From Myrmaecium sp. VS I D KN 1 (taxonomy: Eukaryota; Ascomycota; Dothideomycetes; Valsariales; Valsariaceae): 64,000 nt of DNA. A model generated the notes under the pieces. That model did no database searches, was not told the DNA's origin, and saw only the letters and a program-made list of their open reading frames with translations. Within the stretch, counting starts at the first letter, position 1, and each line of letters starts with the position of its first letter. Made by a program: the position numbers and the translations under genes. The stretch is taken from the NCBI GenBank assembly GCA_019775845.1, contig JADQAV010000002.1:2728001-2792000 (forward strand), in the 5' to 3' direction. Shown in pieces: positions 1 through 64,000 of the stretch.

Positions 1-1
1 C

Positions 2-1213
2 CCGCGTCAGCGCTTGTCCGCCAGAGACCTGCTAGCTCGCTTCCCACGCCATGTGGAGCGGACATCACCTCGTCCGGAACGTCAGTCCAGACAGAGTGTC
101 TCGACTCATCGTTCCGATAAGGAGTATATCGATCCCGCAATGGCCGTCGGTCGAGAGGACATCGACCAGTATCGCACACAACACCAGACTGTCTACCCGT
201 CCGAGATTTCCACGGATGCGCTGACCTTCGCGGATGGCCATCCCTCCACGGAAGATCACGATCATAGCTCTGGATCGTACATCGTTCCGCACCGGAGACC
301 AAGCCATTCGGGCCATCGAAACGGCTCGTACGAATCTCCCCCCACTGCACCCTTGTCAACGAGGTCGCTTGACGATAGCGAGCTCGATCATGATTCTATC
401 GACCTGCCCGATGAACGAGAAGGGCGCTGGGAGCAAGTGTATATCGACAGAGACACCCGGGTGATGCAGAGATCGGTGCTGGAGACCGATTCTAGAGATG
501 AAGTACCGGAACACATCCTGGCTGAACCGCATGAGGGATCGTTCCATCCTGACCTTCTGTTCGCGCGTGAGAGGAAGACGTCGGATCCGCTCGCGGCTGC
601 TATGTTGATTCGCCCCCCGGACGAGAGCCAGTTATCGAGCGGGAATGACCTCACTCCTGTGGGGTCGGTTTTACCTGCGCCTTCGGAAGGGCAGGATCCC
701 GAAAGTGTACATCATTCTCCTGATGATTCTACAGATAGGAATGCTACTCGGACGTGGAGCCACGAGTCCTCGAAGTCGTCCAGCTCCGGTCAAAAGACGG
801 TCCACAGTCCTTCGGAACCAACCCATATGATCAGGGTAACTCGATCGGTTTTAGACATGGAAAACCCGTCTCCAGAACACCCGCCATCCACCAGTAACCA
901 AACAACCCCATCCAACCGCGGTGACGAAGAGAAGCCATGCGCCACCCCCACACTCACCAAATGGCTCCCCAAACCAGACGAGATCCGCTTCTGCACCTGC
1001 GCCCACTCGTCGAGCCCGCCATCCGATCTGCATCCGCCACCACTACCACCATCCAGCACCTCCCCTCCTCCACACCACAGTCGCCGTCGCCGCTCTCAAG
1101 ATGGGAGGGACGTACGACCCGACCCGCTTCAGGGGGCAAGGCTGGCGGAGCTCCCGAGACGGCCGCGCCATCAGGATTCGGGGTTTGATGAGCCGGGGTT
1201 TTTGTCGGGCTAG
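2..1213 (+). CDS. 3' end of an unrecognised disordered protein (partial)
   Basis: The reading frame is open through the left edge of the window, so the gene starts outside it; there is no in-frame ATG that must be the start, and the apparent start near base 14 is a TTG. About 400 residues are visible, ending at TAG 1211-1213. They are rich in Ser, Asp, Glu, His and Pro (for example a Pro/Ser run near residues 330-350 and a short RRRR cluster) with no membrane segment, cysteine pattern or repeat that I recognise. The composition is that of the disordered tail of a larger fungal protein. Reading frames in the last 300 bases overlap because of high GC content; I keep the frame that is continuous from the edge. 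Function unknown. Confidence 0.55.
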   Translation, partial: PRQRLSARDLLARFPRHVERTSPRPERQSRQSVSTHRSDKEYIDPAMAVGREDIDQYRTQHQTVYPSEISTDALTFADGHPSTEDHDHSSGSYIVPHRRPSHSGHRNGSYESPPTAPLSTRSLDDSELDHDSIDLPDEREGRWEQVYIDRDTRVMQRSVLETDSRDEVPEHILAEPHEGSFHPDLLFARERKTSDPLAAAMLIRPPDESQLSSGNDLTPVGSVLPAPSEGQDPESVHHSPDDSTDRNATRTWSHESSKSSSSGQKTVHSPSEPTHMIRVTRSVLDMENPSPEHPPSTSNQTTPSNRGDEEKPCATPTLTKWLPKPDEIRFCTCAHSSSPPSDLHPPPLPPSSTSPPPHHSRRRRSQDGRDVRPDPLQGARLAELPRRPRHQDSGFDEPGFLSG

Positions 1214-3243
1214 GCGTACGGGACGTTTTCTCTCTTGAGCCTTGGCTGCGAAGGGATACAGCAGCAGCAGGATTATCACGAGGGTTAAACAACCCGGCTT
1301 TTCTTCCCGAGAGTATGCGCGCGCACACATACAAAAAGAGATAAATGAAGAGCTAGAAGGGGGCGAGACACGCAACGTACCTCTAGCAGCACGACGGAAC
1401 GAACTTTCATGACCTCTCAGAGTAAGAACCACAAAGACACTGTTCTCGACTAGGCGTTGGTTACCCAAACGCTTTTCACGCTTTAACGGCTTTACGAATC
1501 TGCTTCGCTTTTCTTTCTTGCCAACGTATGGGTATTATTAGGTTTCACTGTTCGTTATCCTTCTTCTTTTGGTTTCTCGGGGTGTTTCTCCTCTCTAAAT
1601 CTAGAAAAGCGTGGAACCTTTAAAGGGCTTGCTATTATCGTTTGCTTTTGTCTTGATTCAGGGCGGTTGTTCCTTGCTTCTTTTTGTCCCTTTTGGTTAT
1701 CTTTTTTACGGTGGCGGGCATTTATGAGATATGATCATATTCCATGGGAAGAATAAAACAAACTATAGGGGAGGCGGGGTGGCTTGCTTTTGTTTTGTTC
1801 TCGTTCTTTTTCTTTTTCTTGTCCTGTCTTGGGTTGGGTTTGGTCAGGATAGGTGGGTTTGGATATTTGTTATTTAGGTTTGGCAGGTTGGACCTGGATT
1901 TTGATGTGGGCATTGTGATCTTACGAACGGACGGAGTTAGGTTAGGTATCCCTATCGAATGGGCATTCATACCCATATCTTTCCCGTTTAAAGAAGAGGA
2001 AATGAAAAAAGAAATGAATCGATGATTGACGTGTATGCTCTTCTTCCATACGGTTAATAGTTTTTTCGGGGTTTAAGTCAGTTTCTGTTTTATATATTTA
2101 AATTTCAAATATTAAATTACTATACTTTATTTTCCTTTCTCTTTTTCTGCTTATCTCGTTCACTCGTTCACTCGTACTCCGCTTCTCTGCTTTCTCTTCT
2201 TAATCCTTCCTCCCTTCCTTCTTTCTTCCTGTCATCTTTCTTTCGACGACGGCGTCTCCGTATAGTACAAATCCATTCATTCCGATTCCGTCCTCCTGTT
2301 CACTGTGCACTTTCCCCTGTCTTCTCTCTCTCTCTATCCTCACTCCAATTGTCTGCAGGGAGGGATTGCTCGCTTGCGTGTCTATATGCCTGTATGCCTC
2401 TATGCTCGTGTAGGCAGATGGGCAGAGGGCCTGACAGGCTGACAGGCTGACAGGCTGACAGGCAGACGGGTAGACGGGCAGACATGTAGGCAAGGCAGGT
2501 AGGGCAGCTAAGTAGGCAGGTAGGCGGACAGCTTGGCAACTATGTACTGTAACCTGTTACCACCGCAGGGGAAAAAGGGAAGCAAGCACGTACTAGGTAG
2601 GTAGGAAGTTAGTGGGGAAAGCGGGAAAGCACGGTGGGAAAATAGACAATCGAAACTCGTACTAAAAGGTAAGGTAGCAGGTGATATTGATCACTTCTGT
2701 TGTTTTGATTTTCTTTTCCAATCACATACGAACGACAACCTTTCTTTCTTTCCTCTTCTTGTCTTTTCTCCCCTTCATCACCACCGCTTCGTTCGCGCAG
2801 CTTGATATCTCTTTCTCTCTTCTCATTGTTCCCTACACTTACTTCCCTTTGATTTTGGAGATTTGGGGAGAGGGCAAACGGTGGTGTGTGTGTGTGCATG
2901 TGACAATCTGCATGTATACTTCACTTCACCTTCTCTTTTTCATTTACTTGATATACATCAACAATCGACCTTACCGACCTATATCTTCTTCTCCTCTTCC
3001 ACTTTCCTGTCTTTCTGCCTGCATTCTCTGGTCCCCTTCTCTTCACCATAACATCAACACAGCGGAAATATTCCTTCTAGTTGCTTTAAAGGCGCGCGCC
3101 GTGCTGCCTCGAACACTGATCTTCCTTCTTCGACCTGTCAGCGACGAAGCACAGAAGAAGACGGCAGACAACGTAACGCGTTATAGTTCTACACGTGAGC
3201 AGCGCGAGCCCCTCCACGCCAACATCAACGTCGAACAGAAACA
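1214..3243. other. 2.0-kb intergenic region, pyrimidine-rich
   Basis: No convincing gene. The half nearest the next gene (about 2130-3060) is strongly CT-rich on the plus strand, which fits a long fungal promoter and 5' leader for the gene starting at 3244. It includes a short tandem repeat at 2431-2462. ORFs seen here are composed of Phe/Leu/Ser from the CT tracts and are not credible proteins. Confidence 0.6.
2431..2462 (+). repeat. Tandem repeat (CTGACAGG)x4
   Basis: Four perfect head-to-tail copies of the octamer CTGACAGG, followed by degenerate GGCAGACGGG/TAGGCAGG-like units to about 2525. It lies in the probable promoter or leader of the 3244 gene. It looks like a simple minisatellite; I see no evidence for function. 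Confidence 0.8.
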
Positions 3244-5355
3244 ATGGACACAGCAGAGCTCGAGGCCACGGATGAGAAAGCGGAGGAGCGACGGACACCG
3301 ACGCCGTCAGACAATCCACCCATCACCCACATAACCACCCTAGAACGCTGCCGTCAGACAACGACGCCGGTGATCACAACACCACCATTGACCACCCCAC
3401 CACCACCACCAATAACACCAACAGCGACGTACGAATTCACCTCCAGCCCACCACCGCCGCCGTCAACAACAAGGACGCTGAGAGCCCGCCCACCACCACC
3501 ACCTCCACCTCCGCCGGCGCCAGCGAAAACACCCAGAAAACGCCGCCGCGCCTCCAAGCCCGCACCCGGCTCGAGCCCGCCGCAAGCCAAGAGGGCGAAC
3601 ACACAGCGGCAGCAACCACGCTGGCACCTAAACGGCCGTCTCGGCCCGTTCGAAGACGGCACCGTAACGGCGCAACACCCGCACGGCATCTTCCACGCCG
3701 TGCCCGTGCGGCCGCCCCGGTCGAGATCGAGATCGAGGTCGAGGATGTGGACGGAGGGTGAGGAGGAAAACGACGATGACGAAGATGACGACGACGACGA
3801 GGAAGGACGGTTCAGTCCGCGACTCCTCCCACCGCTTCCACCGGCGTGGCCGCGACCGTTCAAACCCAGCCGCCCGGACCCAAGCCTGCCGTTGAAGCCC
3901 AAGGAAGCTGGCACGCTGACGCCGGAGGGCGCCCTACTGATCGAGAGCCTGGAGAGTCGCGGGCGAGGCGGACTGACGCGGCGACTCACGCTGCCGAGGA
4001 CGGGGTCGAGGTGGGCGGCAGATAATGATGACGACCATGCGGCGACGACCATGCGGCAGGTGCGGCACCTCTGGTTCGCGGTGACGCTGCCGGGCGCGCT
4101 GCGTGGGCTCGCGCTCGGTCGGGAGGGCGTCGGCGGCGGATACGCGACCGAGGAGGCGGGCGCGTGGCTCTGGGCGCGGGAGGTCCGGGGCGCGTATTGG
4201 GTCCGGAAGGTGCCTGTCGCTCCCTCCGCCACAGGAGGAGGAGGAGAGGGAGGAGCAGGAGACACAAGCCAATCCATCGAGATTCCCTACATTTCCAGCC
4301 CATCAGCTGACTTCCTCCGCCCGCTCCGCGAACTCCGCACCCTCGGCATCGACCCGCGCGGTCTCCGCTCGCTCACCCTCGAGCTCGTCGGCGCCGCCCA
4401 CATCCTCCGGGACGCGGAGCCACCTTCACTCGACCCGCCGCTCGCCCCAGCCCCGCCGCCCACGCTGCAGTTCTGCCGCCTCTGCCTGCGCGAAAAGCAA
4501 CGCCGGCTCGACCGGGCCCGGGCTATGCCCGCCGGCATCGAGGCCGCCGCGCTGCGTCAGGCGATCGCGGAGGAGGTCGAGGTTCAGGTCGAGGTTCAGG
4601 TCGAGGTCGGTGGTCCCAGCCCGGCTCGGGCCAACGCCGCCAGGAACCGGAATCGGACTCGCGTCGTCCTGAGGGAGCTGCCCTCGCAGGCGCGCGAGTG
4701 GGATCGCGGCCTTGAACGGCGGAGGGGGGAGACGGTCATCGCGGCGGATGAGGTGTCGTGCCTGCATGCCATTGAGGGGGAGGTGGGCGGGATTGAGGAG
4801 GTGGATTACACAGAGCCGAGGCCGGTGAAGGAAGAGGATGATGATGATATTAAAATGGAGGACACGGATGCGGCGGCGGTGGTGGTGGTGGAGATGCCGA
4901 CACCCGCGAGCGTGGCGGTTCAGGAGGAATCCTCAACGAGTGCGGACACTCCGCCTTCGGCCCCCGCACCTTCGAAACCGCAACGCGGACGACGTGGCGG
5001 CAGACGCGGCGGACGCGCCGGTCGAGGACGGGGCAGGGCGGCTAAGGGCAGCGCGACCGCAACTACGCAAGAGGCAACGCCCTCGCTCACTCAAACGGAG
5101 CAGGAAACGCAGGGCATCGGCATCAACGATAATACCAACGTCGCTGCGGAAAGCATCACCGCCGCGGAGCATGCACCAGACACCCCCCTCCGCCAGCGCT
5201 TCCTCGCTTGGGTCGCGGCGTACCTGCGTGATACTGAGATGCCGGTGGAGCGGTTTGTGGTTGTTGGGCAGGGGGTGGATGACCAGGTGGCGCAGGAGAT
5301 TTGCGCTGCCGCCCGGCTGCGGAGCGGGACGCGGTCGCCGTCGCCGTCGGGGTGA
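3244..5355 (+). CDS. Unrecognised 703-aa protein with acidic and RG-rich segments
   Basis: A single uninterrupted frame starts at the first ATG after the CT-rich leader. Visible parts in order: a Thr/Pro-rich N-terminus (about residues 15-100), a basic KTPRKRRRASKP patch (about 95-108) that could be a nuclear localisation signal, an SRSRSRSR stretch followed by an Asp/Glu run (about 165-190), a better-folded central part with Trp/Leu/Arg (about 265-400), a lone FCRLC motif near 410, an EVQVEVQVEV repeat near 440, a second acidic part with a KMED segment near 535, an RGG/AT-hook-like RGRRGGRRGGRAGRGRG tract (about 580-598), and a globular-looking C-terminus (about 645-690). The acidic, RG and basic parts suggest a nuclear nucleic-acid-associated protein; this is inference only. 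The antisense frame is open for long stretches because of GC content and is treated as a shadow. Confidence 0.7.
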   Translation: MDTAELEATDEKAEERRTPTPSDNPPITHITTLERCRQTTTPVITTPPLTTPPPPPITPTATYEFTSSPPPPPSTTRTLRARPPPPPPPPPAPAKTPRKRRRASKPAPGSSPPQAKRANTQRQQPRWHLNGRLGPFEDGTVTAQHPHGIFHAVPVRPPRSRSRSRSRMWTEGEEENDDDEDDDDDEEGRFSPRLLPPLPPAWPRPFKPSRPDPSLPLKPKEAGTLTPEGALLIESLESRGRGGLTRRLTLPRTGSRWAADNDDDHAATTMRQVRHLWFAVTLPGALRGLALGREGVGGGYATEEAGAWLWAREVRGAYWVRKVPVAPSATGGGGEGGAGDTSQSIEIPYISSPSADFLRPLRELRTLGIDPRGLRSLTLELVGAAHILRDAEPPSLDPPLAPAPPPTLQFCRLCLREKQRRLDRARAMPAGIEAAALRQAIAEEVEVQVEVQVEVGGPSPARANAARNRNRTRVVLRELPSQAREWDRGLERRRGETVIAADEVSCLHAIEGEVGGIEEVDYTEPRPVKEEDDDDIKMEDTDAAAVVVVEMPTPASVAVQEESSTSADTPPSAPAPSKPQRGRRGGRRGGRAGRGRGRAAKGSATATTQEATPSLTQTEQETQGIGINDNTNVAAESITAAEHAPDTPLRQRFLAWVAAYLRDTEMPVERFVVVGQGVDDQVAQEICAAARLRSGTRSPSPSG

Positions 5356-6729
5356 TTACGGGGCGGGTTTTTGTTGGACTTTGGGTGGAGGCGTGGATGC
5401 TGGGCGGTTGGGTAAGGTAGGTTTCCGGTCCGGAATTGGATCGGAATTGCGAATGGGATGGTTTGGTTTGGTTGGATACCCTGGGGTCCCCTGGGGGGGG
5501 TACGCCGTGCGGAGCGGATGGGGAGATGGTTGAATGAATGAACGGTTGATTGGATTAGCGGCACGAGTGAGGGATGGTGTGGTGTGTACATTACAATAAA
5601 GATATCCCGAGGGGCTTGGCGAACATAGTACAGTAGACTTGTAGGCCGGAGAGGTTAAGGTAGTACTAAACCAACCTACCTAAGTAGTGGGGCCAACGGC
5701 ACGCCGATGTCTTTTCCGTCGTTCCGCTTCTTCCGCTGCAGGGTCTCCCGCCGCCGCATATCAACCGGGAACCTAGTTCCCGGCAGCGGATCAGGGATAA
5801 ACCGATGGGCAGACGGAGATAGATGGACGTCTCGGACTAAGGAACTAAAAAATACTTCACATCTATGCTTACTCTCTTCTTTTTCTCTTTTTTTTCCCCA
5901 TGGCTTTTTCTTCGGCTTTTGCAAATATATATACATATATATATATATAATTCGCTTTTCTTCTTACTTAGAGACGTGAGACAAACGAGGGTAGATAGAT
6001 GAATAGGGTGTAGGCTGAACTTATACGATTTTCTATGAAACAGAATGACTAGATGAATTCATACGGTTACTTATATACGGTATAATCGGTGATAAATAGG
6101 AGTCGATGATGCCTCTAGTAATGACTCCCTTCTCATCTGGCTCTCGTCCCAGATATTTTCATTACTTACCGGAAGGGGTGGTCCTCTTTCCCCTGGTTTC
6201 TCTCTGTCCTGAAAACCTACATAGTACTTCACCCCACTCCCTTCTATTCCCTTCTATCCGTTTCCTATCTCATCACCCTCTCTCTCTATTTCGTATCAGC
6301 GTGGACATGGGCGCCGTAAAAGAGGGATAGATAGAGGAATATAGAGCAAGAAGCGATCAACACTTTATACTAGTTCCCCTGTGATCACCGGATGCACTCA
6401 GTAGAGAGTCTGACGCGTCTCTCTTCTCCGTCGTGCTGCCATGTTCCGCATGAGATCGTAGAAGGAGGCGTGACGCAGATGTCTGTGAATACCAAGTGAG
6501 ACGGCTGGAGGGAGCCAAATTGAGTCCATCAAGCGCTTACTTGAGGACTGCCTTAGTTATCTTGTTCATATTATGAGTACCGGAACTCCCCAATAATCTT
6601 GTAAAAGATGAGTACACATACCCTCAAACTCCACTATCCCGCTCTTTCTGAAGCGACCCCGCCATAGGTGGCGACATGGTGTTTTACCGGAGCTCCAACG
6701 AAAGGACTCATCAGGACCGCCCAAAGCGC
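5356..6729. other. 1.4-kb intergenic region
   Basis: Lies between the end of the 703-aa gene and the end of the minus-strand gene at 6730, so it is a convergent 3' region. AT-rich, with a (TA)n tract at about 5926-5949. No coding frame or RNA gene is recognisable. Confidence 0.6.
5926..5949. repeat. TA-rich microsatellite
   Basis: Alternating TA dinucleotides broken once by a C (ATATATATACATATATATATATATA). It sits in non-coding sequence between two convergent genes. Confidence 0.8.
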
Positions 6730-7765
6730 TCAAGCGGCACGCGAAACCCGGCGCGCCCGCCGCATCATCTCCATGCGATCCAACTGCTGCATGGCCCGGT
6801 AATCCCGCAGCAAGCTCTGCCGCACCAGACCCAGCCTGCCTTCCCTCACCGTGCTGGTATCGCTGGATATGACCGCTGGTGCTGGCCGATTGAGTATACC
6901 CGTTGGAAAGGACGCAGAGCTCTCCGTTGCCCTGTCTCCTTCTTCTCCGCCACCACCATCCCAGGTAGATGTTGCCTCGTCCTCATCGTCGTGCGAGTAC
7001 CGCCGCGCGGGAGGTGCTGCTGCCTTTTCGGCCAATTCTGGGTCCGCCGACGGGGGTTTTTGTTCTTTTGATTGCTGGGTAGGGGAGAGGCCGCGCTTCC
7101 GGCGTCGATGTGCCTTGAGACGGCGCTTGAGCACCATGACTAAAGCGACGAGTAGAAGGGTGATGACTGTTGTTTCCGTGGTCTGTTAGGGGTAGCTTTT
7201 ATCCGTCGAGAGAAGCGTGCGTACCGGCAGTGACGAGAATGGTGATGAAGCGGTCCACACATGTGGATAGCTGGCCGCTGGAGGAGGATTGAGCCTCGAT
7301 GGTGCCAGCACTTGAAGTTGCGGAATGGTCTGCTTGCGGAAGGGCAGTGGCGTTCGCCTGGGGAAGTCAACGTCAAGCCGTTTGCCCTTGGAGTAATAAA
7401 TGTGCGTGTCTCGAGAAAAGACTTACAGTAAATGTGGATGTTGGCGCAACATCATTGGTGCTGCTTGCTTTCTTCTTAGATTTGTGCCCACTTCCTTCTG
7501 CTTCAGACCAATCGTCCTCGTCGCTGTTCGATGAAGCATCCGACGCACTCGAGCCGGATGATGACTGCTTGTCCTCCTCCTCGCCCTCAAAGCCACCGTC
7601 TTCTCCTTCGTCATCTTCTTCATCTCCTACCGGTGCAATCGCCGGCTCTATCACGCTCTCGTTCTGACGAGGGAAAACGGCGCTCTCCGTCACGGAGATC
7701 CAGCGCTCGATCCTAGCCTGTTTCGCCCGCGAATGTAGGTCGAGACCTACGCTAGGAAGCCACAT
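6730..7765 (-). CDS. Single-pass membrane protein, function unknown (3 exons)
   Basis: Exons 7765-7427, 7357-7225 and 7166-6730; introns begin GTAAGT and GTACGC and end CCCCAG and ACAACAG, and the joined frame gives 302 aa. Residues about 45-90 are a Glu/Asp/Ser-rich stretch, followed by a Lys patch and a Ser/Thr-rich part. The third exon joins FITILVTA to VITLLLVALVMVL to make one clear membrane segment (about residues 150-172), immediately followed by a strongly basic KRRLKAHRRRKRG stop-transfer sequence, so the C-terminus is likely cytosolic. The layout (Ser-rich ectodomain, one helix, basic and disordered tail) recalls fungal Mid2/Wsc-type surface sensors, but no signal peptide is visible at the chosen ATG and there is no WSC cysteine pattern. 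The acceptor of the second intron was chosen because it is the one that keeps the membrane segment in frame. Function unknown. Confidence 0.65.
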
Positions 7766-9532
7766 CTCCAGGTTAGATCAAGTAGCGGAGATGACGGTAG
7801 CGGAGAGAGATTGCGGATGTGACGGTCGTCAAGGGGGAGAAGAGGAGGGATATAATTAGAAGCCCAGTCGCCTCGTCTCAGGGAGCCCTCCGGAAATACG
7901 AGAAGAAGGGGAAAGAGAAGGAGAAGAAAGAAGAAAGAAGAAAAGGGGAACGAAGAGGGAAGAGGGAACGAAGGGAATATAACAATGGTGGGCTAGGTAT
8001 GAAAAACCTCGAGGCAGGCCCACCCGATCTTGTTGCGGCTGCCATACCGCAGTGACAGTGTTAAAACACACCAACTCGCGATTTCTTTCCAACTGATGGC
8101 GACTGCGGCTCAGATGTTGCACAATCGGCGTGAAACACCAAGTGTGACGACAAGGCTGGGTGTGCGGTGGGGGAAGCTTTCGTAGCGCTTGGCGTCGCAG
8201 ATGAGTTTGGGCTGGGACAGAGAGTGGATGATCGGCGACGAAGTTTCGTCGACCGATTACGTGCCTTCGTACGCGATTCTGTTGTTGTCTTCCTGTCGCG
8301 CTTGTTCCTTACTCGACATATGATGCTCCAAGGAATTAGTGGGGTGCACGAGTCGGGAGTAAGAAAGTGGTTATATCAATAAGGATTGATTCGTAACTCC
8401 CACCTTATTTCAAGGCCGTCAGTCGTATCCGCGATCGTGTGGTAAGTACCAAAGCGATGGGTAGAAAGCGCTACATGGACATCGCGTAGAGATCCGTAAA
8501 GCTTGCGTTCTGTCAGCGCTACCATGGGTCAAAGGTGAGCGTGTTGTTGATGCCACCGAATACGCGTCAAAGCTAGGGGGTCGAAGCATCTGTAGGATAT
8601 GCGAAGAGACTGACGGTGGGTGGCCTCTGAGGTGCCCCGCGCAAGTGTGTGCAGATAAAAAGCCTCGATGTTGCTGAACGCTGGACGAAAGGTGAAAGCG
8701 GAAGAACCTGAGGTATGGCAGTGGGTTATACAGATTATCGCCGCTTCCTCAGATAGACGTTCATGTTGTGACCACCAAGCATGACTGTCGTTGCACGGAA
8801 ATGCGCATCTCACAAGAAGGAAAACACCGAAGACCAGGTAGAGACCCGAGTAATCTGTGACGTTCGTAAGGTAAGGTTGGTAGCTGCTTTCACAGAAGTG
8901 ACGCCTTGTCCAGGCCGCAAACCAGGACAAATCAGGGCCAACCAGGGGCCGACCCAAGTCTATCCTTTATGTATCCCCTTTGTTGTTCCCCAATCATTCC
9001 AGCTCCCTAAGCTTCGGGTCTATGGCTGAGTGGTAACGGGGCGCGGGTTCTGAGGGAATGAGCAATCATTCCCCCAGCCCCCAGCCTTCTACCCCTCAGG
9101 TATACACGCCGGATCTAGGACAGCTGAGGGCTCAAGTCTTGGATCTGGGTGCAGTTGACCGTATGCCCTCGGTCTTCCAACAGCACGCCTCCTGCTGGCA
9201 TGCTGCCAGACGCGAGCGGGAGGGGGTACGGTTTGCGGAGAGCATCCTCCCCTCCCATCTTTCTTTCTTTCTTTCTTTTTTTTTTTTTTTTTTTTTTTTT
9301 NNNNNNNNNNNNNNNNNNNNNNNNNNNNNTCCCTTCTTCTTCTTCTTCTTCTTCTTCTTCTTCTTCTTTGAACAAAGCTCGGCGACCGCGACCTTTGAGC
9401 ACACCTCGATGGCGCGATTCACACTGGACCGAAGAACACGACCGCACCAAAGACAGAGAAGAAGAGCGCCTGAGAATCGAGGAAATAGAAGGATATACTT
9501 ACGGCCGGATGACCTCAGTACTGGGTCGTATC
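7766..9532. other. 1.8-kb intergenic region with assembly gap
   Basis: Promoter and leader of the minus-strand gene starting at 7765 (purine-rich on the plus strand from 7830 to 7980, so CT-rich in the transcript) and the 3' flank of the ara2-like gene ending at 9533. No supported gene. A tRNA A-box-like string near 9022 lacks a matching B box and acceptor stem. Confidence 0.6.
9260..9368 (+). repeat. Poly-T / N gap / (TTC)n low-complexity block
   Basis: CTTT repeats run into an uninterrupted poly-T ending at 9300, then 29 undetermined bases (9301-9329), then about 13 TTC units. The gap is probably a masked or unresolved homopolymer rather than a biological feature. It lies 160 bases beyond the stop of the ara2-like gene, in its 3' region. 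Confidence 0.9.
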
Positions 9533-10561
9533 TCAGCTTTCCAAGCTGTAATCCACCCAATCGCCGAGGATGTTTCTTATTCCTTCCACAAGCTGTGTGT
9601 CAACACCGCTCTGACCCTTCCTGCGTCGCTCGAGCACATCCATGCAGACCTTCGCATTCTCCTCCAGCTCCGGGACGTTGCCAGCGCCGATGATCGTGAC
9701 CACACAGACACCATCGCGATCTCGCAACCGTCGTGCCTTATCCACCGCGTATCGCAAGGCCACCTCCGCCAACGACATTCCCTCGCCCTGGCTCTTCACC
9801 CACTCTGCCGCCTCTTGACACTTCTCCCTCAGCCCCGCCGGCGCAGGATGCCAGTCCCCCAGCGCACCCACGGGCACACCTCCATCCCTCAACAAACCCA
9901 CACCCAGCGGACTCGACGCAAGAACCGCGTCCACGCCAGCCTCTTCCGCAAAACCCCTGATCCCCTCGCTCGCCAACCTGCCATTCTGCACCGTCAACTG
10001 CGCCCACACCTGCACCGCGTCCAGCGGCCGACCGTACACATCCTGCACGCGCTTCGCCAACGCGACCAACGTCGGTATCGCGTACCCGCTGATACCCACA
10101 TACCGCATCTTGCCTTCCCGCTGCAGGTCCCACAGCGCACCCACCGCCTCCACCACCGCCTCGGCGTCCACATACTCAGCGTCATGGCAGAAGACCAGGT
10201 CGAGGTAGCTGGTATGGAAGCGCTGCAGGCTGCGTTCCACCGACGCTCGAATCGCGTCGGCGGAGTAGTCGAACCGGTCAGCCGCAATGCGGCCGGCCTT
10301 GGTCAGGATGAGGAAGTCCTCGCGCGGGATGCCGGCTGTGCCCGCGTCACGAAGGGCGTTGCCGAGGATCGTCTCCGACTCGCCGTAGTACGGCGAGGTG
10401 TCAAGGGCGCGGATGCCGAGCGCGTGCGCGCGCCGGATGAAGGACAGCGCCGGCAGGGCGTGCGGGTCCGGGTGCAGCTGGTTGCTGAAGCCGGCGCCGC
10501 CGAGGATGATGTCGGGGAGCACGGTGGAGAGAGGCGGATGGGTTGGTGTGGAATCGGTCAT
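9533..10561 (-). CDS. ara2: D-arabinose 1-dehydrogenase-like aldo/keto reductase
   Basis: A 342-aa single-exon protein of the aldo/keto reductase superfamily, closest in layout to yeast Ara2 (335 aa) and plant L-galactose dehydrogenase. These NAD-dependent enzymes oxidise D-arabinose or L-galactose to the lactone for erythroascorbate or ascorbate synthesis in the cytosol. The AKR tetrad is visible: Asp54 and Tyr59 in ALDTSPYYG, Lys88 in LTKAGR and His126 in FCHDAEY. The glycine-rich ILGGAGF start of the barrel and the ASSPLGVGLL motif are also present. I start at ATG 10561; the frame is open 81 bases further upstream but has no ATG there. Being beside a sugar-related cluster fits its role but may be chance. 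The family call is firm; the exact substrate is inferred. Confidence 0.85.
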   Translation of the reverse strand: MTDSTPTHPPLSTVLPDIILGGAGFSNQLHPDPHALPALSFIRRAHALGIRALDTSPYYGESETILGNALRDAGTAGIPREDFLILTKAGRIAADRFDYSADAIRASVERSLQRFHTSYLDLVFCHDAEYVDAEAVVEAVGALWDLQREGKMRYVGISGYAIPTLVALAKRVQDVYGRPLDAVQVWAQLTVQNGRLASEGIRGFAEEAGVDAVLASSPLGVGLLRDGGVPVGALGDWHPAPAGLREKCQEAAEWVKSQGEGMSLAEVALRYAVDKARRLRDRDGVCVVTIIGAGNVPELEENAKVCMDVLERRRKGQSGVDTQLVEGIRNILGDWVDYSLES

Positions 10562-11936
10562 GGTGGGTTTCGATGGAGTGAAGAGAATAGGAGCTGGCGA
10601 TGCCCGAGGAACGGGGATGGATACGGATACGGTGTCAGGCAATTGCGTTCTCCGGCTTCATCATCGAGGAATGGTGGAAAGGAAGGGTTGTTCTGCGGAG
10701 AGCAGGAGATGTGCGAGATGTGATCAGACGTCTACTCGGCTGATGGGGGTTCGCACTAAACCTATAACCTTAAACCCCGCAAATATGGATGTGGGGAATG
10801 TGCGTGCCGGGTGCCGGCAGACGAGGACCGGTCTTCCGGCACGAATCAACCACCGACGTTCCTCAGCCTTGCGACCCACCCTCCAGAAGATCTGCCTACA
10901 CGTACGCACAAGTACAACTATCAGATCAGCCCGGTATTAACTCGCACTGTACGTACACAGGGCAAGCGGCCAGCCACCGTACCTCTTGAACATCCCACTC
11001 CTCCATCCGTGCACTAGTACGGAGCACATCCAAAGGAGAGTCCTCCTTCGGCAGCAGCGAAGTCCAGCCAAACTGACCAAGTAACCACCTGTTTCCCTAA
11101 ACAGGAGACAAGGTGCGGGCAGGGCAAGGGAAATGATAGGAAGTCCCTGGGTATCAGATCGGGTATACCCACTGCACGCATTTCCCCTTCTCCGCTCCTT
11201 TGAGATTAGGAGGAAGAACAGCGAAAACATAAATCAAAACACTACAACAACCAAGCAAAATCAGAAGAAGGATATGGCATAAAAGAAAGGAGGAAGAAAA
11301 CCCGCCAGCGGCTTAACCAAATCACTAAATTTGCGTCTCGAGGTAGGGCCTCACCTTCCTTTAGAAGATGATTTAAGCAAGGAAAATAGCAATGTGATCG
11401 AAAGTTAACAACAGGAAGAGAAACGACTGGACAGGGCGCTGTTTCAGGGGACCTGTTGCATGGCCAGCTGCAGATTAGGCGCGAGAGAGCATGTCCGTCT
11501 AAGAAAACATTCCGCCGGATCAGGGAGTCTACAAAGAGGATATTATCAGCGAGCTAAAGCACCGTAGGGGCATGAGAGCTAAGCTGGAAAGCAGAGGTGG
11601 ATGGCGGTCACATCAGGAGAGAGATACAAAGAAAAGAGAAGGAGACAATAACCTCTCGAGTTCATATCAGATTCCATAGAGCGAAGATGGATGCATCAAC
11701 TAAAGCTTGAGCTCAGCAACTGATATCTTTTGGTTCACTCGCTTCTTGCTCTAAGACATATTTTGAATATCAACGCCGTAAAAAGGACTTCTTAGGAGCC
11801 TGACAGCGTTGTTTTCCCATCTCGATAAGTTCCCTGCATCATACTAACTATATTTCTCGACGCAAAGTGATCTGTGTCTAAGATCGTGTGAAAGGACCTC
11901 AAGGTCCGGTTTCGCATAGCTTGAATATCAGTAGGT
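10562..11936. other. 1.4-kb intergenic region
   Basis: Promoter side of the ara2-like gene and 3' side of the minus-strand GPI-protein gene. Mixed composition with purine-rich stretches at 11230-11310. No coding frame, RNA gene or repeat that I can support. Confidence 0.55.
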
Positions 11937-12689
11937 TCAGAGACTGATATAAATTGCCATAAAACCAGCAAGACCCATGACACCGGCCAAGCCGGCATTC
12001 ATTTTGCCTGAAGAGTTCCGAGGGTCAGCGCCCGCGGTGTCAGCGGCTGCAAAGCCAGACACGCTGCTTGTAGCAGTAGCCTCAGTATCATCGACGGTGG
12101 CACTGCTAGTAGTATTGGCCGGAGGATCGACAGCCGTGGGATCACTTCCAGTAGAGACAGGTCCAGTTCCAGTTGGGTCACTGGGATCACTGGGATCGGT
12201 AGGAGATAGGGAGGGGCTTCCCGTACCGGCACCGGCTGGGTCAACGGTCGTGGTGATGACGGCGGTAGTAGTAGGAGGTGGACCCGACAGGTAGGTAGGC
12301 GGCGTCAGGATAACTCGGGATGAGGATGTAGCAGGGTCAGCACAGGACCTGTAATAACTGGTGAGTGATATTTCCAGAGGTACGAAGATGAACCTACCAG
12401 TGATCACCCTGAGGTGAACAACCGATGGACCCAGTCGGTGAAGGGCCTGGATCGACAGACTTTGGCTGTATAACGTCCGTCACTTGGCGCCTAGTGATGG
12501 CAGGAGTAGGACAACGCCTTGATAGAAGTCAGATGGCGACTATGTTACACGGAGAGACAGGAACGAGGTCACGGCTTACCAATGATCCAACTCAGGAGGA
12601 CAACCCGGCATAGCAGACACCGGAAGATGGCCCTGCACAGGAGCAGTGAGGGTGGCCACCGTCACCAGAGAGAAGATGGCGAGCTTCAT
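11937..12689 (-). CDS. Small secreted GPI-anchored protein with two C-x-P-x2-DHW-x-C modules (3 exons)
   Basis: Exons 12689-12580, 12517-12398 and 12348-11937 join in frame to 213 aa. Residues 1-20 (MKLAIFSLVTVATLTAPVQG) are a signal peptide. The mature N-terminus holds two ten-residue modules, CPPELDHWRC and CSPQGDHWSC, about 40 residues apart. A long Thr/Pro/Ser/Asp-rich stalk follows, then NSSGKMNAGLAGVMGLAGF and a short hydrophobic end, a typical GPI-attachment signal. Both introns cut the Trp codon of a module in phase 2 (TG|G), so the modules look like products of an exon-scale duplication. I recall single DHW-type motifs in other fungal GPI proteins; the His and Cys residues could bind a metal, which is inference. 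Likely at the cell wall or plasma membrane; function unknown. An alternative first acceptor at about 12541 runs into a stop. Confidence 0.75.
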
Positions 12690-13258
12690 CTTCGAATGCG
12701 GGAATGTGGAATTGGTCGATCTCCGTCTCTTTGGTCGAGTGGGAGGATGGATGAGCACAAAGAAGGCACCTCGCACGGAGTGAAATCTCAGTAACTACTA
12801 AGGTGGATATTTATGAGTGATGTGTGGGGTTGACCGTGGCTTGGGCTAAAGAACTTTCAAGTTCTCGTCTTCAGAAAAGAAGATGGGCCAATCCTCCCAA
12901 GCGAGAGATACCTTGATGAGGCAGGTAGCCAACTGAGTCCTTCCCGACTTCCCTTCCCGGCAAGGCCTTCTGACTGGTACGTATCCAGAGCAGAAAAGCG
13001 ACCTTGAGATTCACAGTCGGCTGGACTGGGTAGATATACATCGACCATCACGCCAAAGCCTGGGTTCCAAAACGAGAAGCGTTGTCCATCCACTCAGAAT
13101 ACTAGCAGATACCCTACGCAGTCATACTTCCCGCTTTGGTGGCAACTCAGTGGCCATTCTTGACATGATAGGACAACAGGAAATGCCACATGCGATCTTC
13201 AACTACATATAGGAAGGGAGCTGTACTGAACAGAAACGTAAACCTACTCGTGACAGTG
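12690..13258. other. Intergenic region between two minus-strand genes
   Basis: Upstream region of the GPI-protein gene (start 12689) and 3' flank of the regulator ending at 13259. I see no coding frame or RNA gene. Confidence 0.5.
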
Positions 13259-15802
13259 TTAGAACAAGGAATCAAATTCCATGAACAGATCCTGCCAACC
13301 CAAGGGTACGTATCGCAGGTTCAACCCAGGGAAATCCCACTGCAACAGCAGCTCCCTCGGCGCATACGACTGAAAGTCACGCTCAGCATAATGGTAGTTC
13401 TCGCCGCTCGGACGAGTGGTCACGTCAGGCGCGCCCACAGAGCCATCGGGCGCCCGCTCTGCCTGATGCCGTCGTAGCGTCTCGACCAGCGCCTTCTCGC
13501 ACTTCTCCACGCTCACGGAGAGGACTTGGAAGTACGCGATCTGGCCGCCCGTGCCGCGTTCGAGCTCGTCCAACAGCTCGTGCGCTTGTCGCAGCAGGTG
13601 CATCAGGTGGTTGGGCGGGTCTCGTAGCAGGACCGAGAGGCGCAGCACGAGTAAAACTGAGAAGGCGCACTTGGCCCACACAAAGTCCATGGTCCACCTG
13701 AAGCCAGCAAGGTAACTGCGTGTGGAGAGAGGCGAAGAGGGATCCTGATCCCCTCCGTCGCTGGGAGAGGTAGCGTGTAAAAGCAGGTCCAGATGCTTTT
13801 CTGCAGCCTCTTTGGCGACGATCAGAATCTCCCGCTGCGTTTCCGTCATCAGTGCAAGGTTGTCGACCTCCATCAGTGAGATGGCCTTCAAATGTAAAGC
13901 AATGAGCGCCCACTGATGCTGGATCTTTAGGTTCAGTAAGTTTGTTCCGGTGTTGGGATCCTCTCTATGGCTGTACTTCTCCCAGATCTGCAACCAGTCA
14001 TCAAGCCAAAGGTCGAGGTCGATACGAGCCCCTCTCACAGTCGAGCTCATCTCCCCTTCTTCATTGCCCACCATGGAGAACCCGGAAGTTCGGGGAAGGG
14101 CCTCGAGTGTTGAGGCTCGTAACGCATTCAGCTCCACTTGAGCGAAGAGTCGCACATCAATCGGGTTCGTTGATGGATGGTTGAGGAGTACTCGCAACCG
14201 CCTAGACGATCGAATGTGAGTGACAGCAGGCTTTCTGCCGCCATCTAGAGCTAATCTATAACAATTTAGGTCGGCAGCGAGCGTCTTTGACGGAGCATAT
14301 GCTTACATATGGTCAAGATTCAGCACCCCATACCATATCCGTGCCATCCTGTACAGGAAGTGATCCTCTTCATTCCCTTGAGCAAACCCAGGTTCATTAC
14401 GTTTACGCGCGGTGCTTTCGATGCATTGATCCACAGCTTCAGGAAGTTGCAGATGCAGGGCCAAGTTCAGTGCTATGCTTGTGATGAGCCATCCATTATC
14501 GGAATAGCTGGCCATGACCAGGAGAGCCTGGATGGTCTCGACAGAACCGTGCTGCGGAAAGTAGGGAGCCAAGAGAAAGTTCGCCAGATGCTCTCGCAGG
14601 ATCGGCTGCAGCCGTTGGTATGACGGAGAGGCCGGTCCGTCTGCCGTCCTGCAACCGACGGTGATGATTGCGTCGAAAAGGATGCTGTTCCGTGCGCGTA
14701 CGGACGCGTACGTGTCGTACTGCGGACAGAACACAGGCACGAATTGGTTCTTTGTCTGGTCAGCGGGATCCATGAAAAGGTCGAGTTTCCTGTGCTGAAG
14801 TTGCGACTCACACATCCTTTGAAGAAGCTGGGGGGTTATTGACTTCATTAGCCGGGCTTCTGGCTCTATGACAGATAGACGCTTACGAATTGAACCACAA
14901 CCCAGCCTCCTGTCCTGTGACTATTCCGCGGGCAACTACATCCATTGAAGTCCGTGCCTGGACTTCGAACGCTCCTCTCTTGCGCTTCTTGCTCGCTTCC
15001 TGAGTTTCTTGCCCCCAGCCAGGGTGGTTGAGGGTACCCGTAGCCACATTGACAAATGGTGGACGCGCTCCCAGGCTGGAAGCAGCGTCTGGGTCCGCAA
15101 ACTCAAGCTGCCGTATGTCGGATGAGCCGACAGTGCTCAGGAACTCTGATGAAACCATCGGCTGAGTGATTCCTCTTCGAGCGCGGGATCCTTCTGGCGA
15201 GGTGATCGACTCCGTGAGAGCAACATTATCGTGACGGTGATGCTGGCCTATCGGAGAGGGTAACGCTTGAAGCGAGCTAACAGAGGCTCTGAGTGATCGC
15301 ACTTCCGCTTCTAGTTGCTGGAGCTTCCTACTATTTGTCAATGTCGCGGACTTAACTTGTCGCACATACTGTCGGAAGACAGTTGAAGCAAAGAGAACGG
15401 TGCAAGGTGAAAAGCTCACTCCGTCGTCGGGTCCAATGGGACTTCCATATAAACGCACTCGGCATTGACAGACGCGCAGCTGAAGCCTTCCAGTTAGTCG
15501 TGATACCGCACGACATGAAGAAAGAGAGAAAGAGAGAAAATAGGCCCGCACCGTCCACACGGCTTCGCGCCGTCACATCGGACCTTGGACCGTCGACAGG
15601 TCGCACATGCTTTCTACCAGACGACGAAGAAAGAGAAAATCTCAATTTCAGCTCCTCCTAAATAAGGAAGGACAAAAAACACAGAAAGCTCGCAGCTACT
15701 CACAACAGCCCGTCGTCTCTTCGCGACCGGCGACCGGTCCGCGGCAGCCTCTGCCTCCTCCATCGATGCGTCGCGCTGCTGCTGGTGGTGGCCGTCGTCC
15801 AT
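13259..15802 (-). CDS. Zn(II)2Cys6 transcription factor with fungal-specific regulatory domain (about 6 exons)
   Basis: Model: 15802-15704, 15613-15552, 15479-about 15420, 15368-14887, 14789-14307, 14201-13259; roughly 700 aa. After a basic AKRRRAV stretch, Cys36-Cys62 form a complete binuclear cluster (C-x2-C-x6-C-x5-C-x2-C-x6-C, starting CATCRRSKVRC). A leucine-zipper-like coiled coil (SRKLQQLEAEVRSLRASVSSL) follows, then a nuclear-type KKRKR patch and the helical middle-homology region (for example ILFDAIITVGCR and DHM/RLRVLLNHP). Nuclear DNA-binding regulator; its target is unknown. It lies 0.5 kb from the end of a Dal5-like permease and 3 kb from a GH31 gene, so it is a candidate local regulator. 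The junction after the cluster (VPLDPTTE to YVRQVKS) is one base out of phase with the best GTGAGC/ACAG signals; see findings. The family call is firm, the exact gene model is not. Confidence 0.8.
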
Positions 15803-16294
15803 GGTGCACTGTACAGCAGCAGGGACTGTCTCGTCCCGGTATCTCCGACAGCCACCCTTTTGAGAAGATGCAAGTGGGCGTTACTGGGAGTCCACGGGCC
15901 GTTGCGTTCCCCCGGCGCGGGCGGGGGTGGATGTTGAATAGCCGAGCTCCATGGTGGTGGAACTTGGTGCGGGGGTGGGGAAGTGGGGAAGTGGGGGATC
16001 TTGGGTAATGTCGGCCGAAGATGCCGACGACCGCCCGTGCGGAGTGCGCGGGGGTCGGATATGAGCCCAGTGGGCCTGGGGGATGGTAATCAGCCTCGGC
16101 AGTCAAAGAGATGCGACGAGGAGCTCTGAAACGGAAAAAATCCAGTTTTCACACGTCTGCAGTGGAGCCGGAAAGGGTGGCCTGAGCATGCTGTTCACGT
16201 ATGTGGTATTTGGACACCAGGGAGAGATTGGTGGAATGTGCCGTTGTGATTTGCACGCTAGATCACTGTGGGGAGTAACGCTACAATCCATCCA
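15803..16294. other. Intergenic region (regulator promoter / permease 3' end)
   Basis: About 490 bases between the start of the minus-strand regulator and the stop of the minus-strand permease. GC-rich near the regulator start. No gene seen. Confidence 0.5.
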
Positions 16295-18120
16295 TCAATA
16301 GAGGAAGATGAAATCCTCGTTCCGCAAATCCGTGACGTCGTCAAACGCCTTGCTGCCAACGCCCTGGATCTCCTCCTCGATCGCGCTGTCCTCAGTCTTC
16401 GCCGACCCCGTCGGTTCCATGGACAGATCGACCAGGCGGGCGGACTTGCCCATAGCCTCCCGCATGCGGGCGTGCCGGCGGTTCAAGAAGCCGATGTACA
16501 CCATGCCGACGGCCGTCAGCGCCATGACGGCGACGAAGAGGCCGAGGTTGGCGCGCAGGCCGCGCAGGTAGCGGGGGGCCTCGTCCGTCTTGAACAGCTG
16601 CGGGCCGACGATGTTGCCGACGCTCTGGCCGACGAAGATGATGCCGGTGGTGACCTTGCGCTTGGTGTCGCCGGCGGTGTTCTGGGACGACCAGCTGTAG
16701 ACGAGCGGGGAGATGCCCGGGTAGACGGAGATGAGGTAGTAGCCGACCAGCAGCGCGGCTCGGGTTTCGGCGGTGTGCTCGAGCGCCATGAGCACGACGA
16801 TGCCGGCGATGGCGGGGAGGCAGAGGACGAGGATCACGGGGGATTTCTTCTTCAGCTTGGTGGCGACGAGGGCCCCGCCCAGCGTGGCGACGATTTGTAC
16901 GGCGCCGAAGGGCATGTTGAAGAGGATCGTTGTGAAGGAGTCGAAGCCGAATGACTTGACGATCAAGGGGCCGAAGGTGGAAATGCCGCCAGACGGGATG
17001 CTACACGGGAAACAATATCATCAGTACTGCAATTTTGGGTAAGGACGGCGGACTTACGAGATGGCGAAGGACAGCGAGAACCATATCCAGGTCTTCAAGT
17101 CCAAAGCAGCGTCTAACACATGGTCCCACTTCCACACCCGGGAGCTGATTCCCATCTGGTTCATCCGAAGTCGTTCCACCGCAATAAGCTTTTCCTGATG
17201 TGACAAGAACTTGGCCTCCATTGGCGAGTCCGGCATGAAGATTCTGAGATTCTCAGTACTGCTGTTTGGGGTGAAAGGAGAACAGGCCTAGGACTTACAG
17301 CACAAATACAGCCACGACAACTGTGATCGATCCGCAGAACAGGAAGATGATTTGATAGGAGTGCAGACTGGAGTTGATATGGCCAAGCCCGTAGGTCAAG
17401 AGGCTTCCGAACTATCCCTTGGTTGAGCAAGAGGTCAACATGCAGTAGTTGTTCGACTACTTACGATATTCACCAACCCCAGAGTGGCGTACCACGCAGC
17501 ATTCCTGTTGGTCTGCTCACTGCGTTTCCACCACATTTGGACGATGGCAACGAAGGCCGGTGCTGTGCACCATTAACTTCACGTACTCCACGGCAGACAT
17601 CGAATCACGTACCTACGGCAGCTTCGAACACACCCAGGAAAAATCTCGCTGCGAGCAAGCCGGCAAATCTATCGGCAGCCGTCATGCAGCAGAGCACAGC
17701 ACCCCAGATCATGACCGTCAGGCCGGTGAACTTGCCGATGGGCAGCTTGACCAAGAAGAACGCCACGAGCGGTTGCATCACGAGCTGAGCCAGATACACA
17801 ATCGATCCCAGCCACGAGTACTGGCTGCCGACGAGATGGGTGTCCTCGATCAGGCCGAAAACGGAAGCGTACGAGAGGGTGGCCTTGTCCAGGTACTGCA
17901 GGCAGTACACCACCAGGAGTATCGGCAGGATCGTGAGATCGATCTTGCGCAGCACCCGCCGGTTCTCCGCGGGCGTGACGACGATGTGGCCCTCGACGCC
18001 CTGGAGCAGTTCGGCAGCCTTGTCGATGCCCTTGATGCCTCGCGCTGCTCCGCTGTCGGGGATCATCTCGATGGCGTCGATGTGGGATTTTCCATCCTGC
18101 GTCTCCGTCGGCTGGGCCAT
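16295..18120 (-). CDS. MFS transporter of the allantoate permease (Dal5/ACS) type (5 exons)
   Basis: Exons 18120-17613, 17562-17465, 17411-17299, 17243-17058 and 17000-16295 all join in frame to 536 aa. The cytosolic N-terminus (about 60 residues) leads into 12 predicted membrane helices. The first is LTILPILLVVYCLQYLDKATLSYA, whose YLDK sequence is the signature of the anion:cation symporter family. The second half carries GISTFGPLIVKSFGFD and SWSSQNTAGDTKRKVTTGIIFVGQSVGNI fragments typical of Dal5, Tna1 and Seo1 relatives. These plasma-membrane proteins take up organic anions, vitamins, ureides and some sugar acids by proton symport. The frame is open upstream of ATG 18120 but has no earlier ATG. 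A TATAAAA box on this strand (18252-18246) is about 125 bases upstream. The gene is divergent from the GH31 gene, so its substrate may be a product of that enzyme; this is inference. Confidence 0.9.
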
Positions 18121-18265
18121 CGTGTCGGGGGACAAACAGCACCCGATATTGTTGCAAGAGTTTGTGAGTTGAACGTGAAAGGTAACAGAAGAAACAAAAC
18201 CGGGGACAAATTGTGGATCGAGGAGTCGAGTTCAAGCTCGGATGATTTTATACGCCCTCGGTCTC

Positions 18266-18283
18266 TTCGGCCATACCGCCGAA
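18266..18283. promoter_or_regulatory. Candidate Zn2Cys6 site: CGG-N8-CCG inverted repeat
   Basis: A perfect six-base inverted repeat, TTCGGC and GCCGAA, separated by CATACC, about 150 bases upstream of the permease ATG. Zn2Cys6 dimers are known to read CGG triplets at fixed spacings; which protein binds here is not known. Confidence 0.4.
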
Positions 18284-18348
18284 CAGTGGAAGGCTAGCCG
18301 GTGGCGAGCGAGCCCGGGAGGGGTTCAGGCAGGTACCCCGTGGGGAAT

Positions 18349-18360
18349 CGGTCTCGACCG
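18349..18360. promoter_or_regulatory. Candidate Zn2Cys6 site: CGG-N6-CCG inverted repeat
   Basis: CGGTCTCGACCG is a fully palindromic 12-mer except for its centre. The CGG-N6-CCG geometry is that of known fungal Zn2Cys6 sites such as those of Ppr1/UaY-type factors. It lies in the shared promoter. Confidence 0.4.
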
Positions 18361-18812
18361 GTGGATATTGTAGGTACGGACCTATGGAAAGCCAGCAGAT
18401 ATCGCATGTGAACGGCTTCAAGCGCCGCCGTTGAACTGAACCGGCCTTCATGTACTTCCAGCCAATTCATGTTCATATGTATATACCGTACGTACATACA
18501 GTATCATGTGTTACCATGCACAAAGCGAGCCAGCCTTGCAGAACCTGGGGAGCGCTTTGGACGCTCCACCCTTTTGACTAACTGTGGGTACGTAAGTACT
18601 GCGGAGACCCCGGATGGGGTTTGCGGAGAGGGGTTCATCGGTTTTCGGGAGGTTATCTCCTAGCACCCTCCACCTCGTCCCCCCACCTCGGCATTCTCCT
18701 CCGTGTGAGCGAACAGCATATATAAAAACGAGCAAATTCGATCCAAGATGTCAGCGGCAAATCAGTACGTCGTTGTTTCAGCAGCTCGAAGCGAGCTGTC
18801 ACCTCCAGAGAT

Positions 18813-21374
18813 ATGGCTCCTCAACATGAATTCGTTCCCACCAAATATGCGGTCGATTCGTCCAAGGCTGCATCCGCGGCGGCCCTCCACCTTCGCTCGC
18901 AGGATCAGAACACCGCCGTTGCGGAATTTTCTTTCGAACTCATCCGCCCTAATGTCTTCCGAACGAGATTCGTCACCCGAAAGCACAGCTTGCCTCCCCA
19001 TCGAAGCCTGCTTCCACCAGCGATTCAATTGGGCGATATCACCCCCTCCCACACCCTCAACCAGTCACGGTATCAGGTAAAAGTGGGGGACATCGAAGCC
19101 ACAGTCGATTTTGACGGCTGCCCGATTGTCTCGCTTTCCTACCGCGGAGAGCCAACACCACTGCACACAGATCTCCCCCATCGCTCGTATGCCCTAGACG
19201 GTCCCGGTGTTGCACACTATACCCGCTACAAGCGCGGAACCCTCCACGTTGGACTCGGCGAGAAAGCAGCTCCGATGGATCTGTCCAACCGCTCCTTCAC
19301 GCTGTCGGCGACAGACAGCTTCGGCTATGACGTCCACCGGACTGATCCGCTGTACAAAAACATTCCCCTTTTGATCAACGCGACCCCGGAAGGTTGCGTC
19401 GGCATCTTTTCTTCCTCGCATTCCCGCGGGTTTTACTCGGTGGGAGGGGAGATGGACGGGATGTGGGGGCCGTTCAAGGTCTATCGCCAGGATTATGGCG
19501 GCCTGGAGGAGTACATCATCATTTCCCGAACGCTGAAAGACCTCGTGCGGATGTACGCCGAGTTGGTCGGCTACCCGCGACTGCTGCCCCGCTGGGCTTT
19601 TGGATACCTATCCGGTGGCATGAAGTACACCATGCTCGACGAGCCGCGCGCGTGCGATGCCCTGCTGGCATTCGCAAAACGTATGAAGGAGGAGGGCATC
19701 CCTTGTTCCGGATACCAAATGAGCTCCGGATATACCGTCGCGGAGACGAAGCCGAAGACTCGTAATGTTTTTACCTGGAATCGGCATAGGTTCCCGGACC
19801 CGAAAGGATTCATCGACGCGTACCACGCGGAGGGGGTTCGACTGATATTCAACGTCAAACCGTACGTCCTAGCGAATCATCCGGAATACAGAAAGCTGGT
19901 TGAAGCAGGGGCGCTTTTCAAAGACCCGAAAACGGGCGAAAGCGGCAAAGCGCGCTTGTGGAGTGCGGGCGGAGGCACGAACGGTGAAGGGGGCCATATC
20001 GACTTTACGTCCAAGGCTGGTTTCCAGTGGTGGTACAACGGCGTCCGTGAGCTGAAGAAGCTTGGTGTAGACTGCATCTGGAACGACAACAACGAATATC
20101 TCGTCCCAGACGATGACTGGCAATGCAGTCTCGATGAGCCAGCTGTGCAGGCAGCAGCGCAAGAAAAGGATGCCAAAAGCATAGGATACTGGGGACGAGC
20201 CTTGCAAACCGAGCTGATGGGGAAATCCTCCCACGATGCTGCCGTCAATGTCGAACCACACCTCCGTCCTTACATCCTCACTCGCAGTGCTACCGCAGGC
20301 ACGATGCGTTACTGCGGAAGCTCCTGGAGCGGTGATAACGTGACCAGTTGGGCCGGAATGCGCGGTGCGAACGCTCTCTCGCTCACAGCGGGAATGTGTC
20401 TTCTCCAATGCTACGGCCATGACATTGGCGGCTTTGAAGGACCGCAGCCGTCTCCGGAGCTCCTGGTGCGCTGGGTGCAGTTAGGCATCCATTCCTCGCG
20501 GTTCGCGATCAATTGCTATAAGACGTCTCCCGAGGACAACGTGGTTGGCGACGTCATTGAGCCGTGGATGTATCCCGAGTATACTCCACTTGTTCGCGAC
20601 GCTATCAAGAGGCGTTATGAGCTACTGCCGTACATCTACTCCTTGCATTTGTACAGTCACGCTACCGCTTCGCCGCCGCAACGCTGGGTAGGCTGGGGTT
20701 ATGAGAATGATCCAGAGGTATGGCGGAACCAGCTGCTCAAGGACGCAGAGACCCAATATTGGCTTGGAGACCACCTGATCATCGGAGGCGATGGCATCTT
20801 TGGTCCTGGGGGCACGGAAGCCAGAATGTACCTTCCTCGACGGGACCCGAGTGACCCGGGTTATATCAGTCTCAGCCAGCCTTACAGATATTTCGAAGCT
20901 GGGCAGTGGATCATCGTGGACGCTACTTGGGATAGCTCTGGCGTTCCAGTGATCGCTCGTATTGGCGGTGCCGTTCCGATTGGAAAGTCCGTACAAACGC
21001 TAGCAGCTGGAGAAACGGCGAATCCAGCCAATCTACCAAAGGACGACTATCGCGGCCTCGAACTGTACCCGTTGCCGGCTCATCTGGGTGAGAGTGACGC
21101 CTACGAATCCTGTTGGCTGGAGGATGATGGAGTCTCGCCTGATGCTGAGCCTGCCGAGTTCAGGGTTACCTACCGCTCGAATAGGAGCACGGTGAATGTC
21201 GAGCTGAAGCGCCTAGATACCGGGGGTTTTCAACCAGCCTGGAATCTTGAGAAAATTGCGATCTTGTTGCCCGCTGGCGATGAACACGATTCGGTGGTGC
21301 TTAATGGCACCGACTTTGGGGCCGCAAGGCTCGACGACAAGGGTAGGAAAGTGTTCCACGGCAGTGCTATTTGA
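18813..21374 (+). CDS. Cytosolic glycoside hydrolase family 31 (alpha-glucosidase/alpha-xylosidase type)
   Basis: An intron-free 853-aa protein with no signal peptide. The N-terminal beta-sandwich (to about residue 240) includes GIFSSSHSRGFYSVGGEMDG; the barrel follows with PRWAFGYLSGG near residue 262. The catalytic nucleophile is Asp425 in CIWNDNNEY and the acid/base is Asp508 in SSWSGDN, both in the expected GH31 positions, followed by GHDIGGFEG and the C-terminal beta domains. GH31 retaining enzymes cleave alpha-linked glucose or xylose, and some act as transglycosidases or lyases, so the substrate cannot be read from the sequence. The lack of a signal peptide implies that the substrate is imported first, which fits the divergent permease. 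The single-exon structure contrasts with the intron-rich neighbours. Confidence 0.9.
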   Translation: MAPQHEFVPTKYAVDSSKAASAAALHLRSQDQNTAVAEFSFELIRPNVFRTRFVTRKHSLPPHRSLLPPAIQLGDITPSHTLNQSRYQVKVGDIEATVDFDGCPIVSLSYRGEPTPLHTDLPHRSYALDGPGVAHYTRYKRGTLHVGLGEKAAPMDLSNRSFTLSATDSFGYDVHRTDPLYKNIPLLINATPEGCVGIFSSSHSRGFYSVGGEMDGMWGPFKVYRQDYGGLEEYIIISRTLKDLVRMYAELVGYPRLLPRWAFGYLSGGMKYTMLDEPRACDALLAFAKRMKEEGIPCSGYQMSSGYTVAETKPKTRNVFTWNRHRFPDPKGFIDAYHAEGVRLIFNVKPYVLANHPEYRKLVEAGALFKDPKTGESGKARLWSAGGGTNGEGGHIDFTSKAGFQWWYNGVRELKKLGVDCIWNDNNEYLVPDDDWQCSLDEPAVQAAAQEKDAKSIGYWGRALQTELMGKSSHDAAVNVEPHLRPYILTRSATAGTMRYCGSSWSGDNVTSWAGMRGANALSLTAGMCLLQCYGHDIGGFEGPQPSPELLVRWVQLGIHSSRFAINCYKTSPEDNVVGDVIEPWMYPEYTPLVRDAIKRRYELLPYIYSLHLYSHATASPPQRWVGWGYENDPEVWRNQLLKDAETQYWLGDHLIIGGDGIFGPGGTEARMYLPRRDPSDPGYISLSQPYRYFEAGQWIIVDATWDSSGVPVIARIGGAVPIGKSVQTLAAGETANPANLPKDDYRGLELYPLPAHLGESDAYESCWLEDDGVSPDAEPAEFRVTYRSNRSTVNVELKRLDTGGFQPAWNLEKIAILLPAGDEHDSVVLNGTDFGAARLDDKGRKVFHGSAI

Positions 21375-23151
21375 CTTTGAATTATCAGTTGGAGGCATGT
21401 CAATCAAGCTAGGGTAGACACATACAACATAGAAGGGTTATGAATTTCTTCATCTCGAAAACCAGAATTGAAACCGCGAGATGCAAGAACAGTTATGTTT
21501 GGATATATTGACGGCCGCATCTGCCCTAGTCAGATTAGGATGTGACCGAGAGATGAGAGGACATGTTGAGGAGCCTGGCGGATGTGAACCAGAGGATTGA
21601 AGAAGGGTTGAGGTCGTGATTGGCAGCATGGATGACGGGCGGGCGAGCCATGGCGATCCCTCGGCCCGTCGGAATCCGTACCGCTGGACGGCCCGCCCGC
21701 CCCCACTTAGTGGGCTGTCAGCTTGATTCCAAACGACAGCCGTCCGTCTTACTCTGTCGTCGTAGATATATCAAGGGCGATACCAAGAGGCTGGACAGAC
21801 GAGTCCTCGGTTCTCGGAAGATTTTCTGCGACGAAACGGAAGAGGCTCCTCACAGTGACGGTTTGCATGCGGCTGTGCATGAATCCCGTGGCAGTGTCTT
21901 TCGGCTGAAGACTCGGGACATAAGCACAGGATATGTCATCAGAGGAGTGGGATAGACTGAGGCGAAGGTGGCTTGGTCCCAGAGGTCTTTCTGCCGTCTC
22001 CTCGATCCGTACGAATGGTGAAATCCCGCCGAACAGGAATAGTAATGCACAGCTATAGAACAGTTCAGATCAGGAAACCAATAAAGTCCGTAAAACTTTA
22101 CGCGTAAGCTTATACCTGGGTTCGGCTGGTAGCGCTTATACTGCGGGTCATCCTGTTCGCATACTCCGCATCGGAATGTTGCGGAGAAGAAGGCCGCCGA
22201 GTTCGCAGCTTTCAGCCTGCGATGACGGATCGACACGGAGATGGCTCTATTGTATCAGCGATCATCTTTCCCATAAGCAGCAACACTGCCTATGCTCTCC
22301 GATGCCCGAAGGTAGCGTATCACAACCCCGTTGTGGCTGTGATATCATCTCCCCGATGCGCCATTCACGCTTCCAGTGCAGTGGTGCAGTCTGCGGACAG
22401 TTGAACAAAGCCTTTTCCCCAGACACTGGTCACCGTCCGCTCTGCGCCTCGAGTCCACGTACGCTGTCTTAGAGGGCGTGATCGACTTTTACATGCTCAG
22501 TCGACCTCCGAGGCCACTGCACTGCCACTCGGCCTGGTCCTCGGTTGCACCGCGGATTTCGAAACAGACTTCTTCCCCTCGGCGTCGGCATTTCTCGCAG
22601 TTTGGCCACGATGAGCGAGAGTGGAGAATGCGAGTTGACGTGGTTTCGGTTGCAAGGCTGAGGCGCGGTAGTGGCCGGGAATGCTCGAAGCCAAGGAAGC
22701 TCCAGGTGAGGTTGGCACCTCTCATACCTATTGCCAAGATCCCATAGTATCGAGCAAGGTCGTGAGAGCCCATGGGTGTAAACGGCCTTCTTCCCAGTGC
22801 TCTGAAACGCTTCTTCGGGATAGCTGTACAGCCATAGAGAGTTGATGAGGTAGTAATCGGTTTCTATTCTGGTAGATCGGGGGTTACTCAAGGAGAGAGA
22901 CGGACCATCCACCAGGATCGACAGCCCACCTGTCACCCCAAGTGCCTCCCCCACAGCCAAGCCTGCCCACCATTCTCGGCACCGTCACCACCCACTGGGC
23001 AAGGCTGTATCCGGGAGGCACGAGAGCCCTCCAGGATTTATATTCCACACGAGCCGTCGGCTTGCTCTTGCTAACCCCTCTTCCTTACCTCTACTCTTCC
23101 ATACAATCCACTCCATCAAGAACACAACACATTCCGGCTTTATCACACACC
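21375..23151. other. 1.8-kb intergenic region
   Basis: 3' flank of the GH31 gene and promoter of the GPI-protein gene at 23152. The last 130 bases include TATA-like TTTATATTCC at about 23037-23046 and a CT-rich leader. A 163-codon minus-strand frame at 22469-22960 and a 128-codon one at 21850-22236 have no recognisable motifs and are not accepted. Confidence 0.5.
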
Positions 23152-23881
23152 ATGCGTTTCCCAGCCTACCTCGTCGCTGCTTTCGCAAGCCTGGCCGCCG
23201 TGGTATACGCACAGGACATCGATACCAACGACGTCCCCAACGAATGTCTCGGTATCTGCACTCCTGCCGTTAACCTCACCCAAGTGTGCGATCGCGCGCA
23301 TGGTAAGCCCGGGCAGCAAGCAACCCCGCCCTTGCGCGACATGATCGGACTGACCGGCGTTGCACAGATGACGATGATGCCGGCTACATCGACTGCGTAT
23401 GCAAGGCTCACGGCTCTCGAAGCGTGCTTCCCCTCTGCGAGGCATGCATCGCCCATTTCGACTCGACCGACGGCCATGACAACGGTAGGAGTCACAAAAG
23501 CGAATCCCGCGTCCACAAACACCGCTGACCATGTATACCTGATAAGACGTCAACGACTTGATCAGCAGTTGTTCCTTTACCACCACGTCCTGGGACTCCG
23601 CCGCCGCGGCAAGCGTAGCCAGCAGCGCTACAGCCAGCAGCGGCACCAGCTCTCCGAACAGCGCTTCGGCGACCACCACCACCACCACTCAAACTTCTAA
23701 GACCACCATCACCGGGACTTCTGGGTCGACATCCAGCACCAGCACCTTAACTCTGACACGGACTCAGACCAGCACGAGCACGAGTGCCGCTGCGTCCAGC
23801 ACCGGTGCTGCATCGCAGGTTGGAACACATGAAGCTTACGGGCTTCTGGCCCTTGGTCTTGGTATCTTGCATCTTGTTTGA
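23152..23881 (+). CDS. Small secreted Cys-rich GPI-anchored protein (3 exons)
   Basis: Exons 23152-23302, 23368-23484 and 23547-23881 join in frame to 200 aa. Residues 1-20 (ending VVYAQ) are a signal peptide. The mature N-terminus has eight or so cysteines in the order C-x3-C (NECLGIC), C (TQVCD), a DDDD acidic loop created across the first junction, C-x-C (DCVCKAH), C-x2-C (LCEACIAHF), then SSCSF at the start of exon 3. A long Ser/Thr/Ala-rich stalk and a C-terminal hydrophobic segment (ending LALGLGILHLV) complete a GPI-protein layout. The pattern resembles a widespread Pezizomycotina family of wall-bound proteins with a CFEM-like but distinct cysteine order; I recall no proven function. 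Expected at the plasma membrane or cell wall. Confidence 0.8.
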
Positions 23882-25105
23882 ACAATGACTGAGCGACGCC
23901 TAAAGGCAGTCACTGGCGATACACCTTGCGATAAGGCTGTTATGATGGCATGAGTGAATGAGTAATTGACATTGTTACGAGAGTCAGGGCGGCACTGCAC
24001 GCAATGGTGTTAATAGAACGTTCCTTAGCATTACTTGAATCATACCTCTTTATTCATCGAACCCTCTAACTTATACCCCGCGATGTCAAACCAACGCACA
24101 TGGCCTCCGTAGTGCCTTGTCTTTATGGCCCTGCTCGAGAGGTAAATAGGTTCTCCAGCTCAACCATACTACTATGTGGACGATACCTGCCCATATTATG
24201 ATAGCTCGACTCTGTGCGACACGACGGCCAACCGCTTTAACATATTATATCCGGGTGAATTTTGTGCATGCTTCATCCTCGGGCTTGCATTTGTGCCGTG
24301 CTTAAAGACTGTAAGTCTATCCCTTCATCGCGCAGCGGCCATACTCCGCTTTCGTTATGGTAGGTACAATGTGCATCCCATCCTATATTATAGGCTGTAC
24401 CTTGTTAGAAGCATGATTGTAATTTTGCTGCTGCTTAACTTCGTTCCTTGAGAGTTTGACCGCCTTGTGTTACTCCGTTCGTCTAAGGCAGAGTCTGTTT
24501 TTTGTAGAATTACTCAGTGACAGGGACTGGACTCGTAGGGGTGAAGGATGTTCGCAAGTGATGGATTCTCGTAGGTGTATGGCTTCGCAATTGCCTGTTC
24601 GCAAGGAGGAAGGAGGCGGCTTACTGAGTCGTCGGTCTACGCAGACATATTCTCATCGGTGCTGAGCTGTGAAATGGGGTGATTCTGTAGTTTACCTCAA
24701 TGTCATTCCTAGAAGAGATGAGTGATGATGTTACTGACAGCAGCTTATACCTGATCCGACTTCATCTTTATTCGCAAGGAGTCAGGTTGCGAAGCACACC
24801 TCAACACCGTAGTCTGTTATCATGATAGTAATAATGTCAGAACAGTTTCTTCCAACAGACTCTAGGATAAAGGTTTGCTTACCTGTCGTATCCCGATGCT
24901 TCTAATGAACAACTCCTTTCATTCAATCTGTCATAAAGTTCTCCTGCTTTCTCCCGACTCTGCCGTCTTTCGTTATTCAACAAACTGACAGGAAAAAAGT
25001 GGGGCCCTGCAGCTGTCTGTACAGCTTCATCAGCCCGTGTCAATCAAACGGCAACGGTCGAGCATGTGAAAGCCCAGTTTCCCCGGAGATTGCCCGATTT
25101 CCAAG
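23882..25105. other. 1.2-kb intergenic region upstream of the U2 snRNA gene
   Basis: AT-richer than its surroundings, with only short, biased ORFs. I see no gene. Its last part is the promoter of the U2 snRNA gene. Confidence 0.55.
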
Positions 25106-25113
25106 TATATAAG
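25106..25113 (+). promoter_or_regulatory. TATA box of the U2 snRNA gene
   Basis: TATATAAG ends about 40 bases before the start of the U2-like sequence, and nothing else nearby would use it. The spacing fits a Pol II snRNA promoter in fungi. Confidence 0.6.
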
Positions 25114-25153
25114 GAGGCCCTCCCTCCCCCAACTCTCTCTTCTTTTCTTCCCT

Positions 25154-25435
25154 AGCTCTCTGCCTTTTGGCTTAGATCAAGTAAGTCTCCTCTCTTCTTG
25201 ACCTTCCTCCGCGCTCCCTTCCCGCACCGTTGACCGAAACGAATGCTAATAACACTCTCTCTTTCTCCTTCATCAGATGTAGTATCTGTTCTTTCCAGCT
25301 TAACCCCTGGAAGGTGCCTACGGGCACCGTTCACGGTTAACTAATCTTTTGACACCGTCCGGAGGCCGCTGGGCTTGCCTATGTCTCTGGACACAGTGTC
25401 CTCCTGTTTGCACTACCCGGGAGAGACGCGACCTT
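25154..25435 (+). ncRNA. U2 spliceosomal snRNA, interrupted by an intron
   Basis: CTCTCTGCCTTTTGGCTTAGATCAA (25156-25180) matches the highly conserved 5' end of U2, which in other organisms continues directly as GTGTAGTATCTGTTCTT. Here 95 bases intervene, after which ATGTAGTATCTGTTCTTTC resumes at 25276. The branch-pairing GTAGTA is at 25278-25283 on the downstream side. Next come stem IIa (TTCCAG 25292-25297 with CTGGAA 25306-25311), stem IIb (GGTGCC/GGCACC closed by a TACG tetraloop, 25312-25327), an Sm-like TAATCTTTTGA (25341-25351) and a terminal stem (GTCCGGAG 25356-25363 with CTCTGGAC 25384-25391). The 3' end is set by the usual length of about 190 nt and is approximate. A TATA box lies upstream. 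The RNA identity is firm; the intron is inferred from its splice signals. Confidence 0.9.
25181..25275 (+). other. Spliceosomal intron inside the U2 snRNA gene
   Basis: The insertion starts GTAAGTCTCC, has GCTAATAAC (25245-25253) as a strong branch site, a CT-rich tract and ends TTCATCAG, so every signal of a fungal GT-AG intron is present. It separates GATCAA from ATGTAGTATC. Removal restores the U2 length exactly but leaves A where U2 normally has G, at the residue two bases before the GTAGTA branch-recognition element. Confidence 0.8.
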
Positions 25436-26235
25436 TTTTCCTTTTCATTGAGCCACTCGCTACATGCGAGAACTTGAGGAAGAGAAGACTGAGGGCTTGG
25501 CCTTGGTTGCTTGCTGTTGTTTTTGAACGCGGGGTGAGGTTTCGTTGAACGCTGCTCTAGCGTCCGTCTGGGAACTCGCTAGAGACAGGACATCAACGCT
25601 GACGATATAATGCTGTTGTCCCTGCACACATGAGTTACCGCTTGCGCGTCGCGAATTAAGGACTGTCTCATGCGGAAGACAACCGATAGAAGTCTGCAAG
25701 AGCTAGTAAGTCATGAACATGCCCTATTGACTTATTCACACGAAGCTGACGTTCATCGAACAGAGTAAACACGAAGACCATTGTCGAAAAAGGCGTGTCA
25801 GACGTAATATATCACTGAGGGTAAACAACGATAGACGGTTGAAGAGACATATACGAGTCAAGAATGAACGAAGACGGACTGTCTACTGACTTCAGTTATG
25901 AGTAGGTATAATAATGGAAACGTGAAGTAATGGTTCACTAAGAGGCCATGACTGGAAATGCGAAAGATAGCGAAATCAGCGGACGAAAAGCGACAAACAC
26001 TAGACAAGCGATTGTCCATGAGGAAAAGAAGAGCGACGGACACCTTCAATTGATTGATGAGGATAGAAAATGGAAAACTGACATAAAATAAGAAAAGAAG
26101 AACCGAAACTGCAAACGACGCTACCGGTGGCCCTACTGGGCCGGGTATAGAACGCTGGAACGAGTGAAGAAGAATCTAGTGAGATGAAAAACCCATTCTC
26201 AGAGTACCCATATCCCCACCCAGTCGTTCATATGC
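25436..26235. other. Intergenic region downstream of U2
   Basis: Between the U2 gene and the stop of the convergent minus-strand gene. No coding frame or RNA recognised. Confidence 0.5.
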
Positions 26236-28899
26236 TCACATCACATTGCAGCGATGAGACCTCGGTGTCGCGGCGGTCCTTGATGCTCGATCTTCTCGAT
26301 ATGCAGAAGTCCAACGCTCAGTCTGGATCGGTGGTGCTGACATGCTTTGATCAAGGGCTTGGCAGGACTGTGAGCGAGAGAAGTATGTTCCCGATGCGAG
26401 TGGATGAGACGAGGTCGTTAGGCGGGACAACAGAGGCCCTCTGGAAAGTCGTGATCTGTTCGAGGCTTCCCTGTGTGGGGCTGTCGAAGAGCTTCCTACA
26501 ACAGCCGGCATTGCACTCGGCTGGGGATCTATTTGTTGAGAAGAATGAAAATCTGGAAGTAAGAATGGATCACTCTGTGGCACTTCAAGCATCCGTGAGA
26601 GCTCGCGAGTCCATTCCGGCGGAGACTGAACAGAGCTTCGTCTTCGTGTGAAGGCAGATGCGGACGCTGGAAAGGCAGGACCATCATGGCCAGGCGGAAA
26701 GGTCATGCTGGAGCTCAGGATACCGGGAAGAGGAGTGGCTAAAGCACTCGTCTGAAATATCAGTGGGTCAGTTGAAAAAGACGCAGCGGAAGTGGGCACT
26801 ACATGGGAAGCTTGGGGCACTCCTGGGATGGCCAGATCGACGTCATTTACATCGGGCCCGGGAGGCTCTGCTCTCGGTGTATATGGTGGTGGTGGAGGCA
26901 CCCAATTGTCGGCATCACTTTCATGAGGGATCTCCCGTAAGCCATCCGCGCGTCTGTATTCCAGTGGACGATCGGGTAAGGCACGCAGGTGACGGCGAGT
27001 GGCCGGAGCAACTGCTGCAACTGTGGCTGCTCTCTGTAGTGATGCTTGCGACCGGGGTTGGGAGTTATCGTAGGGTTCATCGAACACCAAATGTTCCTCT
27101 TCCTCAAGGTCTTCGCCACCGCCACTTCTTGCTGGGGTCACAAGAGATCCGGAGCCACAACGGCTGCTCCTGCGAGGCATCTCCTCGCTTTCATGGCTGG
27201 TGGTGGTAGAGGATCTGCTCAGAGTACGAGTGTCGCGATTACGAGCAGCCGCGCGATCTGCGGCCGCTCGTTGAGCGACTGTGCGCGTTCTGGCAATCTC
27301 AACCTCCGTCTCAAACTCTATATTTTCATCAGGCAGTTGCTCGCCAGGCAAGGGCCCGTCAAGGTCGAAGACTATCCTCTTCGACCCTGTCGCGACTGAC
27401 ATACTTGATAGGCTCCGGTCATAATCCATGACCACTATGATCCCGCTAGAGCTCTCCGGTAGTGCAGGAACAGAGCCATCCAGTGCTGGCAGTGATGATG
27501 TAATGCCAACAGCAATGAGTCGTTCAATATCCGGTTTACCGGGCAGGGTCAGCCATCTGAGTGCCTTGACCTCATGGCTCTTCGATTCGGTATCTTCGCC
27601 GATTGCTATATATGTACATGGTGACAAGGTAGACTGCCCATCTGGGTGGACCGCATGGTCGGTGTACACGCAGTGGCCATCCTCAAATGAGTTCGGTAAC
27701 CGATAAAGGCATACACGCGTACTGTTCCCATCTCTGACTGCGATTGCGACGTGATCTCCTCTAGGAGATACCGCGGGTATGGTCTGCTCGATGCATTCAC
27801 TGCGGCTATGGGGGCGGGCCTCGGGCATAAATATCTTTCGTTCGGCAAAAGCCATCCTAGCCAAGTCGTAGATGCCCCAGGTGTTCTCATGAGAATCGAA
27901 GCCGAAGAGCTCATTGATTTGGCCAGAGGTAACATCCGGAATGATTGTCGCCTGCCGCACATAGCGAGCTCTCTCAGGGAAGAGGATTTGCCTTGTCCAG
28001 GCGTGCTCAACAGGTTGCGCTATTGGCACACCTTCTTCGGTCATGGGCCCCTCGAAGGATCCATGTACAGTGAAAATCGTAGAGGAATGCTTTTGCTTCG
28101 CAAAGGGTGTGGCTAATAAGGTGCGTCCATCATCAGCGAAGTAGAGGCTGTCCATCGGCTCGCAGGTCACCACCCGTCTGTCAGTGCGCTTCGCCGATGG
28201 AGCGATGGAGATCATCTCAATCCCATACTGGTGGCCTGTCGCAATGACCTTTCCACACGGTGAAATGGCCAGGGTGTTAGAGTCGTTGTCCAGAAAAATA
28301 GTCCGTCTCTTCTCCGCTCCTCCGCCTCTTCCGCATGGGTGCAGATCATACACATCCACTTTGGTAGGGTTTGACAAGACAGCAAGTATGGAGCCATTGT
28401 CCAATACATCCACGGCGACTGGTTTACGTTTGACCTCCAGTATGCGCATGAAGGCTCTCGGGAGTTTCTCGGCCCACACGAGCCAGATATTCGAGCATCC
28501 GTACACAGTGACCAGGTTGCCCTTACGCGATATCGTGAAGCCGAAGGGGACCGGAAGAGCTGAAGATGTCGCAGTATCTGAGAAAAGGTCAAGGAATGTA
28601 GTAGCCGGCTGCGCATGACCGCGCCGGGCACTATCGCGACCTTCTTCGTCAGCCATGTCGGACGGAAGCTCTTTCGACCTCGCGGAGGAGAGTGAGGTAG
28701 CGGTTGTCTTCACGGTTGTCGAATCAGATGGCTGCAGATCCTCGGAGGAGAGCGACTGCGCGCCGGGCGAGGGTGATACGGCGCGGTCGTCTGCCAGCAG
28801 CTGCCATTCGCTACATGATATCCCGGGCTCTTCAACATCTTCTTGCGCAAAGGTGCTCAGCTGTTCGGGTTGGTCGCGGTCGGCAAGGTCTCTTTCCAT
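26236..28899 (-). CDS. Propeller-like fungal protein of unknown function ending in a CaaX box
   Basis: An intron-free protein of 887 aa from ATG 28899; the frame extends further upstream but without an ATG. Residues 1-110 are Ser/Glu-rich and disordered. About 110-520 contain repeated beta-strand blocks such as GFTISRKGNLVTVYG, NTLAISPCGKVIATGHQYGIEM and LFGFDSHENTWGIYDL, which read like a WD40-type propeller without canonical WD dipeptides. I believe this is a fungal family of unknown function (DUF7165-like, from memory). The rest is disordered, with RRSSR and PPPPPYTP segments. The last four residues are CNVM after a basic SHR, a CaaX farnesylation signal, suggesting attachment to a membrane. 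The function is unknown; a signalling or trafficking scaffold is a guess. Confidence 0.75.
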   Translation of the reverse strand: MERDLADRDQPEQLSTFAQEDVEEPGISCSEWQLLADDRAVSPSPGAQSLSSEDLQPSDSTTVKTTATSLSSARSKELPSDMADEEGRDSARRGHAQPATTFLDLFSDTATSSALPVPFGFTISRKGNLVTVYGCSNIWLVWAEKLPRAFMRILEVKRKPVAVDVLDNGSILAVLSNPTKVDVYDLHPCGRGGGAEKRRTIFLDNDSNTLAISPCGKVIATGHQYGIEMISIAPSAKRTDRRVVTCEPMDSLYFADDGRTLLATPFAKQKHSSTIFTVHGSFEGPMTEEGVPIAQPVEHAWTRQILFPERARYVRQATIIPDVTSGQINELFGFDSHENTWGIYDLARMAFAERKIFMPEARPHSRSECIEQTIPAVSPRGDHVAIAVRDGNSTRVCLYRLPNSFEDGHCVYTDHAVHPDGQSTLSPCTYIAIGEDTESKSHEVKALRWLTLPGKPDIERLIAVGITSSLPALDGSVPALPESSSGIIVVMDYDRSLSSMSVATGSKRIVFDLDGPLPGEQLPDENIEFETEVEIARTRTVAQRAAADRAAARNRDTRTLSRSSTTTSHESEEMPRRSSRCGSGSLVTPARSGGGEDLEEEEHLVFDEPYDNSQPRSQASLQRAATVAAVAPATRRHLRALPDRPLEYRRADGLREIPHESDADNWVPPPPPYTPRAEPPGPDVNDVDLAIPGVPQASHVVPTSAASFSTDPLIFQTSALATPLPGILSSSMTFPPGHDGPAFPASASAFTRRRSSVQSPPEWTRELSRMLEVPQSDPFLLPDFHSSQQIDPQPSAMPAVVGSSSTAPHREASNRSRLSRGPLLSRLTTSSHPLASGTYFSRSQSCQALDQSMSAPPIQTERWTSAYREDRASRTAATPRSHRCNVM

Positions 28900-31800
28900 G
28901 TTCCGCCTCGGCCCATTGCGAGGCAGCAGGGATGTGGACGGTTGAGGAGGAGGTTTCAGAGCACGATGCGGGGGAGGACGGAATGACTGATGTACCAGTA
29001 ATCTCTCAGCACAACCCAGATACGTGCTAGAAGTACTAGCAGGTGCTCGCTGACAGGTGAAAGTGCCCTCGAACACGAACCGCGGGGCAAAGTTCGGTGG
29101 TGTCCTATCGGTCCTCTGCCGCCGCCGTTGATCGTCTCAAATGCCTGGCTCTTTTTCTCCCATGAGCTGAATCCTGCTGCAGAACAAGGAACAGCATCGC
29201 TTCGCTAGCCTTGGCCGGCACTTTATATTTAGAATGCTGGTCGTTCAAAGGCCCTAGTGCGATTCCTGCACCGGCAATGCTACAGACAGATCTTCAGGTG
29301 CAGCTCGACGTTACATGCGCATCCGTTTCAAAAGCAGGAGAGCGCCCCTCCGTCGATCTCTCCACCCTCTCAGTTCACGCACCGCGAGCTTACTCGTGAT
29401 TCGACCGTCTCTCTTTGGGCTTCACGGCGCTGCCTTTCGCGAGCAACGGGCGGGTAGGCGGTTCGCTGAATGCCACATTTCCCGCAACCGTCATATGAAT
29501 ACATACATCTTCAGCTTCCACTCACGTCTCCCCCGGTTTCCGGTAAACCATCGAGGATGGCTGATTTGCCAGGGACGCTTGGGCCCTGGACGACGCCTTT
29601 CGCGAATCATCGCCTCCGCCTTCCCCCACCTCACTTTATGCTATACTGCTGCATGCCCTTCTTCCGAAAGACATCACTTTCAAGCCCTCATCATTCATTG
29701 AACATAGGCGCAAGATGTCCGAACGATAAAATGGCCTTCGGAGCCCCAACTTCTGCTTCAGAGGCGGTCCATTCTGTAGGTCATATGGCTACTGTTATGC
29801 CCGGCTTACTCTACTACGAAGGAATGTTTTACACGGGAGATCTGCAATCCTATAGGCATTTGATGTCATAATATGACTCTTACATCTGCTGCCCCTACCG
29901 TTGGCACGGCGATGTTGGCCTACGGACAGGTCTTCGATTCTTCCTTTACTGGCTCCATGTTCCAGCGATTGTAGACGAGTCTCACCGAACCGCCTTTTAA
30001 GAGTCCCGAAAGCTGCACACGATCTTTAACCATAAAACTTTGTCATTCTTATATTTCCGTCTCTTTTTCGCGTGCCCGAAACGCTTGTTCATTAAGTTTA
30101 TCGACCGATTCGCAGCGGCTTTATGGTGTCCACCTTCCTGGCGATGGAGTCAAACCAAGGGTGCATATCAGCAAGTACCCCGGCGGCATTCTTTGTCACA
30201 GTTACGAAGTAAGCTTAACTAAGGATCAGCAGAGGCCGTCATCACTCTTGACACCTTGGCATAATCGGCTGATCAATCACAACTAAGACGAGCGTGAAGT
30301 CCGGAAGAGATGCAAGGCCTGGCAGCTATAAGTGACAAGCCATCAGCCGGTGTTGTATCTCTGGCTCAATCATTCCAGGTTACTACTAAAGACGGGTGCT
30401 CTCATCCACAAGCCTACTATGCCATGGAAAGCTCGTCAACAAGGCAGTTGTTACTAGCAGTAGCCGAGTCACTTTCCTGAAAGCGATAGTCGGCAAAAGA
30501 AGCCGCTTTTATACTGAGACGCTCTGCTTCAAACCCGTACTCTAACACTGCAGCGTTTATCACGCGGATATAACGTTTCAGCGACGCGGACCATGCCATA
30601 TTATTGGCGGCTGGCCTCCTGGATTATCGCTACCCTCGTTCCATATCCCAAGGACGCAGCCTTACCGACCCCTCAGAGAGCAAGACGTTCCGTACTGTAA
30701 CTCTCTTCGCGGCCCTCCAAGGTTTCACGTACAGGCTTCAATGCAATGACTTGGACAGGCATCCTGAATATTCACGGAAGCATGAAGTTACTAGAGGTAG
30801 GCGGGGCTGGTGAAGAGGGGAGCTAAGTGGTAAGCGGCTATTGGAATGAAGGTATCTGACAGAAGTTGAGGATCTGAGGTAAATTTGACAAGTCTCCAAA
30901 AGTTTGTACGCTGCCGAACTTGCATTTCTCTGTCCCAGGAGGGTAACTGGTGTATCGAGACAAAGTAAAACCGCGGATGTACTTCAGATGTAGTCTGCCA
31001 AAGTAAGTACCAAATCTAGTTCGATGTGAGATACATGATGCCCCGTGCATCGCCAGAGCCAGAGCATTCTGCCTTGATCATTTATATTGTTAAAAGGACT
31101 ACGTAGATACTGATACCAGGCACAGGATGATGACTCCTTAGTAGGGGTGAATGTACCCATCCGAATATCACATGCTCTGGACAAAGGACCCTACCGCGAA
31201 GCAGTATTTTGTGCGAATTAGTGCACGTATACTCCTTTCTACATCCAAAGCCCCTATGATCGATCCGTGATTGCGATGAAATTTGGTCAGCATTTGATTG
31301 ATAGCAGCACGTTCACCTATCTGATCCCATCACGGCTCCTACTGGGAGTTGTACGTCCTTTAGCTCTGCCGCGCGAATTCTGGTCAGGATGCACTAATTA
31401 TAGTCCCGGCGGGGCCGGGCGGCCTCTTGACGATCGACAGCCCAAGGGCGGTCAGCATAGCCACACACAAAACGTCCAGAGAGGGTCTCGGCAAGGGATT
31501 TGATTCTGCGTGCGACGACTGGCTGGGGAGGATTGCGACTCCTCGGTTCCAAAAAGATGCTGACGATTTGCTCCGAGTCCCCGGGCGGTTGCTGTGGTTG
31601 CATGATTCTCTCTCTCCAGCGGTCCACATGCTCGAGGAGTCGCTGCTCCTGCTGCTGCGTTGCGCTGTCACTTGTCCTCGGATAGGAGGATTGTGCGGGG
31701 AGGAGAAGGGGATGGAATGGAGAGGACATTCGAAGCAACTCGCGATGACAACGAGCAGGAGGAGAACGTTAAGGCGAGTTATGTACTGGTTCGAGGAGCT

Positions 31801-32933
31801 ACCTACAGTTCAGCAGGTGGATACTCTTAACAGCACTCCCTGTAGGTGTATACGACGCTCTCCGCGGTTTCCGCTCACTAGCCACGTTCGTGTTTTGCTG
31901 AATGGGGTATAGTGAGGCGTCGGTGGATCCTCTGTCGATGGCGGCCGGGATTGCATGGGTCGACAGGACGTTTGGCGTGCCTGGGCAAGCCCTCTGCGTT
32001 GGGAAAAGGGAAAATATTTGTGCTCGCGGTGCGCCCAGAGTGGACGGGACAGGATGGGAGATGGACAGGACGGTGCGTAGGCAGTGTGTACACACGCACA
32101 CCTCTCGAACCAACGAGGAACTTGAACACCGCAAGCATCGTTATCTCGGCTGTTATGCCTCGTCGCCGGCAGGGTTGCCTCCTTGGTTCTACTGAATTCC
32201 ACTGCCCGTACTCCTACCCGCTACCTGTCCGTTGTCACAGATCGCGCGTGCGGTGACGCTCATGCCCTTTCCGCGCGCCCTCCACCTCATCCCTCTACGC
32301 ACCCGCCCCATAAGCTTGCATAGAGCATCCTCGCCCGAGCCCTGCCACTGCGACACCGTTAACTCTTCCGACCTTCGCACCTTCCGACTCTCCAATCCTC
32401 CTCACCTGGCCACCGTTGCTGCGTGAACTTCCGCTCGTTCGACCTTTCCGCCCTCCTCTCGACCGTCCTTCCCCGCCTATCTTCCCGGCGGCTTATCGGA
32501 CCTTGTTGGCCTGCCGTGCCTGCCTCACCCCAGAAAGCTCGGCGCCGTCGCGACGCTGTGCGGCTCCCTACAGCACCGCTTACGCTGTCGCGCTTGCTCT
32601 GCTTCATGAGGTTATAGTCATAACGCCTCTGGTGGGCACAAAACATCCCGCACGGTTTCATATCGACTGCTCCGCAGTCCCGACGCTTTCGCGCACTCTT
32701 TTGGTGGCTACGCTGCACACCCTCCGAGTTGACCACCACTTGTCTGGAGCTGGCGCTGGAAGGTGGAACGGGAACGATCAGGATATACTGGGCGACGAGC
32801 ATACGTTACGCGCCTGACTGGACTGTGCATGGGTGCGGCAAGCTCCTGGGTAGAAATTCCGGACACACAACGTACGATCGCTGGACAGAAGCAACATGAA
32901 GGAACGGTAGAACGAGCTATACAATTGATCACA
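28900..32933. other. 4.0-kb gene-poor divergent intergenic region
   Basis: Lies between divergent starts at 28899 and 32934 and is the longest stretch without a confident gene. From 29.9 to 31.3 kb it is AT-richer with only short frames. From 32.2 to 32.8 kb it is CT-rich on the plus strand, fitting the leader of the gene at 32934. One possible small minus-strand gene (31390-31990) is listed separately. No repeat, RNA gene or transposon remnant is recognised. Confidence 0.55.
31393..31990 (-). CDS. Possible small gene, unresolved
   Basis: Weak evidence only. On the minus strand the frame ending at 31394 has coding-like composition for about 80 codons (QQQEQRLLEHVDRWRERI and SEQIVSIFLEPRSR, with GC-rich third positions). 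Just upstream, in a different frame, NVLLLLVVIASC reads like a membrane or signal segment preceded by a CTGTAG acceptor and an in-phase GTATAC donor. I could not join these into one frame with good splice signals. It may be a small exon-split gene or chance. Confidence 0.2.
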
Positions 32934-35900
32934 ATGGGCACGAAAACCTTCGGATATGACCCCTGGTATAGAGGACTGGTGGAGGTGGACACTACTGCAG
33001 TACGACAGGCTTCCAGCTCTCCGAGGGGGCGAAGACGACCATGGCCTGGTCCCGTGCCATACAGCTTCCCGGGACTCCTATTACTCATATTGGCTTTGCT
33101 TCCGCGCTGGACCTTAGGTGCCTGGATCAATTTTGACAACTGCTTGGACTCGGATATAGTACACTCGAATCCATTGCAGCTTCAGTTCATCCCATTACAT
33201 CTCTGGGCATACTTCAACACCACCGCCGCCTCTCACAATCTGAATATCACGGTTTATGGGAACGTATCCGGCCAGGCTACAGTAGGCGACTATCCGTCAG
33301 CCAATGATTCATCATGGAGCAATCCCAACGACACCTTTGGTAAGATTGTCAACGTCGACGAGGAAAATAACAAGTACACCACCTTATACGAGCTGTACAA
33401 GGTCCTCACCTTCACGCCGTATAACGATCCAGGCCGGTCTTTCTGCAACACTACTTTGAACACGGAGTGCCCTATTGCCCCCTCGTTCTACGGTAATTAC
33501 AGTGATCCCTCCACGTTGTCCGCCTTCACTGTAGCCCACGACTTCTACAGCAGTTATTCTTTCTCTACCGTCTCAGCCACCATCAGAGTTAACTCCGGAG
33601 ACAAATCTGCTTCTCACCTGGCTTGCGTCTCTGCCAATATTACACCGGACCTTGGAAGTACCTTGGCGGATACCATCGCTTATGTGCCTGCCGCTATCCT
33701 TGCCCTCGTAGCTATCGCGACGATCTCGGCTGCCGTGTGGAGCCCTTGGGGCTCTACTGACCCCTTTCGTTGGACGAGCAATTATGGCAGAGACGAAGAT
33801 CTTCTCCGGCTAGTGACTCCTGGTTTCGGCGATTGCCTCCAATATATACAGTTTATCGTCCTTGCTGGGAGTCTCAACTTGAAATACCCGGGCTTCTATC
33901 AGCCGGTTGTCAGTCAAGCCAGCTGGTCCGTCCTGCTCTTCAACGCCAGTTTGGTCAGCCACGAGAATGGCACTCAAAGCGTCATAGATGGGATGTATTT
34001 CGCCAACGGCACATATGGATTATCCCGCCTTGCGGAATACGTGGGGATGTCTGAAGACTACGATATGTGGGCTGGCATGACAGTATGGCTCGTGGGCGTC
34101 ACGGCGTCTGTAGTTATCGCCGCTGAGCTATGCTTCTTCGTCAGATTCCTATACCGAACACTCGCCAACAAGCAAGAAGAGGACCATAGGAGTAAAAACT
34201 GGCCATTCACCGTCGGGCTCGTCGTCAGAATGGTCTTCAATTATTTCCTATTACCCGTTGTTTCTTTGTCGATGTTTCAGCTTGTGATTGCTGGTCATTC
34301 ACCCGCCGTTGTCGTCGCAATGGCAGTGGTTCTGCTTCTGGCCGTGATCGGCTGGGCATCGTGGATTTTCTGGCTTATCTTTACTACTCGACCTCGAGCT
34401 TCCCTTTTCGACGATCTCCAGACGGTGCTGATGTATGGGCCGTTGTACAACACATATTCCGATGAAGCGGCACCGTTCGCCTTCATACCAGTGCTCTTGA
34501 GCTGCATGCGAGGAGTCGCTATCGGCGCGATCCAACCATCCGGTATCGCACAGATAGTTCTACTTGCTATCTGCGAAGTCATCCTCATCTTGACGCTGCA
34601 TGCATTTCGACCGTTTCAAGCGCCTACTTCGATGAACGCCTACCATACCTTCTTCTCTGCGATACGGCTAGCCACGATCCTGTTGATGGTCGCCTTTGTC
34701 CCGTCGCTAGGTGTTTCCGAAGCATCGAAGGGTTGGATAGGCTACGTGGTATTGCTACTGCATGCCATCGTCCTGATCTTTGGATTTTTCATGAACTCAA
34801 TACAGACGCTGATTGAGGTCGCTGCTCGGGCTTCGGGCGCTGGCGCCGATACAAGAGGTGGTCTGACCAAGGTGTTCGGGATGCGCCAACTGTCGAAGCG
34901 GACGGTCAGGTCCCATAGGCGAAACCAAAGAAGCAGTCTCACGTCCACTCAAGCAATGCTTGCCCCTGATTCGGACGCGAAATCACTTCAGCTTATGGGA
35001 GCTACCAGGGCGCGGAGCTATTCGAACAGCTCTGCGATCTTGCTGGCCCAACAACGCTCAAGCGGCGTGTTTGACCGTCTTAGTCAAGGCGGAGAGTATA
35101 GCCAGTTAGGAACCGTTAGCCCGACGCCGACTACACCCGCCGGTACCCCAACGGCTCTGACTTACCTACCAGCCGGCAGTGTCCATGGATCGGTTGGCGC
35201 TGCCCCTAGGGCGCTTGGAGAGCCAATAGATCCATATTATCGCCCACCCCGGCCGCGAGGGCGCACAATGGATGCTGCAACTGCAATGTCTGGTGCTCGT
35301 GGCACGGACGCAAATGCAGGCGACGGTCGACCTAACGAGGACTATCCGGATACCGCTGTGGACGCTGATGCTGGCGAAGGGCCTTCCTCGTTCACTCCTC
35401 GCAGGGGTTCACTAACACCGGCTTATATTCGTGCCCAGAAGGATGAGCTGGACTTTGAAATGGGTGACAAGGGGAAGCCAACGGACTATACTGTTCGAGA
35501 ATCGGATTTCTACTACGGTATCAGAGGGCCTGCGTTATCGAACCAACCGACTCGGAAGTTGAAAACGGGCCCTGCAGACCCCATGGGTCCTGTATCGTCC
35601 GCTACTGGATGGCTCAAGGGCTTGTTTAATGGCAAACGGAAAGAAAAGGGCAAGGGCTTCGAAGTCGTAAGGAGTACTCGTATGCCTCCGAACATGATGT
35701 CTCTAGAGGAAGAGGAAGAGCTATCTCCTCCCGGACGCCGCGACTCGTATCATGACGATCCGGAGGCTGGGCTCAATGCTGGTGCTACCGACGGCGCTGC
35801 AGCTGGAAAAGGCCGCAGTCTAGCCCGAGATTCGGAAACCGAGTCTAGCGATGTCTCGTCTCTGAGCACAGAGGGCGTAGATTCTGAAGGCGATGACCCG

Positions 35901-36518
35901 TTCGACCACCACATCAATCGCATCTCTGAAGCTCCACCAATGCTAGGACCGATTGAAGCTGGCGGAGGAATTGAACTACCAAGTCGCGTGGGCTCCCGGG
36001 CGACCAGTAAGACCACACGTTCCTTAAGCCAGCGTGCACCTACTATTCCCCGCAAGAGCTCCAAACGAACTCAATCAGCTGATAAAGCTTTCCTGGAGGC
36101 AATGGCTAACATGCCAAACCTCACCGCCTCGTCTTCCGAGCCAAAACCTATTCCGCCACCAGGAAGTCAGTTAGAGGGCCACCTGCACCCTTCTACTGCT
36201 TTCCCGGCCCGCTTGCCGTTCGCTTCAGCGGAGCCTTCCCCTTCTCCCGAACATTCTGCACCCTCAAGTCTGTTCCATAGCACAGAAGCCCCAACCGAGA
36301 GCTCGCAGACACAAGGACCACTGGCACCATCACCGGTGATAGGTGCGGACGGCGGTTCAAATCGACCCATGAACACCGGCTACGTCCACCATCATAAGGC
36401 CAGCGATAGCATACAGCGCGGTCGATACGAATCTTCCGAAAACCTCGGAACGTCTGCGGAGCTTGTCGATGTACAGCAGCGTGGCAGTGTGAGTACGCGA
36501 GGAAGCGTCGGTCAATAA
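32934..36518 (+). CDS. TRP-like/FLC-family polytopic membrane protein
   Basis: An intron-free 1194-aa protein from ATG 32934 (another in-frame ATG lies at 32829). A hydrophobic SFPGLLLLILALLPRWTLGA (about 43-62) acts as signal peptide, followed by a lumenal ML-like domain with several N-glycosylation sites (FNTT, NVSG, ANDSS, NATL-type) and paired cysteines (to about residue 245). About nine membrane helices follow (about 250-655), with the TRP-like core IFWLIFTTRPRASLFDDLQTVLMYGPLYNTY. This is the layout of yeast Flc1-3 and fission yeast Pkd2/Trp663, linked to FAD import into the ER, calcium homeostasis and wall integrity. The cytosolic tail of about 530 residues is disordered, Ser/Pro-rich and much longer than in yeast Flc proteins. 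The family call is good; which FLC/TRP member this is remains open. Confidence 0.85.
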   Translation: MGTKTFGYDPWYRGLVEVDTTAVRQASSSPRGRRRPWPGPVPYSFPGLLLLILALLPRWTLGAWINFDNCLDSDIVHSNPLQLQFIPLHLWAYFNTTAASHNLNITVYGNVSGQATVGDYPSANDSSWSNPNDTFGKIVNVDEENNKYTTLYELYKVLTFTPYNDPGRSFCNTTLNTECPIAPSFYGNYSDPSTLSAFTVAHDFYSSYSFSTVSATIRVNSGDKSASHLACVSANITPDLGSTLADTIAYVPAAILALVAIATISAAVWSPWGSTDPFRWTSNYGRDEDLLRLVTPGFGDCLQYIQFIVLAGSLNLKYPGFYQPVVSQASWSVLLFNASLVSHENGTQSVIDGMYFANGTYGLSRLAEYVGMSEDYDMWAGMTVWLVGVTASVVIAAELCFFVRFLYRTLANKQEEDHRSKNWPFTVGLVVRMVFNYFLLPVVSLSMFQLVIAGHSPAVVVAMAVVLLLAVIGWASWIFWLIFTTRPRASLFDDLQTVLMYGPLYNTYSDEAAPFAFIPVLLSCMRGVAIGAIQPSGIAQIVLLAICEVILILTLHAFRPFQAPTSMNAYHTFFSAIRLATILLMVAFVPSLGVSEASKGWIGYVVLLLHAIVLIFGFFMNSIQTLIEVAARASGAGADTRGGLTKVFGMRQLSKRTVRSHRRNQRSSLTSTQAMLAPDSDAKSLQLMGATRARSYSNSSAILLAQQRSSGVFDRLSQGGEYSQLGTVSPTPTTPAGTPTALTYLPAGSVHGSVGAAPRALGEPIDPYYRPPRPRGRTMDAATAMSGARGTDANAGDGRPNEDYPDTAVDADAGEGPSSFTPRRGSLTPAYIRAQKDELDFEMGDKGKPTDYTVRESDFYYGIRGPALSNQPTRKLKTGPADPMGPVSSATGWLKGLFNGKRKEKGKGFEVVRSTRMPPNMMSLEEEEELSPPGRRDSYHDDPEAGLNAGATDGAAAGKGRSLARDSETESSDVSSLSTEGVDSEGDDPFDHHINRISEAPPMLGPIEAGGGIELPSRVGSRATSKTTRSLSQRAPTIPRKSSKRTQSADKAFLEAMANMPNLTASSSEPKPIPPPGSQLEGHLHPSTAFPARLPFASAEPSPSPEHSAPSSLFHSTEAPTESSQTQGPLAPSPVIGADGGSNRPMNTGYVHHHKASDSIQRGRYESSENLGTSAELVDVQQRGSVSTRGSVGQ

Positions 36519-37750
36519 ATATAATCATCAGTAATTCTTTTGGGATATAAACTCGGCCGCAGCGAGGAGAATGCGGCGGTGCAGCTTCAGGGAGTAGCTC
36601 CGCTCCCGAGCGTATACAGCCTGTCCCCCTTTCATTCTTACTCGGGTGTCCTCCTGCTTGGGAACATCCACTTGTGTTTCTCACCACGCCTGTTACCCTC
36701 TCTAACTCTCCTAATTCCAGTCCTTATCTGTACAGCATCATCAAAAAAGTTTCGTTGCGCGCGGCGTGGGCGTCTTTTCATTTGGATGCATCGGCCGGTT
36801 TTGGGATGGGGGTGGGGTTGATTCATTTCATCACTTGAAACGTGTAGTTTTTCACATTCACATACTTCCTTCTTTTCACCTGCTGTATATCAGTTGATGG
36901 TGCTGGTGGAGCAAGGGTCGGGGGTTATTAGTTATATATATTATTGGAGACGATGATTCTTTGGCTATGGTGTGCGTGCTTGTTGTCTTGGTGGCGATGT
37001 GTAAATCGCCTGAGATACTATATTAGCCTAGTGAACTGAACTGAGCGGGTAGTAATGCAATACTTGGGAGTATCAATTAGCTCTATCCGCTTGCCAATAG
37101 CATCCATATTGTATAAGCCTAAAGATGTATGTAGTTTATCAAGACCAATACAAGAGCTGCTATGCTAATGAACCTGTTCAGGCATCAATTATGTTAATGT
37201 AAGGCATCAAAAGTGGCGGGCGCTTATCGATACCCCTCAGCAGCTCACCTAAGTACTGTACACTGGGCCAGTGGTAGATACTACTACTGTACTACATGCC
37301 GCCCGACTTCAGGCTCGACGTACGGAGATAATACTACCAGTACATACCTGATACGGTGTGGCTGGCACAGACTTCCTGTAATCAGCCAGCGACTTCTTCG
37401 ATAAGCTTTTCACCGCTATTCACATTCTCTACTGGCGTATCACGGACCAGCCATTCATAAACTGCGGCTCTTCGAGCTCTACGACCATCCTTAGCGACGA
37501 ACTGCTGTACCACATTAACCTTTCGCTGCTGCTGCCGTGAGGTTTTATGAGCCTCCATCGAGATCACACATCCTGGAAGCTCTCATGAAAGTCAATGTGG
37601 CAACGGTGTAGGCTTACCAACCGGGTGTCGAACTTCGGGGAAGCAAGCTTACCATCGCCACTTACTTTTCACTCAGCGAGAGAGACGCCGGGCTACCATA
37701 CTCATTAGGACCGTACCTATTATTCCGAATACACCTCACGACCTCCCAGC
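36519..37750. other. 1.2-kb intergenic region
   Basis: 3' flank of the TRP-like gene and promoter of the FYVE-RING gene. AT-rich from 36890 to 37210. No gene recognised. Confidence 0.55.
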
Positions 37751-39898
37751 ATGGACCGTGACCGACCGCAGTTCCCTCTCCCACCTCTGGCGAGTCTCGA
37801 CGCTTCCCGTGATAGCTTGCTCGGCGCAAGATCTCAGGGACAGGAGGCCGCTCGCCATATGTCCCATAATCGCCATCACAGTGAGAGTGATCCGATCCGC
37901 TGGCCTTCGCAGAGGCCCTTCGTACCGTCCCGACTTCCCTCCGACCCCTTTGTCAGCGCGAGCGATGACAACAACAGTCAACGGTGGTTGGATATACACA
38001 GGTACATGGAAAGCCAGCCAGGGGGTGGCCGGCTGCCCCATGATTTCCTCACTTCCGGACGAGCCCGAGGTAATACTGCTCCAAGGGACGAGAGTAGGGA
38101 TTGGGGCCAGCGGCCAGAGTCGCGGCGGCAGGGTGCTACTGGAACAGACCGAAAGAGGCGACTGACTGGTCCAAAGAGCCCGGGGAGAAGAGGAGGACAC
38201 GGCTCCAACAGCGCCTTGGGGACTTTGCGGCCATCAACAGGCGCAGTGGTCACCTCATCTTCCAGTCCGACTATGCCGACCGCTGGCGCAATTGGAGGCC
38301 CGACGAGGGAGGTTATTGATCTAACAAGTAGTCCAGAGGCCTCTCCACCGCAGCCTAGGGCTACTGCGCCAAACGTGATCAGGCCGCCTCCTATGAACGA
38401 GGTTATCCTCCCATCATGGCAGCCTGATTCGGAGGTATCCGAATGTCCCGTTTGCGGCACACATTTTAGTTTCTTCTACAGAAAACATCATTGCAGGTAA
38501 GGGATTTTTCCTTTTTTTCTTATAGATAGCTGGTGTCTCTTCGTGAAAAGTCGTTACGCTTTTCATCCATCATTTCGGAAACCCCGCAAGCTATTGTCTA
38601 AACAGCCATCGTCTGAGTAACAAAGCGATTCTCTGACGCCTGATTATTGCAGAAAATGCGGCAGAGTTGTATGCGGGAACTGCTCGCCGCACCGCATCAT
38701 GATACCACGCCAATTCATCGTACATCCACCGGCCTCCTCGAGTCTCATTGATCTGACCAGTGAAGATGACACGGAGTCACCTTTTGACCGCGGCTCCTTT
38801 GCTAATTCCGCATTGGGCGGAGGAGAAGCGGTTCGCGTTTGCAATCCATGTGTGCCTGATCCGAATAATGCACCGCCCCCACAGCCATCACGAGTTCCAG
38901 CAACTACTCGAGATTACAGGTTTCCGATGCCTACGTACTATGACGGACGTTCACAGCTTTCGTCACAAGATCCGCAGTACAATATGCATTTGGATCAAGC
39001 TGGTAGGCAGGCACGTTACTCGTCACAAACGATGCCGACCTTCGGACATCGTCAATCGTTGAGTGACATCGGTCACCGACGTTTCTCGCCAGACGGCATG
39101 CCAACTGGGATGCGTCGGATGCCTTTGCCTGATGTTCCATCGTTTGTTGATCAAACGGATGGCAACACATCATCTTCGCACCCTCCTGCTGTTTTCATGC
39201 CTCGACCTCCTCACCATCACCACAGTCATCGTCATCACCGAGACCACTCCCGCAGCAATTCTGGCATGAATCCGTATCTTCCTTCGATGCTCGATATTCG
39301 ACGGCCACTACCTAACCCACCTCCTCCCCGCCGCCAGATACCCGAAGAGGATGAGTGCCCCGTTTGCGGAGACGAACTGCCGCCGAAGGAGCCCGACGGC
39401 AGTACGGTCGCTCGAGAGCGCCACATTGAGGAGTGTATACGATCTCACACCCTCGGTGGCACTCCCAGAAGCCACCCACATGCTTCACCTGCCGTAGATG
39501 GAGGCATCACCGCCTCAGTGGCGACGTCCAGTCAAGCAGGCTCCGGAAGCGCCACGCGTGCCACCGGCAGCAGCACGCCCGTTCAGGCTGAAGGTTCTAG
39601 ACAGCGCCGTGGTACAAGCCGAGGCATGGCAGTGTCCATCGCGACCGAAAAGGAATGCACCGATGAAGATGGAAATCCACTGGAGTGCATCATCTGCTTT
39701 GAGGAGTTCGAGCCTGGCGACCAGCTCGGTAGGCTTGAGTGCCTTTGTAAGTTTCACAAGGTATGTTATCTGCACCCATCTAGTCCCATCTTCCACGTAT
39801 ATTCATGGCGGGGACTGACTGCGTATTAGAAGTGCATCAGGGAATGGTGGGACAAGAAGGGAGTCGGTGCTTGCCCGACACATCAGCTTCACGATTAG
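37751..39898 (+). CDS. FYVE-RING protein, probable endosomal E3 ubiquitin ligase (3 exons)
   Basis: Exons 37751-38496, 38653-39760 and 39830-39898 join in frame to 640 aa. The N-terminal 225 residues are disordered. A FYVE zinc finger begins with WQPD (about 222) and CPVC, carries the PI3P-binding RKHHCRKCG across the first junction (about 244-252), CGNC, and ends at Cys312-Cys315 after an unusually long loop. A CPVC...HIEEC motif (about 484-510) resembles a UBZ-type ubiquitin-binding zinc finger. A RING begins at Cys594 (ECIIC) and runs through CLCKFHKKC to ACPTH at the end, partly encoded by the 23-codon last exon. Budding yeast Pib1 combines FYVE and RING as an endosomal/vacuolar ligase. 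REVIDLTSS (188-192) and SLIDLTSEDD (280-284) match SUMO-interaction motifs. Domain calls are firm; ligase activity and SUMO binding are inferred. Confidence 0.88.
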
Positions 39899-40840
39899 GA
39901 TGGGGCCTTTTCTCCTCCCGGAAGCCATCTTAACTCAGCCCACGCCACCGGGCTACTCACATATACCATTGCGGGCTCTGAGCAGGCCTCCGGTTCATTC
40001 GGCGTTCATTGATCATATTCCTTCATCGCCATCACCAGAGGTCGTTTCCGGTTCACTTTTCCGCCTGCTTTCATGTTATCTATCTGGGCGCATCAAAGAC
40101 CCTTAGACGTCTCATTTCACCAGGGTGGCTACCTGCTTGGGGGGTTTGGGAATTCGGGCGCGAAGGTTCCTACATATTCAAGGCGTTTTCAAGGAGTGCA
40201 TTCTGACTCCGCAGTTTATCTTGATCCCCTCCGTTTTCCTTATCCAACCTCCCCACTTCTCCTTCGTCGTCTTTTCCCATGCGGGATATCTCTCCTTCGG
40301 ATCAGCGTGCGCATTCTCTCATTCTCTTTCTCTTTCCCTTTCTCCCTCCCCAATCTCACCCGTTCTATACCAGCTCTCTACTAATTGCGTTTATCGTTCT
40401 CTCTGTACTGATCTCAGCTCACATATGGGTGAATTCTGCACACGTAGCTCTCTACTCCAACATACTTACTTCAACTTCAAGAGTGTTTCGCAATCGATCG
40501 CGTGATGACATACTGAGCGGCGGATTCTGGAAACGTGGAGAGTCAACCCGAATGTGTCCCTCCATCTCGTTTTGGGCACTATGATGAGACACGAAGAAGT
40601 ATGTAAGCGTGTTTCTATTATTTGAGTTTGTTTCCTGTAGGTGTATGTGCAAAGCTTAAGGTATATATACATCTATATATTGAGTGTGTGGAGAGGTCTG
40701 ACAAACGCATAAAGAAGGGGGAGGAGGGGGATGAGGGAGGGCATTGGGGCCGGAGGCTGGAAGACCGGAAAAGGCTGAGGCAAGCCACGGCCAGCCTCGA
40801 GAGGTCCTACAACCATATGAGGAGAGGGGGAGGAGGTGAT
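39899..40840. other. Intergenic region between convergent genes
   Basis: 3' ends of the FYVE-RING gene (plus) and the Zn2Cys6 gene (minus) face each other here. CT-rich part at 40240-40370. No gene seen. Confidence 0.55.
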
Positions 40841-43537
40841 CTATACATGATTCGACATCGCCATCGTCCAATCCAGGGCGCTGCTGCCGCCTGCGCGGAG
40901 CCCTCCCGTGGTGGCGCCGGCCGAGACAGCAGCGTGAGGATGAACGAGGGCAGCCGGTCGAGCGGCCCAGCCTGGATTCCCCCCGTGCATGGGAAGGGAG
41001 GGGTGGGTTGAGTACGGGTTAGATTCGGCGGGGAGGTGGTGGTGGTAGTGCTTTCCTTGCCACGTCGTCGCATTCGAGGCCGACGAGCGCTGGTGAGGGG
41101 TCAGAACGCTCCCAGTAGGGGGCTGGGGAGGGACGCGCTGCTGCTGCTGCTGCTGCTGCTGCTGATACGGTGGCGTGGAGCGGGTCGTAGTGAGGTCGCC
41201 GCCGGCCATGTCCCAGGACAAGGGCGAGAAGGACTCGGGCACGAAGGATTGGAGGCCCGGGTCCTCGAGGAGCAGCATCCCGGTGTTTCCCATGACGGTG
41301 TCTTGGGGCATCATGTCCGACAGGTTCGATGGGGTTGGGGAGTGCGAAAGGGGTAGCGTTGTGGGAGTCGTTGGTATTGTCACAGCGACGCCTTGCATTC
41401 GATCTGGGTGATGGCCATGGCGGGCTTCTCCTCCAGGTTGACGGGGATGGCGGCCCTCCTCTTCCCGTTGTCGCAGTAGATTCAGGCCCCAGCTGATGCG
41501 GTCCACGGCCAAAGAGGCGAGCTTATGGACGCCGTTTCGATCCAGCTCAACGAAGATCGCATAGGCCTGCTTAACGCGGGGGACATGTTGAGAATTGGAT
41601 GTCTCCAGCGCGTCCAGAAGCAGGATCATGCTGGCATTGAAGGCTTGCTGGCCCATGGTCCAGCAGATGAGCGCAGCGGGGACGCGGCGGTAGAAGAAGA
41701 GGAACGCGCTCAAAAGCGATAGGGATGATGATATCACCACGGTACGACCGCGGGGAGACTGGTGTTCGCTAGGGCTTGCGCCTTGCGGTGATGCGCCCCT
41801 TGAGCTGCTCGCTGGAGGGATATGCTTTGCTGTGCCCGGCGGTGTCATGGTAGCGTTCCTTTGGCGGGGCTGGAGTTGTGATGAAGATTTCCGTTGACGA
41901 TTGAGAAGAACGAGGTAGTTGTGCGCTTTGCCATGGAATACTACGTGGGTCAGTTAAGGAAGTCCGCCTTTCACAGAGGCATCCATACCAGCTGCTAACG
42001 CATCTAATGGCCAATCCGGGATCTCCTTATCATTCTCAAGCCAAGATTCATCGAAACGGAGTATCTCAGGCATGGTATCCCAGAGAGCCGTCACCCGGTC
42101 TGTGAACTCGTCTATCTTAGCGTCTGTGAGCCGGTCGCTGCTCAGAATCTGCCGTGCGAGGACAGTGAACTGATTCACGTATTCAGTAAGGCGCAGGACC
42201 GCAGGATTCGTCGTTAGAGGCTCAGGGGGAGGACAGTCGCCAATTCCACTGATCCCAATCGGCCTCCCTAAGGTCATAGAATATTGCTGATCCATATGCA
42301 ACATCCACCACCACAGAGCTTGACGAACTGCGCATTCTTTCAGCGGAGGAGCCGGATCAAGGAACTTGGGATTTCGATGAAGGCCGATCGAATGCGCTAA
42401 GCGGATCGTAGTTCCAAACAACACCCAGGCGTCAAGGAATCGACCGCTGTTGGTGAGATAAGGGCCGATCATGATCAACGTCTGTATGCCCAGCAGCGTC
42501 GGCCGGTTCATGAAGGAGGCCAAACGTAAGGCTTGCATGGCTGCGGCAACTGTCAAAGGATTAGTCACCGCCGAAGGCTTGTTCTGCTGCACAGTCAGTA
42601 CATACTGTAGACGTCTCCCTTGAGCGCCTCTGCATTCACGGGTCCTTTCACCCACTTCCCGCCACACTTGTCGAACACGCCATGCTGTACGCCTTGAGCA
42701 AGCGTAGCGAACAGCAAGGCAAGCATGTCCGGGTACATCTGCGCGTTCTCTTCAGCATCAGCAAGGAACCGAGCAATCTCTTTACGAGTGATCTCTTCGG
42801 GGGTATGCGGGAAGGAGCAACTCTGGGCGCGGTACTGGAAAGCTTCGAGGTTCTCGTAGAGCTCGTCGACGGGAGGGAGGCATTTTAGCAGCGCTGGAAT
42901 GCCTTCTGGGTAAGCCGGCCACATGGTCGCGAATGGGTATGCCGGTGCGTTGTGAGGCGCATAGATGTCTGCACCCCGCGGCATACTGTGGCTCAAAGAC
43001 TGAGGCTCTATGTGAAGGCTTGCGAACTACAAGCAAGTCAGCGGGCTCTTCCATCTTCCTATTTCGGAAGTGATACATGCATCATTGATGATACTCGCAA
43101 GTCCTGGGCTTCCAAAGTACAGATTGTCGGAAGCATCCTGTCCTTTGAACCTCTTCTGTTTGAATTGCGGCTGTCTCTCCGATATCTCTTCGTCGTCGGT
43201 TGCAGAAGATGAGGCCTTGCCCGCCCGTAAACGCTCCTTGAGGCGCAGGTTCTCCGCTCTCAGCTTTCTCAGCTCGTAGGACTGTTGGATCGGTTCATAG
43301 TCTTCGCCTTCGGACACCACGAAGTGGCAATCTTTCGGTTGACCGCGGGCACAACACGCAGAACACGGCTTCGTACGGTCACACTTCAGGTTGTCGGGAT
43401 CAGTTCACACACGCTCCCTATCAGCATCGCAGACCAAGATTAGAACACACTTTGACTTTTCGCTCACGGCATTTGGTGCAGGACAGAAGTTGGCGGGACT
43501 GTTGCTGCAGTTTCGTAGGTCTTTTTCCGGTGCTCAT
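40841..43537 (-). CDS. Zn(II)2Cys6 transcription factor with polyglutamine C-terminus (5 exons, one GC-AG intron)
   Basis: Exons 43537-43451, 43383-43081, 43026-42606, 42549-41989 and 41940-40841 join in frame to 823 aa. Cys20-Cys48 form the binuclear cluster (CTKCRERKVKC, then CSAC and a final Cys after eight residues), followed by a coiled coil (ELRKLRAENLRLKERLR). The fungal-specific regulatory domain spans about 130-560, with FGSPGLASIIND/FASLHI, LLKCLPPVDELYENLEAF, IAAAMQALRLASFM and the LGRPIGI region. The C-terminus is disordered and has nine Gln in a row. Intron 2 (43080-43027) begins GC rather than GT; the protein frame and conserved sequence on both sides fit only this junction. Nuclear regulator, targets unknown. 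About 2.1 kb of non-coding sequence lies upstream. Confidence 0.88.
41141..41164 (+). repeat. CTG/CAG microsatellite encoding polyglutamine
   Basis: Eight or nine CTG units on the plus strand, read as CAG on the minus strand within the transcription factor gene, encode its poly-Gln stretch. Pure trinucleotide tracts like this usually vary in length between strains. Confidence 0.9.
43027..43080 (-). other. GC-AG intron
   Basis: 54 bases starting GCATGT and ending CTTGTAG, with GCTGAC as a branch site. Removing it in phase 0 joins ASIIND to FASLHIEPQSLSHSM, the continuous sequence seen in related regulators. The nearby GT donors give a stop or the wrong frame. Confidence 0.75.
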
Positions 43538-45640
43538 TTCCGCGCGCGTGATGTCCTCTCAGACGGTTTTATCGAGGTGATATGGGCTTGTAGGCTCAAA
43601 AGCAGACATGTACTGAGTAACAGATCTGGTTAAGAAGTTATGACTTCCTGTTGAAGTCCTATTCGAGCCTTATAATAGGTACACTGAGATGGTGAGACAG
43701 GAAGAAGTCAAAGAAGTCGATGACGACGATCGAGATGTTGGAGCGACTATCAGATCTTATAGAATGCCTCCGTTGAAGCATGACGCAGTGATTTGAAGAT
43801 GTGGGGGTGGGCGCTGGTTCGGAAAACGTTGATATATCCCCTTCTGGGCACGTCTCGCGTATGACATACTTCATTTATCTTGCCCCAATATCCCAGTGAG
43901 GAAGTGGATTGACCAGGAGCAGTCCAAGCAAGCGAGTTGATGGAAGAAGGAAGCGGTCATGACAAAGGAAGGCAACCCCGGCTCTAGATGCTCCTGCGGA
44001 CTGAACGGCCTATCTCGATCGGGTCCGGGTCAGCGCCGCCTATCCCGGGGGCGTCATGCTCGTCATGCCAAATCCATGTATGCGGAGAATTCCATCCTGG
44101 CGGTATATTGGCGGCTTTCCCGGCAGGCACGTTGGCGCGGCGGGCGGGCAGCAGAGTGGTAATGCAGCGAGGCCGTCGAGGTGGGATGGCAGCGTCGCCG
44201 TGCCGTATCCTCCCAGGAACATTAGGCAATAGTCGGCGACCTGCACCCGTTCCATGCAGGTTGCAGGCCCTCGCGGCTGCAGGAGCCAGCCGCCAGGTGC
44301 ACGCGGGGGCTGGCGTTTTGCGTAACCCAGGTAGGGCCGGGGGCCCTGCTCTGAGAGAGCTGTGAGAGAGAGCAGCAATGCCTTTGGCCGAGGTTCGAGG
44401 GCCCGATGGAGAGGCGTTGAGAGGGTGTTGACCTGGACATCCAGGCAGGTAGGTGCATGCCATACCAATGGGAACCATTCCGCAGGTCGATTTGTCGCCC
44501 AGACTGGCGGGCTGTCCGATCAAATTCGGGTTCACCTTGGCTGCCGGCGGCGGCGGACCCGATCGATCATTGCTTTTTTGGCAACCTCCTCCCCCTTCCC
44601 ATCGGTCCTGCGCGAGAGGTACACATATCGGTCTGCTGCACCCGCGCGTCGACGCCATCCTGTGCAGCTTCGGCGCATTGCCGCATCCCCGAGTCCTATC
44701 AGCGCCCTCCGTTCTGCCTTGCCTATAAACAGGCGGCGACCCGTGCCTTTTCATTTTCTGTGAGCGATCCACTATCGTGGGCCCCGAGCAACGCGACGGA
44801 GCTTCTCCTGCACGTCGCACCAGATCTATGCAGGCCATTCCCACGAGTCCTGGTGGATACGGCAGGAGGCGGCGGGTCCCTCGACCATGGCTTGGGGAAA
44901 CCTGCCTCGAATCTCCGCCTATCGGCCAATCAACCTCACCACGGCATCAACGTCTTTCAGCTTCTTCAGGTCGTGTTACCTCAACGGGGACCTGAAGTCC
45001 AGAGCAGCCCTGGCCGAATGGATATGTAAGATGCTTCGAAAACGTGTCCGCATCTGGCACTATTCCCCATTCAGGTGGCACGCGGGTTAGGGACTTTTCT
45101 GTGCTCAAAGTCCGGACTCGAAACCGGTATATCTATGAAGCTGACATCCCCGTCGATCAGTAAGAAAAGCCAACTACATCCGGAGATCTTGAGTCTGAGT
45201 CGTTGCAACATCATTTTTGCTCGATCATAGCTCGACCAAGCCCCCTGATCTTGGCTGCTATCTTAGTGCGTTAGTTTCACACCCGCCCCGGTGGAGTTCT
45301 AGAGAGAGAACGACGAAGACGAATGGAGACTGGGACCGTTCTGGTGCATAGACGGCCTACATAATGCTGTAGTAGTACTTCCCTCGATGGCCAGGGGTTG
45401 ATACTTGCAGTCGGATCTCCCCGCTGTGTACATGCATACTGTATGTGGTGAAGGGAGACCAGATCTTGAAGAAAGTCGCGAAGGGAATAGCAAATATGAC
45501 ATCCGGAAATTAAAAGCATAAGGCGTGCGGAACATCCAGTCATGGATCAACATATTTTCGTTATGGTTATCTATTTATACAAGTCATCAGCGGCGTATCT
45601 TACAGCAGTAGGTAGCTCCCCCAGTGCTACCAGGGGTATT
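43538..45640. other. 2.1-kb promoter region of the Zn2Cys6 gene
   Basis: Between the 3' end of the RNB nuclease gene and the start of the regulator, both on the minus strand. 44.0-45.0 kb is GC-rich and has long chance frames in several phases (one of 286 codons on the minus strand) whose products look random. A CCAAT box occurs at about 44929. A CTATAAACA at about 44724 has no recognisable transcript after it. Confidence 0.5.
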
Positions 45641-48600
45641 TTACAGAAGGGACCGCCTTTCGATAAGTTTGACAGGTTCATATATCAAAAGCCGGTGAAA
45701 CACGTTCAGTTCCGTCGGTCGCACCTCCCATATGTCGCCGAGTTCGATCTTCAAGTCTGAGGAAGGCGGCGGCCGTTTCACCATGCTCTCGACCGAATAC
45801 TCAAGATTGATGACTCTGAAAAAGCTCATGTCCGGCGGATCCTGGACAACAAGCACCCTCTGCAGCTCCGAAATTGGTGCCTCGTTGAAGTAATGAGCGC
45901 GGAAGAAGAGTTGCGCATGCCAATGCTTCAGCGAGTTAGTCTTGACCTTCGCGATCAACCGTTCCCGCGGAGTAATCCAGAGCATTCTCTTCTTCAGCTC
46001 GTCTGCGCTGAACGCCAGATAACGTGTCTTCTGGCTACCGATCAGACTTTGTTTCGTCGTTGCCTCTTCACGGAGCGCAGACTCGAGCTGCCAATGGTTC
46101 ATCATGTCACCAAATCGACGCAACGGACTGGTGACTTTGGCGTACGCAGGAAGTCCAAGGAACTTGTGCGGGGTTGGAACAGTAGTTGATATCGTGCTTC
46201 CTCGATAGCCCAGATATTTGAGCCCTACATGCAGCGCCGGCACACCATTTTCGTCGCAGTTTTCCTTGTATTCGGTGTTCAAGAAATGTTCAAGGGCCGT
46301 GTCGCTCAGGGTTTGAATACTACCGCGGAAGTTAAGCGGAACATTCCGCTCAACCGCCCAACCAGCTCCAACTTCTGCAGCGAGCAGCATCATCTCACGG
46401 ACGAGATATGACTGTGACGCCGAGATATCAAACCACGATTTGTACCGCATTGTCTCCAGGCGAATGACCGGATCACCCTCGAAAATTCGGCCACGGTGAC
46501 GTGAAGGTTCCTCAAATATCGGACGGAGACCAGGAGACCTTGCATTCTCGTACACTGAGAACACGGGCTCGGACTTTTCCAAGGCTAATCCGCCTTTCAT
46601 TTCTCTGTACTTGAAACGCGCATTGGCGAGCTCATGCAGCTGCGTCAGATCCTTCTTCTGCTGGGGAGAGAAGGTCTCGGTGAGGAATGGGCGTCGGAAC
46701 ACATCATACTCTGGGACGTCACCGCCCACTGTAATCTCGACCTTTCGCTCCGCCAACGCCTCAGAAGTACCTGTACGTAGTACATCTTCAAGAGCTTCAT
46801 ACGTCAATGATGTTACCTTGCGGATGAAGCCCGGTCGAATCTTCTTGTCCAAAATCTTTCCGGTCTGATCTAACCTTGCGCTGAACGTCAGGCACGGCTT
46901 GTTCTTCCGCAGACTGAAATATTTCTGGGTAGCCCAACGAGGTAACATTGGGTGCGATCTCTGAGGAGTGTAAAGCGTCTCCGTCATATGTGCCGCGAGC
47001 CTACTCAATGTATGGGTTTTGTTGAAGAAAGCCGTCGGATTTGCGACGTGCACATGGACCCAAACCTCTCGGTCGTTGCCTGGTATCCTCTCGATAGAGA
47101 TTCCATCATCGATTTCTTCTGCAGATGCGGCATCAATGCAGAATACCTCCAAATCTCCCCAGTCGTGGCGCAGGTCTTCCATGGTGTCGACGAACTTCAC
47201 TTTTCGCTCGGCAGCTTCGCTGTGCACTTCCCGGGCCAGTTGCTCAACTTGCTTCGAGAATTTTGCTGTCGGGAGCAACAAATGTTCATCGAATGCTGAA
47301 CGATCTAAGAAGGGAGAGACAACACCAAGTTCCTGCAGAAACATAAAGCCACTGTCTCTGGCGTATGCCCCTACTTCGTCGTAGAGGCCCGTCTCTCTGA
47401 TTACCAGTGATCCAATAGTCTGAAGATGCGGCTCCATAGAAAACCGGTTCACTATAGCCCAGTCTTCCAAGAATCGAATAATCGTCTGGTCTGTCTCAGA
47501 GAACGGTTCCGATTCAACGATACGAAGAGCCGGTGAGTCCCGGGTGATGGGATACTTGACGTTACTCGGTGAGACTGTGAAGCTTGCCGTGGGAGTTCTG
47601 TTACGTCTGCTACGGGCGACAACTCTACGAGCTTTCTCTAAAAATGAACGAACATGTTCGACCCCGGCAGGACGCGGGATAGAGTCCTCGCTCTGTGCAG
47701 TCGCCTTTTGCGCAAGCCAATCTTGGTACTCCCGGACCCAAGTCCTTACTTTCTGGATCCTGTCTACCTCCTTTGAAGGCCGGATTTGGAACACGCCTGT
47801 AACTCGGTAGCTGCGGAAATCCCAGGTGACGCCAAGCCGGTTGTGTAAGAGTGCCTTACGAACAGCGAAAAGTGTAGTTGCTGGAAGAGGAACTGGATTT
47901 TTATGATTGCCGAGGAGGAGATGAGCAATCTGTTCAAGAGTGAGCATCCGGGTGTTCTCTTCATGACAGAGAGTTTTATATGCATTGTCAAGAGTATGCG
48001 CGTTCTTGCGGTACGCGGCTTCGGCCTCGCGGAAGAAGCGAAGCAACTTTTTCACCACGGGGCGCGAGATGTCGCGGGGAATGCTTGTATCGAACTGCTG
48101 TGCCTTTTCCAATTCCTCCTCGGTTATATCGGTCTGGGGTAGGAACGGAAGCAAGGGCTCCAGCATTTTCGGATCGATAAATCCAGGTACAGTGAATTGC
48201 GCGGACCTGGTCTTCAAGTGGATCCATTTGCCGTGCATCGTAAGGAACTGGTTCTGCGACGGAAGCTGGCGTACGAACACTCCAAGAACGGGTTCTGCAT
48301 GTGTGCCACCGCCCAGTTCGACCAGATCACCAGGCTTAAGGAAGGATGCATCCCGATTCCCATCCTCCTCGTTTGACTCCAATTCGGTCAGTTCGTCCTC
48401 AGAAGAAGACGGTTGTCTGAACCGTGCCTCCTCTAACTTCACGAGGTTGTTCATGCTTTGCACGCTCTCCAAGCTTGAGGGACGATTTGCAAAGATAGGG
48501 TGGTCATCGGCGTTTGGCATTCCAAACTCTGCTTGCCACTTCTTCAACTTTTCTCTTATTACGCTGGGGGAATCTCCCGCAGAGTTGAACTCCGGTCTCT

Positions 48601-49146
48601 CCGGAGATATTGATGTAGACGATTCTGTTGTATGGACCTGAGGTGATGACATTAGCACGCCTTTTTCAAAGAGGTCGGCTGTCTAGTACTAACAGATCTG
48701 GAAGTGTGAAGGGTGCGACGGCTGTAGACGAATTTGGTGCCATGACTGTTGTAAGGCCTAAACTCAGTTGAAGGGGTATATACGAGCCTTCCGGCAGATC
48801 TGGAGTTGGTGCGAGGTGAGATTCCGGAAGAGGCATTTGTCCCGTGCGCGATCCGTCTGGGGCTGCCTGACAAGCGTCTCCTTTGTATGCGCCGTGAATC
48901 TAGGTTCCCGTCGCTATCGCCAGGCCGGGTAGCTTCTTGGAGTTCACAGTCGATTGCTGACGTCCGCACCGTATCGCGCGGTACTCCGTTGCCGTTACCC
49001 AAAGAGATCTCGTTTGTAGCATCGTACAGAAGCTGCAGTGGCAAACGAGGCAGAGATGCGATTCGAGCGCGTTGGTGCCAGAGGCAGCTCCAGCATACGT
49101 TCGAGGCTCTGCTGACATGCGGCCGTATATTCGATCGGGGAGGCAT
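45641..49146 (-). CDS. Mitochondrial RNB-domain exoribonuclease, CYT-4/Dss1 type (2 exons)
   Basis: Exons 49146-48694 and 48637-45641 join through a 56-base intron (GTTAGT...CTCAG) to 1149 aa, close to Neurospora CYT-4 (about 1,117 aa). The N-terminus (MPPRSNIRPHVSRASNVCWS and following) is Arg/Ser-rich with few acidic residues, as in a mitochondrial presequence. An acidic linker, an SH3-like region (KPGDLVELGGG) and helical domains precede the RNB domain, whose metal-binding Asp residues appear in IDAASAEEIDDGIS (about residue 660) and whose later motifs include YAKVTSPLRRFGDMMNH. These enzymes degrade RNA 3'-5'; in yeast Dss1 works with the Suv3 helicase as the mitochondrial degradosome. 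It shares a 456-base divergent promoter with cnxG. Confidence 0.9.
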
Positions 49147-49602
49147 TTTCAGCCGCGTGAGAAGGCCGCCACAAAGCGATTCGAGGTGAGGTTGAATAAT
49201 GTGAGGAATGCGGTGATATATCGATTATCGCGCCGCAAAATATCTCGAATGCCAAGCATAAATGCATGGATTATCTGGACCCTGTCGGAGGCAATCCGCA
49301 ACTCGGGCCCTTGGCCCCACCGGCATCGCCTTCTATAAATTTGCGACCTCACCTCTGTCCCTTCTTGCTACTCCGTCGCCTTCAGTAGGTAAGTTCTGGA
49401 CCGCTTTCCTTTTTCATCTTCCCCACACACATCTCGCATGATGCTTTTCGAAAATAGCATGTATTATCCGATGCGGCTTATCGCCGTACTGGTGAAAACA
49501 AACAATTCGTTCTGATCCTTCTTCAACCTTCCTCTACGACCTGTTGGTTCTCATCGGCTCCGCTTGCAGTCTCTAATGTTGTACATCAGGATAGCCCGCA
49601 CG
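49147..49602. promoter_or_regulatory. Bidirectional promoter between the RNB nuclease and cnxG genes
   Basis: 456 bases between divergent starts. CTATAAATT at about 49334-49342 on the plus strand can serve cnxG. GTAAGT at about 49390 and CTTGCAG at 49564-49570 could bound a 5'-leader intron of about 180 bases in cnxG. Confidence 0.4.
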
Positions 49603-49881
49603 ATGGCGTCATCGGACGACACTCCGGGGGAGTTCACGCTTCTGTACTTCGCAGCCGCCTCGTCCTTCACGGGACGGACTGCGGATCGTTTCGCCGCTCC
49701 TGTTCCTCTCGGAGACCTGTTCAGCGTAGTGGACGCGAAATATCCTGGTATCAGAGAAAAGGTCTTGGCCACTTGCGCTGTTACCATGAACCTTGAATAC
49801 GTCGACCTCGAGGAGGATGCGGCCAAGATCATTCGAGCTGGGGATGAGGTTGCTATCATACCCCCTGTAAGCTCTGGTTGA
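49603..49881 (+). CDS. cnxG: Molybdopterin synthase sulfur-carrier (small) subunit
   Basis: A 92-aa beta-grasp protein of the MoaD/MOCS2A family. LLYFAAASSFTG at the start, the LGDLF helix, CAVTMNLEYVD and the C-terminal GDEVAIIPPVSSG match the family in order and length. The C-terminal glycine is adenylated and converted to a thiocarboxylate, which the large subunit uses to add the dithiolene sulfurs of molybdenum cofactor; cytosolic. I start at ATG 49603 because the family begins only a few residues before the first strand; an upstream in-frame extension is not conserved-looking. The protein ends SSG rather than the usual GG. A GTAAGC sequence overlaps the PV codons and could be a splice donor, but no acceptor I can find restores a GG end. 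Confidence 0.85.
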   Translation: MASSDDTPGEFTLLYFAAASSFTGRTADRFAAPVPLGDLFSVVDAKYPGIREKVLATCAVTMNLEYVDLEEDAAKIIRAGDEVAIIPPVSSG

Positions 49882-50411
49882 TATCCAGACGGAATTCGAT
49901 GTGCTTGTTGCCTTTGGCGGGATCCAGTGGCTCATTCTTCTTTCCTCTTCAAGGCCCTGGCACGGTGGCTTCACGACTTTTTTTTACCTGCCCGTCACTA
50001 GTAATATTGATCTCTAGCTTTCTGTTCAATCATACATAGATACCCTATAAATGATCCGCTAAAGACAACCACGCAGGACAATAAGGTCACTGGAGTGTAA
50101 ATGGACATGAGAAGAATTAGGATGAAATGGAACGAATCCTGATAGCAAAGCCATTAGTTCCGCCAGGCTGTGAACTAAGGTTTCCGGTACATAATAGCCC
50201 AATCGAGAAACATTGTAGAGGTATCGCCGCTTGAACCCAGCCCAGACGGAACGCCATTGGATCGTGCATGTTAACAGCTAAAACATCGATCCGGTCATGC
50301 TCCTGTGCGCCAGAACTCCGTAGGCTTTTAGCCCTATCTTACAACGGTACATGATCATGCCGACATGCCGATATCATGTCTATACAACTGCGATCGCTCT
50401 CCATCATATTC
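49882..50411. other. Intergenic region between convergent genes
   Basis: 3' flanks of cnxG (plus) and of the Zn2Cys6 gene (minus). No gene seen. Confidence 0.5.
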
Positions 50412-53309
50412 TTAATACGAGCCAGCCACGCTCTGCGTGTATACGTTCGGATCCATGAGAAGCGGATCATACATGAGCAGCGATGACATGTCTCCGCCCA
50501 TGCCGAAACTGCTGTAATCGAGGTCGACGGAGAAATCATACATGAACACGTTGCTGCCATCCATCCCTGGTTGCATCGGCGCTGAGTTGGGGATATTGCT
50601 ATTTTCGTACCATGAGTTAGGTGTTGGCATCTGGTTGGGCTGCTGCACCTGTGGCTGCGACTGCTGATTGCCACTGCTGCCCATAGCGACTTCTGAAAGT
50701 AAATGCAGAGGAGTCTGATTGACCGGATTGGCATTACCCGTTTGTCGGCTTGCCAGGTCATTTGAGCCGCTGTCTCTGTGGATGCTGTTAGGCGTATGTT
50801 CCTCATGGTCATTGCCACCCTCGTTTCCTTTTCCAGCACCACCACAAATTTGGTCTGGTTTGAGGCCGCCTTCTTTGATCTGGTTGAACTTCGTCCGTAA
50901 ACGCTGAGTTACGTAAAAGAACTTGGCGTGGGGGCTTGACGAGTCGCGATACATGATGCTTTGAAACATATTGATAATGCGATCGAGGTACGAGTCGATG
51001 TGCAGTTTATCCTTAGAGAAAAGCTCTCCAAGCTCGCCAGGACTTGTTATGGTGACCCACATTTTGATCAGACAAACCAACGCATAGATCGATCGGACGC
51101 CTGGGATCATTAGTCTAGAGCCTTGAGGTGGCAATACAAGGAAGGGTACACCGACAGAATATAACGGGGAGCATCAGGATTGTGTCTAACGGTGCTTCGA
51201 TGATTGTGTCAAGGATACCATGAGTAGCAAGCAAACATTGCTCTAGCGCTGAGACGTGAGCCGGTCCAGCAATTTTGTTCTTCTGGCCGTCCACTTTGGT
51301 AAATGCTTCCGGTCCGAATGGAACATGAAAGTCAGCCCGCGTGCTGTTGTTATAATGGAGTGCAATCTCATGTATGTAAAGATTCACCACGTTCTCCGTG
51401 ATTCGCGTTGCGGCTAGTTCAATCGTTAGTATATACGCCAAACATAGTTGCACCAAACAGCAGTCATTACTTACTGTCGGAATTTTGGCTTCGGCGGTTC
51501 GTCAGCGTCCGCAGGTCATTTTCGAAGATGCTCAGAGCATAAGTAATCTTAGGGTCAGATATGGCAATGTCCACAGTCGGGTCGTCCATGAAGAAGTCAG
51601 AGGCAATCCTTTCGCAAAGATGAGCAAGCCTCATATGTTGGCACAGCACGCGATCCGAAGGCAAAGCGTCGGGAGAATTCTCAAGCTCTCGCAAACTCTC
51701 CTCCATATATCCGTTCCAGCGAAGGAGTATCGGACGACGAAGGACCATGGTAATGCTGGATTGAACATTAGCTTAAGCATATACGAAGGGTACAGTGATT
51801 AGGTGTCACCTTATGCAGAGATAATAGCAGACCAAGAATGTGCGACGAGCCTCGATGCTGTTAGCATCGGGTAGGTTACGCCTAAAGGGCCCGATTCCCA
51901 TTTTCAGGACATTCGAGCTTGCGCGCTTGCCCAAACCTAGGTCTAATGATATAAGGAGGGCATTGTTCGCAATAAGATAGAAATTATGCTGCTCGAAGTT
52001 GGCCGGAGGCCGATACCTACATGGAAAAGTCAGTCAGTCTCTTTCATATCCAAGCGTCTGGGCATTGACGTACCAAAGAACGCCCAGCTGGAGGGCCTGA
52101 ACGACTTCGAGACTCTTCTCTACATTCCGAACCAGCACATCGGCAAATATGTCTTTGAGGATCTTGGACAGACCTTGCTGGACGTCAGGCGGAACAACCG
52201 AGCCGGAAGCACCAAAGGAAGAGCCTGTGAGGATCGCAAGGAAAAGAAGGGGCTTCTTTTCTCTCATTTCATCAGCTGTTGTTCCCGGGGGAACAGGTAC
52301 AGCGGGAAATGCAGGACAGATCTCGTTGACATAGCGGTTGAAGATCCGTTCCGCGGATTTTCGATCCATTAGCGCATCGATCTGCTGGTTGATGAATGCC
52401 CGGTCAACTGCGCTCTTGCTCGAAGACCGTCCGCCAAAAGCACCGGGTCCCGGCGGTGCATCATGGTCTATGGGGGGCAGCCCATGCGAGTCCTATCGAG
52501 TCTCACTGATCAATCCTGCTCGATAGCCATATACCTGACAGTACTGACCATTGAATGCCCGGTCTCAAAGCGTCGCCTTTTAATCTCGGGGTCCTCGCTA
52601 TTCTGCGCAGCCAACTGGGCAAATAACCCATCGATCTTCTTTTCCAATTCTGCAACCTTGGTATCCGCCTTTCTCTGGCGTTTCCGCGTGGGTGGGGTAG
52701 TTATACTATGTAGCGGCGATCAGCGATATGTCCTCTTGACGCTTTTGATGATTCATCACGGACCATTGCCGTTTCGCGTTTTTGCATCTTTCGCATGGTA
52801 GGTCGAGTCTAGTGGGGTCTTGGACGCATTTCACCTACAGTCGTCAGTGAACAATGCAGCACACAGCCAGGGCACTCTTACCTTCAAATGCCGACATGAG
52901 TCGCAAGACCGAGTCCGTTTGCTATCTGCTCCGGGGGAGGCAGCAGCGCTGGAGAAGTTAGCATAATCCAGCGACCTTGATGGCCGTTTGCGCCATGTAA
53001 CAAATGTAATCGAAGCAGCGTCGGCGCATACCCGCTAGACTCGGTGCTACGGGGTCCATCGATCGGCCCATCGTTACTGTCGTTCTCCGCTGGCGGTGCG
53101 CCAGAGTGAGGCTCGCCTTGATGACCAAGTGCCGGGTCAATCGCGGGGTGTCCGCGCTCCGCGTACGAGGTGGAGTAATAGGACGGAGAGAGTGCGGTCG
53201 CAGGTCGGGACGGATTAAGAGCCGCGGCGGAGAAGGACGGGTGCTTCGGTTCTTCTGAACTCACGAGGTAATCGGACTGTTGCAGGCGGGGATCGATTGG
53301 GCCAGCCAT
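50412..53309 (-). CDS. Zn(II)2Cys6 transcription factor (9 exons)
   Basis: Exons 53309-53032, 52948-52882, 52834-52764, 52705-52549, 52492-52074, 52016-51810, 51755-51475, 51413-51156 and 51100-50412 all join in frame to 808 aa. The N-terminal 100 residues are disordered (Pro/Ser/Tyr). Cys108-Cys139 form the cluster, with a longer third spacing (CDSCRHLKVKC, eleven residues to CERC, last Cys in KRQC). It is spread over four exons and the last Cys codon is split by an intron. KRQRKADTKVAELEKKI is a basic linker and coiled coil. The all-helical regulatory domain follows (for example SITMVLRRP, ATRITENVVNLYIHEIALHYN and VRSIYALVCLIKMW), then a Gln/Asn/Met-rich tail ending VAGSY. Nuclear regulator with unknown targets. 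Both neighbours are housekeeping genes, which gives no hint. Confidence 0.88.
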
Positions 53310-53765
53310 CTTCGCTGGCTATGTGTACTGTGGACGCCGACCTGGATGGGCTTCCTGACGGAGTGTCGGTGGTGAGATCTGCCGATCCTTTAGGGCTGAC
53401 GGGAACTGACAGAAGGATAAGCCTTGGCATAAACCTCCTACCGCGCCGGCTTTACGAGGCTGTGACCCTGAGAACCTCCCATAATGAAAGTAGCTGCCTA
53501 CATGATATTTTCATAGTTATTAATTATCTAACGCAAGGCAATATACTCTAGTAACAGGTACTCTCCCTTCGCATCCCTGACTGCTGGATTCGAGACAGCT
53601 TATATGATACATTGAAACGCCACTTTATGCTGGGCTCTCGATAAGAATGTGAATTTCAAGCACTGCAATAGTTAAACTGTACCTATCTAATTGGCCCATG
53701 TCAAGATTTTGATCGACGCATCCACGCCTGCTATTCACTACACGAAGCAAATGGTATCATTCAAA
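53310..53765. other. Intergenic region upstream of the nine-exon regulator
   Basis: Promoter of the minus-strand regulator and 3' flank of the UDP-glucose pyrophosphorylase gene. AT-rich near 53500-53760. No gene seen. Confidence 0.5.
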
Positions 53766-55617
53766 TCAATGCTCCAACAACCTCAGGCTTCCCTGGACTA
53801 CCACGTTCTCCAGGATTGATCCAGGAGGGATATCGATGGTGCTACCCTCGGTGGCAACGATGATGACGGTTCCCTTGAGCACAACACCTCTACCAAGGTT
53901 GACCGCACCAGTAATGGTAAGGTGGTCCAATTCCAAAATCTTTGGAATGCTAGGGATACGTGCTTGGAAGCTAGAGACTTTCTTGAAGTCACTGCCAAGC
54001 TTGATGAGCGGTGCAGGTCCAAACCGGTTGGGGTCCATGATCAGTTGACCATGTTGCAGGGTGTACAAGTCAGACTTGACGAGCATCAGATCAGAGCAAG
54101 TCTTGACGGGCAGGAAGCGTCTGCGAGGAACGTTGACACCGTGGGCATTGTTGAAGTGCTTGATAGCAGCGCCAACAGCTGTTTCAAGTTGAAGAACGGA
54201 GATATCAGCCTCGCCCTTCTTGTCCGCAGGGATGGATTTCTCATTAGGGATGATCTCCATAGACAGCTCATTGTTCTCAACAACACGCTTAATCGCCTTC
54301 AAATCCATCCAGATGTTGTTCGTATTGAAGTACTTGAACTTCTTGATGGACTTGAATTCATTCACGTGCTCCTTGGGCACTTGTGCGATTTCAAGAAGGC
54401 GAACGGAACCCTCGTAGTCGATAATCGTACCACCCTTAACATCGGCCTTAGTCTTGTCTGTCAGCTCCATGATGTACTCAGCTTTGGAGTCAACCATGTG
54501 CTGAAGAATACGCAAGTCAACCACGGCTCCAAGGTTATCAGCGTTGGACAAGAAGATAATCTCGATGCCCTTCTCGATCAACTTATCGAGAATGCCCGAG
54601 TTGTAAAGTGACTCAAAGACGTCACCGTGTCCAGGAGGGTACCAGTTGGCAATGTCAGAATCAGCGGACTTTGGGGCGGGAAGGAGCGAGTCCTTTAGGA
54701 TACGAGGGTACTTGGACTGGTTGAAGGTCATGATGTCGATGTTGTGACCTTCGTATTTCTTGATGATGTTGGCGGTGTCGGAGTCCGTGTTGAAGGAGTT
54801 CATCAGCACGAAAGGAACGTTAACGTTGTAGGTGCGGTTGAGGTATTCGATTTGGCGGACAGAGAGGTCGAGGAAAGACATGCCATCCCGAACTTCGATG
54901 ACAGACTTAGGTCCAACACAGCCCATGGAAGTACCAAGACCACCGTTCAGCTTGACAACGGCCAGCTTGTTCAAGTACTCGACAGCCTCAGCGTCTGGCA
55001 GGTCAGTATATGCGACAACCTGCTCAGGCTTAGGCGGCGCAATGCGGTTCCAATCAATTGTGGTCCCCTTGGCTCTGTCGTTGAGATATCTCCTGAAAAG
55101 GGCGAAGAAGTTGTCCATCTCCGTCTCAAATCTCTGTCGCTCCATCAGTATGCTGACATGTGGCTGCGGAATGGTCGTCGTACCTTCTTCTCGTTCGGAT
55201 CCTTGACCGTATCGGTCAGGGCATTCAGTGCATTGCGCATCTGAGAGGCCGCAATGTTCGTCGAGGTGTTCTCGAAAGCCTGCATACGACACATGAGTAA
55301 CTAGTCTTCGAACAAACGCAAGACGTGCGGAGTGAGGGGGAATGCTCTGAAGCTCGTGGGCGAGGACACGTTCGCAGCAGCAACGCAACGGAACGGAGCC
55401 ATATGCACGAAACTACGCACATCGGACAGACTGGGAAGCCTGGAAGGGGGAAGCAGCCCGGAGGTTGCATGAGCGACCTTGCCGTCTCGAGGTCACTTAC
55501 CATGTGCGACTGGGTCTTCCCGTGGTGCTTGCGGGCAAACTCCTCAGCGTCGCCATTTCCGCCAGCTGAAGGGGGCTTCAGATGCGTGGGGATTGCGTCC
55601 TTGAGCTTGGAGGCCAT
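53766..55617 (-). CDS. galF: UTP-glucose-1-phosphate uridylyltransferase (3 exons)
   Basis: Exons 55617-55501, 55279-55184 and 55139-53766 join in phase 0 to 528 aa, close to Aspergillus GalF/Ugp1 (about 515 aa). The nucleotide-binding loop [16 protein letters not shown] starts at about residue 135, and [16 protein letters not shown] and [18 protein letters not shown] follow in the order of the UGP family. The C-terminal left-handed beta-helix ([24 protein letters not shown]) mediates oligomerisation in fungal enzymes. The enzyme makes UDP-glucose in the cytosol for wall glucans, glycogen, trehalose and galactose metabolism. Residues 30-42 ([15 protein letters not shown]) are a regulatory-type N-terminal segment. 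Symbol by analogy with Aspergillus. High confidence. Confidence 0.95.
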
Positions 55618-57319
55618 TGTAGCTGGGATGGAAACTTGCTGGTGAGTGAGGGGCTGTGTGTGGAGAGAAGGGGGAGACGGTGTGTTTAAGGGGAAGTGAT
55701 TGAGCGGGAGAAAGGAGAGATGTTAGTTGGTTTTATTCAGGGTTGGCCATGGCAGCATTGGTCACGATGCACCGACGTAATTCCATGCACTTGGAAGTGA
55801 GGGGTGCACAAGCTCACCGAGTGGGTCCAGCCGAGCAGCACCTTCCCAACCACGCGAAGTGGATGGAAGTCTGAGGAGGGATGCGGCCACCACTTCAATC
55901 GGCTTGGCTGTAAGATATCGTTTTGAGACATCGTAATGTATGCAAAATTACGTGCTACTAAGTACTAGCACTAGGCAGTGCTATACCTGCCTACTATGCA
56001 AGTCCTACCTTGTGTACATTCCCCTACAGCAAATATCGACCGTGGCAGGTTGGGGGAAGAGAAGTCGGACAAGAATACAAAGAGCGGTGCGGTCAGTCCC
56101 CCTAGGTCTTCCATACATTATCTCCCACCAGTGCCTGTGCGCCAGCAAGGCGAACGTGTCCAGAGCAAAGGCCGGCATAGGTCGTTGCAGTTCCGCTAGA
56201 GGTGGGGGCATGCCCTTGGATAGGGGGTGATCAAACCACGTACAGCCTAGATTGTACGAGCATGGAGTCCGATGTGAAGTGGTATAGTATAATACAGTAT
56301 AATACACAAACCCCACCAGGTTGAGCACGGTCAACCAATTTCTTCAGCCTTCCATGTTCCGCTCGAGTTGATGGCGAATTGGCTCACTCATCACTCCTCC
56401 ATGCATCTTCCGCGGTCTGTTCATCCTGTGCAATATCATGCTGCCTTACGCCCGTTCCGAAGGTATTGTAAGTGGCAACATCTTGTGGCGACGAGACGGG
56501 AGAGAAGAGGAAGGCTGGCTGCACACCAGACCGAAACTGCTCAAAGGTCATCGGGATCGGCTGTGGATGACGCTACTCCAGTCCAACCGCAGTAGTTCTT
56601 TTCAACCGCTTTTATGTGGCTTGACCTCTGGAGTAACCCCATTATTTTACTCCATAGGTAATCGCAACTGCGGGCGATGACGATGAGCTCTCAGAGCTTG
56701 ACCTACAGTTTGGGTCTGTAGAATAGGTACGCCAGTGCCCGCGCCCATGTCCATTAAATCGTCTTCACAGGGCGTGAATCATTAAATGGTTTTGAATAGC
56801 AAATGCGATCTAGGTACGGTTAGGACTTGACGAAGTATAGTTTTCACTCAGGTATTTATTACGAAGCGGGTCTGTCGTTCATGAAGTGGAAACGAAACCG
56901 GAATTTTGCTATACAGAAATAGTGGGTTTCATGATATGACACGTTGAACTGTATGGATCCTACACCTGCAGGTTCTATGTGTTCAAGTGTGCTCATCTCC
57001 CCATATGTATGTAGGATCATGTCTCAATGAGGCTGGCGGAATGTGAGCCACTCCACGCCCTGTGGCTGAATCGCAACCGAATGGACCTCCTGTTTTATCC
57101 TCCCGACATCCAGCCGATGCAGTTAGAAATCAATATTCAACGGAGCCGGTATATAAAGCTATGTTATTGGGCACGAATCAACAGTCCGCCTCTGGATCCG
57201 CGATTGCGTGGTGTTGCTTACAATAGGCTCAACCGCCGCACCGGGAAGATTTCATAAGATTGAGGTTCTAGATTGGAGACCTCAGCTATGAGCTGACTGC
57301 TCACCTTCCTGTTCAAGTC
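55618..57319. other. 1.7-kb intergenic region
   Basis: Promoter and leader of the UDP-glucose pyrophosphorylase gene and 3' flank of the FolB gene. Short frames only; AT-rich at 56750-57000. No gene or RNA recognised. Confidence 0.55.
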
Positions 57320-58166
57320 CTATTCGAACGTCCTGTATATCTCAATGGATGGCGCTTCTGCCAATGGGACGGCTACCGGCTTCTCCACCCTGATTCTGAC
57401 ATTTGCACCTGGTGACTGTTGGTCGATAAATCCCTCTCTTAGTTGCAACGCCAGCGCTTCCACTAAGGACTCGATTGTCTCAAAGGAGGAGCCTTCAATT
57501 GCCTATCGAGTGTCGTCAGCTGCTGTTCACGAAAAGCATAACTCGCCATCTTACCTCGACCAATATTCTCTCGGCCGTGGTATATGCATCCGAAACCTCT
57601 CCGTCCCGCAAACAGTCAATCCACAGATTGGTAATGATAGGTTGCTTGAGAAGGCGCTCATGACTGTTCACCCCAATCAGGCATGGTATGCGGACGTTTC
57701 TGAGATAGAGCACTCTAGACACATCCCCGGTACTGATATTCTTCGAATAGCGCATACCAGCGCCGTCGCCTAACATGCTCCCCTTGGGATAGAAAATATC
57801 AATCTCACAAGCAGCGAGCACAGAGGCATTGGCTGCTGTTCGAAAAGCAGCTTCTTCGACTGCCAGTGCTAGCTGGTAGGTGCTGGACCAACCGGCTTGT
57901 GACAGCTCTTGTACGGCTGAGACGATGTTCTTGCTCATCTTACCGTAGTGGACGGTGCTGCCGTCAACTACGTCGCCTTGAGCAGCCGACTTAAACGATG
58001 AATTCAATGAGAGTGTAACGGATATAGAAACAGGCTGCTCCTTACGCCGCCCCCATACATCAACTCCTGCATTTGCGGTAAGTGCCAAGTTCCGCAGAGA
58101 AACTTTGTCGGCATCATATGGAGAGCTTCGCTCCCATTTTCCTTGGCTAAAAGGGCTTGCGGACAT
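57320..58166 (-). CDS. Tandem dihydroneopterin aldolase (FolB)-like protein (2 exons)
   Basis: Exons 58166-57555 and 57502-57320 join in phase 0 to 264 aa. Two FolB-type tunnelling-fold domains are visible: the first starts DKVSLRNLALTANAGVDVWGR and runs through VSISVTLSL and YGKMSKNIVSAVQEL; the second starts SRVLYLRNVRIPCLIGVNSHERLLKQPIITNLWID and ends with a FETIESLVEALALQLRE helix and a terminal strand (NVRIRVEKP). In fungi, folate synthesis uses a trifunctional protein with fused FolB domains; this free-standing protein is a separate paralogue whose substrate I cannot state. The frame is open 13 codons upstream of ATG 58166 but without an ATG. It shares a 351-base divergent promoter with sti1. 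Confidence 0.8.
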
Positions 58167-58517
58167 CGTGGATGTTGAGAGACCAAACAGTGTCGCTTTT
58201 CCCAATGCGGGGAACGTAATACTGCGAGAAGCAAAGAGAGCCCCGTCGAACTGAATGTTGATTCTTGATTGTTATGTCGAGGTCGGGAGAAGCTCGACAA
58301 TAGAACCAGCTGTTCTTGGAGGGGATTCAGATCGGAGTGTCTACGTGACCTTGGCGCGCGGGGCCTTGTGGGTTGCACTCGCCGACAGGGCCGAAGTTTC
58401 TAGATCACCGTAGCTCTTCCGAGCCAGCAGCATTTCTACCACGCCGTGCCCGCTGCAAGCAAAGTCCTTAGATAATCTGCACCGAACTCTCACAATACCA
58501 CCTGACATTCCCTCACC
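58167..58517. promoter_or_regulatory. Bidirectional promoter FolB/sti1 with a heat-shock-like element
   Basis: 351 bases between divergent starts. GAAGTTTCTAGAT at 58394-58406 reads GAA-n2-TTC-n2-GAt, a near-complete three-unit heat shock element, 112 bases upstream of the sti1 ATG. HSEs are expected for Sti1 genes. Confidence 0.45.
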
Positions 58518-60495
58518 ATGGCGGACGCGTTGAAGGCAGAAGGAAATAAGCTATTCGCCGAGAAGAAGTTCCAGGAATCAATGTACGTGCCCGCACGTCT
58601 CAGCCTTACGGAAATGCAGAGCTGACTCCGTCGCAGCGAGAAATTCACCCAAGCAATTGAGCTCGAGCCCAGCAACCACGTCCTTTACTCCAACCGTTCC
58701 GGCGCCTATGCCTCGCTTAGAGACTTCCAGCATGCATTGGAGGATGCGAACAAAGTAACGGAGCTGAAGCCGGATTGGCCGAAAGGTTGGGGTCGTAAGG
58801 GCGCTGCACTGCACGGTCTGGGGGATCTTGGTAAGCTCAGAAGCCTCATAGATCCACGGTAGCTGATCATACTAACACTTGCATAGTTGGCGCATCCGAC
58901 GCTTACGAAGAGGCCCTCAAGATCGACCCGAACAATGCCCAGGCAAAGTCTGGTCTCGAAGCAGTCAAGCGCGCTATTGAGGCGGAAGCCAGGCAAGATG
59001 GAGCAGCTGCCGACGCTGCTGCGGGCCTGGGAAGCATGTTCAACGACCCTCAGCTCATCCAGAAGCTTGCAAACAATCCTAAGACCAGCGGCCTCCTCGC
59101 CGATGCAGAGTTCATGTCTAAGTTACAGAGAGTGAAGGAGAACCCGAACCTTATTGGGCAGGAGATGAGGGACCCGCGGTTCTTATCTGTCATGAGTGTT
59201 TTGTTGGGCATTGACATGTCCTTCGGTCAACCTCCGGAGGATGCTGCTCAGACCAGCGGACAGACTGAGAAGGAGGAGGATGTTCCTATGCCCGACGCGA
59301 AGCCGGCGGAGCCAGAGAAGCAGCCGGAGCCAGAACCAGAACCAGAGCCGGAAGATGAAGAAGCGATTGCTAAGCGTGAGGCAAAGGCGAAGGCCGACGA
59401 GGAGAAGAGACTGGGAACGGAGAAATACAAGAAGAGGCAATTCGATGAGGCCATAGAGCACTACAGCAAGGCCTGGGAGTTGTATAAGGATATCACATAT
59501 CTCACCAACCTCGGTGCGGCTAAGTTCGAGAAGGGAGACTACGATGGTGCGATCGAGGCATGCCAAACAGCAATTGAGGAGGGCCGCGCAATGCTTGCTG
59601 ACTTCAAACTCATTGCCAAGTAAGTAAACAGTCTCCCCAGATATGGCTAGCTTCCTACTAACCCTCTCCAGGGCATTTGGTCGTATTGGATCGGCTTATG
59701 AGAAGAAGGGCGATCTTGCCAATGCTATTGAGTATTATCAGAGATCTCTCACGGAGCACCGCACACCTGACATCCTCGCCAAGCTCAGAGCTGCTGAGAA
59801 GGCGAAGATCAAGGCTGAGAAGGAAGCCTACATCAACCCAGAGAAGGCGGAAGAGGCGCGCGAGCTGGGCAACGCCAGGTTCAAGGAAGCCGATTGGCCC
59901 GGTGCCGTCGAGGCGTATTCGGAGATGATCAAGCGTTCGCCGGATGACCCGCGCGGCTACTCCAACCGTGCGGCTTGCTTCATCAAACTCTTAAGTTTCC
60001 CCAGCGCTGTTCAGGACTGCGATGAGGCTATCAAGAGAGATCCCAAGTTCATCCGTGCGTACCTGCGCAAGGCTCAAGCCCTTTGCGCTATGCGTGAATA
60101 CAACAAGTGTATCGACGTCTGCACGGAGGCGCTGGAGCACGATGATGGCAAGAACACTCGGGAGATTGAGCAACAACAGCAGAAGGCTCTGCAAGCGCAG
60201 TTCTCTGCTCGCGAGGGTGAGACGGAGCAACAGACCATGGAGAGGATCCAGAAGGACCCAGAGGTAAGGACAACCCGAGCTGCGTCACGCGCGCTTCACG
60301 ATCGCCCGTCCCTATTAGGATGTGATGCTAACATTTGGACAGATTCTGGCTATCCTTCAGGACCCCGTTATGCAGAGTATTCTGCAACAAGCGAAGGACA
60401 ACCCAGCTGCTCTCCAGGAGCACATGAAGAACGCACAGGTCCGCACCAACGTCCAGAAGCTGGTTGCTGCCGGTGTGATTCGCTTGGGGCGATGA
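58518..60495 (+). CDS. sti1: Hsp70/Hsp90 co-chaperone Sti1/Hop (5 exons)
   Basis: Exons 58518-58582, 58637-58830, 58887-59619, 59672-60263 and 60343-60495 join in frame to 578 aa, the normal Sti1 length. Order of parts: TPR1 (residues 1-115, ADALKAEGNKLFAEKKF), DP1 (about 130-195, FNDPQLIQKLANNP), an EPEPEPEPEPED linker (about 240), TPR2A (about 258-380, EKRLGTEKYKKRQFDEAIEHYSK), TPR2B (about 390-510, EARELGNARFKEADW) and DP2 (about 525-575, ILAILQDPVMQSILQQA). The TPR clamps bind the C-terminal EEVD ends of Hsp70 and Hsp90 and pass clients between them in the cytosol. The first intron is only 54 bases. A heat-shock-like element lies upstream. Very sure. Confidence 0.96.
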
Positions 60496-61192
60496 GCGTG
60501 TGCGCCTGAAGCTGGAGCGGTGGCGATCTAGAGAGGACGCGGTGTTCATGGATGTCATGCGTTTCACGAATCCCTTCTTCATAGCACAGCGGCATATATA
60601 GTACTTTAGTAGTCTTCTCTAATGATACAATTCTTTTGGTTGATGACACTACACACGAGCTTCTTATCGATGGTAAAATTTAGCCCTCGCCACCGCTGCA
60701 TGTTGGCCTGTCGGCAAGCACGGCATCGGCCTTCGGCCTGCGGCTTCAAATGGATTGCTGGCATTGAATTGCGTGGTGGTAGTCCGACTCTATAATCCGT
60801 ACCTAGGAACACCAAACGCAACGCTGCCGTGCCTCCTTGATGGTTCATTCCACCCCGTACTCATGCGCCTACCTCTGCATGCCGACGGTTTGACGGCCCG
60901 CGGCAAGCACGAGAGCACCCTCATTGCGACTCGGTAGCGGCGGTGACGACAGGGTCCCGCTATGGGCACCTGCTGCCTCAAACGGCGGGGAATTGACAGG
61001 GGATCGCCGGCTAATGGACAGCGCCTCCGGGGGGGGGGGCGCTGCTGACAGGTGACTGGCGAGCTCCTTTGACAGAGCTCCGTCCCTTTTTCTCAGCAAC
61101 CCACTCACACTCCCTATGCTCTCCCCTCCGATCCTCTCGTTGCCAGAGATTGTGTCTGCGCGGGCAAGTTAGAAGTACGCTTTCCCAGGGCC
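60496..61192. other. Intergenic region upstream of the MFS gene
   Basis: 3' flank of sti1 and promoter of the MFS gene at 61193, with a run of G at about 61029-61038. No gene seen. Confidence 0.5.
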
Positions 61193-63531
61193 ATGGCGGA
61201 GCGACGTCTTCCGGTGCAGCAATTGATTATCTTATGTACGTGGACGATATACAAGTTTACCATCGGATTTATGCTCCCTCACCGCACCCTGCGCTCATAT
61301 GCATCGCCTTGCTGACACCGTGATTGTGGGTTGTACGCAGCAATATGCCGCTTCGCAGAGCCACTGGCCTTGACCTCCGTCTTCCCCTACCTCCCGGAAA
61401 TGATTGAGAGCTTCGGCGTGGGGAAGAACGCGATCGCGAAATGGGCCGGCCTCACGTCCTCGGTCTTCTCGCTGGCGCAGTGCCTGACGGCCATCTTCTG
61501 GGGCCGGCTCTCGGACAGGTTTGGCAGGAAGCCGATCATCTTGATTGGCCTGATCAACACCATGATCACCGGCCTGATCTGGGGCTTTTCGACTTCCTTG
61601 CCCATGGCGATCACCGCTCGCGCGCTCGCGGGAGCCGGTACCGGGAATGTAGGGATGGGCAAAAGACTTTCATGATTTTCTGGCTGATGGTGGTGTGTCA
61701 GGTAGGCATCTTGCGGACGGTTGTGGCGGAGTTATGTCCATGGAAAGTGAGTGCGTTCATCAAGAGCTTCCCTCAGCCTTCGGCTCAGATCGTTGAGACT
61801 AACCAAATTTCCAGGAGTTGCAACCTCGGGCTTTCAGCATCATGCCGCTGGTATATAACGTAGGCAGCATTGTCGGCCCGGTAAGGCTTACAACTTCAGC
61901 CCGAGTCTCAAGCCTATCTAAGATCGAGTTCTAACGTTCACATAGGCCTTTGGTGGTGCTCTAGCCAATCCACTTGGCAGGACCCCCAGTGATCCGCCCG
62001 GCAAACGTTTCCTCGAACGATTCCCTTACGCGCTTCCCAACTTGGTATGCGCTTGTATCTTTCTGATCGGGATCACCGTGGGCTTCCTATTCTTAAAGGT
62101 AAGGGATATGATCATCACACATACGGCTGTGGAAACTGAGTATCACCCTGGCAGGAAACACACATCACGCGTCGAGATCGATTCGACCCTGGCTTAGCCC
62201 TGGGTACGAAGATTGTGAATGCACTGGCCTCGCCTATACGCAAAGCAAAGAACCAGTTGCGAGGCGCCAAAGGACAAGAGGTCGAGCCATTGTTGAGGGA
62301 GTCAACTGCGACCGACTTCCAAGTGCCTCGAGCTGCTCCTGTAGATGAGGAGTCGGATGCACGAAAATCGAAAGGAGTTCATCACGAGACTGAAGCGTCA
62401 CCAAGTTTCAAGGAAGTTCTTACCGCCCAAACATGCACGAACTTGCTGATATACGCTCTTCTCGCATTCTACACGATGGCCTTCGATCAAGTACTTCCCG
62501 TCTTTATGCATCATCCGGTGCAAAGCCCGACAGATCCTCGTATCAATCTGCCCTTGAAATTTTCTGGGGGCTACGGGATTGACTCTTCCCGCATTGGGTT
62601 CCTCTTCACCATGAACGGCATATTCGGAATGTGTTTCCAGCTGTTGATATTTCCACCAACAGCTCAACGATTCGGGGTCCTTCGTTGCCTTCGAATTTGC
62701 TTCATCATCTATCCTCTTCTCTTTCTCCTTACGCCTTTCAGCGCACTCCTTCCCAACACTGCCGATCGAGAGATTGCCATGTTCATCATCATGCTTTTCA
62801 AGGCTGGCTTGTCGTCTTTCGCCTTCCCCTGCAGTACCATCCTGTTGACGAACTCCGCGAGCTCGCTCCGGATTCTGGGGACACTGAACGGGATCGCCAC
62901 AAGCGCTGCTGCGATCTGCCGTGCCGCCGGCCCAGCGTTGACGGGCGCAGTCTTCACCCTCGGCGTGGAGCGTGGATACGTCATCGCACCGTTCTGGCTG
63001 CTCGCGGCCGTATCTATGGTCGCCATTATACCAGCCTTCATAGTCAAGGAAGAGGATGGATTCGGCGACGACGAAGGCATCGACGCACCGGACTCCGACG
63101 AGTACTATTGCTCAGGCAAAAGTATCGATGGATCCATGAACCAGGCCGGAGCAACTCCTTCGCCAGCCTATTCCACGAAGGATGGTGACAGCGAGTCAGA
63201 ATCGGAGTACGGCATGCCTGGCCCGCTCCTGAGCCGGACCACCACCGCCTCGACGGTATCGCTGGGGGAGGACTCGGACGGATCCGAAACCGAGGGTCCC
63301 CGGAGCGATCGTGATTGGGACGCGGAATATCCGGACCACCGGCACGCGTTGGTCGTCTCGGGCAGCGCCAGTTCGGGCGGGATGCAGCGTCCGCCGCCGA
63401 TGCGGCGGCATAGGAAGCCCCGGCGGATGTCCTCGGTCCCTATCGGCTTGGGATCTGGCTTCCGCCGGCTTAGTTCGAATTTGGGGCAGTCGATGAGTGG
63501 ATATGGGACTGGGACGTCGTGGGGTGGATGA
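61193..63531 (+). CDS. MFS transporter of the DHA1/zinc-induced-facilitator-like type (6 exons)
   Basis: Exons 61193-61235, 61341-61648, 61702-61746, 61815-61880, 61946-62098 and 62155-63531 all join in frame to 663 aa. The first exon codes only 14 residues and joins to give LIIL/SICRFAEPLALTSVFPYLPEMI, the conserved first helix of this subfamily (yeast YCR023C relatives). Motif A is GRLSDRFGRKP (about residue 90). VGILRTVVAEL, ELQPRAFSIMPLVYNVGSIVGPAFGGALANP and a second six-helix half follow, giving 12 helices by about residue 495. A long inter-half loop (about 265-320) and an acidic, Ser-rich tail of about 160 residues are cytosolic. Members export drugs or small metabolites at the plasma or vacuolar membrane; the substrate here is unknown. 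Confidence 0.9.
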
Positions 63532-64000
63532 GCGGTTGTTTGGATGTCTGTCTGTGTTTTGTGAGAACGATCGGTGGGAAGATGGGAGTCGGGGTCACGG
63601 TTGCGCGCGGGAGAAAACCGGTGTGGCGTGGAGGAGAGGGAAGATTTCTGGAAGTGGCATTTTGGTTACGTCTCGAGATTGTACATATACACACTTGAAG
63701 CTTTTGGGGTTTTCATAGATTCGGGCACCGGTGTGCAAAACAGGAGGCTCGTAGATACTTTGGTCCTCGAGAAAGGACATATGGCGTCTGCAGTATCTAG
63801 CCTCGAAATGGGGCGGCAAGCGATTTACGGATACAAAGCCACTCGCAAGGAGAAAAGAAAACGCAAAGCCACCGCGCTGAAAGGAATATGTAGCTATGTG
63901 GTTGGTTTGGAAGAGGATGTACCCAAAATACTCTTTTGCTGCTTGAGGGATTGGAATCCCTTCCTTTCTTTGCGCAGCCTCGCACTCCTACGCCCCCCCA
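63532..64000. other. 3' flank of the MFS gene to the window edge
   Basis: No supported gene; minus-strand frames of 60-75 codons show no motif. Any gene here would extend beyond the window. Confidence 0.5.

Follow-up and report, generated by a model that had tools for sequence, protein, structure and literature searches.

The window, a stretch of 64,000 nucleotides from the genome of Myrmaecium sp. VS I D KN 1, contains a U2 snRNA-like sequence that breaks off close to its 5' end and resumes after an insertion. This raises the question of whether the gene of a spliceosomal RNA is itself interrupted by a spliceosomal intron and, if so, how such a gene could give rise to a U2 snRNA.

A U2 snRNA gene split by a spliceosomal-type intron

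A cmscan analysis of the window gave a single match above the gathering score, to the U2 family RF00004 (25257-25437; 100.3 bits for a cut-off of 46). The 5' end of this match is forced into the insertion, while the true 5' exon, AGCTCTCTGCCTTTTGGCTTAGATCAA, is found at 25154-25180, with a start that was placed by alignment to five other U2 genes of the same genome. The gene, called U2d here (the names U2a to U2f are ours, U2d being the window copy), covers 25154-25433 on the + strand and is split by a 96-nt insertion at 25181-25276. Its features are as follows.

25106-25112, + strand: TATA box (TATATAA), 48 bases before the 5' end of U2d
25154-25180, + strand: exon 1, with the 5' end, stem I and GATCAA
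25181-25276, + strand: spliceosomal-type intron of 96 nt, GTAAGT...TCAG
25244-25253, + strand: probable branch site TGCTAATAAC, with the branch A at about 25249, 27 bases before the last intron base
25277-25433, + strand: exon 2, with the branch-recognition segment TGTAGTATC, IIa, IIb, the Sm site (identified by eye), III and IV
25441-25484, + strand: downstream hairpin (UUUUC.UUGAG...CUUGA.GAAGA), which folds and is a probable RNase III-type 3' processing/termination signal

The GATCAA of exon 1 is presumably the element that pairs with U6 in U2/U6 helix I, and the rest of U2d resumes at 25277 with ATGTAGTATCTG. Both the U6-pairing GAUC and the branch-recognition GUAGUA are therefore present and flank the insertion, which lies between GAUCAA and GUAGUA, a position that we take to be between nucleotides 30 and 31 in human U2 numbering. 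A preliminary description of this locus had proposed a U2 gene split by a spliceosomal-type intron, and this proposal is borne out by the RF00004 score together with the intron signals. The GTAAGT start, the pyrimidine tract and the TCAG end that it had listed are all seen, the order being TGCTAAT, then the pyrimidine tract CTCTCTCTTTCTCCTTCATCAG, then TCAG. Its limits needed a correction by one base, from a 95-base insertion with exon 2 starting at 25276 to a 96-base insertion with exon 2 starting at 25277. Pfam matches among ten proteins of the window concerned Fungal_trans, TRP and CYT4 domains, which, we would say, point to a fungus.

The combination of signals found in the insertion is rare in this genome. 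When 263,406 bases were searched on both strands, real introns included, GTAAGT, CTRAY and YAG occurred together at lengths of 50-150 in 64 of 53,208,012 combinations of start and length (~1.2e-6), and in 2 of 526,812 at a length of 96 alone. We also looked for coding introns of this genome. Two of them, read by eye for frame, are found in a gene of the window that we take to be STI1-like and whose product has TPR matches in Pfam, and their signals are like those of the U2d intron.

59620-59671: GTAAGT...TACTAAC...CAG; the join keeps the frame
60264-60342: GTAAGG...TGCTAAC...CAG; the join keeps the frame

Codon scores, which separate poorly, gave 22 candidate coding introns, of which 7 were kept and none was convincing. 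Our reference for branch motifs consequently consists of the two introns found by eye and of a motif count in 263 kb of the genome. In this count, the top three 5-mers before YAG behind GTA(A/C)GT donors were CTGAC, GCTAA and CTAAT, and the donor/acceptor context was found for CTAAC in 27/241, for CTGAC in 40/464 and for CTAAT in 24/180 cases, with a background of 3090/48000.

The U2d donor GTAAGT can form 6 pairs with the 5' end of the U1 snRNA of this genome (-5.6 kcal/mol), and the donors of the two coding introns form 7 pairs each (-7.2 and -9.3 kcal/mol). GT-AG removal of the insertion joins GATCAA to ATGTAGTATC (in RNA, GAUCAA to AUGUAGUAUC), one base off the usual U2: the junction reads GATCAAATGTAG and not GATCAAGTGTAG, with an A replacing a G at what is presumably position 31 in human numbering (G31A). 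Against a profile built from the four uninterrupted U2 copies, U2d scored 144.0 bits unspliced and 151.5 bits when spliced as GT-AG, the third of 20 versions; moving the cut by one or two bases, away from GT-AG, gave 152.8 bits, 1.3 above the GT-AG version. When the U2d branch segment was paired computationally with four branch segments, the duplex energies were -3.7, -7.5, -4.4 and -3.1 kcal/mol (U2a: -3.7, -7.8, -4.4 and -3.7), so that G31A costs at most 0.6 kcal/mol and spliced U2d is computed to pair with the branch sites of this genome nearly as U2a does. The 5' segment of U2d lacks two U's, and its computed helix II with U6 is weaker (-9.5 vs -13.3 kcal/mol for U2a). Altogether, these sequence comparisons give good support to a U2 gene interrupted by a spliceosomal-type intron, and from its signals we infer that this intron is spliced.

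At least six diverged U2 genes in the genome

Searching the whole assembly (25.66 Mb, 66 contigs) uncovered at least six diverged U2 genes, all above the RF00004 cut-off. This number is a lower bound from 46 scored candidates out of 324, and a pattern of exact conserved motifs recovered the same six genes.

U2a: contig C21, 134.6 bits
U2b: contig C18, 118.5 bits
U2c: contig C27:169650-169912, + strand, 108.9 bits
U2d: window, + strand, 100.3 bits
U2e: contig C64:80647-80841, - strand, 91.4 bits
U2f: contig C5:1475535-1475725, + strand, 77.9 bits

U2a and U2b carry the full GATCAAGTGTAGTATC without interruption. An uninterrupted U2 copy elsewhere in the genome, which the preliminary description had suggested looking for, is thus found twice. 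The same description had held that an intact U2 gene elsewhere, combined with a lack of expression of the split copy, would speak against its reading, and the first half of this combination is what U2a and U2b represent. It had also argued that the spliceosome has to splice the very RNA with which it finds branch sites, a claim that goes too far: U2a and U2b, which have no interruption, can provide the U2 that splicing requires, and there is no logical circle in the splicing of U2d.

In a FastTree phylogeny, U2a and U2b group together with a support of 0.994 and U2e and U2f with a support of 0.778, the latter two standing on long branches adjoining U2c (0.848). We considered that the copies might be alleles or recent large duplications, and rejected this since blastn matches between stretches of ~10 kb around each of the six copies are confined to the genes and their immediate promoters. 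One noncoding stretch common to U2d and U2e is the exception. It aligns window positions 29876-30173 with positions 9483-9750 of the extract from the U2e contig (298 alignment columns, 74% identical), lies ~4.4 kb from each U2 gene and has no long common reading frame by eye. An 18-mer of the split U2 5' sequence had 1 match in viral contigs and 4 in bacterial or archaeal contigs of other collections, no more than expected by chance (~7 estimated for the latter).

The pairing of helices was then compared between the copies. With arms set by hand from folds, 102/102 cells are paired in helices IIa, IIb and inner IV over the six genes, in a count that does not include stems I and III. Of the 17 pairs, 12 have both of their bases altered in the course of the divergence, 1 has a single altered base and 4 are invariant. 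Outside this count, stem III pairs at 7/9 positions in U2e and contains 4 non-standard pairs in U2b according to cmscan. The chance of keeping as many pairs, calculated relative to U2a as a product over the three helices with independent changes, is ~9e-5 for U2c, 0.02 for U2d, 5e-7 for U2e and 1e-3 for U2f. Since pairs were kept despite changes, U2c, U2e and U2f are not simply decaying at random; for U2d, this evidence is weak because U2d has changed little.

A second intron in U2c

U2c starts with AGCTCTC, followed by a 74-base intron (GTAAGT...GCTGAC...CCAACAG) and then by TTTGCCATATGGCTTAGATC. Its first exon is very short, with 7 bases from the aligned start. Removing the intron yields AGCTCTCTTTGCC, which is identical to the 5' sequence of U2a and U2b, and spliced U2c was the best of 20 versions when scored with the four-copy profile (157.1 bits vs 147.4 unspliced). 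The computed pairing of the U2c 5' end with the 3' region of the U6 snRNA of this genome goes from -8.2 kcal/mol unspliced to -13.3 kcal/mol spliced. As the U2c and U2d introns do not share a position, each was probably acquired independently.

Two U2 copies with altered branch-recognition segments

U2e and U2f both lack GUAGUA. U2e has GCGCAGCGTG where U2 has GTGTAGTATC, with GCGCAGCGUG as its branch segment, and U2f has GAACAGACGTATCTAG at the branch-recognition site (also given as ACGTATCTA and ACGUAUCUA). In U2f, GAUC is in addition replaced by GAAC, the changed base being, we assume, one that pairs with U6. All 17 tested pairs are kept in U2e despite 19 changes in paired arms relative to U2a, as are the tested pairs of U2f with 7 such changes, and a TATA box and a 3' hairpin are present in both genes. 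In U2e, an Sm site is also seen by eye.

Within the 263 kb, where the background was 3090/48000, motifs complementary to the altered segments showed no enrichment ahead of 3' splice sites. This was so for U2e (CTAGC 14/242, CGCTAG 3/54, GCTAGC 1/62, CGCTGC 7/265) and for U2f (CGATC 45/710, ACGATC 9/177, TACGAT 4/86). Closing of the branch region in a hairpin was also considered and not retained, as it was not significant for U2e (467/2000 shuffles) and borderline for U2f (92/2000). Computed duplexes with the same four ordinary branch segments gave -0.1 (TACTAAC), -5.2, -5.1 and -6.3 kcal/mol for U2e, and -1.1, -5.5, -2.1 and -1.5 kcal/mol for U2f (compared to -3.7, -7.8, -4.4 and -3.7 for U2a). 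Since U2e still pairs with three of the four segments, a loss of ordinary recognition does not follow. One might imagine several kinds of U2 snRNPs in this organism, with U2a to U2d acting at ordinary branch sites, U2e and U2f being maintained as U2-like RNAs that serve a subset of introns or are decoys outside splicing, and U2c and U2d depending on splicing for their production, a scenario that we regard as unlikely.

Promoters and 3' hairpins of the snRNA genes

Besides the U2 genes, we found two copies of U1 (both below the Rfam cut-off), one of U4, one of U5, one of U6 and two of U3. No intron-sized insertion was seen in the U4, U5, U6 and U3 matches, nor, by eye, in the U1 copies. A search for U12 gave no match in this genome, which says little about a minor spliceosome since the same search gave no match anywhere else either. 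A TATA box is located at -28 to -55 in 11/11 snRNA genes (six U2, two U1, U4, U5 and U6). Its distance to exon 1 is 48 bases for U2d, 55 for U2c and 41 to 54 for the four uninterrupted U2 copies, and this similar spacing supports both exon 1 positions.

An upstream element, GCTCGCTTAG, matches at 10/10 positions in U2a and U2b, at 9 in U2e and one U1 gene, at 8 in the other U1 gene and U4, at 7 in U2c, U2f, U5 and U6, and at 6 in U2d, the lowest of the 11 genes. Of 300 shuffles, 145 reached a best score of 7, 116 a best score of 6 and 37 a score of at least 8. By this measure, U2d, U2c and U2f have no copy of the element above chance; those standing out are U2a, U2b, U2e and one U1 gene (9-10), with the other U1 gene and U4 at 8.

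A 3' hairpin was found in all nine genes that were folded (six U2, two U1 and U4), with z-scores of -3.0 to -6.2 from 300 single-base shuffles per gene on stretches trimmed by hand. A sequence frame, UUGA...UUGAGGAAGA, is common to the hairpins of the U2, U1 and U4 genes and is eroded in U2f; by eye, it is also seen at both U3 genes and is absent at U5 and U6, which were left unfolded. By analogy, this shared hairpin is probably an RNase III-type signal, and its frame might be used to search this genome for additional noncoding RNAs.

A secondary U2 gene whose transcript is probably spliced

Considering these observations together, U2d most likely represents a genuine, though secondary, U2 gene whose transcript is spliced. 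The overall explanation that we favor, and judge probable, is that U2d is one of at least six U2 genes and is transcribed, spliced and released at its hairpin to give a product with A31. U2d would be transcribed from its TATA promoter, its intron would be removed by spliceosomes containing U2 from U2a and U2b (plus spliced U2c and U2d), and the 3' end would then be freed by RNase III-type cleavage at the hairpin that follows the gene. The product would be a U2 snRNA carrying A31 in place of the usual G, which spliceosomes may be able to use.

Alternatively, U2d may be a silent or decaying paralog with an intron-like insertion, while other copies supply U2. Several features would fit such a gene: its score for GCTCGCTTAG is the lowest of the 11 genes, although this score is at chance level as are the scores of 7 of U2c, U2f, U5 and U6, its product would carry G31A, its 5' segment is shortened and it would be dispensable given the intact copies. 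Its TATA box, its Sm site (by eye), its three tested helices and its 3' hairpin are nevertheless intact, and its intron signals are complete, so that we hold silence or decay to be unlikely, while leaving it appreciable weight.

The preliminary description had imagined that an unspliced copy could act as a feedback signal. In such a regulatory switch, unspliced U2d would report a low splicing capacity and be degraded or act as a signal. In favor of it, the intron parts the U6-pairing segment from the branch-pairing one, so that unspliced U2d should be inactive as a U2. However, U2a and U2b uncouple the supply of U2 from the U2d intron, and the U2c intron is at a different place with no shared switch apparent, making such a regulation very unlikely. 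Finally, the use of a single assembly might allow a mis-assembled or random insertion that resembles an intron. This is extremely improbable, since these signals combine at a frequency of ~1.2e-6 for a given start and length and since U2c has an intron as well, without which its 5' sequence is the same as that of U2a.

Comparison with known systems

In Mol Cell Biol in 1993, Takahashi et al. reportedly described a red yeast, Rhodotorula hasegawae, whose U2 gene has an mRNA-type intron. That intron is said to measure 60 bp and to follow closely on the branch-recognition domain, and the U6 gene of this yeast would have four introns. U2d resembles this case in having a spliceosomal-type intron that adjoins the branch-recognition domain, but its intron is just upstream, another U2 copy is interrupted close to its 5' end, the genome also has U2 copies without an intron and U6 was found without one. 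The U2d intron adds a case to a known rarity, at a site that differs from the one reported for the red yeast. What is unusual is that the six U2 genes have diverged and include two that are interrupted by introns and two whose branch-recognition segment is altered; among the matches listed by searches of the open-licence literature, no report of a fungal U2 family of this kind was recognised.

Introns in spliceosomal RNAs bear on the origin of introns. The U6 intron of fission yeast is established, and reverse splicing has been proposed as its origin (PMC10484740). The U2c and U2d introns occupy different sites, each adjoining a segment that pairs with U6 or with the branch site, and fit the prediction of reverse splicing, with two cases only. 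The U6 introns of fission yeast and other fungi are, like that of U2d, of the mRNA type and near catalytic or pairing nucleotides; here, however, the interrupted gene is one of several U2 paralogs and U6 is uninterrupted (PMC10484740). According to a 2017 paper, frequent interruption by introns was known, among small structured RNAs, for U3 and U6 only (PMC5832005). The fungal U3 snoRNA introns that it describes share with the U2 introns the setting of a small structured nuclear RNA and variable insertion positions, whereas both U3 genes of the present genome are without an intron-sized insertion (PMC5832005).

The 3' hairpins also have a counterpart. In fission yeast, the pol II snRNA genes U1, U2, U4 and U5 are followed by predicted hairpins and bind the RNase III Pac1, while snU6 shows no Pac1 binding (PMC8421224). 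The predicted hairpins directly downstream of pol II snRNA genes are common to both organisms; the recurrence of a sequence frame across U1, U2, U4 and U3 sets the present genome apart, as does U5, which has a predicted hairpin in fission yeast and none seen by eye here (PMC8421224).

The uninterrupted U2 paralogs provide a natural control in the same cell for the copies with introns, and the six-gene family makes variant U2 snRNPs testable in a fungus. Several variants of one snRNA likewise exist per genome in animals (PMC10645366), while the family described here belongs to a fungus and includes two members with introns and two with a changed branch-recognition segment.
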